A DNA stretch of 64,000 nt, from the NCBI RefSeq assembly GCF_001861355.1, contig NZ_MASN01000030.1:248001-312000 (forward strand), read 5' to 3'. Below the pieces are notes generated by a model that made no database searches, was not told where the DNA came from, and saw only the letters and a program-made list of their open reading frames with translations. The translations under genes were made by a program, and so were the position numbers. Shown here one piece after another: positions 1-64,000 of the stretch (position 1 is its first letter; the number at the start of each line of letters is the position of its first letter). This DNA is from Natrialba sp. SSL1 (GTDB taxonomy: Archaea > Halobacteriota > Halobacteria > Halobacteriales > Natrialbaceae).

Positions 1-1069
1 CGTCGATCAACGAGGTCTCATCCGTCGACTCGTCATCGACTGCGAGGTCGTCAGCAAACGACTCGTCGTCGAGGTCGTCCTCGAGTGGATCCGTCCCTTC
101 TGTGGCGCTCTGGTCCGCTGGCTCGTTGCCACCGTCCTCAGCCCCCGCCGCTGCATCGCCGTCCCAGTCGGCGTCGCCGGAGTCGTATTCGGATTTCAGT
201 TCATCGAACGACAGGTCATCGTCACCACCGGAGTCAGCGTTCGCATCGAGGTCGTCGTCTGCGTCTGCGTCCATGCTCATATCGTCCTCCAGGTCGTCGA
301 ACTCGTCGTCATCCTCGAACTCCTCATCGTCGTCGATGATGCTCTCGTCCAGGAAATCGTCGGCTTCGGCGTTCGCGATATCCTCATCGATCGCCTCGTC
401 CTCCTCGTCGCCGTCGTTACTGTCGAACAGACTCTGTCCGCCGAAATCGCCGCTTCCAGCGGCACCGCCGCCGGCCATCGAATCAGTGAGGGTATCGCCC
501 TCGACGAACGGGTTGACACCCTGGGTCACCATCTCGTAGACCTCGAGGAGTTTCCGGATGTTCTCCTCGATATCGTCGAGCGATTCGCTGATCTTTTCGT
601 TCTCGCTCTGGACGGTGTTCACCGTCGAAGAAAGCGAGCCGACGCTGTTCTCCATCTCTTCGACGCGCGCTTCGACCTCACTCGAGACGGTGCCGCCGCC
701 GTCGTCCATGGCGTCCATCCCGTCCATCGACCCCATATCGTCCATATCACCCATCTCGGACATCTCGCCCATGCCGTCCATCGACATCGAGTCGTCGTCG
801 AGGAAGTCATCCCCACCGCCGTCGAGATCGCCGTCGAGGTCACCGCCGAGGTCGCCATCGTCAAAGAGATCGTCGTTACCGGTGCCATCGCCGCCGTTCC
901 CCCCGGCGGCGCTCTCAGTTCGCGCACCTGGGAGCAACTCGTCGTCGCTCATGCTGCCGGCGAGGTCACCACCGATGATGTCGTCGCTATCGTTCCCGGA
1001 GTTCGAGCGACCACTGGCGCCGTCGCCATCGCCGTCTCCGAGTATGTTGCCGATTATCGAGAGTACCAT
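1..1069 (-). CDS. ArlCE/FlaCE-like archaellum protein, second paralogue (3' end outside window)
   Basis: This is the N-terminal 356 residues of an open frame that runs off the left edge. It starts at an ATG at 1069 and encodes a strongly acidic protein. Residues about 94-121 are Met/Asp/Gly rich, about 128-180 look like a coiled coil, and the archaellum FlaC/FlaD signature TQGVNPFV lies at about 182-189. An acidic linker with AEADDFLDE follows, which is also found almost unchanged in the complete ArlCE at 4875-6653. Known of the family: ArlC/D/E form the cytoplasmic ring that links the motor to the Che system through CheF. A motility-type promoter motif lies at about 1208-1228, roughly 140 bp upstream. 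The FlaD/E C-terminal domain, if present, is beyond the window. Confidence 0.8.
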   Translation of the reverse strand, partial: MVLSIIGNILGDGDGDGASGRSNSGNDSDDIIGGDLAGSMSDDELLPGARTESAAGGNGGDGTGNDDLFDDGDLGGDLDGDLDGGGDDFLDDDSMSMDGMGEMSEMGDMDDMGSMDGMDAMDDGGGTVSSEVEARVEEMENSVGSLSSTVNTVQSENEKISESLDDIEENIRKLLEVYEMVTQGVNPFVEGDTLTDSMAGGGAAGSGDFGGQSLFDSNDGDEEDEAIDEDIANAEADDFLDESIIDDDEEFEDDDEFDDLEDDMSMDADADDDLDANADSGGDDDLSFDELKSEYDSGDADWDGDAAAGAEDGGNEPADQSATEGTDPLEDDLDDESFADDLAVDDESTDETSLID

Positions 1070-1207
1070 GGTGAACCTGTTCCGCTGGCGTCTACCGCTC
1101 GCTCACTCGTTGCCATCCCCGGTCGGCCACCGAACAGAACCCGCGTGCTGGCTCGGCGCTCCGGATGGCTACGAGTCGTCATTCAGGAAAACTATGACAA
1201 CCTACGT

Positions 1208-1229
1208 ATTAAGTAATTGTGGCCGATTG
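1208..1229 (-). promoter_or_regulatory. Archaellum-type promoter motif upstream of the second arlCE
   Basis: Read on the minus strand the motif is AATCGGCCA, a short spacer, then TTAAT. It matches the repeated element in front of the archaellin genes, with GGC to TTAA spacing of 9 instead of 8. It points toward the arlCE gene starting at 1069. TTAAT would serve as the TATA box, giving a leader of roughly 110 nt. The promoter role is inferred from the sequence match and orientation. Confidence 0.5.
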
Positions 1230-1234
1230 GACTG

Positions 1235-1432
1235 TTATAGTAACAACAGCAACTATTTACACACTGATCGCACGACGGCAGCGCGGTTCGGAGCGAGCGC
1301 GGTTCGGAGCGAACGAAGTGAGTGAGAACCGCGGACACCGAGCGGGGAACAGCGTGACCCGCGAGCAAGTGGAACGAGTGAGAACCGCGGAAGTGCGATC
1401 ACGTGTGCATTGACTTGCAGTGGCTACTATAG
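1235..1432. mobile_element. MITE-like element with CTATAG-type ends, copy 1
   Basis: The ends are imperfect inverted repeats of about 36 bp. The left end begins TTATAGTAACAA and continues through TTTACACACTGATCG. The right end, read in reverse, begins CTATAGTAGCCACTG and continues through GCACACGTGATC. The same ends bound an 87-bp element at 60684-60770. The roughly 130-bp interior holds two direct copies of GCGCGGTTCGGAGCGA and further pieces ending in GAGTGAGAACCGCGG. There is no open reading frame of note, so it is a non-autonomous element. No clear target duplication is seen. Confidence 0.65.
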
Positions 1433-1564
1433 GTTCCGAACGGCCGGATTCTCTCGCCACACCGCCCGTGTGTTCGCCGACCAGCAATTCCACCGTTCTC
1501 ACGCCGCTCACCCGAACAAAGGTTTCTTTTCGATTGCCCTCGAACTCCGACTATCGATCGTTCC

Positions 1565-2398
1565 ATGACAGATCGTAACGAGGGTGGCAACCCAGACTCG
1601 TCCGACGACGCCGACGTTCCCCCCGTGCTCCCAAGCGAGCAACCCGGCGGCAACAACGGTGGCGGCGTCCTCTCGCCCGACGAACTGGACTTTACCGAAA
1701 GCCCCTACGTAGCCGAGGTTTCCGACAGCCGATACGTCGTCTCAGCCGACCACAGCCCGCCGAACGTCCCCGAGGAGACGGACTCGAGTACGCGTGGAGA
1801 GAACACCAGTGCGCGGACGCAGTCTGGGTCTGGCTCCGGCTCTACGTCTGGCGCTGGAACAGCCGGCAAGGGCACGGAGAGCGACACAGACCGCGAGACA
1901 CGTTCATCACAGCATGCACCAATGCACGGACAGGACGAGGCTGGGCAGGAGCACGCTGGGCAACAGCAACAGCAAGGGCGAGAGCGAGGCAACCAACACC
2001 AACGGCAACGTCAGCGCCAACAGCAACCGGCCCAGGACCACCACCAACAACCCACCCCACAGCCACCCCAGAGCCCCGAACACGCCCGCTCCATCCTCGC
2101 CGACGAACTCGAGCGCACCGACGCCCGACTCGCCGTCGACATCGTCTCCCGCTTTGGCAACGACACCGTCCGCCACCGTACCGCCTCCGACGATGTCGTC
2201 GGCACCTTCGACAACCTCGTCCTCTGGTACGCCCAACACGTCGCCCGCAAAACACCCACCATGCGAACCGCCTCCCTCCTGTTCGCCAAATCCGAATTCG
2301 CTCCCGAACTCACCGAGACACAGCTACGAAAAACCGCCGCGAAACACGGACTCGACGAAACCGATACCATCGGCGACCTGCGCGATGCACTCGAGTAG
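1565..2398 (+). CDS. Acidic/Gln-rich haloarchaeal protein in archaellum cluster, function unknown
   Basis: This 277-residue protein starts at an ATG at 1565. The first ~165 residues are low complexity: Pro/Gly/Ser-rich, then Gln/His-rich around residues 120-170. The last ~105 residues (starting HARSILADELERTDARL) look like a compact, mostly helical domain and are probably the functional part. It is the only plus-strand gene between arlJ and the second arlCE. I do not recognise the family with certainty. Location suggests a motility-cluster accessory protein, but that is inference. No signal peptide or membrane segment is visible. Confidence 0.75.
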   Translation: MTDRNEGGNPDSSDDADVPPVLPSEQPGGNNGGGVLSPDELDFTESPYVAEVSDSRYVVSADHSPPNVPEETDSSTRGENTSARTQSGSGSGSTSGAGTAGKGTESDTDRETRSSQHAPMHGQDEAGQEHAGQQQQQGRERGNQHQRQRQRQQQPAQDHHQQPTPQPPQSPEHARSILADELERTDARLAVDIVSRFGNDTVRHRTASDDVVGTFDNLVLWYAQHVARKTPTMRTASLLFAKSEFAPELTETQLRKTAAKHGLDETDTIGDLRDALE

Positions 2399-2487
2399 AG
2401 ATCAGCAGAATCGAAACAGTCGGCCACGATATGGAGACGGATTCGGACAGCACGTTTCAAACGGCCGGCAGTGACACCGTCAGCCGG

Positions 2488-2625
2488 TTACCCACCGTTC
2501 AGGAAGATAACCGCTCCCATGAAAAACGAGAGGATCAGCGAGAACCCAAAGAGGAGCGCGCCGCTCTGTACCGATTCGATACCCCGTGTCGCCGCGTGAA
2601 ATCGCTGTTTTCGATCGGAGCGCAT
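2488..2625 (-). CDS. Small single-pass membrane protein (45 residues)
   Basis: Reading the minus strand from an ATG at 2625 gives a 45-residue protein ending in a TAA. The N-terminal third is basic (MRSDRKQRFHAATRG). It is followed by one hydrophobic helix, roughly residues 22-42 (GALLFGFSLILSFFMGAVIF), and a short LNGG end. The sharp split between a charged N-terminus and a clean transmembrane helix argues against a chance frame. It lies about 220 bp downstream of arlJ on the same strand. The function is unknown and I do not recognise a family. Confidence 0.55.
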   Translation of the reverse strand: MRSDRKQRFHAATRGIESVQSGALLFGFSLILSFFMGAVIFLNGG

Positions 2626-2706
2626 GGGTGTCTGTCTCGTCGATTTCGCCGCTGTCACTAATTGTCTTGTGGCCGGTCACCTGGAGTCGTTCACCGGTCA
2701 CTCGGC

Positions 2707-2731
2707 GTGCACTGTCAGTTGGCTACTATAC
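2707..2731. repeat. Solo end of the CTATAG-type MITE (relic)
   Basis: The segment GTGCACTGTCAGTTGGCTACTATA closely matches the right end of the elements at 1235-1432 and 60684-60770. No matching left end is seen within the 445-bp gap between 2399 and 2843, so this is probably a decayed or partially deleted copy. Confidence 0.4.
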
Positions 2732-2843
2732 AGTTGTAGAGGAAAGAGCGGGCAGTAAGCGACAGTCATGGCGATATCCATACCCATGACGTCCCAGACC
2801 AGACAGCAGTGATACAGACCGCGATCGATCACGGCGCAACCGA

Positions 2844-4568
2844 TCACAGATCGACCGTGATGAGGACATCGACAAGTCGCTCCGTCAGCGTCCCCGTCAC
2901 CGCGCCGATCCAGAGCAGCGCCGTAAAGTGAACGTAGGAGTTCCCGAAGTGGCCGCCGTCTGCCACCCGGAGCACCAGCGACGAGATGAACGCGTTGAAA
3001 ATCAACACCAGCACGATCAGGTACCGGAGCACCGGCACGTTGTACTCGTCCGTGTGAATCAGCTGCCCGCCCATCTGGCCGTCGAGATCGATATCGAAAC
3101 TCGAGAGCATCAGGGCCAACTCGAGTCCGATGAAGAACGCGAACGCCGAAGCGGCGGTGATGCCGTACATGACGCCGACGAGCGTTGTCGTCTGCTGCTT
3201 GCGCTCTTCGCGCAGGTTGATGATCTCGCTCATGTTGGTACTGATGAGTTCGCCGAGTCGCTTCGGGCCGCCACCCATCTCGCGGCCAACCAGGTACATT
3301 TCGCTGAACTTCTGGATCAGGAAGGTGTTCGTCTCGCCGGTGAAGTAACGCCAGGATTTCTCGGTGCTCAGGCGCATATTCAGTCGCCGGTAGAGGTCGT
3401 CGATGTTCTCGGTGAGCGGGCCAAAGTCCTTCGAGCGCAGCGTTGCGAGCACTTCGGAGGTGGTGCTTTGCTTTGCGCTCTCGCTCGTCCCGAGTGCGCG
3501 GATGAAGTTCGGAAACGCCCGGTCGCGTTCGAACGCGCGTCGTTCCTCGTACCAGAAGACGAGACCGGGGATCAACAGCGGGAGCGTTGCGATAGGCATG
3601 TGAAGCATCGAGGGCAGATCCCGGATCGGGAGCCCACCCGGTTCCGGAAGCACGTCGAGAAAGATCAGCCCCAGTAGGAAGACGGTGAGAACACTCAATC
3701 CGACGCCGACGACGGTCGAAGCGAGCATTCGCTTCTTCGTCGCCGTCCGATAGCCGTCTTCGAGGTACCAGATCGGATCGTCGGGGACGACTGCACGGAT
3801 GACGAAGAAGAACCCGATCTGGATGAAGACGAACAGCACGATGACGATGCTGGTCGTCAGCGTCGGATCGTTGCCGGTCAGCAGCGGGAGGACGATCGCG
3901 AACACCAGTGCGAACGTCATCGAAATGATCAGCGAGAGATAGAGGTCCTTCAGCACGTCCAGGTTGCCAAGCGACTGCTTGTACACTGTGGAATACTTTT
4001 CGACCAATACGTCCTGCTCCTGATGGAGGAACTCGTCGAGTTGCTGGCCGGCACCGAGCGTGTAGGCCATCCGTTCGAAGAGGTCGGCAACGGATTCACT
4101 CGGCACCGCCTTCGCCCGGCGACGGCAGGCGTCGCCGAGACTCAGGTGCCAGACATCAACGAGGTCGACGACGCGCTGGACTTCGTCTGCCAGTTCGCCG
4201 TACTCCTCCTCCTGGGCGAGCTTGCGCAGTACCTCCATCCGGTCGATGTTCGTCGTCGACAGGATGGTCATGTGGATGATGAACAGGTGGAACCGGTTCT
4301 CCATCTCGATACGGCGCTGGTCGACTGCCAGCCGTGGGTAGCCCACCGCCGCAACGAAGACGAGGAGGCCGAGCACCGGAATCAGGAGCTTCACCAGCAA
4401 GAAGACGTCGAGGATCACCGCGATGACGATCGTCGCGAGGAAAAAGAGGAACGAAGGCAGCAACACTCCCGGAACGTACAACCGTGCCGGGAGATCCATC
4501 TCGTCGTACGACCGAATGATGGACTTGCTGAAGTCGTTGATCGCTGCTGTGTTATCCGCAATACCCAT
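2844..4568 (-). CDS. arlJ: Archaellum platform protein ArlJ (FlaJ)
   Basis: This is a polytopic membrane protein of 574 residues when read from the ATG at 4568 (MGIADNTAAIND). The frame is open a further 43 codons upstream, but that stretch is not conserved-looking. Two type II secretion F-type cytoplasmic regions (roughly residues 75-215 and 330-480) alternate with groups of membrane helices, the last near the C-terminus. Known of the family: ArlJ is the inner-membrane platform that works with the ATPase ArlI and ArlH to assemble and rotate the archaellum. Usually arlH and arlI lie directly upstream of arlJ. Here the upstream neighbour is arlCE, with a gap of about 300 bp that contains AT-rich promoter-like sequence near 4715-4735. 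Confidence 0.9.
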   Translation of the reverse strand: MGIADNTAAINDFSKSIIRSYDEMDLPARLYVPGVLLPSFLFFLATIVIAVILDVFLLVKLLIPVLGLLVFVAAVGYPRLAVDQRRIEMENRFHLFIIHMTILSTTNIDRMEVLRKLAQEEEYGELADEVQRVVDLVDVWHLSLGDACRRRAKAVPSESVADLFERMAYTLGAGQQLDEFLHQEQDVLVEKYSTVYKQSLGNLDVLKDLYLSLIISMTFALVFAIVLPLLTGNDPTLTTSIVIVLFVFIQIGFFFVIRAVVPDDPIWYLEDGYRTATKKRMLASTVVGVGLSVLTVFLLGLIFLDVLPEPGGLPIRDLPSMLHMPIATLPLLIPGLVFWYEERRAFERDRAFPNFIRALGTSESAKQSTTSEVLATLRSKDFGPLTENIDDLYRRLNMRLSTEKSWRYFTGETNTFLIQKFSEMYLVGREMGGGPKRLGELISTNMSEIINLREERKQQTTTLVGVMYGITAASAFAFFIGLELALMLSSFDIDLDGQMGGQLIHTDEYNVPVLRYLIVLVLIFNAFISSLVLRVADGGHFGNSYVHFTALLWIGAVTGTLTERLVDVLITVDL

Positions 4569-4874
4569 TGTGCGTCCTGCGTTCCTCCGTCCGCACCGCG
4601 TGTCTGCAGCGGTTTCGTCGAGCGCGGTCACGCGTCGACAGCCGCCGTGGCTCCCGACGACTGATGTCAACTGCGACCGCGTCGGTATCGTAGGCACTTC
4701 TTTGAAAGCTCAGCATACAAAACTTCTGGCTGGTACCGTCAGCCCGACGAACAGTGGCAAATCAGGTGTATGGAACGCTCTCGGTGTCAGGACGATCAAG
4801 GTACTGAGCGCAGAAGACGACACAGAGCCGCTATCATCGCCGGGTATCTGTCCTCGTGGCGGCGACAACGGACG

Positions 4875-6653
4875 TTAGTACTCGGGCTCGAACGCCGAGC
4901 CAGACTCGGATTCTGACTCGGACTGGGGGACGGGGTCGGCGTCGGGATCGGCTACAGACTCACACTCGAACGCAGATTCGGACCCCGACTCCCACACATC
5001 TGCCGTCGACTCCTGGCCGGACTCCACCCACGATTCGAGTCCAGAGTCCGACGCTGATTCCGACTCCGACTCCGGCTCCGACTCACCGGCAGCGGTCGAC
5101 CCACCCGCAGCCACATCCACCCCACTCTGCTCTGCCTGGGCCTCCAACTCGAGTTGCGCCCCAGACTCACGCCCGGGTCCTTCGTCACCGTGTTCCGCGA
5201 CCTCCCCGCTCGACTCGCTGGACTCGCTCGTCGCGGCGTCCGCTGGTCCGGACTCGAGTCGTGCATCCGATGTGGGGTCCGTCTCTGCGCTGGCCGCAGC
5301 GCCAGTTTCATTGCGGTCACCCGGTTCAGAGTGGGTATCAGTGCCAGTGTTAGTGCCAGTTCCAGTGCCAGCGTCACCGTCAGCACCGACGGCAGACTCT
5401 GTCGACGTTTCCACATCCGGGCCAGACACAACATCTTGGGCAGGTTCAGTACTCCGGACAGACTCAGCATCCGGGACAGATCCGGCGTCCGGCACATCAC
5501 GCTCTGGCGTCGCAATCCCCGCAATATACCGCAAACTCCGCTTGTGCTCGTCGTTTCGCAACACCGACTTCGGCTCGATCTCCGCAGCCGCAAGCGGCGC
5601 ATCGTCACCACCAAACCCGTTCAACAACCGCTGTAAGTACGTCTCCACCGGCGACGAAATCCACCCCACCGACTCGTAGTACGCAATCGTCTGTGCCGCC
5701 CCTTCGAGTCCCGCCCCGTCCACGAGGAACTGGAGCCACTCGAGTGTCGCCAGTTCGGCGTCGTTTCTGGCGGGGACAGTGACGAGGTACGGGAGGTCAC
5801 CGTCTTCTCCGTTCGTGCCGTCGGGCGCTGCAGCAGATGGCGTCTGTGCTGCTGGGTCTGGCGCAGGAGGCTCGGAATCTGGCGCGTCGTCGGTAGTCGG
5901 TTCTGCAGGGTCTGCTTCGGCCTCGGTCTCGTCGTCCTCGTCGACGCCGTCCAGGGGGTCGTCGCCGAGCTCCGACTCCGTGTCCATCTCGACGCCGAGA
6001 TCGTCGTCGAACGAGCTCTCGTCTGCTGCCAACTCGTCGTCGAAGTCGACGGCATCCTCGTCAGCATCGGCAGCGTCGGCATCGCCGTCATCGTCGAACT
6101 CGTCTTCCAGCACGTCGTCGCCGTCGTCGAAGGTGTCGACCTCGTCGAAATCGTCGTCTGTTGGCTCCTCCTCGAGGTCGTCGTCGAGGAAGTCCTCCGC
6201 CTCGGAGTTCATAATATCCTCGTCGATATCGTTGGCGGGGTCGTCCTCGCCGCCGAAGACGCCGCCCTGTCCTGCGGCGGTCTCGAACGCGTTGCCGAGT
6301 TCCTGGTCGCCGACGAAGGGGTTGACTCCCTGGGTGACGATTTCGTACATGTCGACGAGCTTGTCGACGTTGCGCTCGACGCTCGTGATCGAGTCGCTGA
6401 TCTGTTCGTTCTCCCCGCGGACGGTTTCGACCTTGTTCTCGAGGGAGTCGACCTCCTTTTCGACCTCGTCGAGGCGATAGGTGAGCTCGTCGTCCATCGA
6501 GTCTTCGTCGTCACCGCCGTCGTCGAAGCCGAGGTCGTCGCCGATCAGGCCGTCGTCGCTTCCGAGAAGGTCGTCGCCCTCGTCGGCGTCGGTATCGTCA
6601 GCGTCGTCCGAGTCGTCACCGCCACCGAGTTGGCTGAATAGCAGTAGTGTCAT
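4875..6653 (-). CDS. arlCE: Archaellum protein ArlCE (FlaCE) with long acidic Ser/Glu tail
   Basis: The protein has 592 residues. An acidic N-terminus leads into a coiled coil (about 54-103) and the FlaC/FlaD signature TQGVNPFV (107-114). A highly acidic linker of about 170 residues follows. The FlaD/E domain spans about 287-349 (LPYLVTVPARND ... YLQRLL), and a short KRSLRYIAGI segment follows. The last ~210 residues are Ser/Glu/Thr/Gly low complexity with repeated ESES units, well beyond the usual end of the FlaD/E domain. Known of the family: it forms the cytoplasmic ring that receives the CheF signal. It follows arlG with a 38-bp gap, so arlF-arlG-arlCE probably form one operon. Confidence 0.88.
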   Translation of the reverse strand: MTLLLFSQLGGGDDSDDADDTDADEGDDLLGSDDGLIGDDLGFDDGGDDEDSMDDELTYRLDEVEKEVDSLENKVETVRGENEQISDSITSVERNVDKLVDMYEIVTQGVNPFVGDQELGNAFETAAGQGGVFGGEDDPANDIDEDIMNSEAEDFLDDDLEEEPTDDDFDEVDTFDDGDDVLEDEFDDDGDADAADADEDAVDFDDELAADESSFDDDLGVEMDTESELGDDPLDGVDEDDETEAEADPAEPTTDDAPDSEPPAPDPAAQTPSAAAPDGTNGEDGDLPYLVTVPARNDAELATLEWLQFLVDGAGLEGAAQTIAYYESVGWISSPVETYLQRLLNGFGGDDAPLAAAEIEPKSVLRNDEHKRSLRYIAGIATPERDVPDAGSVPDAESVRSTEPAQDVVSGPDVETSTESAVGADGDAGTGTGTNTGTDTHSEPGDRNETGAAASAETDPTSDARLESGPADAATSESSESSGEVAEHGDEGPGRESGAQLELEAQAEQSGVDVAAGGSTAAGESEPESESESASDSGLESWVESGQESTADVWESGSESAFECESVADPDADPVPQSESESESGSAFEPEY

Positions 6654-6691
6654 GTGTGGGTTTGATTCAGTGTCGTTCTGTTCCGGTCCGT

Positions 6692-7183
6692 TCAGTCGTC
6701 GTCTTCGTCCCAGTAGAACGTGATCGTGTCTTCGCTGCCCGTGACGAGCACCGCCACGTCCGTATCGCCGCTTACCTGGTGGGTTTCGATCGTGAGCTCG
6801 ACGACCCCGCCGGCGTCCCAGGTGTCGCTGTCGTAGTCGATCCGCTCGACGTTCGTCACGGGGGAATACGTCCCGTCGACAAGCGCATCGACGGCGCTTT
6901 GTTGTGCTGGAATATCCCCACTACCGATATTCTTCACGAGAACCGTGATTTCGTATACGCCGTCGGCGTCGTCACCGTCGGGCGCAGTAACCATCGCATC
7001 AGCCTGGGATTCGTCGCTGATGATCGCGATGTCGGTTTCGATCTCCTCGGCGACCGATGAACCGCGCATCTCGATCGAGTCGCTCACGTTGCCGACCTCC
7101 ATGATGACCGTTCCCGCAACTGCCGAGGCAATCACGAGACTGCCGATGAACATGATCAGGTGGGTCGCCGAGACGCTCGACAT
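6692..7183 (-). CDS. arlG: Archaellum stator protein ArlG (FlaG)
   Basis: The protein has 163 residues with one N-terminal membrane helix (about 8-28, LIMFIGSLVIASAVAGTVIM). A helical linker and a beta-sandwich domain of about 110 residues ending in an acidic DEDDD follow. The conserved early residues SVSATHLIMFIG are typical of FlaG. Known of the family: ArlG forms a filament tip-linked complex with ArlF and anchors to the S-layer as part of the stator. It lies between arlF and arlCE on the same strand, 86 bp after arlF. Confidence 0.88.
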   Translation of the reverse strand: MSSVSATHLIMFIGSLVIASAVAGTVIMEVGNVSDSIEMRGSSVAEEIETDIAIISDESQADAMVTAPDGDDADGVYEITVLVKNIGSGDIPAQQSAVDALVDGTYSPVTNVERIDYDSDTWDAGGVVELTIETHQVSGDTDVAVLVTGSEDTITFYWDEDDD

Positions 7184-7269
7184 TTATTCGTGCTCCATTC
7201 GTTGTGAGTCGTCCTTGGTTTGTCTTCTGGCCCGCGTTCGTCTGCACCCGCCGCGCGCTTGCGCCGGGT

Positions 7270-7776
7270 TCACTCCGATACCGTAATCCACGCCGTCTCA
7301 GCAACACCGCGTTCAGTCGTGATGCGGATACTGTCCTCGTCTTCGTCGCCGGTGAACTCGAGTTCGCCGTTCGCGTCGCCGCCGTCGGAGAGTTCGATAT
7401 CGAGTTGCGTGCCGGGCGTCCAGACGTCGCTCTCGTCGCGTTCTGCCTCGCCGTCGACGATCGTCGTCTCGTCGTCGTAGCCCTGAGTGGGGTAGAAGTG
7501 GCCGTTGACGACGAGGTCGGTTTTCTCGACGGAGAGCGAGGTCGATCCCTCGTTGGTCACGACAACGAGAGCATCGTGTTCGTCATCGTCGCCAATGTAC
7601 TCGAAGGAGTCGATCGAGAGGGCGGTGTTCTGCTGGTCCCGCAGTTGGTCGTTCTGGGCGGCGAACGCGTCGCCGGTCGCCGCGCCGACGCTGAACACCG
7701 TGGGGACGATGACACTGACGGCGACGAGGAAGCCAACCAGGATGACGAGAACAGCGCCGCTCGTACTGAACCCCAT
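7270..7776 (-). CDS. arlF: Archaellum stator protein ArlF (FlaF)
   Basis: The protein has 168 residues with an N-terminal membrane helix (STSGAVLVILVGFLVAVSVIV) followed by an extracellular immunoglobulin-like beta domain. Known of the family: ArlF binds the S-layer and forms the stator with ArlG. The TATA-like TTTTAA at about 7802-7807 is about 25-28 nt before the ATG at 7776, so the mRNA is probably leaderless. A TGGCCA element sits just upstream of that TATA and resembles the archaellin promoter motif. The gene probably heads an arlF-arlG-arlCE operon separate from the archaellin genes, because an oligo-T tract lies between them. Confidence 0.88.
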   Translation of the reverse strand: MGFSTSGAVLVILVGFLVAVSVIVPTVFSVGAATGDAFAAQNDQLRDQQNTALSIDSFEYIGDDDEHDALVVVTNEGSTSLSVEKTDLVVNGHFYPTQGYDDETTIVDGEAERDESDVWTPGTQLDIELSDGGDANGELEFTGDEDEDSIRITTERGVAETAWITVSE

Positions 7777-7798
7777 TACGTCTCTTTGAGGTATCAGA

Positions 7799-7820
7799 TT
7801 CTTAAAAGCGCTCTGGCCAG
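7799..7820 (-). promoter_or_regulatory. arlF promoter with archaellum-type TGGCCA element
   Basis: On the minus strand the order is CTGGCCAG, about 8 bp, then TTTTAAG, and 25 nt later the arlF start codon. The TGGCCA-to-TTAA layout matches the archaellin upstream repeats, though the spacer is about two bases longer. This supports a shared motility regulator, which is inference. Confidence 0.5.
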
Positions 7821-7987
7821 TCGTGCCTTCAGGTGTCGATCACTCGGTTTCGGTGTGGAGTGGTGTACTCGAGTAGCTATGATCTGGTTGCAGCCCTCGT
7901 CCTGTTCGTTTGGGTATCGTCTTGTACTGCACAGGGCTGTGCTCGCTGCTGCTCTTCGCTTGTGCTATGTATTGAGCACGCACCGGC

Positions 7988-8000
7988 TAAAAAAATAAAC
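7988..8000 (-). terminator. Oligo-T terminator after the archaellin genes
   Basis: On the minus strand, about 25 nt after the archaellin stop, there is TTTATTTTTTTAG. Archaeal RNA polymerase commonly terminates at such T tracts. It separates the archaellin transcript from the arlF transcript. Confidence 0.5.
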
Positions 8001-8024
8001 TGCAACGCGGTCAGCTGTACCGAC

Positions 8025-8684
8025 TTAGAGTCGAACTGCTTCGCCGTCCTCACTGAAGAGGTCAGGCGCGGTCAGCGTGACCTGCGTCGTTGCGGACGAT
8101 GGCGAGACGATGTCGAGTTGCGACTCGTCTCCCTCACCGAACGGGTCACCATCTCCGAATGGCGTGTCTTCTGGGTTGAAGACGAGCGTGAAGTCGTTTT
8201 CTTCGTCAAGGACTGCGTTGGATGGGTCGACGTATTCATCCTCATCGTTTTCAGCAACGAACGTGCCACTTAGGTGCTCAACTTCAGGGTCATCGAAGTC
8301 AAACCCATTACTTCCATCTTCGTAGACAAGGTTTGCCTGTCCATTTGGACCCACAGCTTGGATGACCGTATCATCGAGAGAGATATCATCTGCTCCCGGT
8401 GCTGCAGTTACCCCAACACGAATTTCCTTAAGTTCACCGCGATCTGCACCGCCTTCTCCTTCGACTACGTCGTCATCAACGATACCGACGGCACTCGTCG
8501 CATCGATCCGCTCGGAAACCAGTTCAGTACTCTCTTCGCCTGTTGCTTCAGCCTGCGACTGCAGCATGCCTGCAGTGTTGATCAGGACGCCCGCAGCGAT
8601 TGCGGCGACCAGCACCATTGCGATGAACACAATGAGGGTGCCGATCCCGACTTGGCCGCGTTCGTCAGTGTTGCTTTCGAACAT
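8025..8684 (-). CDS. Archaellin (archaeal flagellin), 219 residues
   Basis: The N-terminus [20 protein letters not shown] is a class III signal peptide. The prepilin peptidase PibD/ArlK would cut after ERG and leave [13 protein letters not shown]. The hydrophobic polymerisation helix continues to about residue 40. The rest is the acidic, secreted filament domain, ending [12 protein letters not shown]. The length is normal for a haloarchaeal archaellin. It starts 2 nt after the stop codon of the larger archaellin upstream, so the two are co-transcribed. Confidence 0.93.
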
Positions 8685-8686
8685 TG

Positions 8687-10024
8687 TTATAGCCTCACCG
8701 ATTCGTCATCATTCGTGATAGTCGTTGGAACACGAAGCTCGGTTTCCGTTGTCGCACCGGAGTCAGTCGTGAAGATAACGGACAACCGCTCACCCTCGCT
8801 CAGACGGTTGTAGTTGTCAATTTCACCGACGACACGAAACGTCACTTCTGCTCGGTCGGTACTGTCAGTCAGCACACCGTCAGTGACACCCTGAATGTCA
8901 TTGACGTTCCGGGCATCACTGATAGCGACACTGTCTGCACCCTGCTCACCGATGAACTGAACAGATGTCTGTTCGAGGTCGATCGGGTTCGATCCAGGTG
9001 CCGTCGCAGCTACGAACTGTAGTTCGTCAACCCGGTTTTCGAAGTCACCAAGGTTACTAACCTGATCGATGCCAAAGCCATAGAACAGGACATCTTCACC
9101 CTCGCCACTGATTGCATCTTCGTCACCTTCATCTCCTGCCTCGAAGACAGTGTACGTTACTGCTTCAAGGCCAATAATCTCAACAGCATAGCCGCCCTCG
9201 TCTAGCGATCCAAGGTCAACAACTGCGTAATTTCCATCAAGTTCATAATCGGATCCACTACCCTCGTCACCGATATCAGTGGCGTCATTTACGATATCGT
9301 AGACGAAGTCGTTTTCATCCTCGAAGTCGCTTTCTGCATCTACATTATAGAAGACATCTTCGATGTCTCCGAGAGTTCTGTCAGCGTCTGTCGTACGAAC
9401 TGCGAACTCTTCCTTCACCTCACTTTCGTCATACTCCTCATCGATGCTATCTGGAAGTTCGATGAGTGCTTTGACATCACTTGCGTCGGAGTCCTCTGGA
9501 AGTGCCGTGATTTGATCGTCATCGGTGAACTCAACCCCACCACCGGATGCTTCGGCAGTCTGAGCTACAATGGATTCTCCATCAACAGTTACAGCTAAGT
9601 CATCTGCCGGAACATTGTCAAATTCAACTTCAATACTTTCTCCGTCACCAGACTCTTCCGGGAGTTCTATGACTTTTGTATCCTCATAGCCTGCTACAGC
9701 ACTTGTTGCAACAGATACTACGATATCTTCTTCTGCTATTTCATCATCAGCTATTGCTATCTCAGCGGTGATTGTTGCGTCGCTGAGTCCTTCAGCCCCA
9801 ATTGTAGTTGGAGCAACGCTACCAGATTCACTCACGATCTGCAGGCGATCGCTCACCTGACTTGTACTATCCTCACCGGTGGCTTCAGCCTGCGTCTGCA
9901 AGAAGCCAGCCGTGTTAATCAGCACGCCCGCGGCAATCGCAGCGACAAGCACCATCGCGATGAACACGATAAGGGTGCCGATCCCCACCTGACCGCGGTC
10001 GTCGTCTGTAATTCGTTCGAACAT
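8687..10024 (-). CDS. Archaellin with enlarged central domain, 445 residues
   Basis: The N-terminus [20 protein letters not shown] and the following helix are nearly identical to the second archaellin. The C-terminal part carries the family-typical strand-rich segment and ends [11 protein letters not shown]. The central ~250 residues are extra compared with the 219-residue neighbour and are extremely Asp/Glu rich. DNA for this middle part is visibly more AT-rich than the conserved ends, which suggests a variable, recombining or transferred filament-surface domain. It is the first gene after the four-copy promoter array. Confidence 0.92.
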
Positions 10025-10078
10025 TGGTATTATACACCCGGCGATACCGGGCAGTGGACACTGGTTCAGAGCGATTGT

Positions 10079-10190
10079 TATTAAGTCTACTTGCCAAACT
10101 TTACACTCTTAACTCTAACTGCCGATAGGTGGATATCTTAAACCTACTGGCCGAACTGCTGGACAGGTAATTAAACTTGGTGGCCGATCC
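10079..10190 (-). promoter_or_regulatory. Archaellin promoter region with four tandem GGC(C/A)A-N7-TTAA repeats
   Basis: Read on the minus strand, four units follow one another: GATCGGCCACCAAGTTTAAT (10170-10189), GTTCGGCCAGTAGGTTTAAG (10137-10156), TATCGGCAGTTAGAGTTAAG (10108-10127) and TTTGGCAAGTAGACTTAAT (10080-10098). In all four, exactly 8 nt separate GGC from TTAA. The units begin 28, 29 and 33 bp apart, close to three helix turns. The nearest TTAA could be the TATA box, giving a start about 30 nt before the ATG at 10024. The others are likely binding sites for a motility activator or alternative TATA boxes. The function is inferred. Confidence 0.65.
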
Positions 10191-10223
10191 CCCCGTTCCA
10201 CCTCCGTCGGCTTCCAGTCGGCC

Positions 10224-10239
10224 GGGAGACTTATCTCCC
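10224..10239. promoter_or_regulatory. Palindrome over the TATA box of the small zinc protein gene
   Basis: GGGAGA-CTTA-TCTCCC is a perfect 6-bp inverted repeat with a 4-nt centre. The centre and right arm contain the TTATC TATA-like box, about 28 nt before the ATG at 10260. This placement suggests a repressor operator. No regulator can be named. Confidence 0.4.
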
Positions 10240-10259
10240 CGCTCGAACGAATTTGCGGC

Positions 10260-10454
10260 ATGAATATCGTTGACGGCGACAAGATCGAGTGTAGCCGCTG
10301 TGATGACATCGTCTCACTCGACGACGCCAATATTCTCGGCAAATCGAACAACCGCACCTACGCGAAACCACTCTGTGACGACTGTCTGGAAAACGTCGGC
10401 GTCCCGCGCGGTTACGAGCTCGAACGCGACGTGAGCTACCTCAAGAGCGAGTAA
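10260..10454 (+). CDS. Small zinc-finger-like protein, 64 residues
   Basis: The protein carries two Cys pairs, CSRC (residues 11-14) and CDDC (about 39-42), spaced like a zinc ribbon, and ends GYELERDVSYLKSE. The start at 10260 lies about 28 nt after a TATA-like TTATC, so the message is probably leaderless. It is divergent from the archaellin genes. Small CxxC proteins are abundant in haloarchaea and a few affect biofilm and motility, but the role of this one is unknown. Confidence 0.7.
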   Translation: MNIVDGDKIECSRCDDIVSLDDANILGKSNNRTYAKPLCDDCLENVGVPRGYELERDVSYLKSE

Positions 10455-10640
10455 GGACCGGCTGACAACACACTGAGCACGACAGGAGAGACGACACAAC
10501 TGGGGATGGGGAACACGCTGGTTTCCCACACTATTCTCTCGATTCGCTGGACAACTAGTCGCACCTGCCCGCTCTAATCACAGTATAGAAAGTGCCGAAC
10601 GTACCACTGCGAACGTTGCCGACCGCATCCGTGTCACGCC

Positions 10641-11504
10641 TCACTTGTTATTCATCGCTTCACTCGCGATGTTCCGCCCGCGTGGCTTCAACGCGACCTC
10701 CCGCCGAACGCGAACCTCCTCTAACACCTGCAACTCGATCAGGCGCTCGTAAATCTCCTCGACCTCGTCAGTCTCGATATCCAGGAACTCCGGCACCTCG
10801 AACGGCGAAACACCCGAGTAGATCGCCATCAACACCTCCTCTTCCTTCCCGGAGAGGTCGATCTGCGAGGCGTTCTTCTCTGCCCCACGATCCAGCACGG
10901 ACTTCAACATCGCGCAGTTCTGGCTCGAGCCCGAGAGATACGTCTGGACACTCGAGCCGCCCTCCGTGTGCTCGGCCTCGATCACGGGCCGTTCCTGTGA
11001 CCGAACCGTCCGCTCGTCGCTCTCGACGGTCCCCACGTCGTCGACCTCGATCTGGACGAACTCGCCGCTCTCGATGGCGAAGTTCGCGACGCCCTCGTTG
11101 ATCTTTACGCGCGCCTTGCGCCACGAGGAGTCCTGAACGACGCCGCCTTTTACAGCAGGGTGTTTGACGAGAACGATTTCGCCGTCCAACACGGCCTTCT
11201 GGATCTGGAGTTCGAACTCCTGGACGTCACCCATCGAAACGAGGTAGACGTTGGCCCCGTAGTTGATGCTGATGTAGTTCGAAACCTTCGCGACGGTCTG
11301 GTTCACGTCGTACCGGCCGCGAATCGACTGCACCTTCCCGAGCGGAATCGTCACCTTCCCGTCGTTGCTGACGATCACGATGCGCTTGTTCGAGAGGACG
11401 ATGCGGCCGTTCGACCAGTTGGTATCCGAGAGCTTGCGGCCCTCGCGGACGACCTGCGTGAACTTGCCCGTTACGTCCGCCAGCTTCTGTTCACCACTGC
11501 TCAT
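10641..11504 (-). CDS. cheF: Taxis protein CheF (DUF439 family)
   Basis: The 287-residue protein begins MSSGEQKLADVTGKFTQVVREG. It has a PH-like beta-rich N-terminal half (about 10-150) and a C-terminal winged-helix-like part (about 205-280). This matches the archaeal CheF family, DUF439. Known of the family: CheF binds CheY and CheC/CheD on one side and the archaellum switch on the other, and is essential for taxis and reversal control. Its ATG overlaps the stop of the HEAT-repeat gene by 4 bp (ATGA), so the two are translationally coupled. It lies just upstream of the archaellin genes. Confidence 0.88.
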   Translation of the reverse strand: MSSGEQKLADVTGKFTQVVREGRKLSDTNWSNGRIVLSNKRIVIVSNDGKVTIPLGKVQSIRGRYDVNQTVAKVSNYISINYGANVYLVSMGDVQEFELQIQKAVLDGEIVLVKHPAVKGGVVQDSSWRKARVKINEGVANFAIESGEFVQIEVDDVGTVESDERTVRSQERPVIEAEHTEGGSSVQTYLSGSSQNCAMLKSVLDRGAEKNASQIDLSGKEEEVLMAIYSGVSPFEVPEFLDIETDEVEEIYERLIELQVLEEVRVRREVALKPRGRNIASEAMNNK

Positions 11505-12787
11505 ACTGCGTCACCAGCCACTGTGCCGACGCCACCGAGCTTCGAGAGTGCGGAGAAACCACGCTTTCGCAGCCGATCGCTATCCGTTCGTTCGACGAAA
11601 CTCGAGAGCCGTCGCCGCGAGGTATCCGTCCCGATCTTCCCCAGGACGAACAGCGCCTTGACGCGCAGCTCCTCGTCTTTCAGCCCGTCCTCGACGAGTT
11701 CGAGTAGCCGCAGCTCCAGCCCGTCGCTGTCGAGCATCGAGAGGCTCGTTGCCGCGAACTTCGAAGTCATCTCGTCGTCGTCGCCCATCGTCTCGATGAG
11801 CGCGTCCTGTGCGGCCTCGGTGTGAGCGTCGTTGTCGTTCGCGACACGTCCGAGGAGCCACGCCGCGTTGCGCCGCTGTGCCGTCTCGGTACTCCGGTCC
11901 AGAATCTCGATCAGCGGGTCGATCACCTCGTCAGTGTCTGCCGCCTCGAGTTCCCCCACGATTTTCTCGCGGACCTGGTGGCTCGCGTTCGAGGGAGCCT
12001 CCGAGAGCAACTGGACGAGCGAGAACATGGCCGTCCGACGAACCATGTCCGTCTCGTCGCTCAGCGCGTTCGCGAGGACCTCGACGGCCTCCGTGCTGCC
12101 GAGACGGCCGAGTGCGTCGACTGCGATCCGGCGAAGCACCTCGTCCTCCGCGTCGGCAACGTCGATGAGTTCGCGAAGTGCGTTGTCCGTTCCGATATCC
12201 GCGAGCGCGTAGGCAATCTCGATCCGGACGGCGTAGGTGTCGGTGTGAAATCGCTTCGCAAGCGCGGGGACACTCCCCGCGGATTCGATGCGCCCCAGTG
12301 CGCGGGCGATGCGCTTTCGCACGCGTGCGTCCGGATCGTCCAGTCGGTTGACGAGCGCCTTCACGACGTTGTCCTCGCCGATCCGTCCGAGGCCGGTTGC
12401 GGCGGCCATCCGGAGTTCGGCCCGGTCGGCCGACAGCCCGCGCGCGAGCACCTTCGCCTTCTTCCACTCCGCGAGGTTCTCGAAGTCCTGCCCCGAGAGT
12501 TCGCCGATGAACTCCTCGAGTGCGTCCTGGCCGTACTGGTCCAGGGCGTCGATCGCTGCGGCCCGAACCTCGTCGTTCTCGTCCTCCTGCGAGGCGGTGA
12601 TCAGCGCATCGACGACGTCGTCCCGAACTGATCGGGGCTGTCCCTCGGTGACGACGTCGTCCGCACTCGTCTCGAGACTGCCGAGGATTTCGGCAGCACG
12701 ACGGCGGATATCCGGGTTGGAACTGGCCTCGAGGTGCCGGATGAGTTGTTCGAAGTTCGCGTTGCGCTCGAGTTCGAATAACGCCAT
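11501..12787 (-). CDS. HEAT-repeat taxis protein (partner of CheF)
   Basis: The 428-residue protein is built from about ten HEAT/PBS-lyase-type repeats of about 30-35 residues. Examples are RRRAAEILGSLE, RMAAATGLGRIG, RKRIARALGRIE and LRRIAVDALGRLG. There is no signal peptide or membrane helix. Established knowledge: in Halobacterium a HEAT-repeat protein is encoded next to CheF and interacts with the Che proteins. The 4-bp overlap with cheF supports the same pairing here. It presumably acts as a scaffold between the chemotaxis and archaellum complexes. Confidence 0.8.
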   Translation of the reverse strand: MALFELERNANFEQLIRHLEASSNPDIRRRAAEILGSLETSADDVVTEGQPRSVRDDVVDALITASQEDENDEVRAAAIDALDQYGQDALEEFIGELSGQDFENLAEWKKAKVLARGLSADRAELRMAAATGLGRIGEDNVVKALVNRLDDPDARVRKRIARALGRIESAGSVPALAKRFHTDTYAVRIEIAYALADIGTDNALRELIDVADAEDEVLRRIAVDALGRLGSTEAVEVLANALSDETDMVRRTAMFSLVQLLSEAPSNASHQVREKIVGELEAADTDEVIDPLIEILDRSTETAQRRNAAWLLGRVANDNDAHTEAAQDALIETMGDDDEMTSKFAATSLSMLDSDGLELRLLELVEDGLKDEELRVKALFVLGKIGTDTSRRRLSSFVERTDSDRLRKRGFSALSKLGGVGTVAGDAV

Positions 12788-12891
12788 AGCTACGGGATCA
12801 CCGGTGGGGGCCAGAAGCCCGTCTCCGCGGTGCAGGTTCTGGTTGTGCTCTCACGGTGGCGGTTCGGGGTCGGTCGTGACACCGGGTGCAC

Positions 12892-13872
12892 CTACTCGTC
12901 GCTTTCGGTGCCATTTGTTGTCTCGTTGGTGGATGAGTCGTCCGACGAGTCGTCGTTGTCATCGGTTTCGTCGCTCTCATCGGTCTCGTCCTCGGTGTTG
13001 TCCTCATCAGTCTCACTCTCCTCCCTACCCCCACCATCGTCGCCATCGTCATCAGCATCACTATCATCACCGTCGTCACCGTCGCTACCACCATCACTGT
13101 CGCCATCGCCGTCTCCGTCACCGTCACCACTCTCCTCATCCGCATCAGAATCGTCCACGTCTTCGTCGTCCCCCTCCGACAACTCACCGGCCCCTTCGTC
13201 GGACTCGTTTGCATCCGCACCCGGCTCCTCACCATCTTCGTACTGCTTCGTCCCAGCAATCGCGTTCCACAGTTCGATATCCGAGGCCTCTCCGTCGAGA
13301 TGTTCTTCGGCCCACTGGGCGTTGACCGCCCAGCCTTTCACCTGCCCATCGAATCGGTCCTCGACCTCCGTGTAGAGATGGTTGACTTCTGCACCGCGGT
13401 CGATCATCCCCTCACTGAACACGCGGTAGATGAGCGCAATCTCGTCGTCCGATTCGACCGCATCCGACGCCGCAGACTCGTAGAACAAAATCCAGTCGTC
13501 GTCTTCCGTATCGTGATACAGCTCGTCGACCGCAATATCGTTCTCCTCGAGAAGGTGGTAGAACTCACCAGGCGTCGCATCCGGATCGTCACCCGGCTCT
13601 TCGGGATCGACCGGCACTCGTGTCTGGCCGATGTGGCGGATCGAATCGAGACAGCCCGCCGTCAATCCAACTGCTGCAGTCGTCACCGCACCCAGCGCAG
13701 TGCGGCGAGTCAGACCACTGTGTCCGGTACCGGTACTCGAGTGGGGAGTCGAACTCGAGTCGGCGTTGGTAGCGGTCCGTGTTGGTGGTGAGGCAGTCGG
13801 TGATCGATCTCGCAAAGAGTCCCGGTCACTCTCGTCGTCGCAAACAGAGCGCTCCCCAGGATATCGTGGCAT
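12892..13872 (-). CDS. Tat-exported lipoprotein with long Asp/Ser tail
   Basis: From the ATG at 13872 the protein has 326 residues. Twin arginines at about 56-57 (LTRRTALGAV) precede a hydrophobic stretch and the lipobox LTAGC with Cys at about 74, a typical haloarchaeal Tat lipoprotein signal. The n-region is unusually long, so the true start may be internal or upstream. Residues about 85-215 form a compact domain (FYHLLEENDIAVDEL ... DIELWNAIAGT). The last ~110 residues are almost pure Asp, Ser, Glu and Gly with GDGDGDGD and DETDESDETD runs, expected at the cell surface. The substrate is unknown. Confidence 0.75.
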   Translation of the reverse strand: MPRYPGERSVCDDESDRDSLRDRSPTASPPTRTATNADSSSTPHSSTGTGHSGLTRRTALGAVTTAAVGLTAGCLDSIRHIGQTRVPVDPEEPGDDPDATPGEFYHLLEENDIAVDELYHDTEDDDWILFYESAASDAVESDDEIALIYRVFSEGMIDRGAEVNHLYTEVEDRFDGQVKGWAVNAQWAEEHLDGEASDIELWNAIAGTKQYEDGEEPGADANESDEGAGELSEGDDEDVDDSDADEESGDGDGDGDGDSDGGSDGDDGDDSDADDDGDDGGGREESETDEDNTEDETDESDETDDNDDSSDDSSTNETTNGTESDE

Positions 13873-13986
13873 CGTTACGATGCCGTCACACCAGACCGTG
13901 AAAAATTCGTCGGCCGTTCGGTGTGTACGGGTAACTGTTTCGGCCCCCTGCTGGCAGAACGTCGTTCGCGGGGCCGGCAATATGAT

Positions 13987-14166
13987 ATGAATGGATTTCC
14001 TACTGCTCGCCAAGAGCAACTCGACTCGATGTGGTTCGAGGCGACGCGGAAAGAAGAAACTATGACAGAGCAGCATTGGGACGCTGACGAACAGTCGGCG
14101 AGACGTCCCGTTGAACGGGCTGGAGCCGAACCAGCGACGGCAATGCACGGAACGAATACAGCATGA
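13987..14166 (+). CDS. Possible small ORF overlapping the CARDB protein gene
   Basis: A 59-codon frame starts at an ATG at 13987, or an in-frame ATG at 14062. Its TGA overlaps the start of the next gene by 4 bp (ATGA). The overlap and the acidic C-terminal half argue for translation coupling. The composition is otherwise unremarkable and no family is recognised. It could equally be untranslated leader. Confidence 0.25.
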   Translation: MNGFPTARQEQLDSMWFEATRKEETMTEQHWDADEQSARRPVERAGAEPATAMHGTNTA

Positions 14167-16895
14167 CGAACGGGGACGCAACTTCGGACACTGAGTCGTG
14201 TTTGTGCTTCGGTCTGCGTGTCCCGCGATCACTCGGTGCGATGCTCGTGCTGACAGTGCTGCTCGTCGCTCTCGGTGTTGGGACAGCGGGTGCAACCGAC
14301 ATAGCCGGTGGGCCGACAGCAGAGACGAGCGGATCGACGACTTTCGATGGCCCCACACCATCACTACAGTCGGCTGTGACACAGCAGTGTACCGATTCGT
14401 CGGACGGCTACTCGAATACGGTAGTCGTTACGTTCGACGATGAGTACGTTATCACGGGTTCAAGTGCAGATGCAGAGTCGCTGCCCCCGGATCCCGTCGT
14501 TTCCGCTGACGATGAGGCGCTGGTCGTCGACCTCGATAGCGGCACCGTTGTGACAGAATCGTGTGAACCGGCCATGGTTGACGGTAATGAAGTCCGCGTC
14601 GTGGAGAACGACCCTGATCTCGTCGTCACAGATGGTGTCTACCTCAATGATACACTCGAACTCACCGACGACGGCACGGTCCAGACTGTCAACGGTGGCT
14701 CGACAGTCGAGGCGGACGGCGATACTGTCGAGTATACGGAGCACGATACGGTCGACTTCCAGCCCAATATTACCGAGACAAACAGCCCTGGAGAAGGGGA
14801 GACGCTCTCTATCACTGTCGAAGTCACGAATCCACACTACGGGTCAGATGACCAGGAACTCGAGCTCTTCCTGCGTGATGGCAACAACGAGATCAAAGAG
14901 ACGCTGACGGACTCGATCTCGTTAGATGGTGATGACTCGGGGACGGTCACGTTCGACTACGAGACCGAAGAAGGCGACGACATAATCGAAAGCGCTCGTG
15001 TACGTACCGAGGATGGTACGGACACGGCCGATGTCACCGTCCACGAGGCCAGCGTCGATGTCGAAATCACCGACGACTGGACGCGATTCCCTGCTGCGGG
15101 CGACGAACTCGAGGTTCCCGTCGAAATTACTCGTCACGGCAACATCCCGGACGGCGAGCAGGAGTATATCATCGACTTCCTGATTGACGATTCACACGTC
15201 ACAACGAGACCTGTCGCACTGAGTCCCGGCGAAGAGACCGTCGAGACGTTCACCTACGAAACCTCGGAGGATGATTCACCATCCGTCGAGGCGACAGTCA
15301 AGAGTGGCTACAATTCACACACAGCGTCGGTCGAGGTTCTCGGTCAGGCAACTCACGAAGAGAACGTCGAGGCGGCGTTCACTGATCAGAACGATCCTGA
15401 CGAAGGCGAGACGCTCGAACTCACCGCCGAGATTGGATACGATCGATGGGACCGAATCCCTGACGAATCGCAGGAATATCCCGTTCAGTTCTACGTCGAC
15501 GATAAATTAATCGAAAACCGAACAGTCGAACTAGATGGCGACCAACCTGTGACAGAGACGTTCGAGTACGAAACGGAGTCGGGTGACGCGCCACGCGTTG
15601 ACGCTGAACTGGTCACCCCTGGAACTGGTGCTACTGACAGCCCACGCATTACTGGAAGCGGCTTTGAGGTGACGATTGACGAAATCAACGAGCCAGTTAA
15701 TGCGAGCGAGGAACTCGTTACGACAGCCGTCATTGAAAACACGGGCGAAATCGAAGGCGAGCAAGAGGTCCGACTCCGGATCGACAGCGGAATCGCAGAT
15801 CCGGACCGGACATTGCGACAGATTCGTGACCGAACGAACGTCTCGCTCGAGGTCGGTGAACAAACTACCGAACAGTTCGTTTACCGAACTGCTGAGAGTG
15901 ATGTTCCGAAGGTGGAAGCTGCAATTATAAGTAACAACGACGAGGCGCTCGCAAACGCCACGGTTCGATCCAAAAGCTCCCACTACGAGCCACAGAATTT
16001 GAGCGGCGACTACACCAACGACACTGACCGCGAGCTAACTCTCTCTTCAGAGATTAACAACACAGGTACTGAATCCGGCGATCAGTACGTCGAGTTCATG
16101 CTCGATGACGAACTCGTCTACGTTGACCGGGTGACGCTCGGTCCGTGGGAGTCGACCAACGTTTCGACGACGATCGATGCCCCAGAAGAGATCGGTGCAT
16201 ACGATTTCTCCGTTGAGACGGACAATGCAACTGCTGCGTCGACAGTCGGTGTTGGTGTTGAAATTATTGATGACGAGCCAGCTACTGATCCCAGTGAGTC
16301 AGACGGACCGGATGATTCTGACGAACAGGACGACCAGTCATCTCCATCGTCCGATGGCGAACAGACTAACGAATCCGACTCGACGACTGAGCCACCGGAG
16401 GAGGAGGCCGGGCTGCCGTGGTTCCTCATCCTCCTTGGAGTGCTCGGCGTCCTCGTCTCCTCGCTTACCCTGCTCGTCTACCGCAACGATCCGGAGAACT
16501 TCCCGCCGGAACCGGCCGCCGTCCCAGGGATACTCGAGGAGGAGGGCACCAAAATCACGAATCAGATCCGCGCGACGAACCTCTCGATGCTCGTCGCGAC
16601 TGTGAAGGGATTCGTCGGGCTTGGTGCAGGGACGCTGGTCGTCCAGAACAAACTGCCGCGGGCGGCGACGGTGCGCGTGCGGTGTCAGACGGCCGAGGAC
16701 ACGGTCTTCATGCAGGATCTCGAGTTACAGCCAGATGAGCGTCGGACGCTTGCCTCCCTGCCGGACGTGGACCAGTTCCGAGTGGGTGCCGGTGTCGACG
16801 ATATTACGTCCCACGAAGAGGTGTTCCAGGGTGACAACGGCGACGTTGGTGTCGTGCTTCGGGCTGAAGGACTCGTGATTGCGAATCTGTCGTGA
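14163..16895 (+). CDS. Large cell-surface protein with CARDB-like repeats and cytoplasmic tail
   Basis: The 910-residue protein has an N-terminal signal helix (about 26-44, GAMLVLTVLLVALGVGTAG). About five extracellular beta-sandwich repeats of 90-110 residues follow, carrying GEGETLSITVEVTNP- and GEQEYxxxF-type strands typical of CARDB/adhesion modules. A Ser/Asp/Glu stalk (about 700-745) leads to a single membrane helix (LPWFLILLGVLGVLVSSLTLLV) and a cytoplasmic domain of about 135 residues. Such a large cytoplasmic part is unusual for a haloarchaeal surface protein and suggests signalling or anchoring. It neighbours taxis genes but is on the opposite strand. Confidence 0.8.
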   Translation: MTNGDATSDTESCLCFGLRVPRSLGAMLVLTVLLVALGVGTAGATDIAGGPTAETSGSTTFDGPTPSLQSAVTQQCTDSSDGYSNTVVVTFDDEYVITGSSADAESLPPDPVVSADDEALVVDLDSGTVVTESCEPAMVDGNEVRVVENDPDLVVTDGVYLNDTLELTDDGTVQTVNGGSTVEADGDTVEYTEHDTVDFQPNITETNSPGEGETLSITVEVTNPHYGSDDQELELFLRDGNNEIKETLTDSISLDGDDSGTVTFDYETEEGDDIIESARVRTEDGTDTADVTVHEASVDVEITDDWTRFPAAGDELEVPVEITRHGNIPDGEQEYIIDFLIDDSHVTTRPVALSPGEETVETFTYETSEDDSPSVEATVKSGYNSHTASVEVLGQATHEENVEAAFTDQNDPDEGETLELTAEIGYDRWDRIPDESQEYPVQFYVDDKLIENRTVELDGDQPVTETFEYETESGDAPRVDAELVTPGTGATDSPRITGSGFEVTIDEINEPVNASEELVTTAVIENTGEIEGEQEVRLRIDSGIADPDRTLRQIRDRTNVSLEVGEQTTEQFVYRTAESDVPKVEAAIISNNDEALANATVRSKSSHYEPQNLSGDYTNDTDRELTLSSEINNTGTESGDQYVEFMLDDELVYVDRVTLGPWESTNVSTTIDAPEEIGAYDFSVETDNATAASTVGVGVEIIDDEPATDPSESDGPDDSDEQDDQSSPSSDGEQTNESDSTTEPPEEEAGLPWFLILLGVLGVLVSSLTLLVYRNDPENFPPEPAAVPGILEEEGTKITNQIRATNLSMLVATVKGFVGLGAGTLVVQNKLPRAATVRVRCQTAEDTVFMQDLELQPDERRTLASLPDVDQFRVGAGVDDITSHEEVFQGDNGDVGVVLRAEGLVIANLS

Positions 16896-17475
16896 ACTGG
16901 TTTTGCTAATAGTGCCATATTGAGAAGATATATCCTCTGAATACCATAGCTGGTTGTCTGTTCATCCGCTAGCAGTCACCCCCTCCCGGAAACGGACCCA
17001 GACGGCTGCAGCAACTGGGTATGGGAGTCGTGCGTCTCTGTATTCGATATCCAGTTTTGGTATCCTTATTTACTGCTAGAACGCCAACTTGCGTCCGCTC
17101 AAACCCAGAGACGCCGCAGTTGGAAATATTGTCCCTTTCTCCGAGCGGTAGTCTCTATTCAAAACATGTTTTCTCATTGCTCAGGGTGCTGTCACTCTGA
17201 CTGCCTCTATTGTGATCGGTACTCGAGTACCTGATCAGCAGCTATCCAGATCGCTGTGAGAGCGAGAGCGGGGACGGTGGCGGGAAGGGCGAAGGGAAAA
17301 AGAAGCAGATCGGGTAGACAGAGTGCGTACTCGAGTACACCGTGGCTCAAGCGAAGCGAAGGAGTGCCAGAAACAGAGCCGACGACATCGCCGCTGGTGT
17401 CGAGATTGTCGCTTGTTGAGCTGGGGAGTCGTCGTGACCGGCGTAATTCTAAGGGAGTCGTCGTGACTGACCTGG
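16896..17475. other. 580-bp gap, no convincing gene
   Basis: The gap holds AT-rich patches near 16910-16945 and 17060-17070 and a few short frames. A minus-strand frame at 17207-17479 encodes a hydrophobic end (LLLFPFALPATVPALALTAIW) but starts at TTG and has no family resemblance. Its composition mirrors a purine-rich plus strand, so I do not call it. Confidence 0.4.
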
Positions 17476-18978
17476 TCAATCGTCGTCGGTCGATGCGACG
17501 CTCGATTCGATTCCGTCGGGTGACGGGCCGCTCTCGGTCAGGTTGCCATCACGCCAGGTGTCGCGCTTGAACCACAGGTACGCAACGACCCCGCCCACGA
17601 TGTTCGAGATCGGGAACGCGATCCAGAGGCCCATTACATCGAGTGGGCCCGACGCGACCCAGGCGACTGGGAGCCGGATGAACCCGAGCGTTATGAGGGA
17701 GACGACGGCTGCGATCATCGTGTGACCGGCACCGCGGAAGCCACCGGTGTAGGCGCGCATGACACCGATGAACCCGAAGGTAAGCCCGGTCACGCGCAGG
17801 AAAGTCGTGGTGTGGTCGACTACCGCCGGATCTGGTGAGAAAATGCCGGCGATCGGTCTCGCGGCGAGCATGATGAGTCCGCCACCGATCGTGAGGAGGA
17901 CGAGCATGGCACGCGCCCCGAAGTGGTTCGTCTCTTCGGCGCGGTCCAGTTCCTCGGCCCCGATGTTCTGGCCGGTCATCGTCTCGATCCCCTGGGAGAC
18001 GGCGAGCGCCGGGAGGAAGATCACCGAGAAGATTCGCGTCCCGATGCCGTACGCCCCACTAACTGCGTTCGGGAAGGTCGCGACGACGACGAGAAGCAGC
18101 GTGATAGAGAGCGAACGGGCCGCACCCTCGACGGAGGCCGGGAGTCCGATGGTGACGATCGTCCGCCCAAACTCGAGATCCGGCCCCATCTCCGAGAGAC
18201 GGATCTGCACGCCGTGATTGCCGCGGAACAGGATGGCCAGTCCGATCACCAGCGCGACCGCCCGCGAGAATACCGTTGCGACCGCAGCGCCGCCAATCCC
18301 CCAGCCGTCGAACCCGGTCGCGTCGAGTGCCGCCGCCTCGAGTCCAGCGAGTCCGAGGAAGCTAAACAGCGGATTCGCCTCGAAGCCGAAGATGAGAATC
18401 GGATCGAGGACGATATTGATGACGACCGAGCCGGCCATGACGTACATTGGTGTCACTGTGTCGCCGTAGCCACGCATGAGCGCCATAAAGACTGCAAAGC
18501 CGAAGACGGCGAACAGGCCGACCGCATAGATGCGCATGTACTCGACGACCAGCGGCGCGACGGTCTCGTTCACCCCGAGGAGGGCGGTGATGTCGTCGAC
18601 GAAGACGTATCCCAGGATACCCAGTACGACAGAGATGATGGCCGCGTAGGACATCGTCTGTGAGGCGGCGTACGCGGCACGCTTCTCGTTCCCTGCCCCG
18701 GTGTGCTGGGCGACGAGGACGCTCCCTGCAACCGAAACGCCTAGCGCGAGCGAGATCATCAGGAAGACGATCGGGAACGCGAACGTAATCGCAGACAGCG
18801 CCTCGGTGCTGTGGCGGCCGAGCCAGAAGGTGTCGGCCAGGTTGTACAGCACCTGAAAGAGGTTCTGGATGATGATCGGCAACGAGAGGTAAAACAGTGG
18901 TCGGCCGATCTCACCCGAGGTGAGATCCAGATCTTCCGGTCCCTTGAACAGCGAGTTGACGGATTTTCTGATCCCCAT
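17476..18978 (-). CDS. MATE family efflux transporter
   Basis: The 500-residue polytopic protein has about 12 membrane helices in two related halves. The N-terminal half carries PLFYLSLPIIIQNLFQVLYNLADTFW-type MATE sequence (residues about 28-52) and the second half the FRGAGHTMIAA-type motif (about 410-420). Known of the family: it exports cationic drugs or metabolites coupled to Na+ or H+ influx. Its ATG overlaps the TetR gene stop by one base, so it is co-transcribed with and probably controlled by that regulator. Confidence 0.88.
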   Translation of the reverse strand: MGIRKSVNSLFKGPEDLDLTSGEIGRPLFYLSLPIIIQNLFQVLYNLADTFWLGRHSTEALSAITFAFPIVFLMISLALGVSVAGSVLVAQHTGAGNEKRAAYAASQTMSYAAIISVVLGILGYVFVDDITALLGVNETVAPLVVEYMRIYAVGLFAVFGFAVFMALMRGYGDTVTPMYVMAGSVVINIVLDPILIFGFEANPLFSFLGLAGLEAAALDATGFDGWGIGGAAVATVFSRAVALVIGLAILFRGNHGVQIRLSEMGPDLEFGRTIVTIGLPASVEGAARSLSITLLLVVVATFPNAVSGAYGIGTRIFSVIFLPALAVSQGIETMTGQNIGAEELDRAEETNHFGARAMLVLLTIGGGLIMLAARPIAGIFSPDPAVVDHTTTFLRVTGLTFGFIGVMRAYTGGFRGAGHTMIAAVVSLITLGFIRLPVAWVASGPLDVMGLWIAFPISNIVGGVVAYLWFKRDTWRDGNLTESGPSPDGIESSVASTDDD

Positions 18979-19574
18979 CAGGTGGTCACCTCCGACGGCG
19001 TCTCACCGATGAGATACGTCTCGACGTACGTGCGCGCAGCCTCGTGAGAGCGCTCGAGCGGGTGCCGGACGGCGACGTGTCGCGTATGTGCGCCTTTGAT
19101 CACTGTCGTCAGGAGGTCGGCGGCCAGCGCAGGATCGACGTGATCGTCGAACTCACCCGCTTCGATACCGGCAGCGATCGTCTCGCGGAGTGCCGAGACC
19201 AGTGTCGCATCGAACGCACTCAGCGTCTCCTGAATCCGTTCGTCGTACGGTGCCTGCGCGCGCACCTCGAGCATCGCGGTTCGAAAGTCGATGCCCGGTT
19301 CATCCTCCGTATCTGCGAGTTGTATCGTGAGCAACTCGTCGAGCCGATCTCGCGCGGTCGGCCCCGATACCTCGTCCAGCCGGTCCGAGTACCGCTCGTA
19401 GAGATACGTGAGAAACGCCTCGAAGAGGCGTTCCTTGCTGCCGTAGTGGTAGTGAATAGTCGCCTTGCTCAGGTCCGATTCGGTCGCGATTTGCTGCATC
19501 GTCAGGTCCGCATAGCCGTGTTCGCAGAGCACGCGATAGGTTGCTTTGAGAATCGTTCGTTCCGTATCGTCCAT
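18978..19574 (-). CDS. TetR/AcrR family repressor of the MATE operon
   Basis: From the ATG at 19574 (MDDTERTILKATYRVLCEHG) the protein has 198 residues. The N-terminal helix-turn-helix (about 8-55) includes LTMQQIATESDLSKATIHYHYGSKERLF, a classical TetR DNA-binding region. The C-terminal ~140 residues form the ligand-binding helical domain. The open frame extends further upstream, but the palindromic operator at 19591-19604 occupies that space. The regulator and MATE gene are adjacent and overlapping, which fits autoregulation and substrate-induced efflux. Confidence 0.88.
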   Translation of the reverse strand: MDDTERTILKATYRVLCEHGYADLTMQQIATESDLSKATIHYHYGSKERLFEAFLTYLYERYSDRLDEVSGPTARDRLDELLTIQLADTEDEPGIDFRTAMLEVRAQAPYDERIQETLSAFDATLVSALRETIAAGIEAGEFDDHVDPALAADLLTTVIKGAHTRHVAVRHPLERSHEAARTYVETYLIGETPSEVTT

Positions 19575-19590
19575 TCGAGTACGGTAACTT

Positions 19591-19604
19591 ACTGACCAGT
19601 CAGT
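19591..19604. promoter_or_regulatory. Operator of the TetR-MATE operon
   Basis: ACTGAC-CA-GTCAGT is a perfect 6-bp inverted repeat starting 17 bp before the TetR start codon. It sits between an AT-rich TATA-like TTTTGAC and the start, the position expected for an autoregulatory repressor site. Confidence 0.65.
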
Positions 19605-19767
19605 CAAAAGTGTTCGGAAGCCGGACGACTGCAACAGCCGTCCGGCTACCGGAGTGACTCGACTACTCGGTGAATTCGGGGGCAGATTATCTCGAACGCC
19701 GTGAACGGAACTGTAGAACGCCAAACCCGGCGTTACCGGGTGTCTAAGAAGCGTTCAGAAGCTGAGT

Positions 19768-19793
19768 GGCCAACCGGATTTGAACCGAAGGAA
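19768..19793 (-). repeat. tRNA 3'-end remnant downstream of tRNA-Ile
   Basis: On the minus strand TTCGGTTCAAATCCGGTTGG resembles the T-arm and acceptor 3' end of the tRNA-Ile about 110 bp upstream. CGGTTCAAATCCG and GTTGGCC are shared. No 5' half can be folded with it. It could be a tRNA pseudogene fragment or an old attachment-site copy. Confidence 0.45.
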
Positions 19794-19860
19794 GACGGTC
19801 CAGGTCGCTCGTTACATTCGCTCCCGGGCTGCGACTTCCAGGGCTCAATTCCGAGTTCGA

Positions 19861-19902
19861 TTCCATACTGGTGACTCGCGAAATTGCTCGTCACCAGAAT
19901 AT
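19861..19902. other. Long hairpin just downstream of tRNA-Ile
   Basis: The arms CCATA and CTGGTGAC on one side pair with GTCACCAG and TATGG on the other, with a 2-nt bulge and a 14-nt loop. It sits directly at the tRNA 3' end. A role in termination or processing is possible. Confidence 0.4.
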
Positions 19903-19975
19903 GGGCCAACTCGGATTTGAACCGAGAGCCTCCACCTTATCAGAGTGGCGCTCAACCTGATTGAGCTATTGGCCC
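19902..19975 (-). tRNA. tRNA-Ile (anticodon GAT)
   Basis: On the minus strand the 74-nt sequence folds as a standard tRNA. The acceptor is GGGCCAA with TTGGCCC, the anticodon loop CTGATAA gives anticodon GAT, and the T-arm is CTCGG-TTCAAAT-CCGAG. The discriminator is A and CCA is not encoded, which is normal in haloarchaea. No intron is visible. Confidence 0.95.
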
Positions 19976-20043
19976 GCGTCTGCACTCGGTAGTTGCTCGG
20001 TGGGATGTTTAAGCGTTTCTTTCTCCGTGCTCTGTGCGACGCG

Positions 20044-20721
20044 CTACCGCGCGTGGTGACTGTCTTCGTCGCTGTCATCCGGATTCTCGCTCTCCTCGCC
20101 CGCCTCGAGATCGATCGTGGTGCCGTCGGTAGCGCTGTCTCGGCTGCGTCCACCGTCCGTTTCGGAACTGGAACCTGTGTCTACCGAGTAGTCGTCGGTG
20201 CCGAGATCGTACGTGCCACCTGCGGTGCCGGTTCCGACACCGGTTCCGGTGGTCTCCTGTGTCGTGCCAGCGCCGCTTGCGTCCGGGTGGCCGTCGTCCG
20301 GGAAGCCGAACGTCCAGACGGCTCCGCTCGCGAGGCCGTCGGTCTTCTTGTCGGCGTAGGGGATGACCACGTACCGCTTGAGGGCGGTTCTGATCGGGAT
20401 CCGAGTGATCGGAACCGCGATCAGGAACCCAATGAGGTCCGTGACGAGGCCGGGTGTGAGCAAGAACGCGCCGGCCGCGATCAGGAGCGCCCCATCGAGG
20501 AGCTGATTCGTCGGCGGTTCACCCTGGACGAGCGAACGTTGCATCTTCCGGAGCGTCCTGCGGCCCTCTGCACGGACGAGGAGCATCCCGACGAGGCCGG
20601 TGAGGACGACGAGAAGCACCATGCCGACCCAGCCGATGTGGCCCGTCTGACTGACGACGACCGCGAGAAGCACCGCGTCGAGAAACGGGATGAGCAACAG
20701 CGCGAAGATCCACCGGAGCAT
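20044..20721 (-). CDS. FxsA family membrane protein
   Basis: The 225-residue protein has an N-terminal FxsA domain (about 1-130). Helices occur around 5-25, 30-50 and 75-105, with the family hallmark LLDGALLIAAGAFLLTPGLVTDLIGFLI. The C-terminal ~95 residues are a disordered Gly/Thr/Asp-rich acidic tail that other FxsA proteins lack or have shorter. Known of the family: named from suppression of phage F exclusion in E. coli, with the molecular role unresolved. Confidence 0.85.
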   Translation of the reverse strand: MLRWIFALLLIPFLDAVLLAVVVSQTGHIGWVGMVLLVVLTGLVGMLLVRAEGRRTLRKMQRSLVQGEPPTNQLLDGALLIAAGAFLLTPGLVTDLIGFLIAVPITRIPIRTALKRYVVIPYADKKTDGLASGAVWTFGFPDDGHPDASGAGTTQETTGTGVGTGTAGGTYDLGTDDYSVDTGSSSETDGGRSRDSATDGTTIDLEAGEESENPDDSDEDSHHAR

Positions 20722-20844
20722 ACCGCAATATAGCCAGCGAAGGGTGAAAACCCTTTACTCTCACTACACCTGACGAGCAGGCTCACTGCGACGGCCAGCA
20801 CGGCCGAACGAAGGGCTTACCCCAGTCACTCACCCACCTCCGGT

Positions 20845-22533
20845 ATGGGTATCGGTATGGACAGTGACCGCGACGACGGAACGCGCGTCGAGTGGCGCGA
20901 GTGGGGCCAGGAGGCCTTCGACGAGGCAGCGGAGGCAGAGCTCCCCATCTTGCTCTCGCTCACTGCGACGTGGTGTGACCACTGTCACGAGATGGACGAA
21001 GAGACCTACGCAGAACCGCGGATTGCAGCGAACGTCAACGATAGTTTCGTCCCCGTCCGCGTCGACGTCGACCGTCGCCCACGCGTGCGCGATCGGTACA
21101 ACATGGGCGGCTTTCCCTCGACTGTCTTTCTGGCCCCCGACGGCTCGGTGCTGACCGGTGCGGGCTATCTCGGCCACGACGGCATGCGACAGGTCCTCGA
21201 CAGCGTCCGCACCATGTGGGACACGAAGGGCAGCGGTGCCGGTCGCGTGCCGCGACCGCTCCGCGAGGATAACCCGCCCGCCGGTGATCTGACGCCGGAC
21301 GTCGAGTCTGCCATGCTCGGCCAGCTCACCGAGGCGTACGACGAGACCGCCGGCGGCTGGGGCCAACAGCCGAAGTTCCCGCTGCCCGACGCACTCGAGT
21401 TCGCCCTGAAGCGTGACCGGGAGATGGCGCTGCGCTCGTTCGACGCGGTCAGCGCGAACTTGCTCGACGAGTACGATGGGGGCTTCTATCGCTTCGCGAC
21501 GGACCCCGACTGGTCGGGCCTCCAGCACGAGAAGCTGTTGGACTCGAACGGCGCGCTCGTACGCGCGTTCGCGAACGCGTATCTCCTCACTGGGAGAGAC
21601 GAGTACCGCGAGCCGGCCGCGCGGACGGTCGAGTTCCTGACGACGACGCTCTGGAACGACGCCGTCGACGCCTTCGCGAACAGCCAGGCACCGGGCGAAA
21701 CGGACGCCCACAGCCTGGATGCGACGGATCGCGAGGCGGCAGCCGAGCCACCGGTCGACGACGCCGTCCTCGCAGGCCCGAATGCGCTCGCAATCGAGGG
21801 GCTGGCCACCTATGCGGCCTACACTGACGACGAGCGCGCCCGGCGGTACGCAACGCGTGCACTCGAGACACTCCAGACTGACCTGATCGATGAGGGCGTC
21901 GTCACGCATGCTCATCCCGAGACCGTCTCCGACGGCGCTAGTGCAACCGCGCCGTTGCTCGCGAACCAGGCCCGAGCGCTGTCAGCGCTGACGACGGCCG
22001 CGAGTGTCTTCGATCTGGATATCCTGTCGACCGCGACCGCCGTCGCCGACGCGACCATCGACCAGTTGCGCGATGGCGACTCGTTCGTCGACGGACCGGA
22101 GGCAGGTGCGGGACTCCTCGATCAGCCGCTGCGGCCGCTCGATTCGAACGTCGCGCTCGCCGACGCGCTGCTCGACCTCGCGGCGCTCACCGGCGACGAA
22201 ACGTACCGCACCGTCGCCCGGGAGGTACTCGCGTCCTTCGCCGGCGCGAGCGATCGGTTCGGTGTCCAGATCGCACAGTACGCGACGGCAACGTCGCGGC
22301 TACTCGAGGGGCCGCTCGTTATCGCGGTCGGCGACGAGCCGGGGTCTGACTTGCACCGGGCCGCGTTGCGGATGGCCGACCACGAGAAGGTCGTTGTTCC
22401 TGACGCAGCCACGGTCGATATCGAGCCCGGAGTCGAGACAGGCACTGCCCGCGTGATCCTCGGTGACCGCAGTTCGACCATCGCTGAAACTCCAACTGAG
22501 TTGAGCGAGGCGGTGCAGTCCGTTCTCGACTAG
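20845..22533 (+). CDS. YyaL/SSP411-type thioredoxin-fold protein (DUF255)
   Basis: The protein has 562 residues, or 558 from the internal ATG at 20857. The N-terminal thioredoxin-like domain (about 15-135) carries TWCDHCHEMDEET, with a CxxC that could be redox active, and the FPSTVF cis-Pro region. The remainder is a helical barrel resembling six-hairpin glycosidases, with LLDEYDGGFYRFATDPDW typical of the family. It is shorter than the bacterial members (about 680). The function of the family is unsettled. It lies alone on the plus strand before the TrmB gene. Confidence 0.82.
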   Translation: MGIGMDSDRDDGTRVEWREWGQEAFDEAAEAELPILLSLTATWCDHCHEMDEETYAEPRIAANVNDSFVPVRVDVDRRPRVRDRYNMGGFPSTVFLAPDGSVLTGAGYLGHDGMRQVLDSVRTMWDTKGSGAGRVPRPLREDNPPAGDLTPDVESAMLGQLTEAYDETAGGWGQQPKFPLPDALEFALKRDREMALRSFDAVSANLLDEYDGGFYRFATDPDWSGLQHEKLLDSNGALVRAFANAYLLTGRDEYREPAARTVEFLTTTLWNDAVDAFANSQAPGETDAHSLDATDREAAAEPPVDDAVLAGPNALAIEGLATYAAYTDDERARRYATRALETLQTDLIDEGVVTHAHPETVSDGASATAPLLANQARALSALTTAASVFDLDILSTATAVADATIDQLRDGDSFVDGPEAGAGLLDQPLRPLDSNVALADALLDLAALTGDETYRTVAREVLASFAGASDRFGVQIAQYATATSRLLEGPLVIAVGDEPGSDLHRAALRMADHEKVVVPDAATVDIEPGVETGTARVILGDRSSTIAETPTELSEAVQSVLD

Positions 22534-22612
22534 TCGGGTGCTGAAACGGGCCGACTCGATCCGATCGCAAACCACCACAGCGTTTATGTTTCTCCGGTCG
22601 AGTGGACAGTAT

Positions 22613-23416
22613 ATGGCCAGCCTCAGGGACCTCGGGCTCTCGGAGTACGAGGCTCGAGCGTATCGAGCACTGTTGAACACCGGTCCGACAACGGCCAAAG
22701 AGTTGTCACGCGCCAGTGACGTTCCCATGGGCCGTATCTACGACGTGTTGAACAGCATCGAGCAGTACAATCTCGTTCGAACGCAGACTGCGAGCCGACC
22801 GAAGAAGTATGTCGCCGTCGAGCCCTCGACCGCACTCGACCGCCTGCTCGAGGACAAAAAGCGCGAACTCGACGAGAAAGCAGACCAGTACGAATCCATC
22901 GTCGACGATCTCTCCGACGAACTCGACGCGGCCGATCCGGTCGAAGAACAGTTCTGGACCGCCGCAGTCGGCCCGGAGGAGACGATCGACCTCCTCTTAG
23001 AGCGCCTCGCTGCCGCCGACCAGTCGATCGTCATGGTCGCCGCAGACCCCGTGCCACAGCGGGACATGCAGACCGTCGGCGACGATGTGCTGGCGACACT
23101 CGAGGACGCCCTCGATCGCGGTGTCTCGGTCGACGTGTTGATGACGCGCCGACTGGTCAATTCGCTCTCCCAGAACGTCGGCGAGCGGTATCGCTCGACG
23201 CTACAGGCGCGTGACGATTTCGACGTGCGGACGAGCGAAGAAGTGACCGGGTCGTTCAACCTCATCGACGACGCCGAGGTCTGTATTCAGGTGCCGAACC
23301 CGCTTTCCTCGGGCGACGCGTTCGGCATGATCGACCTCAAAGACCCCGAGTTTGCGGCGAACGTCCACGACGAGTTCGCGCCGCGGTGGGAAGATGCAGA
23401 GCCGCTGACGTTCTAA
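22613..23416 (+). CDS. TrmB family transcriptional regulator
   Basis: From the ATG at 22613 (MASLRDLGLSEYEARAYRAL) the protein has 267 residues. The N-terminal winged helix (about 1-75) contains TAKELSRASDVPMGRIYDVLNSI, and a coiled coil follows at about 80-110. A TrmB-type PLD-like effector domain occupies about 120-267. The TATA-like TTTATG near 22583 is about 27 nt before the ATG, so the transcript is probably leaderless. Known of the family: sugar- or metabolite-responsive regulators. The target and ligand are not evident from the neighbours. Confidence 0.88.
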   Translation: MASLRDLGLSEYEARAYRALLNTGPTTAKELSRASDVPMGRIYDVLNSIEQYNLVRTQTASRPKKYVAVEPSTALDRLLEDKKRELDEKADQYESIVDDLSDELDAADPVEEQFWTAAVGPEETIDLLLERLAAADQSIVMVAADPVPQRDMQTVGDDVLATLEDALDRGVSVDVLMTRRLVNSLSQNVGERYRSTLQARDDFDVRTSEEVTGSFNLIDDAEVCIQVPNPLSSGDAFGMIDLKDPEFAANVHDEFAPRWEDAEPLTF

Positions 23417-23433
23417 CTGCGTTCGCGTTTTGC

Positions 23434-24375
23434 TTACTCGTCGGCTGCGATTTCCTCGCGCAGCGTCTCCATCTCGACGACGCGCTCGGCGTGGGCGTTG
23501 TGCTGGTGGATCGACTCGTCGTTCGACTGCTTCATCGTCACGACTGCATCGTCCGGCAGGTGCTCGAACTCGTCGACCACGCCCTCCGCAAGCGAGCGCA
23601 CACAGTCCTCGACGAACTTCGCGTCTGCGTGGGCTTCGTAGGTCATGTGGTCCTCGTCTGGGCGCTTGGCCAGGTTGTAGATTCGCGCGCTCATCGAATC
23701 CCGCGCGATGTCGATGATGTCGTTCAGGTCCACGTCGGGGTCGCCGCCCGCCTCGACGGTGAGCGTCGCGTGTCCGCGCTGGGAGTGGCCCGGCTGTGGC
23801 ACTTCCTCCAGGAACTGCGTGATCGTCTCGTCCTCGACGCCGAGGTTCTCGAGCGTCTGCTTTGCGCGCGCCGCGGACATTCCCTGCGAGCACGGACAGA
23901 CTGTCATTCCGGTTACTTCCGCGCCGATCTCCTCGCGCGTGCCCTCCTCGGTCGCGGTCGCGGCGGCGATGATATCGACGGTGTGTTGGGTCTCGCGGTC
24001 GCTCGCCGGCGTCTGCTCGCGGCGCATGAACTCGGCTTCCATCGAGACCTGTGCTTTCGATGTGTAGTCGTGCTTCTCGAGGAGGCGCTCTGCAGCGTCG
24101 CCACAGACCTCCTCGACGCGGTAGGCTTCCTCGCGCGTGGCGTCTTCCAGAATCTCGTCGATGACCTCCATGTTGCGGCTCATGTCCGCGCCCTTGCGCC
24201 AGGCGGGGAGGTCGACGAAGACCTCGAACTCGGCGGTGAGGACGATCGGGCGCTTGTCCTCCCGGGCGAGTTTGACGAGCTTTTCGACACCGGTGACGCC
24301 GACCTGGCTCAGGCCGACGGTAACGTCTGGCGAAGACGCCTGTACGTCCGGCAACTGGTGACTCATTGCTCGCAT
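23434..24375 (-). CDS. mptA: GTP cyclohydrolase MptA (FolE2 type)
   Basis: The protein has 313 residues, or 310 from the more family-like MSHQLPD at 24366. The COG1469 fold spans the whole protein, with the metal-binding Cys motif [10 protein letters not shown] at about 155-164. Conserved SQRGH and [10 protein letters not shown] follow. Known of the family: it converts GTP to 7,8-dihydroneopterin 2',3'-cyclic phosphate, the first step of archaeal (methano/tetrahydro)pterin and folate synthesis. It stands alone, with a repeat-containing intergenic region upstream. Confidence 0.92.
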
Positions 24376-24722
24376 TCAGGGGAGCGCGCGATTATGCCTT
24401 TCGGAACGGACAGTTCACTGGCGAATACCGGCGGACGGCTCGGTTGCGGTGGGGAACGGCGAAACCACTCCAGCACAACATCTCTTTAAGTGCTTCTGGT
24501 CACAAGGTGTAGATACGACGGGAGAACGTCGTTCTGCGGATCGCACTCTACACTGTTCTGACTGGAGAGACTGGGCTCCGTATATCGACCAATCACACAT
24601 CGAGTCCGAACAGTTCTGCGGGGCACACCTTGAGTCTCCACAGGACAGACCATGCGCGGTATCTGTCCAAAATCTGCGTCGGCAGCACTTCAGCGGAGAG
24701 CCATCCGGTCCGCACTCGCATT
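24376..24722. other. 347-bp gap with copy 1 of the TTTAAGTGC repeat
   Basis: Apart from the repeat at 24485-24522 there is no convincing gene. The ~200 bp from the repeat to the 3' end of the dehydrogenase gene could be a non-coding transcript. A hairpin of ACGACG with CGTCGT lies directly after the repeat. Confidence 0.4.
24485..24522 (+). repeat. TTTAAGTGC promoter-like repeat, copy 1
   Basis: Begins TTTAAGTGCTTCTGGTCACA and ends GATACGACGGG. TTTAAG resembles a haloarchaeal TATA box, and the 3' end of the repeat lies where transcription would start. Read the other way it lies about 115 bp before mptA. No plus-strand gene follows. Confidence 0.6.
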
Positions 24723-25484
24723 TCACATCATCTCGAACTTATCCCGCCGGTAGAGGTCGATCTCGGTCACGGCGTTTGGCGGTTCCTGCTGTGCGGCGAA
24801 GACAACCGCCGCCGCGATATCCGCAGGTTCGGTGATCTCTCCCGGATCGTACCGCTGTTTCGATAACTCCGCCTCGTCGCGATACTCCTTGCCGAACTCC
24901 GTTCTAACTTCGGACGGATTGATGACCGTGACACCGATCCCGTCCGGGCCAACCTGTGCCGCCAGACTCAATGCGAACCCGCGAGTCCACCACTTCGTTC
25001 CCGCGTAGACCGGACTTCCCGACCGCGGAAACTTCCCCGCAAAACTGCCGACGAAAACGATCGTCCCCGCCGATTTCTCGAGATGCGGAACGGCTGCTCG
25101 CGTCGTGAAGAACATGCCGTCGGTGTTGACGTCCATCACGGTCCGGTACTGTTCGGTGTCCAGTTCGTCGATTCCGACGCCGCGTTCGGTTCCCGTTCCC
25201 GCGTTGGCGACCACTACGTCGAGTCCGCCGAAGGTGTCGACCGTCTCGGCCACCAGCTGTTCGACCGCCTCTTCGTCCGTCACATCGGTTGGAACGACGA
25301 GCGTGTCGACACCGTACTCTGATTCGACATCCGCCGCCAGCGCATCTAACTCATCGGCTCGGCGCGCCGCGAGTGCGACGTTCATCCCCTCGCGTGCGAG
25401 TGCCCGAACAGTTTCCCGTCCGATTCCTGCGCTCGCTCCAGTGACCAGCGCCGCCTTTCCATGCAGCGTGTTTTCATTACCCAT
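24723..25484 (-). CDS. Short-chain dehydrogenase/reductase
   Basis: The 253-residue protein has a Rossmann fold with the cofactor motif TGASAGIG (about 15-22) and NAG (about 94-96). The catalytic Ser lies in FVGSFAG and the catalytic YxxxK in YAGTKWW (about 160-164). The length is normal for a classical SDR. It is most like the YdfG/3-hydroxy acid dehydrogenase group. The substrate cannot be given. Start MGNENTLHGKAALVTG at 25484. Confidence 0.88.
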   Translation of the reverse strand: MGNENTLHGKAALVTGASAGIGRETVRALAREGMNVALAARRADELDALAADVESEYGVDTLVVPTDVTDEEAVEQLVAETVDTFGGLDVVVANAGTGTERGVGIDELDTEQYRTVMDVNTDGMFFTTRAAVPHLEKSAGTIVFVGSFAGKFPRSGSPVYAGTKWWTRGFALSLAAQVGPDGIGVTVINPSEVRTEFGKEYRDEAELSKQRYDPGEITEPADIAAAVVFAAQQEPPNAVTEIDLYRRDKFEMM

Positions 25485-25633
25485 ACCACTGTCCCGTCGG
25501 GAACCACCAAAAAGCCTCGAGAAGCCGGAAAGCTAAGCGAGACGACCCTCAACTGCAGGCGGCGACTCGAGTACCGGACGAGATCCCGACAGAAAGAGAA
25601 AATAGGTTGTCGATTAACCCGTTCCCATCGTCG

Positions 25634-25670
25634 TTTAAGTGCTTCTGGTCACAAGGTGTAGCTACGAACG
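25634..25670 (+). repeat. TTTAAGTGC promoter-like repeat, copy 2
   Basis: Same core as copy 1 but ending GCTACGAACG. It lies 98 bp before the ATG of the nucleotidyltransferase gene at 25732 and could be its promoter. Read in reverse it lies about 150 bp upstream of the dehydrogenase. Confidence 0.6.
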
Positions 25671-25731
25671 GCACTCCGCGGTCGTGCGGCTTCTTGTCGA
25701 CTGGCGGCTTCGCTCCCGAGTTGAACGTCCC

Positions 25732-26781
25732 ATGCCAACAGCGCCAGCAGCTTCCCCACGAGTATCAGCGCGTGTTCGAGCCACCGTCGAGCGGCAACTC
25801 GAGTGCATCGAGCGCGCCCACGACGTCAAGGTCGTGCTCGCCGTCGCCCGCGGAAGCCACGCCTGGGGTGGTGCGAGTCCAGCGAGCGACTACGACGTTG
25901 GATTCGTCTTCGCGCCAACCGATCTCCGGCAGTACGCACATCTCGAGCAGCCCGACGAGACCCTCGTCACACAGTACAGTGGCGAGGACGATGTCGACTA
26001 CCAGGGCTGGAGCGTCCGGACGTTCGCGGACCTGCTCGCGGGTTCGAACGACGGTGCCCTCGACCTCGTTCGGAGCCCCATCCAGTATCGAGTCGCGTGT
26101 GAGCCGTCCGTTCTCGACGAACTCCGGGCGTACATCGAACACACGTACAACCCGATGGACCTCTACCACGCTTACCGCGGGATCGCGGCGAGTAACTACC
26201 GGAAGTATATCTCACACCACCTCGTGCGTACGGACGACGAGCTATTTCCTATCGTGGAGAAGCGTGCGGATAGCTACGTCGTTGAACGAGCGACCGGAGG
26301 TGAGTGCGACGACACGGCGGGCGACGACACGACGAGCGGCGACACGAGAACCATGACCGTCGCTGCAGACGACGAACGCTTCACCGAAACGCAGACGAAA
26401 CCCACCGTCAAGCGCAATCTCACGATCTATCGCGCGGCGATGGCCGCACGCTATCTGCAGGCGACTGGTGAGCGTGGGGAGGCAGGTGACGGCCCCACTA
26501 TCCCCACCAACTCCACCAGCCACGACCTCCCAGCACTCGAGTTCGAACAGTTTCTCACCCAGCAGGCACCAGCAGTCTTCGACGCTGAACGAATCGAGCG
26601 CGCGCAGGACTTGCTCGAGCGAAAGCGCCGCGGCGAGGGCGAGGAGGTGGTCGGCGATATCGTAGGTCGCGAGTTCGCCCACCCGCCGGTCGATATTGAG
26701 CCGGCGATTCACGCGCGTTCGGGCCCGGAGCCGGCGCGGCTGGACGAATTCACCGACGAGTTGCTCGCGGCAGTTCTTTAA
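25732..26781 (+). CDS. RlaP/YcgL-type predicted nucleotidyltransferase
   Basis: From the ATG at 25732 (MPTAPAASPRVSARVRATVE) the protein has 349 residues. The N-terminal polymerase-beta-like core has RGSHAWGGASPASDYDVGFVF (about 41-61), with the GS helix and the DxD pair. A conserved Arg/Lys-rich helical part (YRKYISHHL) follows, then an Asp/Thr-rich insert (about 186-215) and a helical C-terminus. This fits the COG3541 family. Known of the family: one viral/phage branch acts in RNA repair, but most are uncharacterised. Its stop codon lies inside copy 3 of the TTTAAGTGC repeat. Confidence 0.8.
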   Translation: MPTAPAASPRVSARVRATVERQLECIERAHDVKVVLAVARGSHAWGGASPASDYDVGFVFAPTDLRQYAHLEQPDETLVTQYSGEDDVDYQGWSVRTFADLLAGSNDGALDLVRSPIQYRVACEPSVLDELRAYIEHTYNPMDLYHAYRGIAASNYRKYISHHLVRTDDELFPIVEKRADSYVVERATGGECDDTAGDDTTSGDTRTMTVAADDERFTETQTKPTVKRNLTIYRAAMAARYLQATGERGEAGDGPTIPTNSTSHDLPALEFEQFLTQQAPAVFDAERIERAQDLLERKRRGEGEEVVGDIVGREFAHPPVDIEPAIHARSGPEPARLDEFTDELLAAVL

Positions 26782-26814
26782 GTGCTTCTGGTCACAAGGT
26801 GTAGATACGACGGG
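26777..26814 (+). repeat. TTTAAGTGC promoter-like repeat, copy 3
   Basis: Same core as copy 1, overlapping the nucleotidyltransferase stop codon (TTTAA includes the TAA). It is followed at once by a hairpin ACCGACGC-gctgtttt-GCGTCGGT. No gene follows before copy 4, 137 bp away, so the product would be a short RNA. Confidence 0.6.
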
Positions 26815-26913
26815 TCACCGACGCGCTGTTTTGCGTCGGTTCGTTCGAATCGGGTAGCCGGTTGGCTGTCCATCGACTGTCCACCGCCGTTCGTCCCGCG
26901 CCGGCAACGATTC

Positions 26914-26950
26914 TTTAAGTGCCTCTGGTCACAAGGTGTAGCTACGAAGG
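26914..26950 (+). repeat. TTTAAGTGC promoter-like repeat, copy 4
   Basis: Same core with one substitution (TGCCTCTGG), ending GCTACGAAGGG. It lies 232 bp before the RpoEps-like gene at 27146. The 364-bp gap 26782-27145 contains only copies 3 and 4 and their hairpins. Confidence 0.6.
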
Positions 26951-27145
26951 GCATTTTGCGGGACGACTACGCTTGCGGAGCGGGTGCGCTGGTTTCCGTT
27001 CGACTCGAGTACGACGTGACGAGTTACCAGCAACCAACTACCAGCTACCAGCTCTCGAAGAGCTGTCAGATCGTCTGTCAGTCGTCTTGAAACGCGCCGC
27101 AAAACGAGCGAGCCTTTTTCTGTCTCCCTGTCTGAGCGACAGACA

Positions 27146-28054
27146 ATGTACGACGACGGTGCCGACCCCGGTCCAGTCCCCGAACGGGCGGGAGCCGTCA
27201 CTGCCCGCCCTGATCACCCCGGAGAGCCACCAGAGCGCCCGCTGGAGAGCCGCCCCGGCGCGGGGACGCTCTCCCGTACGGCCGCGAGGCGAGACACGAC
27301 GGTCCGCCAGTGGGGGATTGTCACGCCGAGTGCGACCGTCATCGGCCGCGCGGAATCACCCGATGCGGACCTCTCGGAGAGCGTTCGGCGGCTCCACGAC
27401 GAACAACACGCCGCCACCCCGGGTTACAGCGAGCGTGCCCACCACCTCGACCGACTGCGGACGACGCAGGCGCTGTGTAACGCACTCGAGCTCACCCCCT
27501 GGCAGCGAGACCTCGCGCTCGGCGTCATGGACGAGATCGACCTGACGGAGTTCGGCAGCCAGCGGGCGATTCCCAAGGTCGCACTGGTAGTGATCCGCCA
27601 CGTCGTCGATCTCGACCGCCGGGCCTATTTCGGACTCGACGATATCGACGCCCAGACGCTGTCGGCTGATCGAATGGACGAACTGTTCGGCCAGTACCGT
27701 GCTCACGACATTACCGACGAGCCGACGTTCAAACGCCTCGCAGCGGATCACGGCCTCGATACGACGAGTCTGAACCGCCTGCGCCGGGTGCTGAAGTCCC
27801 AACTCGACGACGAACTGCCGGCGTACGGACGGAACCCGTACCGGGATCCGAATCTGCCGGCTGCGACCGACGCGGATGCGAGTGGAGATGGGGACAGCGA
27901 TATGGGCAGTGCTCCGGATGAAACGGCGAACGAAGCGCCGGGGAGCGGTGAGGATGGCGATACGGCCGGCGATGGGACGAGCGATTCCGGACCTGATACC
28001 GACCTCGATCCTACCACCGATACTGACTCCAGTGGCGACACACGACCCAACTGA
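27146..28054 (+). CDS. Probable RNA polymerase subunit epsilon (RpoEps)-like protein
   Basis: The 302-residue protein has a disordered N-terminus (about 1-50). A helical, cyclin-like core (about 95-230) includes LTPWQRDLALGVMDEIDLT and GSQRAIPKVALVVIRHVVDLD. A Asp/Gly/Ser/Thr-rich acidic tail follows (about 245-302). The core strongly recalls the haloarchaeal protein annotated as RNA polymerase subunit epsilon, which has TFB-like helices. That assignment is from memory of the family. An alternative is a TFB-related regulator. It follows repeat copy 4. Confidence 0.6.
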   Translation: MYDDGADPGPVPERAGAVTARPDHPGEPPERPLESRPGAGTLSRTAARRDTTVRQWGIVTPSATVIGRAESPDADLSESVRRLHDEQHAATPGYSERAHHLDRLRTTQALCNALELTPWQRDLALGVMDEIDLTEFGSQRAIPKVALVVIRHVVDLDRRAYFGLDDIDAQTLSADRMDELFGQYRAHDITDEPTFKRLAADHGLDTTSLNRLRRVLKSQLDDELPAYGRNPYRDPNLPAATDADASGDGDSDMGSAPDETANEAPGSGEDGDTAGDGTSDSGPDTDLDPTTDTDSSGDTRPN

Positions 28055-28182
28055 CCTACCGGCGCGACACATCGACCACCTGCGTCTGTGCCTTCCTCCC
28101 TGTCTGTACGTTCTTGCACGTTTCCTTTCGCGTCTACACGACAGACGGTGGTCCTTTCCCGCCAGCCACCCAATGGCAGCCA

Positions 28183-28842
28183 ATGAGTACCGACAGCGGT
28201 AGCGGTGCCGCGGACACCCTCGTCCTGTACGCCGACTACGTCTGCCCGTTCTGTTACCTCGGCACGCGCACACTCGAGCAGTACCGCGAGACGCGATCAA
28301 ACCCACTCGAGATCGACTGGCGACCGTTCGATCTGCGTCGTGGGAAGCGCAATCCCGATGGCTCGATCGATCACGACGCCGACGATGGCAAGGACGACGA
28401 GTACTTCGATCAGGCTCGTGAGAACGTCCGGCGACTACAGGAACGGTACGACGTCGAGATGGCACAGGAGCTCGCCATCGAAGTCGACTCACTGCCAGCC
28501 CAGCAGGCCTCCTGGTACGTCTCGCAGGAGTACCCAGAACAGTGGGCGGCCTTCGACGAAGCCATCTACTCGGCGCTCTGGCAGGACTGTCGCGACATCG
28601 GCGAGACCGACGTTCTGACCAATCTCGCAGCCGACGGTGGGCTTCCAGTCGAGGAAATTCGATCGGCGCTCGACGATACCTCACTTCGGAGCGAACTCGA
28701 GGAGCTGTTCCAGACAGCCCAGCAACGCCGGATTACCGGCGTGCCGACGTTCGTCGTCGATGGGACGGCCGCACGCGGTGCCGTCGCACCGACGCAACTC
28801 GCTCAGTTGGTCGAGTCGGGTAACGACGCTGAGAAGCTATGA
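28183..28842 (+). CDS. DsbA/FrnE family thioredoxin-fold oxidoreductase
   Basis: From the ATG at 28183 (MSTDSGSGAADTLVLYADYV) the protein has 219 residues. The DsbA-like fold shows the active-site CPFC (about 21-24), a large helical insert, and the cis-Pro region ITGVPTFVVDG (about 185-195). No signal peptide is seen, so it is cytoplasmic. Known of the family: disulphide/glutathione-independent redox or 2-hydroxychromene-2-carboxylate isomerase-like. The next gene is convergent. Confidence 0.88.
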   Translation: MSTDSGSGAADTLVLYADYVCPFCYLGTRTLEQYRETRSNPLEIDWRPFDLRRGKRNPDGSIDHDADDGKDDEYFDQARENVRRLQERYDVEMAQELAIEVDSLPAQQASWYVSQEYPEQWAAFDEAIYSALWQDCRDIGETDVLTNLAADGGLPVEEIRSALDDTSLRSELEELFQTAQQRRITGVPTFVVDGTAARGAVAPTQLAQLVESGNDAEKL

Positions 28843-28850
28843 GAGAGAGG

Positions 28851-28902
28851 GTGAACGGGCGACTACCAGTGTGAACGGGCAGAGACCGGTGTGAACGCCC
28901 AC
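28851..28902. repeat. Three-copy 20-bp tandem repeat
   Basis: GTGAACGGG occurs at 28852, 28872 and 28892 (third copy GTGAACGCC), with an exact 20-bp period and 11-bp variable spacers. It lies in the 96-bp space between two convergent genes, so a termination or protein-binding role is possible. Confidence 0.5.
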
Positions 28903-28938
28903 AGAAGGTCACCGTGACCGGCTCGACCGAAATCGTAG

Positions 28939-29874
28939 TCACTCGAGTTTCTCGAGTGCGGCGAAGAAATCGGACTGGGGACCGACGAGCGTCGTCGGTT
29001 CGGACGCGGTGGTGACGGTGACACTCACGGGCGGCTCGAGTTGCTGGCGGTCGCGGCCGTCGCTGATCACGAACGCGGTTGCTGCGTCCTCGACGGTGAT
29101 CGTGATCGTCGCATCGGCGTCGACGACAAGCGGCGGTCGGCCGTCCGCAGCGGCCATCTGTGTGACGATGAGTGCGTCGGCGTCGGGGTGGGCGAGCGGG
29201 CCACCCTCGCTCAGGTTGTACGCGGTCGAGCCGGTTGGCGTCGAAACGAGGACGCCGTCTGCGTGTCCGGAAACGTACTGTCGGCCGTCGACAGCGACAC
29301 GAATCGTTGCGCCGCCGCCGTGGCCTCGCCGCGGGCCGTGAACCACGATTTCGTTGAGTGCGGGTTCGAGCGTCCAGTTGGGTTGGGGTCCGGTGTCAGT
29401 TGATTCGGTTGCGCCCGTGGGTGCAGTGGCTCCATCCTCGCCACCAGCACCGGCTGGTGTCGCCGTCAATCGCCGCAGCGTTCGCCGCTGTGTCTCCAGA
29501 TCGTCCGCTGCATGTAGCTGGGAGACGACATCGGGGACGATATCCAGCGCATCCGACGGTGCAACGGCATTGAGAAACCCAACCTCACCAAGGTTGACAC
29601 CGAGAATCGGCGTCTCGCCAACCTCACGGGCGACGAACAGAAGCGTTCCATCCCCGCCGATACTCACGACGAGGTCGAACTCGGCCATCGCCGCGACGGG
29701 GACGCCGGGCACCGAAACGTGTTCGGCAGTCAGTTCGTCGACCGTGACGGTCGTCTCGACGGCGGCCCGGTTCTCGAGTGCAGTCCGGAGCGCTGTCACG
29801 AGGTCGTATGCTCGGTCGTTTGCTCGCTGGGCGACGATGCCGACATCGACGGTGGCACTCGAGACGTCTGCCAT
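28939..29874 (-). CDS. nadK: ATP-NAD kinase
   Basis: From the ATG at 29874 (MADVSSATVDVGIVAQRAND) the protein has 311 residues. The GGDG motif sits in SIGGDGTLLF (about 70-79). NEIVVHGPRRGHGG and DGVLVSTPTGSTAYNLSEGGP are the substrate and NAD-binding segments. A Gly/Ala/Thr-rich insert (about 135-160) interrupts the domain, a haloarchaeal feature. It phosphorylates NAD to NADP. A longer frame upstream to 30069 is not conserved-looking and overlaps the divergent amphi-Trp gene. Confidence 0.88.
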   Translation of the reverse strand: MADVSSATVDVGIVAQRANDRAYDLVTALRTALENRAAVETTVTVDELTAEHVSVPGVPVAAMAEFDLVVSIGGDGTLLFVAREVGETPILGVNLGEVGFLNAVAPSDALDIVPDVVSQLHAADDLETQRRTLRRLTATPAGAGGEDGATAPTGATESTDTGPQPNWTLEPALNEIVVHGPRRGHGGGATIRVAVDGRQYVSGHADGVLVSTPTGSTAYNLSEGGPLAHPDADALIVTQMAAADGRPPLVVDADATITITVEDAATAFVISDGRDRQQLEPPVSVTVTTASEPTTLVGPQSDFFAALEKLE

Positions 29875-30055
29875 CGGTTCGAGTACCGCGGCCGTCGGCA
29901 AAAAGTCACGCCTGGAATCGAGAATTCGAGGACGAAGCGTGGGACCGAACCGCGGCTGCGTATGAACGGTCGGTGAAGCAGTGGGGCCGAAGTAAACCCT
30001 GACTAGGCGTTCGTTTGCAGCCCATACTTTTCCGAATCCGAGGGCACCAGCGAGT

Positions 30056-30301
30056 ATGGCACAGCGCACGACAGTCGATCAGCCACAGTCACGGGACGAG
30101 CTTGCGGCCTATTTCGAGCAGCTTGCTGCGGAGTTCAGAGCCGGCGGCGAACACGTCGATATCGACGTTGGAAACAAGACGGTGGCACTTTCCCCGCCAG
30201 AAACGGTCGAGACATCGATCGACGTAATCGAGCGGTCGACGATGTTCCGAGGGAACCGGGAAACGGTACGGATCGAGTTGAACTGGAAACCGGAACAGTA
30301 G
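30056..30301 (+). CDS. amphi-Trp domain protein
   Basis: The 81-residue protein matches the amphi-Trp family across its length: an N-terminal helix (SRDELAAYFEQLAAEFRAGG), a beta region with VALSPPETVE, and the ending VRIELNWKPEQ. Known of the family: small archaeal/bacterial proteins often near Zn-dependent metabolism and of unknown function. It starts divergently from the NAD kinase. A larger protein at 61923-62744 carries the same domain fused and interrupted. Confidence 0.85.
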   Translation: MAQRTTVDQPQSRDELAAYFEQLAAEFRAGGEHVDIDVGNKTVALSPPETVETSIDVIERSTMFRGNRETVRIELNWKPEQ

Positions 30302-30343
30302 CTGTCGGTTTCATCGCTTTCGTCATTGCCGTGTTCGGTTGTT

Positions 30344-30457
30344 TCAGTCGTTTCGGTCGTTTTCGTCGGTTCTGCCGGTTCGGTTATTTCCGCCGTTTCC
30401 GTCGATAGCGTCGATCACCCAGTTCCAGGTACCTTCGTTGCTCTCACCACCAGTCAT
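30344..30457 (-). CDS. Possible 37-residue peptide
   Basis: A minus-strand frame from an ATG at 30457 to a TGA at 30344 encodes MTGGESNEGTWNWVIDAIDG and an Asn/Arg/Asp-rich end. The frame is supported only by halophile-like composition. It explains the TTTCNGTCG-like repeat look of 30330-30400, which encodes an alternating Asn/Asp/Arg stretch. Confidence 0.25.
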   Translation of the reverse strand: MTGGESNEGTWNWVIDAIDGNGGNNRTGRTDENDRND

Positions 30458-30525
30458 GTTGGTTCCGCTGGGAGAACAGCGCCTGAGAGGTAGATTAATA
30501 TGAATACAGTCGATAGTGTGGTGAG

Positions 30526-32154
30526 ATGCGTCGCTCGATCGTCATTGGAGCCATCCTGCTGGTAGCCACCATCGTACTCATCGGTGGCCCCTCACTCTTG
30601 TTCTCGCCATCGACAAGCGACGTGGCCCCCGAAACGGAGGACGAACCGACCCCTGAAATCATCACGTTCGACGACAGCGACAGTGGCTTCTGGCCGTATC
30701 TCAACGCCCGAGAGGCCCACGAACAGCGCAGCCCGCTCAACGTCGTCGTCCGCGGGGAAACCGAGACGATCGTTCAACTGCTGACCGCCTACGGCGGCGG
30801 TGACTGGGAGGAAACCGATCACGACCACTTCGATACGGACGACCTCGTCGGGTTCGCTCAGAACGAGAGTACAACAGACTCACAGACTCCCCCGAACTCG
30901 AGTACGACTGCACAGACCGAGACGGATGGCGGGAACGACACAGCTGAGACGAGCGAGGATGGCGACAGCTCGACCGGCGTCGAGCGCACTGAGAGTACGG
31001 AACCGACCGAAACTGAGCCCGAAAACGAGTCCGAGGCGGGCCACGAGCACGCGCTTCGCCCCGTCTCACCGACGGATATCCCGTGGTCGCAGGCCGACGG
31101 TGCGACCCGTTTTGCCTACCTCGACCCGGGCACAGACGAGCAGGCCTACTGGACGACCGAGACGCTGCAACTCGAGGACGGTGAGTACTACGGCTACCGG
31201 TATCACATCCGACTCTACGAGAGTCCGAACCCCGACGACCAGTGGGTCGTCATGCAAACGCACTCCGAACACTTCGACTGGTTTACCCTGCGACACCGCG
31301 TCGACGGTGTCGAAGGTGCGCAGTTGCGTCTCGAACAGGATCTGATGGCGATCCCGGGGGTCGACCAGCAGGAGGATCTCCAGCGGATCTACCTCGATAA
31401 CAGCGGCCCGTCGGATGCCGACGGCTGGGCGACGAAGGTCGATCTGACGTTCTCACCTGCGCTCGTCGTGCCGTTGCTGCTCGGAATGCTCTTGCATCGC
31501 CGAACCGGTATGCGGTTCCGCAATAGCGCGCGGAGCGGGCAGAGCGAGCCTAGTACTCGTGGCTGGTCACGGCTGTCCTCGATCGACCCACGGGAACGCC
31601 CGCATGACGACGGGAAGCGACCAGCACAGCGGATCGAGGGGCAACTCAGTGCCGAACTCGACGAGCACCTCACCGAGAGCGATCGGGAGCGACTCGCCGC
31701 CGCCGCAGATCGAATCGAGGCGCGCCACCTGATCCTCGCGGGGACGATTCTCACGATCATCCTCGGCGTCAGGATCCTCGGCATCGCCGTCGATCGGACG
31801 CTCTCGTTCATGACCGTTCATATGATCGCAGCGTCGCTCTACCCGCTCATCGCACTCGGATTGCCGATTGCGACGTACGTGATCGCGAGCGGACTCGAGC
31901 GCCGACTCGATGCGGCGCTCGTGGCATCGACCTCGCTCGCGGTCGCTATCTGGCTCGATTATAGCCTGCTCGGCGTCGACGTACTGCCGCTCGACGTGAT
32001 CGTCCAGCGGATGCTCGTCGTCGTTGCACTCGGGCTGATCGCCGGTGGCGCGACACGGCGGGCAACGCGCGAGAGCCGGTTCAACGACATGCTCCTCGTC
32101 GGTGCCGGCACGTGGGTACTGGTGCTCGTCGGGACGCTGTTCGGGTATCTGTGA
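30526..32154 (+). CDS. Haloarchaeal membrane protein, possibly LssY-C-like extracellular domain
   Basis: The 542-residue protein has one N-terminal helix (about 5-27, IVIGAILLVATIVLIGG). An extracellular domain (about 45-300) is interrupted by a Ser/Thr/Glu-rich insert (about 100-170). The segments SPLNVVVRGETETIVQLLTA and YRYHIRLYESPNPDDQWVVM resemble the C-terminal domain of LssY-type proteins. That match is tentative. About six more membrane helices follow from about 410 to the end, with a charged cytoplasmic loop (about 320-400) before them. The function is unknown. Confidence 0.78.
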   Translation: MRRSIVIGAILLVATIVLIGGPSLLFSPSTSDVAPETEDEPTPEIITFDDSDSGFWPYLNAREAHEQRSPLNVVVRGETETIVQLLTAYGGGDWEETDHDHFDTDDLVGFAQNESTTDSQTPPNSSTTAQTETDGGNDTAETSEDGDSSTGVERTESTEPTETEPENESEAGHEHALRPVSPTDIPWSQADGATRFAYLDPGTDEQAYWTTETLQLEDGEYYGYRYHIRLYESPNPDDQWVVMQTHSEHFDWFTLRHRVDGVEGAQLRLEQDLMAIPGVDQQEDLQRIYLDNSGPSDADGWATKVDLTFSPALVVPLLLGMLLHRRTGMRFRNSARSGQSEPSTRGWSRLSSIDPRERPHDDGKRPAQRIEGQLSAELDEHLTESDRERLAAAADRIEARHLILAGTILTIILGVRILGIAVDRTLSFMTVHMIAASLYPLIALGLPIATYVIASGLERRLDAALVASTSLAVAIWLDYSLLGVDVLPLDVIVQRMLVVVALGLIAGGATRRATRESRFNDMLLVGAGTWVLVLVGTLFGYL

Positions 32155-32303
32155 TCTCGGTTCGCTTCAGAAGTCACTGAACACACTGCTGTTATCCCTC
32201 TTTCCGAAGAGTTTTGGCTCCCAGAACGGTGGATAGGTGACCACTCGTCCACCAATTACCTGTGTGGACAGGATATTAGACACCTGTCCGCGTATGGCTG
32301 AGT

Positions 32304-33098
32304 ATGATTGATCCACGACTCTCGGAAGCCGAACTCGACCAGCACCACGACCACATTACGACGTTTATTCGAAAGCAGATCGACACGGCAGGCGTCGATG
32401 GCGCTGTCCTCGGTCTCTCGGGTGGGATCGACAGCACACTCACTGCCCACCTCGCTGCGGACGCACTCGACGCCGAGAACGTACACGGCCTCGTCCTCCC
32501 TGCTGTCGTCAGCGGCGACGAGAACATGAGCGACGCAGAACGAGTCGCTCAGGAACTGGGACTCACGTACGACGTCATCGAAATCGAGCCGATCGTCGAC
32601 TCGCTGCTCTCGGCGTATCCCGAAGCCGAAGGTGACCGCGAAGCCGTCGGCAACGCTCGTGCCCGTGTTCGGGCGGTCCTCAACTACCTCGTCGCAAACC
32701 ACGAAAACCGTCTCGTACTGGGGACAGGCAACCGCAGCGAGGCTGCCGTCGGCTACTTCACGAAGTACGGTGACGGCGCGGTCGACTGCCACCCGATCGG
32801 GAACCTCTACAAGGCGCAGGTCCGCCAACTCGCGCGCCACGTCGGCGTCCCCGAGGAACTCGCCGCCAAGCCCGCGACCGCAGAGCTGTGGGCCGATCAG
32901 ACTGACGAGGACGAGATGGGGCTGAGCTACGAAACGCTCGATTCCATCCTCATCGCACACGTCGATGGTCCACTCTCGGTCGCCGCGACCTGCCGCGAAC
33001 TCGATGTCGAACCCGAAACCGTCGAACGCGTTCGCGGGATGTACGAACACAGCGAACACAAACGTCAGGTTCCGCCGTCACCAGACCCCCTTTTCTGA
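32304..33098 (+). CDS. nadE: NAD synthetase, ammonia-dependent (NadE)
   Basis: The 264-residue protein has the PP-loop motif LGLSGGIDSTLTAHLAADAL (about 33-52). It also has LVLGTGNRSEAAVGYFTKYG and the later KPATAELWADQTDEDEMGLSYE typical of NadE. There is no glutaminase domain, so it uses free ammonia. Known reaction: deamido-NAD to NAD with ATP. Start MIDPRLSEAELDQHHDH at 32304. It is followed by a convergent enoyl-CoA hydratase gene. Confidence 0.93.
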   Translation: MIDPRLSEAELDQHHDHITTFIRKQIDTAGVDGAVLGLSGGIDSTLTAHLAADALDAENVHGLVLPAVVSGDENMSDAERVAQELGLTYDVIEIEPIVDSLLSAYPEAEGDREAVGNARARVRAVLNYLVANHENRLVLGTGNRSEAAVGYFTKYGDGAVDCHPIGNLYKAQVRQLARHVGVPEELAAKPATAELWADQTDEDEMGLSYETLDSILIAHVDGPLSVAATCRELDVEPETVERVRGMYEHSEHKRQVPPSPDPLF

Positions 33099-33191
33099 AC
33101 CGCCGGACGGTTTGTTTCTCACCGTCTGCTGTCCGCTCTCCGGAGCCCCGCCTCGCCATCACGAGCCGTCCGACTGACCAGCGCCAGCAGC

Positions 33192-33998
33192 TCACTCCAG
33201 CACCGACTCGATCTCGTCCGCGTGCGCAGCCACCAGATCCGCGAACGCATCCGCCTCGCGTCGCTCCTGTTCCGCCCGCTCGCTGTCGTCGCGAAGCCGA
33301 CGCTTCAGCACACTCACCGTCTCGCTCGGATTCTCAGCGATCGATGCGGCGACCGTGCGGGGATCATCTTCGATCCGCGAAATAAGCCCCATCCGAAGCG
33401 CCTCCTCCGCATCGACGGTTCGTCCGGAGAGCGCGAACTCGAGTGCGTTGCCCTCACCGACCAGTTGCGGGAGCCGGGCGGTGCCGCCCCAAGCGCCAAA
33501 GAGGCCGAAGGTAACGCCGGGTTCGCCGTACGTTGACGCGGGCGTGCCGACGCGAACGTCACAGGCCAGGGCGAGTTCGAGACCGCCGCCCATCGCGGGG
33601 CCATCGATGCCGGCGATGACGACCGCCGGAGAGGTTTCGATCGCACGGGCAACGCGCTGGCCGAGGCGGGCGAACTCGCGGGCTGCATCACGGTCACCGT
33701 CGAGATCGGCGACGGCGGTGAGGTCTGCGCCGGCGCAAAAGGCGGGCCCGCGGCCGTGGAGATAGATGACTGCGGGGGCGTCTGTACCCGCTGAAAGCGA
33801 CTCGACCGTGGCGGCGAGGGACTCGAGTCCGTCGACCGTGAGGGCGTTTCGGGCCTGGGGGCGGTCGAGGGCGATCGTTCGGATGTGAGAGTGATCGGGG
33901 GGAGTGGATTCGTGAGAGGGGGCGGGGTCGTCGCCCGTACGAGAGCCATCGGTGTCCGCACTAGCAGCGGGGTCCAGCCCATCGAAACTGTCGATCAT
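33192..33998 (-). CDS. Enoyl-CoA hydratase/isomerase family protein
   Basis: The 268-residue crotonase-fold protein has RPQARNALTVDGLESLAATV (about 46-65), the oxyanion-hole region PAFCAGADL (about 85-95) and DGPAMGGGLELALACDVRVG (about 130-150). A disordered 35-residue acidic N-terminal extension precedes the domain. The classical catalytic Glu positions appear only partly conserved (GLFGAWGGTARLPQLVG). The substrate could be in fatty acid or amino acid degradation and cannot be fixed from the sequence. Confidence 0.85.
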   Translation of the reverse strand: MIDSFDGLDPAASADTDGSRTGDDPAPSHESTPPDHSHIRTIALDRPQARNALTVDGLESLAATVESLSAGTDAPAVIYLHGRGPAFCAGADLTAVADLDGDRDAAREFARLGQRVARAIETSPAVVIAGIDGPAMGGGLELALACDVRVGTPASTYGEPGVTFGLFGAWGGTARLPQLVGEGNALEFALSGRTVDAEEALRMGLISRIEDDPRTVAASIAENPSETVSVLKRRLRDDSERAEQERREADAFADLVAAHADEIESVLE

Positions 33999-34058
33999 GG
34001 CGAGAGTCGATCCGGCGTTTCCAAAGGTCTTTGCCTCCGCCCTCGTAACGTCCCGCTA

Positions 34059-34994
34059 ATGGACAAAGCCGACTCCTGTCGGCGTGCCGCCTCCGATGCT
34101 GTCGCGGACGTCGAACCGCCGCGATTGTCCGGGCTCGTCGACGCCGTTCTCGACGAGGCGTCGATGGTACCGGGAGCACTGACGATCGAGAGTGCGACGA
34201 TTCACGCGCCGGCTGGTGACGCCGATGAGCGCACTACTGGGACCACCGACACCGCAGACACGACGGACACTGCTGGGGCTACCGAGACACCCGGCGGTGT
34301 CGACTCCGAGGCCCTGCACACACACGCTGCCGGTGTCCAACTGATTTACGAGGGACTTCGGCTCACGCGAACGCTCGCTCACGAGGAACCCTGGGAACAG
34401 CCGATAACAGCAACGGAAGGCGAGGTCTCGGACGGTATGGACCCAGAAACTTCCGATCTCGCGATTCTCGCCGCGGACATTCTCGTCGCTCGCGGCTTCT
34501 ATCTCCTCGCACACACTGACGCCGCCGAAAAGGCCGTCCAAACCGTTCAGGCGTTCGGACACGACCAGACCAGGCGTAGCGAACTCGCCACACGGTCGCC
34601 AGCCGCCGCATCAGACGGCGGAACGCCGGTCAGCGAAGCGAACGTCGCCTGTGAACTCGAGGCAGACACTGGCGACATCGATACGGACGGCGGGACCGGT
34701 ACTGATGTCGAGCCGAACACCACCGCTCACCCCCCATCACCAACGACGCTCGACACCAACCTCGAGCGTGACATCATTGAACTCGCCGTTCGAACCGGTG
34801 CCGCTGCCGTCGACGAAACCTCGTCACCGCAGGTGCTCGAGCGTGTTGACACGCTCGCCGCCAGACTCACGACGACCGCGCCACCAGCGTTCCCACCCGT
34901 CGAAACGTGTCAGTTCACACTCGACCCGACGGCAACCGACCACTCACCCGAAGAGTGCCCCACCGAGCATATCACGCCAGCGACGGACCCCTGA
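34059..34994 (+). CDS. Haloarchaeal conserved protein (DUF7114-like, all-helical)
   Basis: From the ATG at 34059 (MDKADSCRRAASDAVADVEP) the protein has 311 residues. Helical segments such as VQLIYEGLRLTRTLAHEEPW and DLAILAADILVARGFYLLAH are reminiscent of isoprenyl-diphosphate synthase helices, but the DDxxD motifs are missing. Two Thr/Asp/Gly-rich inserts (about 60-85 and 195-225) break the fold. I recall this arrangement from the DUF7114 family next to enoyl-CoA hydratase genes, but I am not certain. The function is unknown. It is divergent from the enoyl-CoA hydratase gene with a 60-bp gap. Confidence 0.7.
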   Translation: MDKADSCRRAASDAVADVEPPRLSGLVDAVLDEASMVPGALTIESATIHAPAGDADERTTGTTDTADTTDTAGATETPGGVDSEALHTHAAGVQLIYEGLRLTRTLAHEEPWEQPITATEGEVSDGMDPETSDLAILAADILVARGFYLLAHTDAAEKAVQTVQAFGHDQTRRSELATRSPAAASDGGTPVSEANVACELEADTGDIDTDGGTGTDVEPNTTAHPPSPTTLDTNLERDIIELAVRTGAAAVDETSSPQVLERVDTLAARLTTTAPPAFPPVETCQFTLDPTATDHSPEECPTEHITPATDP

Positions 34995-35328
34995 GACGGG
35001 ATTACGTGAAACGGACTCGGACGGTCCACAACTGACCGACTCACGCTGACCTGGCACCGATTGAACGAGCCAGAACGGAACGAAACCGACCCTCAGATTT
35101 TCCAGTCCGATTCGTCCGGGTCCATCCAGTTGGTTCCCAGTCTGGACTGTCGCTTAACAGGTGTCACCAGAACCTAGTCGTGCCTGGATCGGCAGGAGTC
35201 TCTGTATTCTCCGTGCATGATGCAGTCGGGGCAGCGAAATCGTATCGACTAGTGACGTGAAATCGCCTGACACGGCTGCCGTAGATGGAAAGGGATATAA
35301 CCCATGGCACTACTCAATCTAAATGCGC
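34995..35328. other. 334-bp gap before tRNA-Thr, no gene seen
   Basis: It contains short GC-rich and AT-rich patches and a TATA-like GGGATATAACCC at about 35291-35302, some 30 nt before the tRNA, which is probably its promoter. Confidence 0.4.
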
Positions 35329-35400
35329 GCCTGGGTAGCTTAGCGGTAAAGCGCGTCCTTGGTAAGGACGAGAGCCCGGGTTCAAATCCCGGCCTAGGCT
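35329..35400 (+). tRNA. tRNA-Thr (anticodon GGT)
   Basis: The 72-nt sequence folds as a tRNA: acceptor GCCTGGG with CCTAGGC (one G-U), anticodon stem CGTCC/GGACG with loop TTGGTAA (anticodon GGT), and T-arm CCGGG-TTCAAAT-CCCGG. The discriminator is U. No intron is present. A T-run (TTTTT) at about 35406-35410 can terminate it. Confidence 0.95.
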
Positions 35401-35510
35401 TCGAATTTTTCAGTAGCGTTCTAGTAGTGGAGAATCCCATTACACCAGTTAGCCACGCTGCTGATGACTGGTAGAAAGTGAGTTCTACAGGACCACGAAG
35501 AACGACAGCA

Positions 35511-35537
35511 AAAACCGGTGTGGGTGCAGCCGGTTTT
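35511..35537. other. Hairpin AAAACCGG/CCGGTTTT
   Basis: A perfect 8-bp stem with an 11-nt loop. It is the first of three consecutive stem-loops upstream of the AT-rich stretch. Confidence 0.45.
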
Positions 35538-35550
35538 GGCTTGGTGGGGA

Positions 35551-35574
35551 GTGGTGGGGTGAGCACGCCACCAC
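35551..35574. other. Hairpin GTGGTGG/CCACCAC
   Basis: A perfect 7-bp stem with a 10-nt loop, directly following the hairpin at 35511-35537. Confidence 0.4.
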
Positions 35575-35588
35575 CGTCGTGATGGGTG

Positions 35589-35662
35589 CACGGGAGACAA
35601 TCTACTGGGAGAGGAGACCGTGTCACTGAGGGACGGTCGCCAATGGATTGTTGTCTCCCGTG
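35589..35662. other. Nested stem-loop, candidate structured RNA
   Basis: An outer perfect 12-bp stem pairs CACGGGAGACAA (35589-35600) with TTGTCTCCCGTG (35651-35662). Inside it GACCGT (35616-35621) pairs with ACGGTC (35633-35638). Two-level pairing of this length is unlikely by chance. No encoded protein explains it. Confidence 0.5.
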
Positions 35663-35806
35663 AGAGGGTATCAATGCAATCAATATAAATATACAGGATG
35701 TTCTAGGACATGATCCCATTCAAATATTTTTTGTTGTACCATGTTTCCCACACCAGCGGCTATTGTCTTAGAACGTTCCAATGCCCGTAGCCGGGCGCTA
35801 TTATTC

Positions 35807-35826
35807 AATCGGCCAACAAGTTAATG
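35807..35826 (+). promoter_or_regulatory. Orphan archaellum-type promoter motif
   Basis: TCAATCGGCCAACAAGTTAA has the CGGCCA-N-TTAA layout seen before the archaellins (spacing 7). The plus-strand frame 35824-36117 begins too close to be its leadered product, so the target is unclear and the match could be coincidental. Confidence 0.3.
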
Positions 35827-36287
35827 GACGTGTGTACGAACCGATGCACTGGCGAGGAAGCCATCACGGATTGTCGTTGCCACAACGAACACCCGACGAA
35901 TGAGGTTCCTCGCCGTTCCGACGTCTTCAAACGGAGACACGCCATCCACATTCGGATGAGCGGGCCTGTGCTCGTCTCTGGGACTGGGCACACGCACCGA
36001 GTTGCTGGCAGGACGCTCACCGTCCTGCTGGCGACCGTGTTCGGCCTGCACCAGTGCAACCACTGCAACGAAAAGAGAATACTTGTCGCGACGACACAGA
36101 ATTGGACAGGCTCGTAGCGACAGCGATCAAGCTGCCAAAATCGGAGGCCGTCCCATTCAGCAGCGGTGTGGCGTAGCCAGCAAAAGCGGTGTGCCTCTGA
36201 AACCGGTGGTGGAAACCGGTTACGGACTGCAAGCGGATACAGTGGGTGAGTACCCGCTCTGACCGTGCCCTGACTGTAGCGGTGGCA

Positions 36288-36358
36288 GTGCAGAGGAGTC
36301 CCCTGGACAGACTGGTCGTTCGATGGTAACGACAGTTGGTGGATGTGTTCCTCTGCAC
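36288..36358. other. Second nested stem-loop
   Basis: An outer 10-bp stem pairs GTGCAGAGGA (36288-36297) with TCCTCTGCAC (36349-36358). An inner GTCGTT (36315-36320) pairs with AACGAC (36328-36333), with flanking ACT/AGT continuing the stem. It could be an RNA element or a small inverted-repeat transposable unit. Confidence 0.45.
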
Positions 36359-36551
36359 GTACCCATTCGAACGATTCTATGTAAGTATGTCGTATATTTT
36401 AATAATATCGTTTGGAGATTAGCCTACTAATCGAAATACGTCCACCAATCCCCGAGATCGTTTCGGCTGAGGGGTGGATCAGCCACGAGGTGTGCTAGTT
36501 GCGGTTGCTGCTCGAGTACCCTGGAGACAGTCTCCGACCAGCATCCGGTTC

Positions 36552-38051
36552 TCACCCGGACTCGAGTACACTCGCTGCGTTCAACACCGTCGCGTCGTCG
36601 AATCGCTGGCCGACGAGCATGAGTCCGGTGGGCAGGCCGTCGACGGATCCGGCGGGAACGCTAACGCCCGGATGGCCGGTGCGGTTGAACGGCGTTGCGT
36701 TGTGGATCAGGGAAGATTCGTGCAGGCGGTCGTACTGATCGCGATCAGGGTCGTGTTCCGGCGGTTTTGTAACCGCTGTCGGCATCGCGAGCAGGTCGAC
36801 GGTTTCGAGTACCGAGTCGTATCGTTCGGTGAGTTCGACGACGAGATTCATTCCCTGGGCGTAGTACCGCGAGTGGTACTCGCTGTTCGTGTACGCGCCC
36901 ATGAGTAACAGGAGTTTGAGCCGTGCGGGGAGGTCGTTGCTCTGTGCGCGACGCGCCTTGCCGAAGCTCTCGATCCAGGACCGACTGTACCACGCCTTCC
37001 AGCCGTGGCCCAGCCCCTCGCCGAGCATGGCGTCGAGCAGCCCTTCCGACGTACAGACGTCGTGGATATCCTTCGCGTCCGAATGCATCGGAACGGAAAC
37101 GTCTTCGATCGTCGCCCCCGCCGCTTCGAGGTCGTCGATCGAATCGCGGACCGTCTCGAGTACCGCTTCGTTCGCGCCGTCGATATCGAACCCCTCCTCG
37201 AGGACACCGATCGTGAGATCGGAGACGTCTCCGTCGAGGGCGTCCTCGTACCGTTCGGTCGGCACGGGGGCGTGCGAGCGGAGGTCGCGTTCGTTGCTGC
37301 CGGCGATGACGGTGAGCGTTCTGGCGACGGTCTCCACATCAGGTCCCATCGGGCCCGGGTGGTCGATCGCGTGCTCGATGCCGATACAGCCCGTGTAGGG
37401 TACGAGTCCGTACGTCGGCTTGTGACCGACGATGCCACAGAAGGCTGCCGGGACGCGGACGCTGCCGCCCTGATCGGAGCCGATTGCGGCGTCGACCTCG
37501 CCGCGAGCGACGGCGACGGCGCTTCCGCCGCTCGAGCCACCCGCCAGGTAGGCTTCGTCGTGCGGGTTCGTAATCGGGCCGAACGCGCTGTGACCGGTCG
37601 ATGTCATCGCCATGTCGTCCATGTTCGTTTTCCCGACGATGTCCGCACCGGCCTCGAGAAGTCGCGTCACGATCGTCGCGTCGCGGTTCGGCACGTAGCC
37701 TGCGACGACCTGCGAGCCACAGGTCATCTCGACGCCGGCGACGCAGACGTTGTCCTTAATGGCGATCTCCCAGTCGCCCAGGTCACCGCCGTCGTCGCCG
37801 CCGACGTAACACGCGCTCACCCAGGCGTTGTGCGGGTTCTCCTCGGGCGGCACCCGCGTCCCGCCGCTTCGCTCGCGCCGCTCTGCCCCGCCGAGTCGCG
37901 GCGTCGGCTCGTAGCGCATCACTGTCTCGTAGGCGTCGCGTTTCTCGTTGGCTAACTCGACGAAGGACTCGAGTTCCTCGTTAGTCAGGTCGAGAAACAG
38001 TTCGTCGCCGAGCTCGTCGAAGATGGCTTTCGTCGGCGGTCGTAGGGGCAT
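36552..38051 (-). CDS. Amidase signature family enzyme
   Basis: From the ATG at 38051 (MPLRPPTKAIFDELGDELFL) the protein has 499 residues. The Ser-cisSer-Lys triad is visible: Lys in WEIAIKDNVCVAG (about 97), and the serines in YLAGGSSGGSAVAVARGEVD and GSDQGGSVRVPAAFCG. The closing signature FNRTGHPGVSVPAG is present. Known of the family: hydrolysis of carboxylic amides. It is not obviously GatA, because a GatB/C partner is missing and the N-terminus differs. A frame upstream of 38051 is not conserved-looking. Confidence 0.88.
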   Translation of the reverse strand: MPLRPPTKAIFDELGDELFLDLTNEELESFVELANEKRDAYETVMRYEPTPRLGGAERRERSGGTRVPPEENPHNAWVSACYVGGDDGGDLGDWEIAIKDNVCVAGVEMTCGSQVVAGYVPNRDATIVTRLLEAGADIVGKTNMDDMAMTSTGHSAFGPITNPHDEAYLAGGSSGGSAVAVARGEVDAAIGSDQGGSVRVPAAFCGIVGHKPTYGLVPYTGCIGIEHAIDHPGPMGPDVETVARTLTVIAGSNERDLRSHAPVPTERYEDALDGDVSDLTIGVLEEGFDIDGANEAVLETVRDSIDDLEAAGATIEDVSVPMHSDAKDIHDVCTSEGLLDAMLGEGLGHGWKAWYSRSWIESFGKARRAQSNDLPARLKLLLLMGAYTNSEYHSRYYAQGMNLVVELTERYDSVLETVDLLAMPTAVTKPPEHDPDRDQYDRLHESSLIHNATPFNRTGHPGVSVPAGSVDGLPTGLMLVGQRFDDATVLNAASVLESG

Positions 38052-38252
38052 ACCCGAATAGTTGGCCGTTTGGCCCCTGTGCGTGCAGGTGGCACGCGCA
38101 AGCAACGGGGATTCGCGGCTTCCAGCCGTACACATTCATCCGTTGAACATACCACCCCACAACAGTACCCGCACGAACGCCGATCGAACGACAGTGCAAC
38201 TCGAGTGCCAGCCCGCTGACTCTCTGTCACACCCACCGCTCTGCGACAGCTA

Positions 38253-39329
38253 ATGCAAAAGAGTATCGAGGTCGAGTACTGGGTCGTCGATAGCGATGGA
38301 GCGCTCACAGCGCCCGGTGAACTGGTCGATATCTCCGAATTCACCGAGACGGAGTTCGTCGACTGTCTCTTCGAATTGAAGACCCCACCGTGTGAAACGA
38401 TTGCCGAACTTCGACGGACGTTCATCGAACAGTTGTGCGAGGTGCTCGACCGGGCAGCCGAACTCGATAAATCGCTCGTCCCGCTCGGGACACCGCTCAA
38501 CAGCGAATCGATCGAACTCCGAGCCGACGAACGCGGCCAGATCCAGCGCAAACTACTTGGAACGGACTTCAACTACGCAAAACACTGCGCTGGAACGCAT
38601 CTCCACTTCGAGAAGCGAAACGTCACCGACCAGCTCAACACGCTCATCGCGCTCGACCCGGCGCTTGCACTCTGTAACTCGTCGCCGTACTTTCAGGGCG
38701 AGTACGTGGCGAGCAGCGCTCGCGCGTACATCTACCGCAAGCGGTGTTACGCAGACCTGCCGAATCACGGCCAGCTCTGGAACTACGTCGAGACCGTCGC
38801 CGAGTGGCACCGCCGACTCGAAGACTGCCTGGAGGAGTTCACCGAACGAGCGGCGGCGACGGGGATCGACGAGGCACAGATTACGGACCACTTCACGGCC
38901 GACAACGCCGTCTGGTCGCCAGTCCGACTCCGTGATGAGATGCCGACCGTCGAGTGGCGCTCACCAGACGCGACGCTGCCGAGTCAGCTCTTGCAACTCG
39001 TTGCGGACGTCGACTCGATCATGGAGGACCTCCACCACGCAAACGTCACCATTGGCGGCGAAACCGCAAAGCGTGACGCAGACGAGATCGTACTCCCCAC
39101 GTTCGACTCACTGCAGGAGTACGTCGACGCCGCGATGATCGACGGCCTCGACTCGCCGGCAGTCGTCGACTACCTCGACCGACTGGGATTCCAGCCGGAT
39201 CGCTACGAGCCGTTGACAGCGGAGTTCGATACGGACAGTTCCATCTCGCTCACAAAGGCACGTGACCTCCGACTCGAGTACGCAACCCGACTCGAGCGCG
39301 ACGTCGAACAGCTACGGGCGAGCGTGTAA
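38253..39329 (+). CDS. gshA: Glutamate-cysteine ligase family protein (GshA/GCS2-like)
   Basis: The 358-residue protein starts MQKSIEVEYWVVDSDGALTA and has GCS2-type motifs: SIEVEYW at the N-terminus, ELKTPPCETIAELR (about 43-56) and CAGTHLHFEKRNVTD (about 112-126). Established knowledge: haloarchaea make gamma-glutamylcysteine with a GshA of this family and use it as a thiol buffer. ATP-dependent ligation of Glu and Cys is therefore likely. A carboxylate-amine ligase of related specificity is the alternative. It is divergent from the amidase. Confidence 0.85.
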   Translation: MQKSIEVEYWVVDSDGALTAPGELVDISEFTETEFVDCLFELKTPPCETIAELRRTFIEQLCEVLDRAAELDKSLVPLGTPLNSESIELRADERGQIQRKLLGTDFNYAKHCAGTHLHFEKRNVTDQLNTLIALDPALALCNSSPYFQGEYVASSARAYIYRKRCYADLPNHGQLWNYVETVAEWHRRLEDCLEEFTERAAATGIDEAQITDHFTADNAVWSPVRLRDEMPTVEWRSPDATLPSQLLQLVADVDSIMEDLHHANVTIGGETAKRDADEIVLPTFDSLQEYVDAAMIDGLDSPAVVDYLDRLGFQPDRYEPLTAEFDTDSSISLTKARDLRLEYATRLERDVEQLRASV

Positions 39330-39363
39330 CCGAGCGCGACAACGGGACAGCAACACGGCCCGC

Positions 39364-39675
39364 TCACCACGTCTCGATGCGCCCCTCGCGAACGTCCTCC
39401 GCACAACCCTCACAGTCCGGATGTCCCGCCTCGTAACACGCCGGTCGATACTCCTCGTCGAGCATCGCCGCTCGCCGCTCTGCATACCGCCGGCAGACCA
39501 GTTTCACGCGCCCCTCATCGTCCGAGGGGAGCTGTCGTGCATTTTTCGCCACTTCGTACGCCTGCTGTGCCTCCTCGAGCTGTCGATCCGTCGACTCCCG
39601 AAACTGTTCGTACTGCTCGCCCGCCTCTTGCAATTTCGACCGAAGGAACCGCTCGAGCCGACGCTCATCCGACAT
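39364..39675 (-). CDS. Small haloarchaeal protein with C-terminal Cys cluster (DUF7091-like)
   Basis: From the ATG at 39675 (MSDERRLERFLRSKLQEAGE) the protein has 103 residues. A long charged helix (about 1-50) is followed by VKLVCRRYAERRA and a Cys-rich end CYEAGHPDCEGCAEDVREG that could bind zinc. I recall similar proteins as DUF7091 but cannot confirm. It ends close to the convergent gshA gene. The function is unknown. Confidence 0.7.
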   Translation of the reverse strand: MSDERRLERFLRSKLQEAGEQYEQFRESTDRQLEEAQQAYEVAKNARQLPSDDEGRVKLVCRRYAERRAAMLDEEYRPACYEAGHPDCEGCAEDVREGRIETW

Positions 39676-39870
39676 ACTAGTACTGGTTCTCGTTCGGCCG
39701 CCTGCCACATAGGCCCGTCGCTGCTCATAACTACGTGGACTGTGGAAGGGTGTACTCGAGTTCGGTAGAGAACAGAGTGCACAATCGGCTCGATGTGTGG
39801 CCAGACGATGCCGTCACGGAAGTCGGAGAGTAAGGGTTAACTACAATCCCCGTTTTCTTCCGCGTAGACG

Positions 39871-39976
39871 GGGCCCTTAGCTCAGTCTGGTTAGAGCGCT
39901 CGGCTCATAACACGACCGGCTCTGTTCGGTTGTGTGGGATACCGAGTGGTCGATGGTTCGAATCCGTCAGGGCCCA
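39871..39976 (+). tRNA. Elongator tRNA-Met (anticodon CAT) with 31-nt intron
   Basis: The acceptor is GGGCCCT/AGGGCCC, the anticodon stem CTCGG/CCGAG and the anticodon loop CTCATAA, with the T-arm GATGG-TTCGAAT-CCGTC. The intron lies at about 39910-39940 (37/38 position) and forms a bulge-helix-bulge with CACGACCG/CGGTTGTG. Mature length is 75 nt. Haloarchaeal elongator tRNA-Met genes are known to carry an intron here. The 3' end may be the left attachment site of the downstream island. Confidence 0.9.
39964..39973. other. Candidate left attachment sequence in tRNA-Met 3' end
   Basis: CCGTCAGGGC in the T-arm/acceptor of tRNA-Met recurs exactly at 50280-50289, just beyond the tyrosine recombinase gene. 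The repeat is only 10 bp, so this is suggestive. Confidence 0.35.
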
Positions 39977-40197
39977 TTGCTCAGAAGAATTGGCGTAAGA
40001 GGAACTCAGGGGGACAAAAACGGTGCTTATTCGATTATAGAACACTTCGATCTGACGGGACCATCCAAAATGTGCGGGTTCTGAGCTAGCCGAATTCGGG
40101 ACGGTGACGCGTGTATGATTTACTGACTTCGATCCAGAGAAACTGGATCCGCTTTCAAGAATCAATGAGGCTTCTGAGCTGCTTGTTTGTGTAGAGA

Positions 40198-40554
40198 CTA
40201 CACCTTGCTTTGGAGTCGCTCGCGGCGTTCCTCGAACTCTTCATCCGAAATGTCGCCTCGGGCATAGGTAGCCCGCAGTTCCTCAATCGCAGTATCTTGC
40301 TGTTGCGTGCTGGGCTGGCGGATCACACTGTACAGAAGATACCCTACACCAAGAAGGATAAGTAATGGTACCAGCGACATGAGTAGCCACATCCACGCGG
40401 CTCCCGTCCCGTCCCACACCCCGCCATTCCACATATGTCCCCCACCCCATAGGCCCATCATCGGCATCATGAGTGCCATCATTAGGATGGGGACGAGTAC
40501 GATTGCAGCGACGACGATCACGATGGTCCGAACGAGAGAGTATTCAGTTGCCAT
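40198..40554 (-). CDS. SHOCT-domain membrane protein
   Basis: The 118-residue protein has two membrane helices (about 9-30, and about 53-78 with AAWMWLLMSLVPLLILLGVGYLLY). They are linked by a Met/Gly/Trp-rich loop (MMPMMGLWGGGHMWNGG). The C-terminal SHOCT domain is AIEELRATYARGDISDEEFEERRERL (about 89-114). Known: SHOCT is a short oligomerisation domain common in membrane-stress and metal-associated proteins. The Met/His-rich loop may bind copper, consistent with the metal-handling island. It is the first gene after tRNA-Met. Confidence 0.82.
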   Translation of the reverse strand: MATEYSLVRTIVIVVAAIVLVPILMMALMMPMMGLWGGGHMWNGGVWDGTGAAWMWLLMSLVPLLILLGVGYLLYSVIRQPSTQQQDTAIEELRATYARGDISDEEFEERRERLQSKV

Positions 40555-40730
40555 ATCGACTAGTACAGCCTCGGACGTTTTTTATTCACCGCAAATTCCA
40601 TGTCGTGGGAACATGTGGTTTGATTCAGATGACAAGGAGGTCTATTGCCACTGAAATGGTTCTTGAGGGACTGACGCAAGTGAAACGAAAGAGATTGCAA
40701 CTGAATGTTGAGCCAATATCAATAAGTTCG

Positions 40731-40744
40731 ATAGACATGTCTAT
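40731..40744. promoter_or_regulatory. Perfect palindrome upstream of the permease
   Basis: ATAGACATGTCTAT is a perfect 14-bp palindrome ending 22 bp before the ATG at 40766 and directly after an AATAAG TATA-like box. It is well placed for a metal-responsive repressor site. No regulator gene is adjacent. Confidence 0.45.
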
Positions 40745-40750
40745 TAGCCA

Positions 40751-40757
40751 AGGAGGG
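40751..40757 (+). promoter_or_regulatory. Strong Shine-Dalgarno site of the permease gene
   Basis: AGGAGGG lies 8-9 nt before the ATG at 40766. A full SD site is uncommon for first genes in this leaderless-prone genome and fixes the start. Confidence 0.55.
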
Positions 40758-40765
40758 TCTAAAGC

Positions 40766-42133
40766 ATGATTTCATCCATCCTCTCGACCGTGGGGGACGC
40801 ACTCTGGACGACTGGTTACTTCCTCTGGCAGTCGCTGTGGGCCCTTCTATTCGGGTTCATGCTATCCGGGGCGATACAGGCGTTTGTCTCCAAGGAAGGG
40901 ATGGTCAATTACATGGGCGATGGGAGTCCAAGATCGATTTTCTACGCATCGGCGTTCGGATTTGCTTCGACATCTTGTTCGTTCGGGGATATCGCAGCGA
41001 CAAAAACCCTCTTCAAGAAAGGTGCGCACATCATTCCTGCTGTCGCCTTTTTAATTGCCTCGACAAATTTTGTGATCGCACTCACGTTCCTCATTTGGGC
41101 GCTCCTCGGTTGGGAGTTCGCACTCGCACAAGCAGTCGGTGCGCCGATCATGATTGTAACTGCGGTGATACTCACGCATTTCCTGATTCCGTACGATAAG
41201 GCCGCCGAAGTGAGAGACCGTCTCGTGAGAGAGGAGCAACCCGTCGTCACTGATCCCGTTTGCAAGATGCGGATGAACCGTGAGAATGCCCTCGCTGTTG
41301 AATTTAAAAACGAAACCGTCCACTTCTGTTCGGGCCAATGTAAATCGCTCTTCGAACAGAATCCAGACACGCACACGACGTCTTGGAGGGAGAAAATCTC
41401 GTCGCTGAACGGCTGGGTGGAAGCCGCGAATCAAACCCGAAGGGACGTTAAGATGCTCGGAAAGCCCCTCTTAGCAGGATTTTTCATCGCTGGGTTTGCT
41501 GCGACAGTAATTCCTGATTGGGCGTGGGCGGCCTTCTTTGGAGCAGGTGGTGAGGGTTTCACGGAAGTGCTCTACAGTAGTGCGGTCGGACCGCTGGTAT
41601 CGCTCGTAGCGTTCGTCGGGTCAATGGGTAACATCCCGCTCGCAGCGGTACTGTGGGGGTCAGGATTCCTCTTCGCTGGTGTCATCGCGTATATTTACGC
41701 AGATCTGATCGTCCCACAGCTCATCCACATCTACCGACAAATATTTGGGTCGAAAATCGGCAATCGACTGACCCTCATCCTATACATATCGATGGCGACG
41801 GCCGGATTCACGGTGTACTACCTGTTCGCAACGCTCGATCTGATACCAGAGGCAGCAGTTGCTGACCCCGGTGCCGGTATTACGGTGTTCGGTGTGGATC
41901 CGATTTTCATCATGAATGTACTCTTCATTCTCATCGGACTCGGATTCGTCGGTCTGGTCCTTCGAGGTCGCAAAGCAGCACCCGGTGATCAAGACGTCGA
42001 AGATCCAGTTACGGGGGCAGAACTCACGGTAAAGAACGCCGATTACTGTACCGTATATGACGAGTCGATCTACTACTTCGAGAGCGACAACTCACGAGAA
42101 CAATTTTTGCAATCTCCAGAGTCATATCTCTAA
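40766..42133 (+). CDS. YraQ/DUF318-type permease with two YHS domains
   Basis: The 455-residue protein has two blocks of membrane helices (about 10-140 and about 230-400). Characteristic motifs are FASTSCSFGDIAATKTLFKK and VGSMGNIPLAAVLWGSG. A central YHS/TRASH-like metal-binding domain (about 160-200) has DPVCKMRM and HFCSGQCKSLF. A second YHS-like domain ends the protein (EDPVTGAELTVKNADYCTVY) and retains only one Cys. Known of the family: DUF318 permeases include organoarsenical and metal-related transporters. The metal domain suggests metal transport or sensing, probably copper. Confidence 0.83.
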   Translation: MISSILSTVGDALWTTGYFLWQSLWALLFGFMLSGAIQAFVSKEGMVNYMGDGSPRSIFYASAFGFASTSCSFGDIAATKTLFKKGAHIIPAVAFLIASTNFVIALTFLIWALLGWEFALAQAVGAPIMIVTAVILTHFLIPYDKAAEVRDRLVREEQPVVTDPVCKMRMNRENALAVEFKNETVHFCSGQCKSLFEQNPDTHTTSWREKISSLNGWVEAANQTRRDVKMLGKPLLAGFFIAGFAATVIPDWAWAAFFGAGGEGFTEVLYSSAVGPLVSLVAFVGSMGNIPLAAVLWGSGFLFAGVIAYIYADLIVPQLIHIYRQIFGSKIGNRLTLILYISMATAGFTVYYLFATLDLIPEAAVADPGAGITVFGVDPIFIMNVLFILIGLGFVGLVLRGRKAAPGDQDVEDPVTGAELTVKNADYCTVYDESIYYFESDNSREQFLQSPESYL

Positions 42134-42241
42134 CTAGACCAGAACACCATCGATTTCAGCCCTAGAGCATCACCGTCTCCCGGAAACAATCGCCGATCCG
42201 GAATCAGGGTATGTCTTGGAGATTCCTACTGTCTGAAAAAT

Positions 42242-42262
42242 ACATCTGAAGACATCAGATGT
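42242..42262. terminator. Bidirectional hairpin terminator
   Basis: ACATCTG and CAGATGT form a 7-bp stem with a 7-nt loop between the convergent permease and channel genes. A-rich and T-rich sequence flanks it (GAAAAAT before, ATTTTTC after). Confidence 0.5.
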
Positions 42263-42268
42263 GAAAGA

Positions 42269-43618
42269 CTATTTTTCGTGGTAGATGAGAATATCGCCTT
42301 CTCGCAACTCAAATTCCGAGTCTGGATCGAGATATAGCTCGTCTTCCCGGGCGATGCCGATGACACGAGTGGGTTCCACCGAACAGGGATTAACCTCTGA
42401 GCCGTTCACGCGTGTAATCAGGACGTTTTCACCGCCGTGAATCGGTTCGGCAAGCACAGTAGCAGCGAGCATCCGGCCGGTAATATCTGGGAGTTCAAGG
42501 ACGTAATCAGCACCGGCTCGGTCAACCCGACTAAGAGCGTCACTCTCCGCTACTCTAACAAAAATTTCAGCAGTAGCGTTGAGATCTCGAATAAGCAACG
42601 TCGAATATACCGCCTGTCGATCCTCAGGGAGTGAAACGATAACGGCGTCGGAGTTCTCTACGCCCGCATCTAGCAATGTGTCTTTCTCAGTTGCATCACC
42701 GACGATGTCGACGTGGTCGCCTTCATCGGTATCCACGACAGTTGGATCCGACCCCCACGTTTCTAGTGCAGATCGAACTGTTTCTCCCACCGTTCCATGA
42801 CCGAGGATAACGATCCGGTCTGACGTTTCTCCAGTCGTTATCGGATATCGTGTGGCAAGCGATTGTCCGATGACCCGTTGTGGTTGCACAATGCGATCGA
42901 CTCCAGCCGAGCGGAGATACGGCCGGTGCATCTCGTCGGCGAGCGTTGCGGTTATGGGAACCGTCGGGGCTACGTCGCGGATCGCAAGCGCGACATTTAC
43001 TGTCATTTGGTCGTCACCTGCCACGATCGCAGCCTGGGCACTTTCAACTGAGGCGTTTCGGAGATTGGACTCTGATTCAGGGTCGCCGTGGTATACCATG
43101 TGGCCGAGGTCGTGAAGGGTTGCCGCTCGATCAGCGTCGGGTTCGATAATCACGTACGGATGTGGATGGTCATGGGACTCGATCTGTGTTAGAAAAGCGT
43201 GGACGTGTGGAGTGTGTCCTGATATGACGATGTGATCTTCGAGCGGCTCAATTTCGTCAAACCGTCTTTGCTGAATCAACTCTCGAAACCAAGGGACGAT
43301 GATCAGTGGGAGCAGAAGAAATAGAAGCAGAATGCCGGTAAACTGCATCACTATCGTAAACAGGTTCATGATTGCCGTCTCCCACGGTGCGTCTTGCCCG
43401 TATCCTGTCGTCGTCAACGACTGGACGACAGTCTGGAGGGCACCACCGAGAGACAGATTTCGATCCTCGTACGCGGCCATTCCGTACCAGTAAGCGGCTG
43501 TGTAGACGCTCACGATTACGGCCACGATGACGACGTACAGTGCGATGCGTTGTCCGATACTCAACTTCCGGAGCCGACGTGTCATCTTCAATGACCACTG
43601 GCTGAGTTTCATGCGCAT
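42269..43618 (-). CDS. Potassium channel with two RCK domains
   Basis: The 449-residue protein has two membrane helices (about 25-48 and 88-110). They flank a pore loop with the selectivity filter TTTGYGQD (about 69-76). Two tandem RCK_N Rossmann domains follow (about 128-240 and 265-385), each with a GH-type nucleotide loop (ISGHTPHVH, LGHGTVGE), then a TrkA-C domain (about 390-449). Known of the family: ligand-gated K+ channels (MthK/Kch-like) with subunit gating by nucleotides. It lies in the accessory island. An alternative is a Ca2+-gated KcsA-RCK type. Confidence 0.88.
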   Translation of the reverse strand: MRMKLSQWSLKMTRRLRKLSIGQRIALYVVIVAVIVSVYTAAYWYGMAAYEDRNLSLGGALQTVVQSLTTTGYGQDAPWETAIMNLFTIVMQFTGILLLFLLLPLIIVPWFRELIQQRRFDEIEPLEDHIVISGHTPHVHAFLTQIESHDHPHPYVIIEPDADRAATLHDLGHMVYHGDPESESNLRNASVESAQAAIVAGDDQMTVNVALAIRDVAPTVPITATLADEMHRPYLRSAGVDRIVQPQRVIGQSLATRYPITTGETSDRIVILGHGTVGETVRSALETWGSDPTVVDTDEGDHVDIVGDATEKDTLLDAGVENSDAVIVSLPEDRQAVYSTLLIRDLNATAEIFVRVAESDALSRVDRAGADYVLELPDITGRMLAATVLAEPIHGGENVLITRVNGSEVNPCSVEPTRVIGIAREDELYLDPDSEFELREGDILIYHEK

Positions 43619-43681
43619 GCCTCTACTCTCGTCTTCTCGACGAATTTGAGTCGTTCATAGGGATTAGCCGTTACACGAGTG

Positions 43682-43948
43682 TTATTTGTGACTTCCGTCT
43701 TCCTCCCTCATTTCAAGCATATTTAAGTGCATAATGTGCAGGTGCGTCCCGACGCTGTACAAGAGCAAACCGAGTCCGACGAATAGCGCGGGCATCACCA
43801 TTACATCGTATATCGGAATCAGGTTCGGAACCGCGAGCGCCAGCAGTCCGACGAGGAAGGTCAGGACGATGATGCTGAATCCGGCCTGAAGATACCGGTA
43901 GCACGTCTTCGAATCTGGTAACAGCTCGATTTTATATTTCTCTCCCAT
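43682..43948 (-). CDS. Small two-helix membrane protein
   Basis: The 88-residue protein starts MGEKYKIELLPDSKTCYRYL. Two membrane helices (about 20-44 and 50-70) enclose a short loop, and a His/Met-containing tail follows (HLHIMHLNMLEMREEDGSHK). It sits 63 bp downstream of the channel gene on the same strand. I do not recognise a family. The His/Met-rich tail could bind a metal, in line with the surrounding copper genes. Confidence 0.65.
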   Translation of the reverse strand: MGEKYKIELLPDSKTCYRYLQAGFSIIVLTFLVGLLALAVPNLIPIYDVMVMPALFVGLGLLLYSVGTHLHIMHLNMLEMREEDGSHK

Positions 43949-44007
43949 ATTCCATCTATTCTGTCAGCAATGCTTTCAACATCATCATTATCCCTTGCGA
44001 CCACCGA

Positions 44008-44493
44008 TCAGAACGAGGATCGGAACGACTCGAACCCTCGGTTAACGAGGAGCCGTAGTCGAAATTGCCGGTATCGATAAAACACGTTCGCGTACACCCA
44101 GACGAACAGGGTGAGTATTCCGGCGTCCACCGTTATTTCATCGATGTACTGCGTGTGACCTTCTTCGGTCTCGGCGATTGTAATGGTGTGATCCCACTGA
44201 GATACGAGCATTCCCTCACCGTCGTCTCGAATTTGGTATCGCTGCTCTCCGGGAGTCGTCTTGACCGTCGGCTTGGAGACGTCTATCCACTGTTTTCCGA
44301 GCGGAAGGATTCCAAGCGCACGTAACGAAACCAGGTATCGCCCATCGTTCCAGATCGTTGGAAACGACTCTGGATCGAGCGGAGTGAACGTCATCAGCGG
44401 CCACGAGACGAACAGCAACAACTCGGGTCGGAGCACTTCAACCCACGCTCGTTCTGGCGTACAATCCAGTTCCGTCGTGATACGTGCCTGCAT
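44008..44493 (-). CDS. SRPBCC/START-like domain protein
   Basis: The 161-residue protein starts MQARITTELDCTPERAWVEV. A polyketide-cyclase-like helix-grip fold is suggested by the start (TPERAWVEVLRPELLLFVSWP) and the middle (YLVSLRALGILPLGKQWI, EGMLVSQWDHTITIAE). A hydrophobic C-terminal helix (LTLFVWVYANVFYRYRQF) makes membrane association possible. The function is unknown. It is on the same strand as the ATPase. Confidence 0.65.
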   Translation of the reverse strand: MQARITTELDCTPERAWVEVLRPELLLFVSWPLMTFTPLDPESFPTIWNDGRYLVSLRALGILPLGKQWIDVSKPTVKTTPGEQRYQIRDDGEGMLVSQWDHTITIAETEEGHTQYIDEITVDAGILTLFVWVYANVFYRYRQFRLRLLVNRGFESFRSSF

Positions 44494-44592
44494 AGTGGAA
44501 GTACTAAACCATCCCGGCTACTGAATTCGTGAGCGTCTCTCACCGTCTCTCAACGGTCTTCCTCGCCAGTAAGCAACTGATCGAAGTCCAAC

Positions 44593-46860
44593 TCATACTG
44601 TGAGATCAGCCCGCCGTAGGAGTTGGGCGTTGATTGCGACGATAACAGTACTCGCCGACATCAGGACGGCACCGATAGCTGGTGAAAGCAGAATGCCGAT
44701 CGGAGCCAACACGCCAGCCGCGAGCGGCAGCGCAAATACGTTGTAGCCGGCCGCCCACACGAGGTTCTCCTGCATCTTCCGGTAGCTCTTCCGACTCAAA
44801 CGGACGAGATGTGCGACGTCACGGGGATCGTTCTCCACGAGGACGACATCAGCGGACTCCACGGCAACGTCAGTCCCCGAGCCGATCGCAATGCCGACGT
44901 CAGAACGCGTCAGCGCGGGCGCATCGTTCACCCCGTCACCAACCATCGCTACCAGTTTCCCCTGGTCTTGGAGTTCGATAATCTTCTTGTCCTTGTCTTC
45001 GGGAAGGACTTCAGCAAAGTACGTGTCGATGTCGAGTTCCTCGGAGACAGCGCGAGCGACGTCTTCAGTATCGCCGGTGAGCATCGCAACCTCGACATCC
45101 ATCTCATGGAGCGCGCCGATCGCCTCGAAACTCTCGTCTCGGATCACGTCCGCGAGCGCGACCGCGCCCACTGCCTCGCCGTCTCGAAGCAGATAGACAA
45201 CCCCCTGGCCCCGCTCACCGGCTTCGTCTGCGAACGCTTTGAGATCGGGGTCGGGTTCAACATCGAGGTAGCGTAGCAGGTTGGGTCCACCGACGTGGAC
45301 CGTCTCGCCGTCTCGCACGCTATCCCCGTCCACGCCGGGAGTCGCCGCCGCTTCGACTTCGATGGTCGCGCGAACCCCGCGGCCTTCGAACGCTTCAAAT
45401 TCGCGCACACTTGGTACGGAAAGCCCTCGTTCATCGGCCTCCTCACGGATCGCCTCTGCGATCATGTGTTCGGAGTCGCCTTCAGCGGCAGCCATCACTG
45501 CCAGCAGTTCGTCCTCATCCCAGTCGTCAGTCGTGGCGACATCGACGACTCCCTGCTCACCCTTCGTGAGCGTACCTGTCTTGTCGAAGACGATCGTATC
45601 CAGGTTGCGTGCCTCCTCCATGGCGATCCGATCACGGATGAGCATCCCGTTGCGCGCTGCCATCGTCGTGTTGATGGCAACGACCAGCGGAACGGCGAGT
45701 CCCAGCGCGTGTGGACAGGCGATCACGAGGACGGTGACGACCCGCTCGACGACCGCCAACCCGAAGCCCGCGGCGACGGTCCACGCAACGGCCGTGACGG
45801 CCGCCACGGCGATCGCCGCGTAGAACAGCCAGCCCGCGGCTCGATCGGCGAGCACCTGCGTCCGCGATCGGCTCTGCTGGGCCTCCTCGACCAGACGCAT
45901 GATCCCCGAGAGCGTCGTTTTCTCTCCCGTCGCGGTGACGCGAACGCGAAGGCTGCCGTCGCGGTTAGTCGTCCCGCCGATCACTTCGTCGCCAGGTTCC
46001 TTCTTGACTGGTCGGGACTCGCCGGTAATCATCGCCTCGGTGACGTTCGACTCACCTTCCTCGACGACGCCATCGGCGGGAACGTTCGCACCCGGTCGCA
46101 CGAGCACGAGGTCGTCTTCAGTGAGGTCGCCAACGCGGACTTCTTCGGCCTCACCGTCCTCGGTGATCCGTTCGGCTGTGTCCGGCATCAGCTCTGCTAA
46201 CTCATCGAGCGCGCCCGAAGCGCGCCGGACGCTGCGCATCTCGATCCAGTGGCCGAGTAAGAAGATAACGACCAGCGTGACGAGTTCCCAGAAGAACGGC
46301 TCGCCGATTCCGAACGCGACCGCGGCGACGCTGTAGACGAAGGCGACGGTAATCGCCAGCGAGATCAGCAACATCATTCCCGGTTCGCGGTTCCGTGCTT
46401 CTACTGCGCCCATCCGAAGGAATGGAACTCCACCGTAGAGGAAGACGATCGTACCGAGAACTGGTCCGACGAACTCGCTGCCGGGGAACGTCACGGCCGC
46501 GTAGCCGAACCAGTCCTGAAGCATCGGGCTGTAGTATAGTACCGGAAGCGAGAGTACGAGGCAGACGAAAAAGCGCTGCTTGAACATCTCTTCGTGACCG
46601 GCGTGATCGACGTGTGCCTCGTGGTCGTGATCAGCGTGATCTTCGTGTGCGTGGTCAGACGGCTCGTGAGCGTGTTCCGCATGCTGTTCCTCCCGAGATT
46701 TGTGTCGAGCCGGCGGCTTTTCAGAACGGTCACCCCTCTCGGCGGTCAGTCCACAGACTCGACAGCACGGGCAATCACGGTCGGTCGGCTTTTTCTCCCG
46801 TGTTTGCTCTTCATGGACGCGATGCGAATCGGGCGTGTCCGCGGGATCGTATTGTGACAT
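44593..46860 (-). CDS. Copper-translocating P1B-type ATPase (CopB-like, CPH motif)
   Basis: The 755-residue protein opens with a metal-binding N-terminus: CPCCRVC (about 30-36) and a His/Asp/Glu-rich run (about 60-90). Membrane helices flank an actuator domain with TGES. The transport helix has [11 protein letters not shown] (CPH). The phosphorylation motif DKTGTLT and hinge [12 protein letters not shown] are normal. The usual HP pair of the N-domain is HM (SEHMIAEAI). CPH and the TM7/TM8 motifs ([21 protein letters not shown]) point to the P1B-3 subclass, Cu(2+)/Ag(+) or Cu(+) efflux. It protects against excess copper. Confidence 0.92.
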
Positions 46861-47055
46861 GGGTAGTGCCTCCCTTGCAGCCGTTCCCCAGATTCATCGG
46901 GTCCTTCACTGGAGAGAGTCCGCGAGGAACGAACGGAACGGTTCATTAACGGCCGCTGTTCTTGTTGTTCGTCGCACAAAATCCTAATTATTGGGGTGCT
47001 ACCTCCTTGAATGGCCAGAAGCACCTCCGAACGAGACCAAGTTGGGGGTTGTAAA

Positions 47056-47790
47056 TCAACAATCCCAGTCGTCTCGCCACTCCTCCATCAGTTCAATCTC
47101 TTCCTGCTGGGCGTCGATAATATCATCCGCAAGATCGGCAACGCGCTCGGATTCACCTTCGTCCAAAACGTACTCGGACATCACGACGGCTCCTTCGTGA
47201 TGGTGGATCATGTGTTCGGCGAACAGGCAATCGAACTCCTCGTTTTCGGCGCGACGGAGTTGCCGCCTGTCGTCGTGGGTCATCATGTGTTCACGTGGCA
47301 TCATCTCCCCCATCTCGTCGGGACCCATTCCATCACCCAAGTCGTCGTCATCGTGCATTCCGTCACCCATGTCATCGTCGTGCATCTCATCATTGTCGTG
47401 CATCCCGTTCCCCATCCCGTCGCCGCGCATCATCTGTCCCATCTCGTGGGGCATCATGCTTCCCACCTCGTCACAACCGGCGACGCCGGCATCGTCGAGC
47501 AATTCACACATGAGATTGATCTCCGCTTCTTGCTCCTCGATGATCTCTGTCCGGAGATCGAGCAATTCCTCCCGGTCGGTTCTCTCCGGGATGAGTTCGG
47601 CCATCTGGATCGCTCCCTCATGGTGCGGAATCATCATCCGCACGAACATGATGTCCACAGCGTTGAATTCGGTGTCTTCGTCCTCATTCTCGTCGTCCTG
47701 TGTTCCAGCGGTTACGTAGCCTGCGAATCCGACCGTGCTCGCCGCACCAGTCGCACAGAGCATCTGCCGTCGTGTTGGGTTATCCACCAT
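47056..47790 (-). CDS. Tat-exported DUF305 protein, probable copper-binding
   Basis: The 244-residue protein starts MVDNPTRRQMLCATGAASTV, a twin-arginine signal (TRRQML). Two DUF305 copper-type modules carry MMIPHHEGAI (about 52-60) and MIHHHEGAVV (about 190-198). The middle is extremely Met/His/Asp rich (about 112-165). Known of the family: ferritin-like DUF305 proteins with HHEGA motifs bind copper or other metals outside the cell. It lies about 195 bp downstream of the copper ATPase start, on the same strand but probably with its own promoter. Confidence 0.85.
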   Translation of the reverse strand: MVDNPTRRQMLCATGAASTVGFAGYVTAGTQDDENEDEDTEFNAVDIMFVRMMIPHHEGAIQMAELIPERTDREELLDLRTEIIEEQEAEINLMCELLDDAGVAGCDEVGSMMPHEMGQMMRGDGMGNGMHDNDEMHDDDMGDGMHDDDDLGDGMGPDEMGEMMPREHMMTHDDRRQLRRAENEEFDCLFAEHMIHHHEGAVVMSEYVLDEGESERVADLADDIIDAQQEEIELMEEWRDDWDC

Positions 47791-48040
47791 AGTTCTATGA
47801 TCCCACCCACCAATCTAGTAAAATGCGGACTGGAATACGCAACCTTTTGTTGTGCTCGACTATCCGTGAGCGATGGCACCACCGGAATTCGAGTTTACAG
47901 TACCTGAATTCGGACAAAATTCGAACAGTGGCTCCAGCCCGACTGGCTAACGGATCGATCTTTGTAACATGAGACTCCTGTGTGCAACGTAGCAGAGCAC
48001 ACCGGAGGACACAGTAGTCTGTGTGTCAATAGATTTCTGT

Positions 48041-48270
48041 ATGCCCAGTATCACGGCCAACGTGGACGACGACCTCAAAGCGCGAATGGAAAACCACCCG
48101 GAGATCAACTGGAGCGAGGTCACACGACAGGCCATTCAAGCGAAGATCGAGGCGCTCGAAATGATGGACGAACTCACCAGCGAGAGCGAACTCACCGAGC
48201 GCGACGTTTAGGAAATCGCCGACAAGATCAACGAACGTGGACGCAAGCGCGTCGAAGAAGAATCGGAGTA
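48041..48270 (+). pseudogene. VapB-type antitoxin with internal stop codon
   Basis: The frame MPSITANVDDDLKARMENHP to LTERDV (56 residues) ends at a TAG at 48209. It stays in frame afterwards as EIADKINERGRKRVEEESE to a TAG at 48270, as in intact haloarchaeal VapB antitoxins. So a single base change to TAG has broken the gene. The toxin gene follows 10 nt later. The N-terminal part could still bind DNA. Confidence 0.65.
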
Positions 48271-48280
48271 GACTCGACGA

Positions 48281-48690
48281 ATGAAGCTGGTCATTGACGC
48301 CAACGTCGTCATCTCTGCACTCATTGCTGATTCGAAAACGCGGGAACTCATCGTTACACTCGAACCGATCTCTTGACGCCCGCGTTTGTCCACGACGAAG
48401 TCGAGAACTCCGAAGACCTGATCGTGGCGAAATCCGGAATGGAACCAGATCGAGTGGTACAGTTCATCAACCTCCTGTTTCAGTACATTGAGATCGTTCC
48501 TGCCGACGACTTCTATCCGGCTATCGAGACAGCCGAAGCAGCAATCGGTGACACCGACCCTGACGATGTACTGTACCCCGCGTGTGCGATTGCCAGCGAT
48601 GCTGCCATCTGGAGCGACGATTCTGACTCCGACGAGCAGAACATAGTCAATACGTACTCGACGAGTGATGTAATCAACTATTTAACACGA
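48281..48690 (+). pseudogene. VapC-type PIN toxin with frameshift
   Basis: The start MKLVIDANVVISALIADSKT reads to a TGA at 48374. The rest continues in another frame from about 48367 (LLTPAFVHDEVENSEDLIV) through VPADDFYPAIETAEAAIG and ASDAAIWSDDSD to YSTSDVINYL. A one-base indel near 48366-48372 separates them. The first PIN Asp is present. The toxin is inactive as a single frame. Confidence 0.65.
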
Positions 48691-48965
48691 TCTAATTCGG
48701 CAGATCCGTCTCTCAGTATTACGACCGCTCACGCAGAGATGAATAGTGATCACCACCAGACCTGGTTCAAACCGTTCAATGCAGGCGAAGACAGTAACAC
48801 TATGGTAGAGTGGAAAGCGCAGCACCGCGAACGAGCGAAGCGAGTGAGCGACCTTTTTCATCGACTTCTTTGCGCCTCGTGATTTCCCCCTTTGCTCGCA
48901 ACCGCTCAGCGCAAAAACTTTGGTAGGCATTTTCATATAACGGATAGTTCTGATCACTGGCGGCA

Positions 48966-49139
48966 TTAGGACGCGGGAATTTGCTCCAAATAAAACGACA
49001 CCAACGACACCGCAACGAGGATCAGTAGCATCAATACCGTCTGTATTGAGAGGCTGCTTGTAAGGCCAAACACGCCAACTGCAAATAGCGCCACACCGAT
49101 CAGCAGAATCGCAAACTGGTGAAATCGTAGGATAGCCAT
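48966..49139 (-). CDS. Small two-helix membrane protein (57 residues)
   Basis: The minus-strand frame from an ATG at 49139 gives MAILRFHQFAILLIGVALFA and so on. Two membrane helices (about 8-28 and 31-50) are followed by a short C-terminus (FYLEQIPAS). The AT-rich AAAATAAATT just upstream suits a promoter. It directly follows the integrase gene in orientation. Function is unknown and the family is not recognised. Confidence 0.55.
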   Translation of the reverse strand: MAILRFHQFAILLIGVALFAVGVFGLTSSLSIQTVLMLLILVAVSLVSFYLEQIPAS

Positions 49140-49161
49140 TGAACCAATTTATTTTATGCAC

Positions 49162-50130
49162 TTAATTGTCAGGAAGGTATTGCCGTCGCTGCCGTAACTT
49201 TTCACGTTCTGATCGCTGATCATAGTGGCGGTCAAGAACTGCTTCGCTGGCGTCCATTCGATCGCTCACGACGTTCTTGGGAACGTCAGATTTGAGAAAA
49301 TGAGTGCTCGCGCCACGTCGGATTGGGTGTGGGCTCAACGAGGAAGGACACGCATGTGAACGCTCGGTAGGTACCGCGTCACACTCATCAGGTTCTCTGT
49401 CGTGAGGACAGTTATCGGTGTATACGCACGGACGCGTGTACTGATAAACTATCGTTCGGCCACGGGTTCGGCTCAACCGATCGATTTTCGTCGCAAATAG
49501 TGGCTCCCGGTTGTGCTGATCAGCGACGCCAGGATGATTGACCGAGAGCCAGTCATCAAGCACGTCACAGACCGGCTCACTCAGTGCGACGAGCCGTTCG
49601 CTCTTCCGTCCATTCTTGAGCGAGGTACCTTCCTCGGATCGGTGGACAAGCGTCAGGTACTGTTCGTCGCTATTGTAATCTTCAATATCAAGCCCAATCG
49701 CTGCGCCGATTCGAAGTCCAGTGTGCCAGAGGACCTCCATTAGCGCGTGTTCTAAGCGCGCGTAGCGATATTGATTGAGAAATTCTAAGATCTGCTGGGC
49801 ACGATCTGGGTTCAGTAATTCGGTGCGAGCATCGTCTTCAGTCGTCGTCGGGAGAATGATTTTTTCGTCGAGCCCTGGTTCGACTGCATCGATCGTCGCA
49901 CAGAATCGGAAGAACATCCGCAGGGTCGCCAGCTGTCCTTTCATACTGGCAGTTGCGAGCTCGTCTTCGTTTCTGCGTTTGACGCGGAAACGATGGATGT
50001 CTCGTCCTGTGAACTCGTTGAGATTGTCGATGCCATCCTGTTCACACCACTGGACGAACTGCTGGAGCCGATAGCGGTGTGATTGGATCGTCGCGTCCGC
50101 GAGTTTGTGACGTCGTTCGTCGAGACACAT
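49162..50130 (-). CDS. Tyrosine recombinase/integrase, N-terminus interrupted
   Basis: The frame starts at the ATG at 50130 and encodes 322 residues: an N-terminal SAM-like core-binding domain (about 10-100) and the catalytic domain. The catalytic Arg is in HTGLRIGAAIG (about 139), HPIRRGA gives the His-x-x-Arg pair, and the Tyr is in LDRHYDQ (about 307). A 14-codon N-terminal piece (MTENLEPLAPAEAM, from 50175) is in frame immediately before it and ends in TAG. The ancestral start is therefore upstream and the gene was probably broken, with possible restart. It is the likely integrase of the island. Confidence 0.75.
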   Translation of the reverse strand: MCLDERRHKLADATIQSHRYRLQQFVQWCEQDGIDNLNEFTGRDIHRFRVKRRNEDELATASMKGQLATLRMFFRFCATIDAVEPGLDEKIILPTTTEDDARTELLNPDRAQQILEFLNQYRYARLEHALMEVLWHTGLRIGAAIGLDIEDYNSDEQYLTLVHRSEEGTSLKNGRKSERLVALSEPVCDVLDDWLSVNHPGVADQHNREPLFATKIDRLSRTRGRTIVYQYTRPCVYTDNCPHDREPDECDAVPTERSHACPSSLSPHPIRRGASTHFLKSDVPKNVVSDRMDASEAVLDRHYDQRSEREKLRQRRQYLPDN

Positions 50131-50175
50131 CTACATGGCCTCCGCTGGTGCGAGGGGTTCGAGGTTTTCCGTCAT
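50131..50175 (-). pseudogene. Severed N-terminus of the integrase
   Basis: Codons MTENLEPLAPAEAM followed by TAG are in frame with the integrase and resemble the usual start EPLxPxEAL of haloarchaeal integrases. A nonsense change or read-through site separates the two. Confidence 0.5.
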
Positions 50176-50483
50176 TGTCTCTCACTGAAGGCCGAAGACA
50201 GCGAGTTCTAAACACCATCATAGGCGCTTCTCACCCGCACTAACAGCTGGCTGAGACTCTCGAAGATTCTGGACGTTCCCCGTCAGGGCTGACGCTCTTC
50301 CTCACCGTAACCGAGACCGACAGTGTGCACTCACACTAACTCGAGTACGGTTCTCAGCACGGAACACAGACAAAAAACATCGTGAGGGGAGAAAGCGGCC
50401 AGCACGGAGAGCGAGACCAGCGTTCAGTAGTGACTCACGAAGAGGAGTTACTGCCATTTTGAACGAAACCAGACCGAACCGGG
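50176..50483. other. 308-bp gap with candidate right attachment copy
   Basis: No gene is visible. CCGTCAGGGC at 50280-50289 repeats the tRNA-Met 3' segment at 39964-39973. Composition becomes more GC-rich again to the right, toward ordinary chromosome. Confidence 0.35.
50280..50289. other. Candidate right attachment sequence
   Basis: Exact 10-bp copy of the tRNA-Met end, about 150 bp beyond the integrase start. It is short, so it may be coincidental. Confidence 0.3.
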
Positions 50484-51737
50484 TCAGACCGGCGTTCCGA
50501 AGGCGTACATCGTCTCGTGGGCCGTCACTTCGAGATCGACGAAGTCGCCGGGCTCGAGTCCGTACTCGCTCGCGTTCTGCACGATGAGCTGGCGGTACGC
50601 GGCGTCCCGACACTTCACGGAGTCCGCAGTCCCCTCCTCGACGACCAGCACGTCCTCGCGGATCTCGCCGACCATATCTCCGTAGGCCTCGCCAACGATA
50701 TCGCGCTTTACCGCGCTCATCTCCTTCGAGCGGTCCTTCTTGATCTGCCCGCCGAGCCCCTTCATTTCCGCTGCGTCAGTACCCGGCCGCTTCGAGAACC
50801 GCGTGACGTTGATCTTCTCTGGACGCGTCTCGCGCAGCAACGCCATCGACTGCTCGTGGTCGTGGTCCGTCTCCGTCGGGAAGCCCACGATGAAGTCCGT
50901 CGAGAGCGTCCAGTACTCGAGTACATCGTCGAACGTCTCGATCACCTCGAGATACTCGCTCACCTGGTGTTGGCGGCGCATGTCGCCGAGGACGTCGTCG
51001 CTGCCGGACTGGACGGGGGCGTGCAGGAAGTTGTAGAGTTCGTCGTTGGCGGCGAACACGTCGGCCAGTTCCTCGCGGATGCCGTGGACGCCCTTCGGAT
51101 TGGCCATGCCGACGCGGACGCGGAAGTCGCCGTCGATGGCACAGATTTCGGAGAGGAGTCGGTGGAGCTTGCGCTCGCCCTCGTCCCAGCCGTAGACGCC
51201 GGTGTCCTGGCCGGTAATGCGAATTTCCTTCGCGCCGGCGTGGATGAGCGCGCGAGCCTTTTCGACGTTTTCCTCGATCGAGGGGGAGTCGATCTTGCCG
51301 GTCGCGCGCTTGGTGATGCAGTACGAACAGTCGGACATGCAGCCCCGAGCGATGGGGAGGATGCCGACGACGCCGTCCAGAATCGGCTCGGCGTCGGGGG
51401 TCGTCGTCGGACACTCGCCGTTGGTGACGGCCTCGGGGACCTCGTCCCAGTGAAGCACCTGACCGTCGACGTCGGCCTGGGCGAACTCCTCGCCCTGCGC
51501 AAGGGCCATACAGCCGGTGATGAAGAGGTCCGCCGTCTCCGCAGAGAGCTCCTCGGCACGGCGAAGCATGTTGCGCTCGGTCTTCTCGACGACGGTGCAG
51601 GTGTTCAGAATGGCGACGTCGGCGTCGTCCGGTCCGTCGACCCGGTAGTGGCCGGCATCGCGGAGCCGTCGCTCGATCTCGCGACTTTCCCCGCGATTGG
51701 ACGTACAGCCGTACGTTTCGATGTGATACCGGGCCAT
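50484..51737 (-). CDS. tRNA methylthiotransferase (MtaB/CDKAL1-like)
   Basis: From the ATG at 51737 (MARYHIETYGCTSNRGESRE) the protein has 417 residues. An N-terminal MTTase domain with three Cys (YGCTSN, NTCTVV, ITGCMA) is followed by a radical SAM core with CMSDCSYC (about 145-152) and a C-terminal TRAM domain (about 350-417). Known of the family: it adds the 2-methylthio group to t6A37 of tRNA. The TRAM domain and the archaeal branch (Arch. Tcd/e-MtaB) agree. It is divergent from the peptidase operon. Confidence 0.9.
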   Translation of the reverse strand: MARYHIETYGCTSNRGESREIERRLRDAGHYRVDGPDDADVAILNTCTVVEKTERNMLRRAEELSAETADLFITGCMALAQGEEFAQADVDGQVLHWDEVPEAVTNGECPTTTPDAEPILDGVVGILPIARGCMSDCSYCITKRATGKIDSPSIEENVEKARALIHAGAKEIRITGQDTGVYGWDEGERKLHRLLSEICAIDGDFRVRVGMANPKGVHGIREELADVFAANDELYNFLHAPVQSGSDDVLGDMRRQHQVSEYLEVIETFDDVLEYWTLSTDFIVGFPTETDHDHEQSMALLRETRPEKINVTRFSKRPGTDAAEMKGLGGQIKKDRSKEMSAVKRDIVGEAYGDMVGEIREDVLVVEEGTADSVKCRDAAYRQLIVQNASEYGLEPGDFVDLEVTAHETMYAFGTPV

Positions 51738-51875
51738 CGTCGTACACCGGTATCGGATCCGGGCGGCCAAAAGCCCGACGGATCGCGGCCGCGGTGCACG
51801 CCGGTTCCATGCCGGGAGATGACCGTCACACAACATTTTTGGTAATTCATTGCGAACCTACAGGAAATCCCCTCC

Positions 51876-53009
51876 ATGCGCCTCCGCCTCCGGATCGCTG
51901 CCGTCCTCGGCGTCTTCGTCGCGGTGAACGCCCTCTTCGTCCTCGCAGTCGTGTGGGCGTACGGCGTCTTGCTCCCGGCGATCGTCGGCGGCACGTTCGT
52001 CCTCCTCTCCGACGGCCGACTCGCCCTCTCACTACTCCAGTTTCCCGTCTCGTGGCCAACTGCCCTCCTCCTCGTCGGCCTCTTTCTCGCCGGCCAGCTC
52101 TACTACGGCTATCGGCGAGTACTCGCATACGCCGGCCAACAAACCGGCGACCGGGGGGCTGGGACGGGTGAGACGGACGACCACACGGCGGACCGTATCG
52201 TCCGCCGACTCTCGATGACCGCTGACATCCCGGAACCCACGCTCCGCGTCGTCGACGACGACACCCCCAGTTGTTACACCATCGGCCGGTTCACCGACGC
52301 AACCATCGTCGTGACGACGGGACTTATCGACCGTCTCGATGCAGCCGAACTCGAGTCCGTCCTCGCACACGAGGTCGGCCACATCGCAAACCGAGATGTG
52401 ACGCTGATGACGGTCACGACGTTGTTTCTGGAGATTACGGATCGGGTCTACCATAGTTCGATGGTTGCACGGCGCGCGGTGTTGAATCCCGGTAGCCTCT
52501 CGGAGCAAGACCGGGCGGCGCTGACGTGGTTCCTGCCGCTCGTCGCGCTCACGTCGGTGTTCGTCGCGCCGATTCTCTGGCTGTTTCCGCGGGTAGCCGA
52601 CTGGGCGACGCGAACGCTCTCCCAGACCCGGGAGTTCGCCGCCGACGCTGCAGCAGCCGAAATCGCCGGCAAGCCGCTTGCCCTCGCGACGGCGCTAATC
52701 GACCTTACGGACGCGGCGGAGACGCCCGCGACGGACCTCCGGACGGGCAAAATCCGTGCGTTGTGTATCGTTCCCTCGGAGCTCGTGAACGGCCGCGAGA
52801 GTTCGTCACCGCCGCCACTCTCGGCGGCGCCGGACGACGACCATCGCGAACAGCGAGTTCGAGCGTGGCTCGACGGAGCGACGCCGTCGTCGGTCGATGT
52901 GACAGGGGGTAAAACACGAACACATCCGCCGGTCGACGAACGTGTCGAACGGCTCGCCGCGCTCGCGGCCGACGAGGAGTGGACACGAACGCGGGTGGGA
53001 GAGGCGTGA
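51876..53009 (+). CDS. M48 family (HtpX-like) zinc metalloprotease
   Basis: The 377-residue protein has two N-terminal membrane helices (about 5-32 and 48-72). The metalloprotease motif HEVGHIANRDV (about 165-175) has a downstream Glu in REFAADAAAAEIAG (about 252-265). Two more hydrophobic stretches lie around 175-195 and 220-240. The C-terminal ~80 residues are a soluble tail. Known of the family: membrane-bound quality-control protease. It begins a five-gene operon in which each stop overlaps the next start by 4 bp, so it likely processes or controls the envelope proteins encoded downstream. Confidence 0.88.
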   Translation: MRLRLRIAAVLGVFVAVNALFVLAVVWAYGVLLPAIVGGTFVLLSDGRLALSLLQFPVSWPTALLLVGLFLAGQLYYGYRRVLAYAGQQTGDRGAGTGETDDHTADRIVRRLSMTADIPEPTLRVVDDDTPSCYTIGRFTDATIVVTTGLIDRLDAAELESVLAHEVGHIANRDVTLMTVTTLFLEITDRVYHSSMVARRAVLNPGSLSEQDRAALTWFLPLVALTSVFVAPILWLFPRVADWATRTLSQTREFAADAAAAEIAGKPLALATALIDLTDAAETPATDLRTGKIRALCIVPSELVNGRESSSPPPLSAAPDDDHREQRVRAWLDGATPSSVDVTGGKTRTHPPVDERVERLAALAADEEWTRTRVGEA

Positions 53010-54787
53010 GTGATGCCCGACGACTCCTGTTCGTCGCGGGCTGTCTCGTCTGCCTGCTCGCAGCCGCCAGCGCGCTCCCGGCAGCCGATCCCCGACTCGA
53101 TGCGCCGGGGAGCGAGGAGAACGTGACGACCACGGGCAGCTGGGACACCCTCGCAGAGTCCGCTGATCCGATAGAGATGGTTACCAACACCTCAGAGGGA
53201 GGTGACACAGAGTCCGATGAGAGAGACGGCGATGGGCCCACAGCGCCGATCGAACTGGACGGCGCGCCCGAACCGGGAAGTCAACTCACGGTTCGGATCG
53301 GTGATGCTGACCACATCACCGATCGAACGGTCGAAGTCGACGGCACGGAGGCCGGCGAGACGGACCACAACGGTCAGGTCGACGTTTCCGTCCCATACGC
53401 CGAGGAGATGACGATCGAGGTCGTCGAAACGAACCAGTCAAAAACGGTCGACATCGAGACGGACGCAACTATCGAACCAGCGCCCGGTGCGGCACCGAAC
53501 CGAGACCTCGAAATCGCGGCGGCTGTCGGAACGACGCCGGTCGCGAACGGAACGGTCTACCACGACGGCGAACGGGTCGGGACGACCGCCGAAAACGGAA
53601 CGGCGACCGTGGCGTTACCGGATGTTTCGGGTCCGACGACGGTGCGCGTCGAACGCGGCCCCGTGAGCAGCGAGCGGACGATCGACGTGCAGGAACCGAC
53701 GGTCGAGTTCGCCTCGCCGTTGTTGTTCCCCGGGATGCCGGCACCGGTTCAGGTCTCGGCGGATGGTACCGGAGTGCCCAATGCGAGCGTCGCAGTCGAT
53801 TCGGGCGACTCGGCGACGACCGGTGCCGATGGGACGGCACGGGTTCGCCTCCCGTTCGACGACGAGGCGACCGTGACCAGCACGGTCGGCGCAGAGACCG
53901 CAACAGCCAGCGTCGACGACCTCTATCTCCGGCTGACTACCCTCGTCGTGATCGTCCCCGGCTTCGTTCTCGGTGCGGTCGTGACGTACGTCCGCGTCGT
54001 GCCGTCCGGCTACAAGGACAACCGACAGCAGCTTTCGGCTCTGTTCGTCGGCCTCGCCGGCGTGTTCGACGATCTCGCAACTGTCGCTGGCAGGCTCTCT
54101 CACGGCCTCCGAAACCCCTCCTGGCCCAGGATAGGGATCGGGTCCGCGTTGAATCGGCTCCGTTCGCGTCCGCGTCTCGGACTCATACTACCACGTCTCG
54201 TCCCGTCGCTCCCGTCCGCTCCGCCGGTCGGCAGCCTACTGTCGTCGGTCTGGTCGCTCGACTGGGGCGGGTCATCCGAGCGAAATCGTCGCCTCGGCTC
54301 GATTCTCAGCCGCGACAACAACACCGACACCGACGACGATCGCACTGCCGACGACCACACCGACGCCGAGTCAGCCGCCGCTACCGGCTCCCTGTACAGC
54401 GAGGTACCACTCGAGCCCCGCTCTCCTCGCTCCGAGGTGCGCGCGATCTGGCACACCGTCCTCGACCGAGTAGGAGTGCACGACCGCGAAACACAGACGC
54501 CAGGCGAGGTCACCCGCGACGCACTCGACCGAGGGTATCCCGGCGTGAGCATGCGCCGACTCGCGACTGTCTTCCGGGAACTCGAGTACGGTGATCGCGA
54601 GCCGTCCGCGGATCGCGTGCTGAGTGCGCGCGCTGCGGCAGCGAACGTGGTGGAGTCGGATTCGGACGAGACCATTGCGTCGGGCGCGTCCGGTGCCGGT
54701 GCTGGTGCTGGTGCCGGTGCGTCCGCCGACACGACGGAGGCCGACGAGACGGACAACGCCGACGAATCGGAGGGGGCGAACCAATGA
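53006..54787 (+). CDS. Surface protein with DUF4129 domain
   Basis: The protein has 593 residues, starting at a GTG at 53006 that overlaps the peptidase stop by GTGA. A signal helix (about 5-25, LLFVAGCLVCLLAAASALPA) is followed by Ig-like/carboxypeptidase-regulatory-like strands (about 80-300). A membrane helix (about 314-336, LTTLVVIVPGFVLGAVVTYV) leads to the cytoplasm with a DUF4129 domain (about 450-545, with RSEVRAIWHTVLDRVG). A Gly/Ala repeat (GAGAGAGA, from GGTGCT units) precedes the end. Known: DUF4129 accompanies transglutaminase and MoxR/DUF58 systems. Confidence 0.8.
   Translation: MSDARRLLFVAGCLVCLLAAASALPAADPRLDAPGSEENVTTTGSWDTLAESADPIEMVTNTSEGGDTESDERDGDGPTAPIELDGAPEPGSQLTVRIGDADHITDRTVEVDGTEAGETDHNGQVDVSVPYAEEMTIEVVETNQSKTVDIETDATIEPAPGAAPNRDLEIAAAVGTTPVANGTVYHDGERVGTTAENGTATVALPDVSGPTTVRVERGPVSSERTIDVQEPTVEFASPLLFPGMPAPVQVSADGTGVPNASVAVDSGDSATTGADGTARVRLPFDDEATVTSTVGAETATASVDDLYLRLTTLVVIVPGFVLGAVVTYVRVVPSGYKDNRQQLSALFVGLAGVFDDLATVAGRLSHGLRNPSWPRIGIGSALNRLRSRPRLGLILPRLVPSLPSAPPVGSLLSSVWSLDWGGSSERNRRLGSILSRDNNTDTDDDRTADDHTDAESAAATGSLYSEVPLEPRSPRSEVRAIWHTVLDRVGVHDRETQTPGEVTRDALDRGYPGVSMRRLATVFRELEYGDREPSADRVLSARAAAANVVESDSDETIASGASGAGAGAGAGASADTTEADETDNADESEGANQ
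54690..54720 (+). repeat. Hexanucleotide GGTGCT-type repeat
   Basis: About four units of GGTGCY encode Gly-Ala repeats near the C-terminus of the DUF4129 protein. It is a possible site of length variation. Confidence 0.45.
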
Positions 54788-55515
54788 GCCGGAGTCCGCT
54801 GCGTGCGGTACGGCGACTGCGAGAGCGAGCGGGCGGGATCGAAACGGACTGGCTCGCGATCGGACTCGTCGGCGTCGGCAGCCTGGGAACGATTGCAGTG
54901 ATTACATTCGGCGGGTATCTGCCGGGAGTCAGCTCGCAGTTCGTCGGGGTTCTGTATCCGCTCGCGCTGTTGTTTCCCGCGTTCGGACTGGGTGTACTCG
55001 CGCTCACGCTCTGGTGGGTGTGGAACACGAGCTACGTCGCCCCCCAGCCGATCCACCGCGGACCGCCCCCCGAGCGGGGGGAGACGGGTCCCCTCGAACC
55101 GGTCGGCCGAAGCACGGAGCACAGCCTCGAAATCGCGTCGATGGCCCAGTATCGCTGCAACGGCACCAGTTCGGCCTACGAGATTCGAACCCGACTCACC
55201 GAGAACGCGATTCGGATCGTGCGAACGAGACGCGGGCTCGACCGCGAGACGGCCCGTGAACGAGTTGAAAATGGAACGTGGACCGACGACCCGGTCGCTG
55301 CGGCGTTCCTTTCGACTGAGCGACCGCTTCCGCTCGCCGAGCAGGTCCGAAATGCGGTCGACCCCGGTGATGCCTACTACCAGCGAGTCGATCGGACGAT
55401 ATCGGCGATCACAGCCGTCGAGTACGACAACGGCGCTGTGACGAGCGAGCGGTCCGGGTCGGCGACCGCGATCACGACGGCGGACGAACTCGCGTCCGAG
55501 GAGGTGAGCCGATGA
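54784..55515 (+). CDS. Haloarchaeal membrane protein (DUF7269-like)
   Basis: The 243-residue protein has two membrane helices (about 24-46 and 50-82). A soluble domain (about 115-225) contains NAIRIVRTRRGLDRETARER and DDPVAAAFL. The start MSRSPLRAVRRLRERAGGIE overlaps the previous stop by 4 bp. It always appears to sit between DUF4129 and DUF58 genes in haloarchaea as far as I recall. The function is unknown. Confidence 0.7.
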   Translation: MSRSPLRAVRRLRERAGGIETDWLAIGLVGVGSLGTIAVITFGGYLPGVSSQFVGVLYPLALLFPAFGLGVLALTLWWVWNTSYVAPQPIHRGPPPERGETGPLEPVGRSTEHSLEIASMAQYRCNGTSSAYEIRTRLTENAIRIVRTRRGLDRETARERVENGTWTDDPVAAAFLSTERPLPLAEQVRNAVDPGDAYYQRVDRTISAITAVEYDNGAVTSERSGSATAITTADELASEEVSR

Positions 55516-57074
55516 GCGAGCGAAGCGGCGAACGCGGACGGAGCGAGCACAAATCTGATCGAGGACATCGGGTCGACCGGGGTGAGTGGGCGCTGTTCGC
55601 CTCGCTCGTACTCGCGGGGACGGGGTTACTCGTGGGCGCGCAAATCCTCGTCGCGGCGGCGACGATTCCGCTTTGCTACGTTGCGGCGGCGGTGTTTCGG
55701 ACGCGACAGGAGTCCGCGGTTCGGGTGCATCGGACGTTCCAGACGGCAACCAGTGTCGACGCCGGCGGTGACTCACCGACGGGGACGGATCGACCGGCAC
55801 CAGACTCGAACGGAGTCGGTTACGAAGCAGTGAGCGAGCGCCACGCAGCGCCGCAGGTCGGTACCGACGGCGGCGTCGCTGTCGCCACCGAGAGCGACGC
55901 TGCCGACACGAACACGACCCTCACCGGCGGTCCCGGCGACACCGTCACCGTCCGAACCACCGTCGAAAACGCCAGCGACACAGCGCTCGTCGACCTCCGA
56001 GTCGTCGACAGCGTGCCCGACGCCCTCCCCGTCGTCGACGGTACGCCGCGGCTGGCGACGACACTCGAGCCCGGCGCGACGGCGACACTCAAGTACGACG
56101 TCGAGCTACGCAGGGGCGAACACGAGTTCGGCGCTGCAGCGGTCCGGACGCGTGACCTGACGGGGACGGTCACAGAGACTCGAACGGAGTCGGTTACCGG
56201 TGGCACACGAGTGCGGTGCTGGCCGACGGTCGAGGACGTGCCGGTGACGAGCGGGATCGACGAGTACGCGGGTGACGTACCGACGACCGAGAGCGGGAGT
56301 GGGATCGAGTTCCACTCGATTCGGGAGTACGCCGCGGGCGATCCGGCGCGGTCGATCGACTGGCGACGGTACGGCCGGACGCGGGAGTTGGCGACGGTCG
56401 AGTACCGAGCGGAACGGTCAACGCGGGTCGTCTGTATCGTCGACGATCGGACGAGTCAGCGACGCGCGGCGGCCGTGCGGACGCTCTCTGCGACAGCGTT
56501 ATCGGCAAGCGCAGCAGAGCGAGCAAGCGAGTCGCTGCTCGATGCGGGCTATCCCACCGGCCTCGTGACGCTGCACGTTCGGCGAGTGTTCGGCGTCTCG
56601 CCCGGGAGCGGAACGGAGACGCGCCGACAGATTACGGAGCATCTCCAGCACGTCCGAACGCAAAAAACGAGCGAGAGCGACTGGCTACAGTCGCTGTTCG
56701 GGTCGCCGGTCGAGTGCTTGCCGCGGGTGCTCCCCGGTGAGGCGCAGGTGGTGTTCTTCTCGTCGTTCGTCGACGACGACGCACTTGCAGTCGTCAAGCG
56801 GCTGCGGACGATGGGGTATGAAGTGCGAGTTGTGAGCCCCAACGTGGTGGGGAGCACGCGAAGGACACGAGGGACACGGAGTGAAACCGCGGACAGCAAG
56901 GCTGGTGACTCACCTGGGACGAACCGCGACACTGGTGCCCGTCTCGAGGCGCTCGATCGCGATGCCAGACTCGCCAAGGCGCGGGCGAACGGCGCTCGCG
57001 TCATCGACTGGGACTTAGAGCGACCGATCGGACTCGTTCTGCAGGAGGCACTCACGGAGGTGCAGTCCCGATGA
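55512..57074 (+). CDS. DUF58 family protein with N-terminal beta domain
   Basis: The 520-residue protein has two close membrane helices (about 30-65). A CARDB/DUF11-type beta domain (about 135-210, ENASDTALVDLRVVDSVPD) is followed by the DUF58 domain (about 240-390) with the signature EFHSIREYAAGDPARSIDWRRYGRTR. A VWA-like remainder has STRVVCIVDDRTSQRRA. Known of the family: DUF58 proteins partner with MoxR ATPases in envelope biogenesis. It overlaps its neighbours by 4 bp on each side. Confidence 0.85.
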   Translation: MSERSGERGRSEHKSDRGHRVDRGEWALFASLVLAGTGLLVGAQILVAAATIPLCYVAAAVFRTRQESAVRVHRTFQTATSVDAGGDSPTGTDRPAPDSNGVGYEAVSERHAAPQVGTDGGVAVATESDAADTNTTLTGGPGDTVTVRTTVENASDTALVDLRVVDSVPDALPVVDGTPRLATTLEPGATATLKYDVELRRGEHEFGAAAVRTRDLTGTVTETRTESVTGGTRVRCWPTVEDVPVTSGIDEYAGDVPTTESGSGIEFHSIREYAAGDPARSIDWRRYGRTRELATVEYRAERSTRVVCIVDDRTSQRRAAAVRTLSATALSASAAERASESLLDAGYPTGLVTLHVRRVFGVSPGSGTETRRQITEHLQHVRTQKTSESDWLQSLFGSPVECLPRVLPGEAQVVFFSSFVDDDALAVVKRLRTMGYEVRVVSPNVVGSTRRTRGTRSETADSKAGDSPGTNRDTGARLEALDRDARLAKARANGARVIDWDLERPIGLVLQEALTEVQSR

Positions 57075-58474
57075 ACGAGCGGACGCGCCTCCCGCAGACG
57101 ACCGCACGCGCGATTGCGGTCGTCGCCGGTGGGGCGACGGTCGCGCTGGCGAGTGTCGTACCCGCGGTCGCCGTCGCCGTCCTCTGCGGACTGGCACTCA
57201 GCGCGACGGTGATCCGATTCGGACGGTCACACCGACAGATTACACTCGCGGCAGCGCTGTTGCCCGCGCTCACGCTGGTAACCACTGCAGTCGTCATCCA
57301 GCCGGCCACGCGGGCTGTCGTCGCGCTCACCGTCATTGGTGTCCTCCTCGGGGCTGGCGTCGGCGGAACACTCTTCGGATCGTCCGCAGCCGTTGCCCGA
57401 GACCGTGCTGCAGTCGCGATGGTCCTCGCCGCAGTGCTCACCGCCATCACTGCACTCGCCAGCTTTGCGGTCCGGGAGTTCGGGAGCCTGCAGGCTGTAC
57501 TCGAGTTCCTGCTCTGGCGAACCGGCGACGGAGTGGGAGGGCTGTTCAGCGCACTCGTCGTGACAGCGCTGGCGGGCGTCGCCGCCGTCGCGGCGCTTCC
57601 GGACGCGATGTTCACAACCGCACGGCGGCGCGACCAGGCGAAAGTGATACGATACGGGATCGCGCGTTCGATCGGCGTGCTGCTAGTCGCGACGCTCGTG
57701 GGTGGGACGGCGCTGATCGTCCTCGGCTGGTATCTGCCGCCAGTCGACTGGCTGGTCGAGGTGGTACTCGCCAGCGACCTCGTTCGCGGGGTCTTCCTCG
57801 GGCTCACGGTCGCGAGCGTGTTCATCGCGGCACTCGGCAGCGTTGTCCGTCGGTTTTGGAACCGGACGAACGGTGCGAGCGAGACATCTGCGATCGTTCC
57901 GATCGTGGTGGGTACCGCGATCGGCACGACACTGACCGTTCTGCTCGCAGGTGGGGTTGGGATGCAGCGGGGATCGGCGGCAGTCGAGACGGTCGGCGCG
58001 TTGTTCGCCGTTACGATGATCGTGTTGGCGATCGGAAGCGTCGTCGTCTGGCACGTGGGTGCGCTGGGTAACGGGGCGCTGTCGAAGTCGCCGTACATCG
58101 TCGCCACGACGCTCGCGACGAGCGGCCTCATTCTCGGCGTGCTCGCCGAACGGGAGCTAGCGGGGACCGGACTAGCTGCGGTCTGGGCCGGACTGCCGAC
58201 GTTCGTCGTAATCGCTGCAGCGCTGATGTGTTACGATCTGGGCCGCCACGGCCGGAGTCTCACACGAGAGATCGGAGCCGCCGGTGCGTTATCGACGCCG
58301 CAACTCGTCCGAATCGGCTGGAGCGGCGCTGTCGCGAGCGGTGGCGTCGTCGCCGCCGTCTGTGGCTTCTGGCTCGCGACGGTGTTCCGGCCAACGCTGT
58401 CCGTGCCAGCGACGATCGGCGTCGTCGTCGGCTTCGGTGTGCTCGTCGTCGGCGCTCGCGTCCTACTGCGTTGA
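57071..58474 (+). CDS. Polytopic membrane protein (DUF7519-like)
   Basis: The 467-residue protein has about 12 hydrophobic segments and few hydrophilic loops. The start MNERTRLPQTTARAIAVVAGG overlaps DUF58 by 4 bp. It is the last gene of the peptidase-DUF58 operon. Its end overlaps by 12 bp the 3' end of the convergent moxR gene. No motif beyond the helices can be named and the role is unknown. Confidence 0.7.
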   Translation: MNERTRLPQTTARAIAVVAGGATVALASVVPAVAVAVLCGLALSATVIRFGRSHRQITLAAALLPALTLVTTAVVIQPATRAVVALTVIGVLLGAGVGGTLFGSSAAVARDRAAVAMVLAAVLTAITALASFAVREFGSLQAVLEFLLWRTGDGVGGLFSALVVTALAGVAAVAALPDAMFTTARRRDQAKVIRYGIARSIGVLLVATLVGGTALIVLGWYLPPVDWLVEVVLASDLVRGVFLGLTVASVFIAALGSVVRRFWNRTNGASETSAIVPIVVGTAIGTTLTVLLAGGVGMQRGSAAVETVGALFAVTMIVLAIGSVVVWHVGALGNGALSKSPYIVATTLATSGLILGVLAERELAGTGLAAVWAGLPTFVVIAAALMCYDLGRHGRSLTREIGAAGALSTPQLVRIGWSGAVASGGVVAAVCGFWLATVFRPTLSVPATIGVVVGFGVLVVGARVLLR

Positions 58475-59476
58475 GGGAGATTCTGCGCCCGATTCTACCG
58501 CTGTCTCCGTAGCAGCGTCCGCCTTCATGGCCGGAACTTCGACGGTATCGAGGACGCTGTCGATGACGGCACGACGGCTCAAGCCCTGCATGCTCGCCTC
58601 CGGATCGAGAACGAGTCGATGGGCCAACGAGGGACCGGCGATGCGCTTGACGTCGTCGGGAACGACGTACTCGCGGCCGGCGAGCACGGCGCGAGCGCGG
58701 CCCACTTCGAACAGTCGCTGGACGCCGCGTGGAGAGACACCAACGTCGACACGCCCGTCAGTGCGCGTCGCACGACAGAGGCTGCCGATGTACTCTCGGA
58801 GCGGTCCCTCGACGGTGACGGTTTCGGGCACCTGCTGGAGCGAGCGGACGGTCTCGCGGTCGACGACCGACTCGACGGTTGGATCCGGCCGGTCACGGTC
58901 GGCACGGCGGTCGATCAGTTCTCGCGTCCCGTTGGCGTCGGGATAGCCGAGCGAGGTCTTGATCATGAATCGGTCGCGCTGGGCCTCCGGCAGTTCGAAG
59001 GTCCCCTCCTGCTCGACGGGATTCTGCGTCGCGATGACGATGAAGGGGTCCGGCAACTCGTGGGTCTCGCCGTCGACCGTCACCTGTCCTTCCTCCATCG
59101 CCTCGAGCAACGCCGACTGCGTCTTCGGCGGCGCACGATTGATTTCGTCGGCGAGAACCACGTTCGCAAAGATCGGTCCCGGTGTGAAGTGAAAATCCGC
59201 GGTCTCCTCCTCGAAGACGTACGAGCCGGTGACGTCCGCTGGCATGAGATCCGGGGTGAACTGAATCCGGGAGAACTCGAGTCCGAGTGCCGTTGCGAAC
59301 GAACGGGCGGTGAGGGTCTTTCCGGTACCCGGAACGTCTTCCAAGAGCACGTGGCCGCGGGCGAGGATACCAGCGACGACGTCTTCGAGCACGGCGCGGT
59401 CGGCGACAACGGCGGAGAGGATCTCCTCGACAACGGCGTCGGCCGTCGTCGCGGCGTCGGGGACTGACTGCGTCAT
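58463..59476 (-). CDS. MoxR family AAA+ ATPase
   Basis: From the ATG at 59476 (MTQSVPDAATTADAVVEEIL) the protein has 337 residues. Walker A is DVPGTGKTL (about 49-57) and Walker B is VVLADEINRAPPKTQSALLEAMEEG (about 107-131), with ATQNPVEQEGTFELPEAQRDRF. The winged C-terminal part has SPRGVQRLFEVGRARAVLAG. A TATA-like TATAAG about 25-30 nt upstream implies a leaderless transcript and excludes the longer frame. Known of the family: a chaperone that loads metal or activates DUF58/VWA proteins. Here it is convergent with, not upstream of, the DUF58 operon. Confidence 0.9.
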   Translation of the reverse strand: MTQSVPDAATTADAVVEEILSAVVADRAVLEDVVAGILARGHVLLEDVPGTGKTLTARSFATALGLEFSRIQFTPDLMPADVTGSYVFEEETADFHFTPGPIFANVVLADEINRAPPKTQSALLEAMEEGQVTVDGETHELPDPFIVIATQNPVEQEGTFELPEAQRDRFMIKTSLGYPDANGTRELIDRRADRDRPDPTVESVVDRETVRSLQQVPETVTVEGPLREYIGSLCRATRTDGRVDVGVSPRGVQRLFEVGRARAVLAGREYVVPDDVKRIAGPSLAHRLVLDPEASMQGLSRRAVIDSVLDTVEVPAMKADAATETAVESGAESPSTQ

Positions 59477-59583
59477 ACCGAGCATCGGTGCGCCCGGAAA
59501 CTTATACCTCCCGACACGTCTGCTGGGTCGGGTGGAGACAGACACACTCACGGCGTCTCCAGTCACGGTCTACAATCACGGCG

Positions 59584-60603
59584 TCACGTCATCCCGTGCT
59601 CTTCCTCGAGCCGGTCGTAATCCTCGTCCAGCACTTCGAGGACGGTGATCAGCGCACCGACGACGACCGGCCCGAAGAACAGTCCCATGATGCCAAAGGC
59701 GTAGATACCGCCAAGGACGCCGAGAATGATCACCGCCGGGCTAATCTCGGCGTAGCGGTCGACGACGACCGGGCGCAGATAGTCGTCTGCGACACCGACG
59801 ACGATCGCGCTGTAGATCGCCAACCCGGCCGCGAGCAGCGGCTCGCCGATCACCACGAGGTAGATCGAGGCGGGGATCCAGACCAGCGGCGCGCCGATCA
59901 ACGGCACCAGCGAGAGAATCACCATGATGAACGTCCAGAACGCGGCGTTCGGAATTCCCACGACGAACAGGGCGAGCCCCGCAATCACACCCTCGATAAT
60001 CGCGATCAAGACGTGGCCGACGAGAACCGCCCACATCACGTCGTTCAACTCGCCGTAGAGATCGTCCTGCACGTCCATCGGTAGCGGCGTCATTTCGCGG
60101 ATCCACTCGAGTAGGTCGTCGCCGTTCTTGAGCAGGTAGTAGAGCAAGAACAGGGCCAGTCCGAGCCCGATGAGGGCGTGTGTGAGCGCGCTGAACCAGG
60201 CGGTCGCCTGCTCGAGGACCATGGTGCCGACCTCCTGTGCGGAGTCGGCGGCCGTCGCGAGCAGGTCCACTTCCATCCCGGTCTGCTCTTCGATGGTGGA
60301 CTCGAGTTCGCTCACCTGCAGCGTGTCCGCGTCGAGCGATTGCAGCAAGTTCGCCGCGTCGTCCGCGATGACGGCGGCGACGAGGAGAAACGGGACGATG
60401 AAGCCGACGATGGCGAGAAGAACGAGCGCCAGTGCGGAGAGCATCGGCGAAATGTACGATTCGAGCCGTTGCTGGAGCGGAAACAGGAGGAACGCGAGGA
60501 GGACCGCGAGCAGGACGTACTGCAGGAAGGGGACGACCAACTGCCAGGAGAGGTACGCGAAGATGAGCACGAGCGTCAGGAGATAGCCCTTGCTGATGTT
60601 CAC
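59584..60603 (-). CDS. AI-2E family transporter (PerM-like)
   Basis: The protein has 339 residues, starting at a GTG at 60603 about 27 nt after the TATA-like TTTTAT at about 60629-60634. An alternative GTG at 60618 would add five residues. About eight membrane helices occur, with a long soluble loop (about 90-135) between helices 3 and 4. The family end VDRYAEISPAVIILGVLGGIYAFGIMGLFFGPVV is present. Known of the family: exporters or channels of varied substrates, named after autoinducer-2 uptake. The substrate is not clear. Confidence 0.85.
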   Translation of the reverse strand: MNISKGYLLTLVLIFAYLSWQLVVPFLQYVLLAVLLAFLLFPLQQRLESYISPMLSALALVLLAIVGFIVPFLLVAAVIADDAANLLQSLDADTLQVSELESTIEEQTGMEVDLLATAADSAQEVGTMVLEQATAWFSALTHALIGLGLALFLLYYLLKNGDDLLEWIREMTPLPMDVQDDLYGELNDVMWAVLVGHVLIAIIEGVIAGLALFVVGIPNAAFWTFIMVILSLVPLIGAPLVWIPASIYLVVIGEPLLAAGLAIYSAIVVGVADDYLRPVVVDRYAEISPAVIILGVLGGIYAFGIMGLFFGPVVVGALITVLEVLDEDYDRLEEEHGMT

Positions 60604-60683
60604 GGACGTGCAGACCACGAGCGACGGGATAAAACCGGGCCCGGCATCGGTCTGCGAGCAGCGCGTAGCGTGTCGTAACTCGT

Positions 60684-60770
60684 GCTATAGTAACAACTGA
60701 AACGGTTTACACACTGATCGCCGATCAGTCCGGCGATCAGGTGTGCACTGACTTCCAGTGGCTACTATAG
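60684..60770. mobile_element. Hairpin MITE, 87 bp, copy 2
   Basis: Both ends are CTATAGTA. Arms of about 36 bp pair imperfectly on the outside and perfectly at the centre, where CTGATCGCCG (60714-60723) meets CGGCGATCAG (60731-60740) around a 7-nt loop. There is no coding capacity. It matches the ends of the element at 1235-1432. It sits between perM and the next plus-strand gene. Confidence 0.75.
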
Positions 60771-60876
60771 GCGATGGTACTGCCACGCCACAGCATGGTC
60801 ACGGAACAGCCACGACAGGCCCACAATCAACAGCGACATCTACAAGACGCTCGCTTCAGTACCTGACACCAATCCA

Positions 60877-61803
60877 ATGAGTCCTGGTCCTCACCAGCGC
60901 GTACTCGAGTGGCTCACGGACGAGCAACTGCGAGTGGCAACGCTCGTCGGGTTGCTCGCGATTCCGTTTCTCATCGGCCTCTCCTGGGGGACGGTGAACG
61001 ATCCGACCACGGCCGCCGGAGGATCGATTTCGGGAGCGCCGATCCTCCTGTCCGGGTTCGTCGTCGGCTACTACTACAGTGACCGGCCAACGCCAACTCG
61101 TCGGGCGGGCGTTCGAACCGGACTCGTGAGTTCGGTCGGTGTGCTGGTTGTCTACCTCGGGACGACGTACACGACGATACTCACGGAGTCGGTCGAGATC
61201 GCAATCGTTGCGTCGGTCCTCACACCGATTCTGGGACTGCTCGGTGTCGGACTGACGGTCGTGTTGACAGTAGTTGCGGCGGTTTTCGGCGAGTGGTTCG
61301 CGAACGGTGGTGCACCGGGTCCGAGAGGAAACCAGTCGGACGCCGACGCGGCAGCGTCGACGACGGAGACCGACTCCGGCCACACGGTCCAGCGCTCACG
61401 CGGGTGGCTGTTCGTCGCTGCCTACGGTGTGATCGTCCCGCCGGCCCTCGTCTACACGCTGGTCGTGAACCCCGAAGCCGGACCGGGAGTCGCCGTCGTC
61501 GTACTCGCGATGTTCGCGATGGCGTTCGGATCGGTGGGAACCCTGCTCGCACTCGCAAAGGATATCGGAACGCTCGGTACGGCGAGAACCGCTATATGGG
61601 CCGACTGGCGTCTGCACGTCCTTGGCGCGGCCGGGCCGGCCACGGTCGTTTACGCCGTCGCATACTCCCAGGGCGTCTCGTACCCACCCGGCTACGCCAT
61701 CTTCACGTTTATCGGTGCGGTCTGGCTCGTCGCCGTTACCTATCTGGTCTGCCGGCATCGATACACTGGGAACCAACCGAATAGCGTCTCTCCGGCAGGG
61801 TAA
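60877..61803 (+). CDS. Membrane protein with DUF5518-like N-terminal part
   Basis: The 308-residue protein has about seven membrane helices. The segment GAPILLSGFVVGYYYSDRPT followed by RRAGVRTGLVSSVGVLVVYL (about 50-92) resembles DUF5518, a haloarchaeal membrane family. A Ser/Asp-rich loop (about 150-170) separates a second helix block. The function is unknown. It starts at 60877, about 105 bp after the MITE. Confidence 0.75.
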   Translation: MSPGPHQRVLEWLTDEQLRVATLVGLLAIPFLIGLSWGTVNDPTTAAGGSISGAPILLSGFVVGYYYSDRPTPTRRAGVRTGLVSSVGVLVVYLGTTYTTILTESVEIAIVASVLTPILGLLGVGLTVVLTVVAAVFGEWFANGGAPGPRGNQSDADAAASTTETDSGHTVQRSRGWLFVAAYGVIVPPALVYTLVVNPEAGPGVAVVVLAMFAMAFGSVGTLLALAKDIGTLGTARTAIWADWRLHVLGAAGPATVVYAVAYSQGVSYPPGYAIFTFIGAVWLVAVTYLVCRHRYTGNQPNSVSPAG

Positions 61804-61922
61804 CGGTTCGTCGGTCGTCCCCACCAGATTCCGTTCTGGGCCGTTCGATTCCGTCCTTTCGTGGCCTTTTCCGTTCGTTTCATTTTCTCCGTGTTTTGTC
61901 ACTTCCGTCTCGACCCGTCCGC

Positions 61923-62744
61923 TCACTCGGCAGTCTCGACAAGCGTCGCAGTTGGAACTGCCCGCCGAACCCCACGAACCGCGCGCTCGGCGTTCGCCCG
62001 AGAGGTATACCCCTCGCCGCTGTCGGCGATGATATTTCCGTTCCAGTGCACCAGTCGCCACCGCCACTCGTCGGCGCGATCCTGATACACTTCGAAGCGA
62101 CTCGTTCGACTGCGTTCGGCTGTCGACTCTGAACCAGTCTCGTCAGTCGCCGCGCTGTCGTCGGGTGAGTCGGCAGCCGCAGTCGGGGAGAGAACGACCG
62201 GCTCCGATGCCGGTTCCGGTTCCGATTCCGATTCTCGCTCCTGCTCAGTTGCTTCTCCCTTCCCGTCTTCTGTCTCCTCTTCTGTCTCCAGTGATTCAAC
62301 CCGCACACTCACGTCGTCGACTGACTCGTCCCACTCGAGTTCGATCTCGAGTTCGTTGGTGACAGTGTGGCGGCTGTCGGTGTCGTCGGCTTCGGTGGGT
62401 GTGTCGGTGTCTGTGTTGGCGTCCTCGTCCTCATCTTCATCCCCATCTTCGTCTTCATCTTGATCTTGATCTTCAGCAACCGACTCGTACTCGCGTTCGA
62501 TTTCGATTTCGAGGTCGACGCGCGAGGGGATCGTCACGGAGACGGCCTGGTCGTCGTCGAGGAGGTGGAGCGGCCGCTCGTTGTCGATCGCGACGGCGAG
62601 GTCGTGAAAGAGAGCGACGAGTGCGTCGCGGTCGACGGTGTGTTCGTGTTCGATCTCTACCTCGTCCGGGCTGGCGTCGTCCGAGTCGGAGTCGGGGCCG
62701 AGGTCGGAGTCGGACGCCTCTGCAGGTGTCTCGTCGGAGTCCAT
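61923..62744 (-). CDS. amphi-Trp/DUF1508 fusion with acidic insert
   Basis: From the ATG at 62744 the protein has 273 residues. An amphi-Trp-like domain starts at about 37 (DRDALVALFHDLAVAIDNER). It is interrupted after VDLEIEIEREYESV by an Asp/Glu/Gln insert of about 45 residues (DQDQDEDEDGDEDED), then resumes as ELEIELEWDE (about 131-140). A Glu/Ser-rich linker leads to a C-terminal DUF1508 module (about 220-270, SRFEVYQDRADEWRWRLVHW). Known: DUF1508 is also called the YegP or HVO_2922 family. The combination is unusual. A stand-alone amphi-Trp gene lies at 30056-30301. Confidence 0.78.
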   Translation of the reverse strand: MDSDETPAEASDSDLGPDSDSDDASPDEVEIEHEHTVDRDALVALFHDLAVAIDNERPLHLLDDDQAVSVTIPSRVDLEIEIEREYESVAEDQDQDEDEDGDEDEDEDANTDTDTPTEADDTDSRHTVTNELEIELEWDESVDDVSVRVESLETEEETEDGKGEATEQERESESEPEPASEPVVLSPTAAADSPDDSAATDETGSESTAERSRTSRFEVYQDRADEWRWRLVHWNGNIIADSGEGYTSRANAERAVRGVRRAVPTATLVETAE

Positions 62745-62875
62745 AGACGTCCTACGACGGTAATCGACGTAACGGTTGCCGGCGATGTGCCGGGTTCGGG
62801 AAATCGCCGCCGAACCCGGACCCCGAGCGTGGAGAGGCCGGAGCGTTTTTGTCGGCGCGCTGTCTTCGCTCGCTC

Positions 62876-64000
62876 GTGACTTCCCGCGAGCGCCGCGTTG
62901 ATGCAAATCAGATCCAGAACCAGGACCAGGACCAGGACCAGAACCGGACCGTCGTATTCGACCGAGACGAGTACACCTGTCAGCACTGTGGACAAGCGGG
63001 CGAGGACACGTCGCTGCGGGTACTTTCAGTCAACGACGTGGCAGCAGCGGGAACCGGAACCGACGACAACGCAACCGCCGAGTCGGGACATAGCAGCACG
63101 TTCGCGACCGTCTGCGACTCGTGTGCAGCGATACTCGACGGTGGAGAGGCGACCATAACCGAGGAACTAGAGGGGGCCGAACAACTCCAAGAAACCGACG
63201 TACCGACCGACGCCGACACAGGAGCCACGACGACGAGCGAGCAACTGTTCGCCCTCGTCCGCGAGACGACCCAGCAACAGGGAGAAACCGTCTCCGACGT
63301 CGCCTCGTTTGCCTCACTCACGACGACGCTCCCGGCGAAGATCGCAGACGCCGGTGCAGCGAACAGCGAGACTGAACCGGGTTCCAACGCCGACGATAGT
63401 AGCGAGACTGACAGCGGAGGCAGCGAAGATGCCAAAGACGGCGAGGACGGCACAGACACCGACGGCACCGAAGACACCGAGAACGACCAGTCGAACCCGA
63501 CCACCGCACTCGCCGAAACCGCACAGGAGTTCGTCGCAACCCGGCGCTCCCTCCTGCTCGCCATCGCCAGCGTCGACCAGCGACTCGCGCGACTGGACGA
63601 ACTCGAGTACGATGCGCCAGCGGCAACCGGCGACACCGGACCCAGTACTCCGACGCCCGCGCTCGCGGCGTTTCTCGAGACGGCAACGGAGTTACAGGAA
63701 ACGCTTCGAAAACTCGTCTCGCTCGCCGAGCAGGTAACCGCGGGGCTGGGCCGGTGTCACGGCTGTTTCGGTGGTCTATCCGAGCACGAGATTCCGGTGA
63801 CACCGACGGCGTGTCCGACCTGTGGACGGACGAGTGCGGAGACGAGCGAGTGGCAGCAGTCGGCGGCCGATTCGACGACCGTCGACTTCGAGCGACTCTT
63901 TTCGGCGATGAACGAGACGCTTCGGGAAGCGTCCGCGACGACCGAGCGACTCACTGATCGGACGACGGCGCTCGCGACTGAACTGGTCGCGGCACAGTAA
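62876..64000 (+). CDS. Degenerate HNH-like zinc protein
   Basis: Reading from the GTG at 62876 (MTSRERRVDANQIQNQDQDQ) gives 374 residues, ending exactly at the last base of the window with TAA. RTVVFDRDEYTCQHCGQAGE looks like the start of an HNH endonuclease with CxxC. Where HNH enzymes have a V-D-H-H or similar motif, this reads LRVLSVNDVAAAG, so the catalytic His is missing. A second Cys pair (VCDSCAAI) follows. After an Asp/Glu-rich insert (about 168-215) a helical region ends in a zinc ribbon (CHGCFGG, CPTCGR). Probably a non-catalytic nucleic-acid or protein binder. Confidence 0.7.
   Translation: MTSRERRVDANQIQNQDQDQDQNRTVVFDRDEYTCQHCGQAGEDTSLRVLSVNDVAAAGTGTDDNATAESGHSSTFATVCDSCAAILDGGEATITEELEGAEQLQETDVPTDADTGATTTSEQLFALVRETTQQQGETVSDVASFASLTTTLPAKIADAGAANSETEPGSNADDSSETDSGGSEDAKDGEDGTDTDGTEDTENDQSNPTTALAETAQEFVATRRSLLLAIASVDQRLARLDELEYDAPAATGDTGPSTPTPALAAFLETATELQETLRKLVSLAEQVTAGLGRCHGCFGGLSEHEIPVTPTACPTCGRTSAETSEWQQSAADSTTVDFERLFSAMNETLREASATTERLTDRTTALATELVAAQ
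62915..62947 (+). repeat. Hexanucleotide repeat CAGRAC encoding Gln-Asp/Asn
   Basis: CAGAAC then three CAGGAC units and a final CAGAAC, near the N-terminus of the HNH-like protein. It encodes alternating Gln and Asp/Asn. Slippage could vary its length. Confidence 0.55.

Follow-up and report, generated by a model that had tools for sequence, protein, structure and literature searches.

A conserved four-unit array in archaellin promoters of Natrialbaceae as a candidate motility operator

The promoter of the archaellin genes of Natrialba sp. SSL1 contains a short directional element in four tandem copies. This raises the question as to whether the copies form an operator for a motility regulator, a row of TATA boxes or a repeat without function, and whether similar elements in front of other motility genes belong to the same system. 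The question is of some weight for haloarchaea, for which CsmR of Haloferax is the only archaellum regulator described in the open-access literature that we found (PMC13286277). We have addressed it by comparing the window, i.e. the whole 64-kb stretch of DNA analysed here, with archaellin loci and genomes of the family and order.

Four units in the archaellin promoter and their conservation

Four GGC-N8-TTAA units are present on the minus strand between positions 10081 and 10185, directed into the archaellin genes (Table 1), with start-to-start steps of 33, 29 and 28 bp from distal to proximal. They are the only matches to this pattern on either strand of the window, in which 1.6 would be expected, and dinucleotide shuffling of the 236-bp intergenic region, repeated 20,000 times, gave 0.02 units on average and never three or more. 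PWM scores of the array units range from 20.7 to 30.0 and that of the next site in the window is 15.2, the window's own units having contributed slightly to the matrix. The array is real, and the shuffles speak against a chance origin. The description in the first-pass annotation of four copies with 8 nt between GGC and TTAA and a spacing of 28–33 bp is therefore borne out, whereas its GGC(C/A)A box fits three of the four units, unit 3 reading GGCAG, and the strand is the minus strand. The term "phased array" is apt in that the spacing is fixed and conserved, but helical phasing is doubtful: 28–29 bp correspond to about 2.7 turns, which leaves the units off a common helix face, and only the 33-bp step comes near three turns.

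Table 1 Features of the archaellin, arlF and arlCE2 regions of the window.
Feature	Position	Strand	Details
Unit 4 (distal), GGCCACCAAGTTTAA	10171..10185	-	33 bp from unit 3; step of 32–33 bp in 25/25 four-unit promoters
Unit 3, GGCCAGTAGGTTTAA	10138..10152	-	PWM score 27.5
Unit 2, GGCAGTTAGAGTTAA, then GAGTGTAA	10109..10123	-	GTGTCA/GTGTAA kept at the GAGTGTAA position in other genera
Unit 1 (proximal), GGCAAGTAGACTTAA	10081..10095	-	Top PWM score, 30.0
Predicted stem-loop in the archaellin mRNA 5' leader, CCCGGTATCGCCGGG	10037..10051	-	Folding and leader comparison
First archaellin gene, 445 aa, Arch_flagellin	8687..10024	-	Pfam PF01917
Second archaellin gene, 219 aa	8025..8684	-	Pfam PF01917
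Divergent 64-aa zinc-ribbon-like protein, CxxC pairs	10260..10454	+	Neighbour of the archaellin promoter
arlF promoter element, GGCCAGAGCGCTTTTAA	7802..7818	-	GGC-N8-TTTT (or GGC-N10-TTAA)
arlF, 168 aa, archaellin-like stator subunit	7270..7776	-	Pfam PF01917; conserved start MGFSTSG
arlCE2 promoter element, GGCCACAATTACTTAA	1209..1224	-	GGC-N9-TTAA; TTAA begins 30 nt upstream of ATG 1182
Possible 42-aa upstream ORF	1054..1182	-	Overlaps the arlCE2 start (ATG 1069); placed for leaderless translation
arlCE2, second arlCE-type gene (FlaC domain)	2..1069	-	Pfam PF05377; cut by the window end

Which of the four TTAA sequences serves as TATA box is suggested by promoters that lack the array. The predicted archaellin TATA box, TTAATA at 10079–10084, lies within unit 1, about 60 nt upstream of the ATG. 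Many Halorubrum archaellin promoters, and those of a second class of Natrialbaceae loci (class 2; see below), have a single TATA-like box, TTTAATA, at roughly the same distance from the ATG as unit 1. Because this lone box sits at a similar position, unit 1 is likely the core promoter and units 2–4 are upstream copies. The archaellin TATA box is thus very likely provided by the TTAA of unit 1, and the copies farther upstream may be operators or additional TATA-like sites. A predicted GC-rich hairpin lies a short way upstream of the archaellin ATG; leaders of other genera and of Halorubrum contain similar stem-loops of different sequence. The divergent gene for the zinc-ribbon-like protein is present at 22 array loci and six class-2 loci, and at none of 39 other loci.

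To define the distribution of the array, we searched 293 genomes of the order (Halobacteriales) for two adjacent units, with the reversed pattern as a control. The forward pattern gave 40 matches and the control seven altogether. Thirty-six of the 40 directly precede archaellin genes, in 14 genomes of the window's family; outside that family only four scattered matches occur among the 293 genomes, and about 45 archaellin loci of Halorubrum, Haloferax and others contain no array. Within the family, 78 archaellin regions were fetched and the upstream regions of 200 archaellin genes scored. At least two chained units are present in 43 of these, at least three in 31, exactly four in 25 and five in none; 600 shuffled upstream regions contain no chain. 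Array promoters span about eight genera of Natrialbaceae (Natrialba, Halopiger, Halobiforma, Halostagnicola and others), and in several genomes with 5–6 archaellin genes many of these genes have an array of their own. Since the genomes (one per species, partly drafts) are related and hence not independent, the events are fewer than the counts suggest.

The unit consensus across the 43 promoters is TCGGCRAGTAGANTTAA, and each rank has its own version. Unit 1 is mostly TTGGCGAGTAGAYTTAATA, with GGCG; unit 2 is TCGGCAAGTAGAGTTA(A/T), often reads TTATATA and has a conserved GTGTCA after it; units 3 and 4 share GGCAA--AG--TTAA. The spacings are equally specific, being from the gene outward 28–29 bp (39 of 43), 29 bp (27 of 31) and 32–33 bp (all 25). 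Conservation in orthologous archaellin promoters, which had been proposed as a check on the array, is therefore evident, and both the site number, four at most, and the spacing are conserved as in a cooperative operator array. The rank-specific spacing and consensus also indicate that the layout is selected and is not the product of recent tandem duplication. Tandem repeats do arise in that way, and close relatives within a genus share the array by descent, but neutral duplication of an AT-rich promoter piece, or chance, would have to produce different spacings in the same order across many genera together with a distinct consensus at each position, and we consider the likelihood of such an origin negligible.

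The published sizes of Natrialba archaellins (195/222, 431/212 and 481/212 aa) are matched by archaellins of related genomes (PMC7349177). The window's own genome has a second archaellin locus, split over two contig ends (L095, G000:C20:1-420; L096, G000:C14:1-700), the promoter of which contains only degenerate units as judged by PWM.

Single units in front of other motility genes

Layouts related to the array unit had been noticed at 1208–1229 and 7799–7820, pointing into motility genes. Both exist and both are independently conserved as promoters, of arlCE2 and arlF, respectively, although their internal spacing differs from that of the array units and the PWM misses them. In front of arlF, a TATA-like TTTTAA begins 31 nt upstream of the ATG, and an element of the type TGGCC(A/G)G-N-(A/C/G/T)GCTTTT (TGGCCAGAGCGCTTTTA) recurs at about 28 loci in more than ten genera, where its distance to the arlF start is about 42 nt. 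This element is kept although the ArlF proteins can be as little as 36–45 % identical. It is present also in class-2 genomes without an archaellin array, and the exact 15-mer GGCCAGAGNGYTTTT occurs at arlF only in the genomes searched. The arlCE2 element is part of a block of about 54 bp that is kept in 7/7 Natrialba genomes and has diverging flanks. The length and both ends of the 42-codon ORF are likewise constant in all seven, a conservation that is partly forced because the C-terminal part of the ORF overlaps arlCE2. In the single-unit promoters TTAA or TTTT is 28–31 nt from the ATG, which is consistent with leaderless starts and makes this box probably the TATA box. The arlF and arlCE2 elements are therefore probably leaderless promoters in which a GGCC box directly precedes BRE/TATA, and from their shape we infer that they may be under the same factor as the array.

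A promoter-like block at 62836–62850 (GGCCGGAGCGTTTTTGTCGGCGCGCTGTC; GGCCGGAGCGTTTTT), kept in Natrialba, resembles these elements and precedes a gene without a motility link, the product of which has a CxxC-type (HNH-like) start. Because the GGCCGGAGCGTTTTT box precedes a non-motility gene, not every GGCC-TATA layout denotes motility, and a reading of GGCC-N-TTTT as a motility-only layout is unsupported.

Among 21 genomes, exact matches to GGCVANTAGANTTAA number 39 in those with arrays, where 35 belong to archaellins, and none in the seven array-less genomes. With one mismatch allowed, about 20 further sites away from archaellins appear in 14 array genomes. Most of the non-archaellin copies in these 14 genomes precede chemotaxis transducers, which exceeds chance as transducers make up less than 1 % of genes. 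Three orthologue groups of sites (G045/G101, G080/G081 and G025/G028) precede methyl-accepting transducers, and in two of them TTAA is 28–29 nt from the ATG. The regulon is narrow, however, because most transducer genes are without a unit: it is present at only a few of about 60 such genes in six genomes, and the idea of a broad, sigma-28-like transducer regulon was toned down for this reason. Strong single sites in genomes G093 and G094 were left out as part of a repeated non-coding element (L212, L214, L215), in which a unit-like TTGGCAAGTAGGCTTAATA comes first and is followed by a conserved G-rich stretch. Elsewhere, TTGGGGAGTAGAATTAAGC in three copies (L213, L224, L225) precedes a gene for a small (93–97 aa) possible winged-helix protein, with a PadR-like gene adjoining.

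The array and CsmR

CsmR of Haloferax volcanii binds the motif TATCA-N4-TGATA beside the TATA boxes of archaellum and chemotaxis genes (PMC13286277), and an obvious possibility is that the array is an operator of CsmR or of a CsmR paralogue. Haloferax prahovense has, next to its archaellins, a winged-helix ORF of 112 aa that matches the description of csmR, and the archaellin promoter of this species contains TATCAATCTTGATA. The published motif is present in this Haloferax promoter, but none was seen in the array promoters inspected. Genes of the csmR type adjoin the archaellins in nearly all fetched Halorubrum/Haloferax-type loci and in 8/8 class-2 Natrialbaceae loci. The array is found in none of the Natrialbaceae or Halorubrum/Haloferax loci with an adjacent csmR and, conversely, csmR is beside the archaellins in none of the loci with at least two units, as far as the fetched flanks extend. 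Most array genomes do encode a CsmR-like protein (55–60 % identical) at a distant locus, but such a homologue is present also in genomes without an archaellin match, and Halostagnicola has arrays without a close CsmR homologue in the genome (best E about 1e-10 to 1e-11). Given that csmR is absent beside arrays and that Halostagnicola has arrays without close CsmR, the array is not a CsmR site; we have rejected CsmR as its binder and regard a paralogue in that role as very improbable.

In the class-2 promoters (L112, L114-L117, L122 and L107), a single conserved element, TTGAAAATACTGGCTCAGG (TTGAAAATACTGGCTCAGGTTTAATA), replaces the array upstream of the first archaellin. TTGAAAATACTGGCTCAGGTTTAATA is a candidate site for the divergent csmR paralogue beside the class-2 archaellins. 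Upstream of their TATA box, Halorubrum archaellin promoters (L346-L381) have a conserved TTATCA-N4-(G/A)ATAA, which is similar to the published CsmR motif, and csmR is adjacent. The two states, array and adjacent csmR, occur side by side within two genera, in one (g13) as 'Natrialba swarupiae' vs. Natrarchaeobius and in the other (g9) as Halostagnicola, with arrays, vs. genome G027. That the same genomic position holds an array and no csmR points to a different motility switch, and the distribution suggests that the archaellin switch has been replaced, apparently more than once. A comparison of the ORFs up to about 20 kb from seven array loci and from four class-2 loci yielded a single regulator shared by the array loci and missing from class 2, a TetR protein beside a MATE pump; it most likely serves the exporter and was discarded as array factor.

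Proposed mechanism, alternatives and known systems

The reading we favour, and which we consider probable from the sequence comparisons, is that of a motility operator array with its proximal unit over BRE/TATA, bound by a dedicated factor other than CsmR. The array would form the archaellin promoter's cis-regulatory module, with a GGCRA box, a BRE-like AGTAGA and a TATA-like TTAA in each unit. Unit 1 would be the working core promoter (TATA = TTAATA) and give a short structured leader, and the remaining two or three copies, at fixed spacings of 28–29, 29 and 32–33 bp, would be operators. The dedicated factor would bind GGCRA where it borders the BRE on the upstream side, and would help TFB and TBP to assemble; multiple copies would raise occupancy and make archaellin transcription strong and switch-like, and single-unit versions would serve weaker motility genes such as arlF, arlCE2 and some transducers. 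We infer protein binding, activation, cooperativity and a common control of arrays and single units, and it is a guess that the factor is an activator rather than a repressor, as a protein over unit 1 could also block the TATA box. Two properties of the unit do not fit easily: it is not palindromic, which would be unusual for a dimeric archaeal regulator, and TTAA is kept in upstream units, for which a pure upstream activator has no need.

The retention of TTAA in every upstream unit, exactly 8 nt from GGC, keeps alive the other reading of the first-pass annotation, several TATA boxes; the interpretation given there as a whole is supported by the conservation of the units. Each unit would then be a TBP/TFB assembly site, maybe for a particular TFB/TBP pair, providing several landing sites or starts. 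The position of the box in single-unit promoters is that expected of a TATA box, the directional, non-palindromic unit resembles BRE/TATA, and the frequent TTATATA of unit 2 fits as well. However, initiation complexes 28–29 bp apart would collide, starts from upstream units would land inside the next unit, and class-2 and many Halorubrum promoters manage with their one TTTAATA at a similar place. Nor is TFB known to recognise a GGC box beyond the BRE, and overall several TATA boxes seem possible but unlikely. A variant, in which the units represent a core-promoter type dedicated to motility and recognised either by a specialised TFB/TBP pair or by a co-factor that adds a GGC box to the BRE, is doubtful on present sequence evidence; if it were true, one promoter class would serve archaellin, stator and transducer genes in a sigma-28-like manner, with the archaellin promoter stacking four copies. 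Alternatively, a repressor or chromatin-like protein, e.g. of the Lrp type, could coat the units, spaced by about 29 bp, and keep the archaellins off until a signal arrives. Unit 1 overlaps the TATA box, the regular spacing of about 30 bp would suit a multimeric protein that wraps the DNA, and negative control does occur in haloarchaea, since csmR deletion in Haloferax raises archaellum transcripts (PMC13286277). Silencing is nonetheless improbable, because the unit is directional with a BRE-like part in its consensus, arlF, arlCE2 and the transducers have one unit only, which is weak for silencing, and no candidate protein was found.

For the favoured operator array, the promoter itself offers an exact bait sequence of about 110 bp for finding the missing regulator. 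It also poses a general question for archaea, namely whether a TATA-containing unit can be used as a repeated operator.

Several known systems resemble parts of this arrangement. Archaea are without sigma factors; in bacteria, sigma-28 (FliA) class 3 promoters are a promoter type common to the filament gene and chemotaxis transducers. The array unit likewise precedes the filament gene and transducers, but only a minority of the transducers carry it. The class-2 promoters (Natrarchaeobius, Halopiger goleimassiliensis and others) belong to the same family, share gene order and leader hairpin with the array loci and have their TATA box, TTTAATA, at a similar position; they differ by carrying TTGAAAATACTGGCTCAGG in place of the array and by the divergent csmR paralogue located between archaellin and neighbour. 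The CsmR operator of Haloferax volcanii is, as the array would be, a haloarchaeal motility-regulator site adjoining the TATA box; it is a single semi-palindrome with csmR beside the archaellins, whereas the array has another sequence and is restricted to loci without adjacent csmR. The nearest working model is EarA of Methanococcus maripaludis, a dedicated motility activator reported to be absent from haloarchaea (PMC13286277). EarA acts at four sites that directly adjoin BRE/TATA on its upstream side in the fla promoter (PMC5512572), which provides a precedent for the array design. As in that promoter, the array places several short sites upstream of the archaellin BRE/TATA, with the predicted TATA box in unit 1 and units 2–4 upstream of it. 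The EarA sites, however, are 6 bp long and are upstream of one BRE/TATA, whereas the array units are about 15 bp long, have a TTAA each, are spaced by 28–33 bp and recur as single copies before other motility genes.
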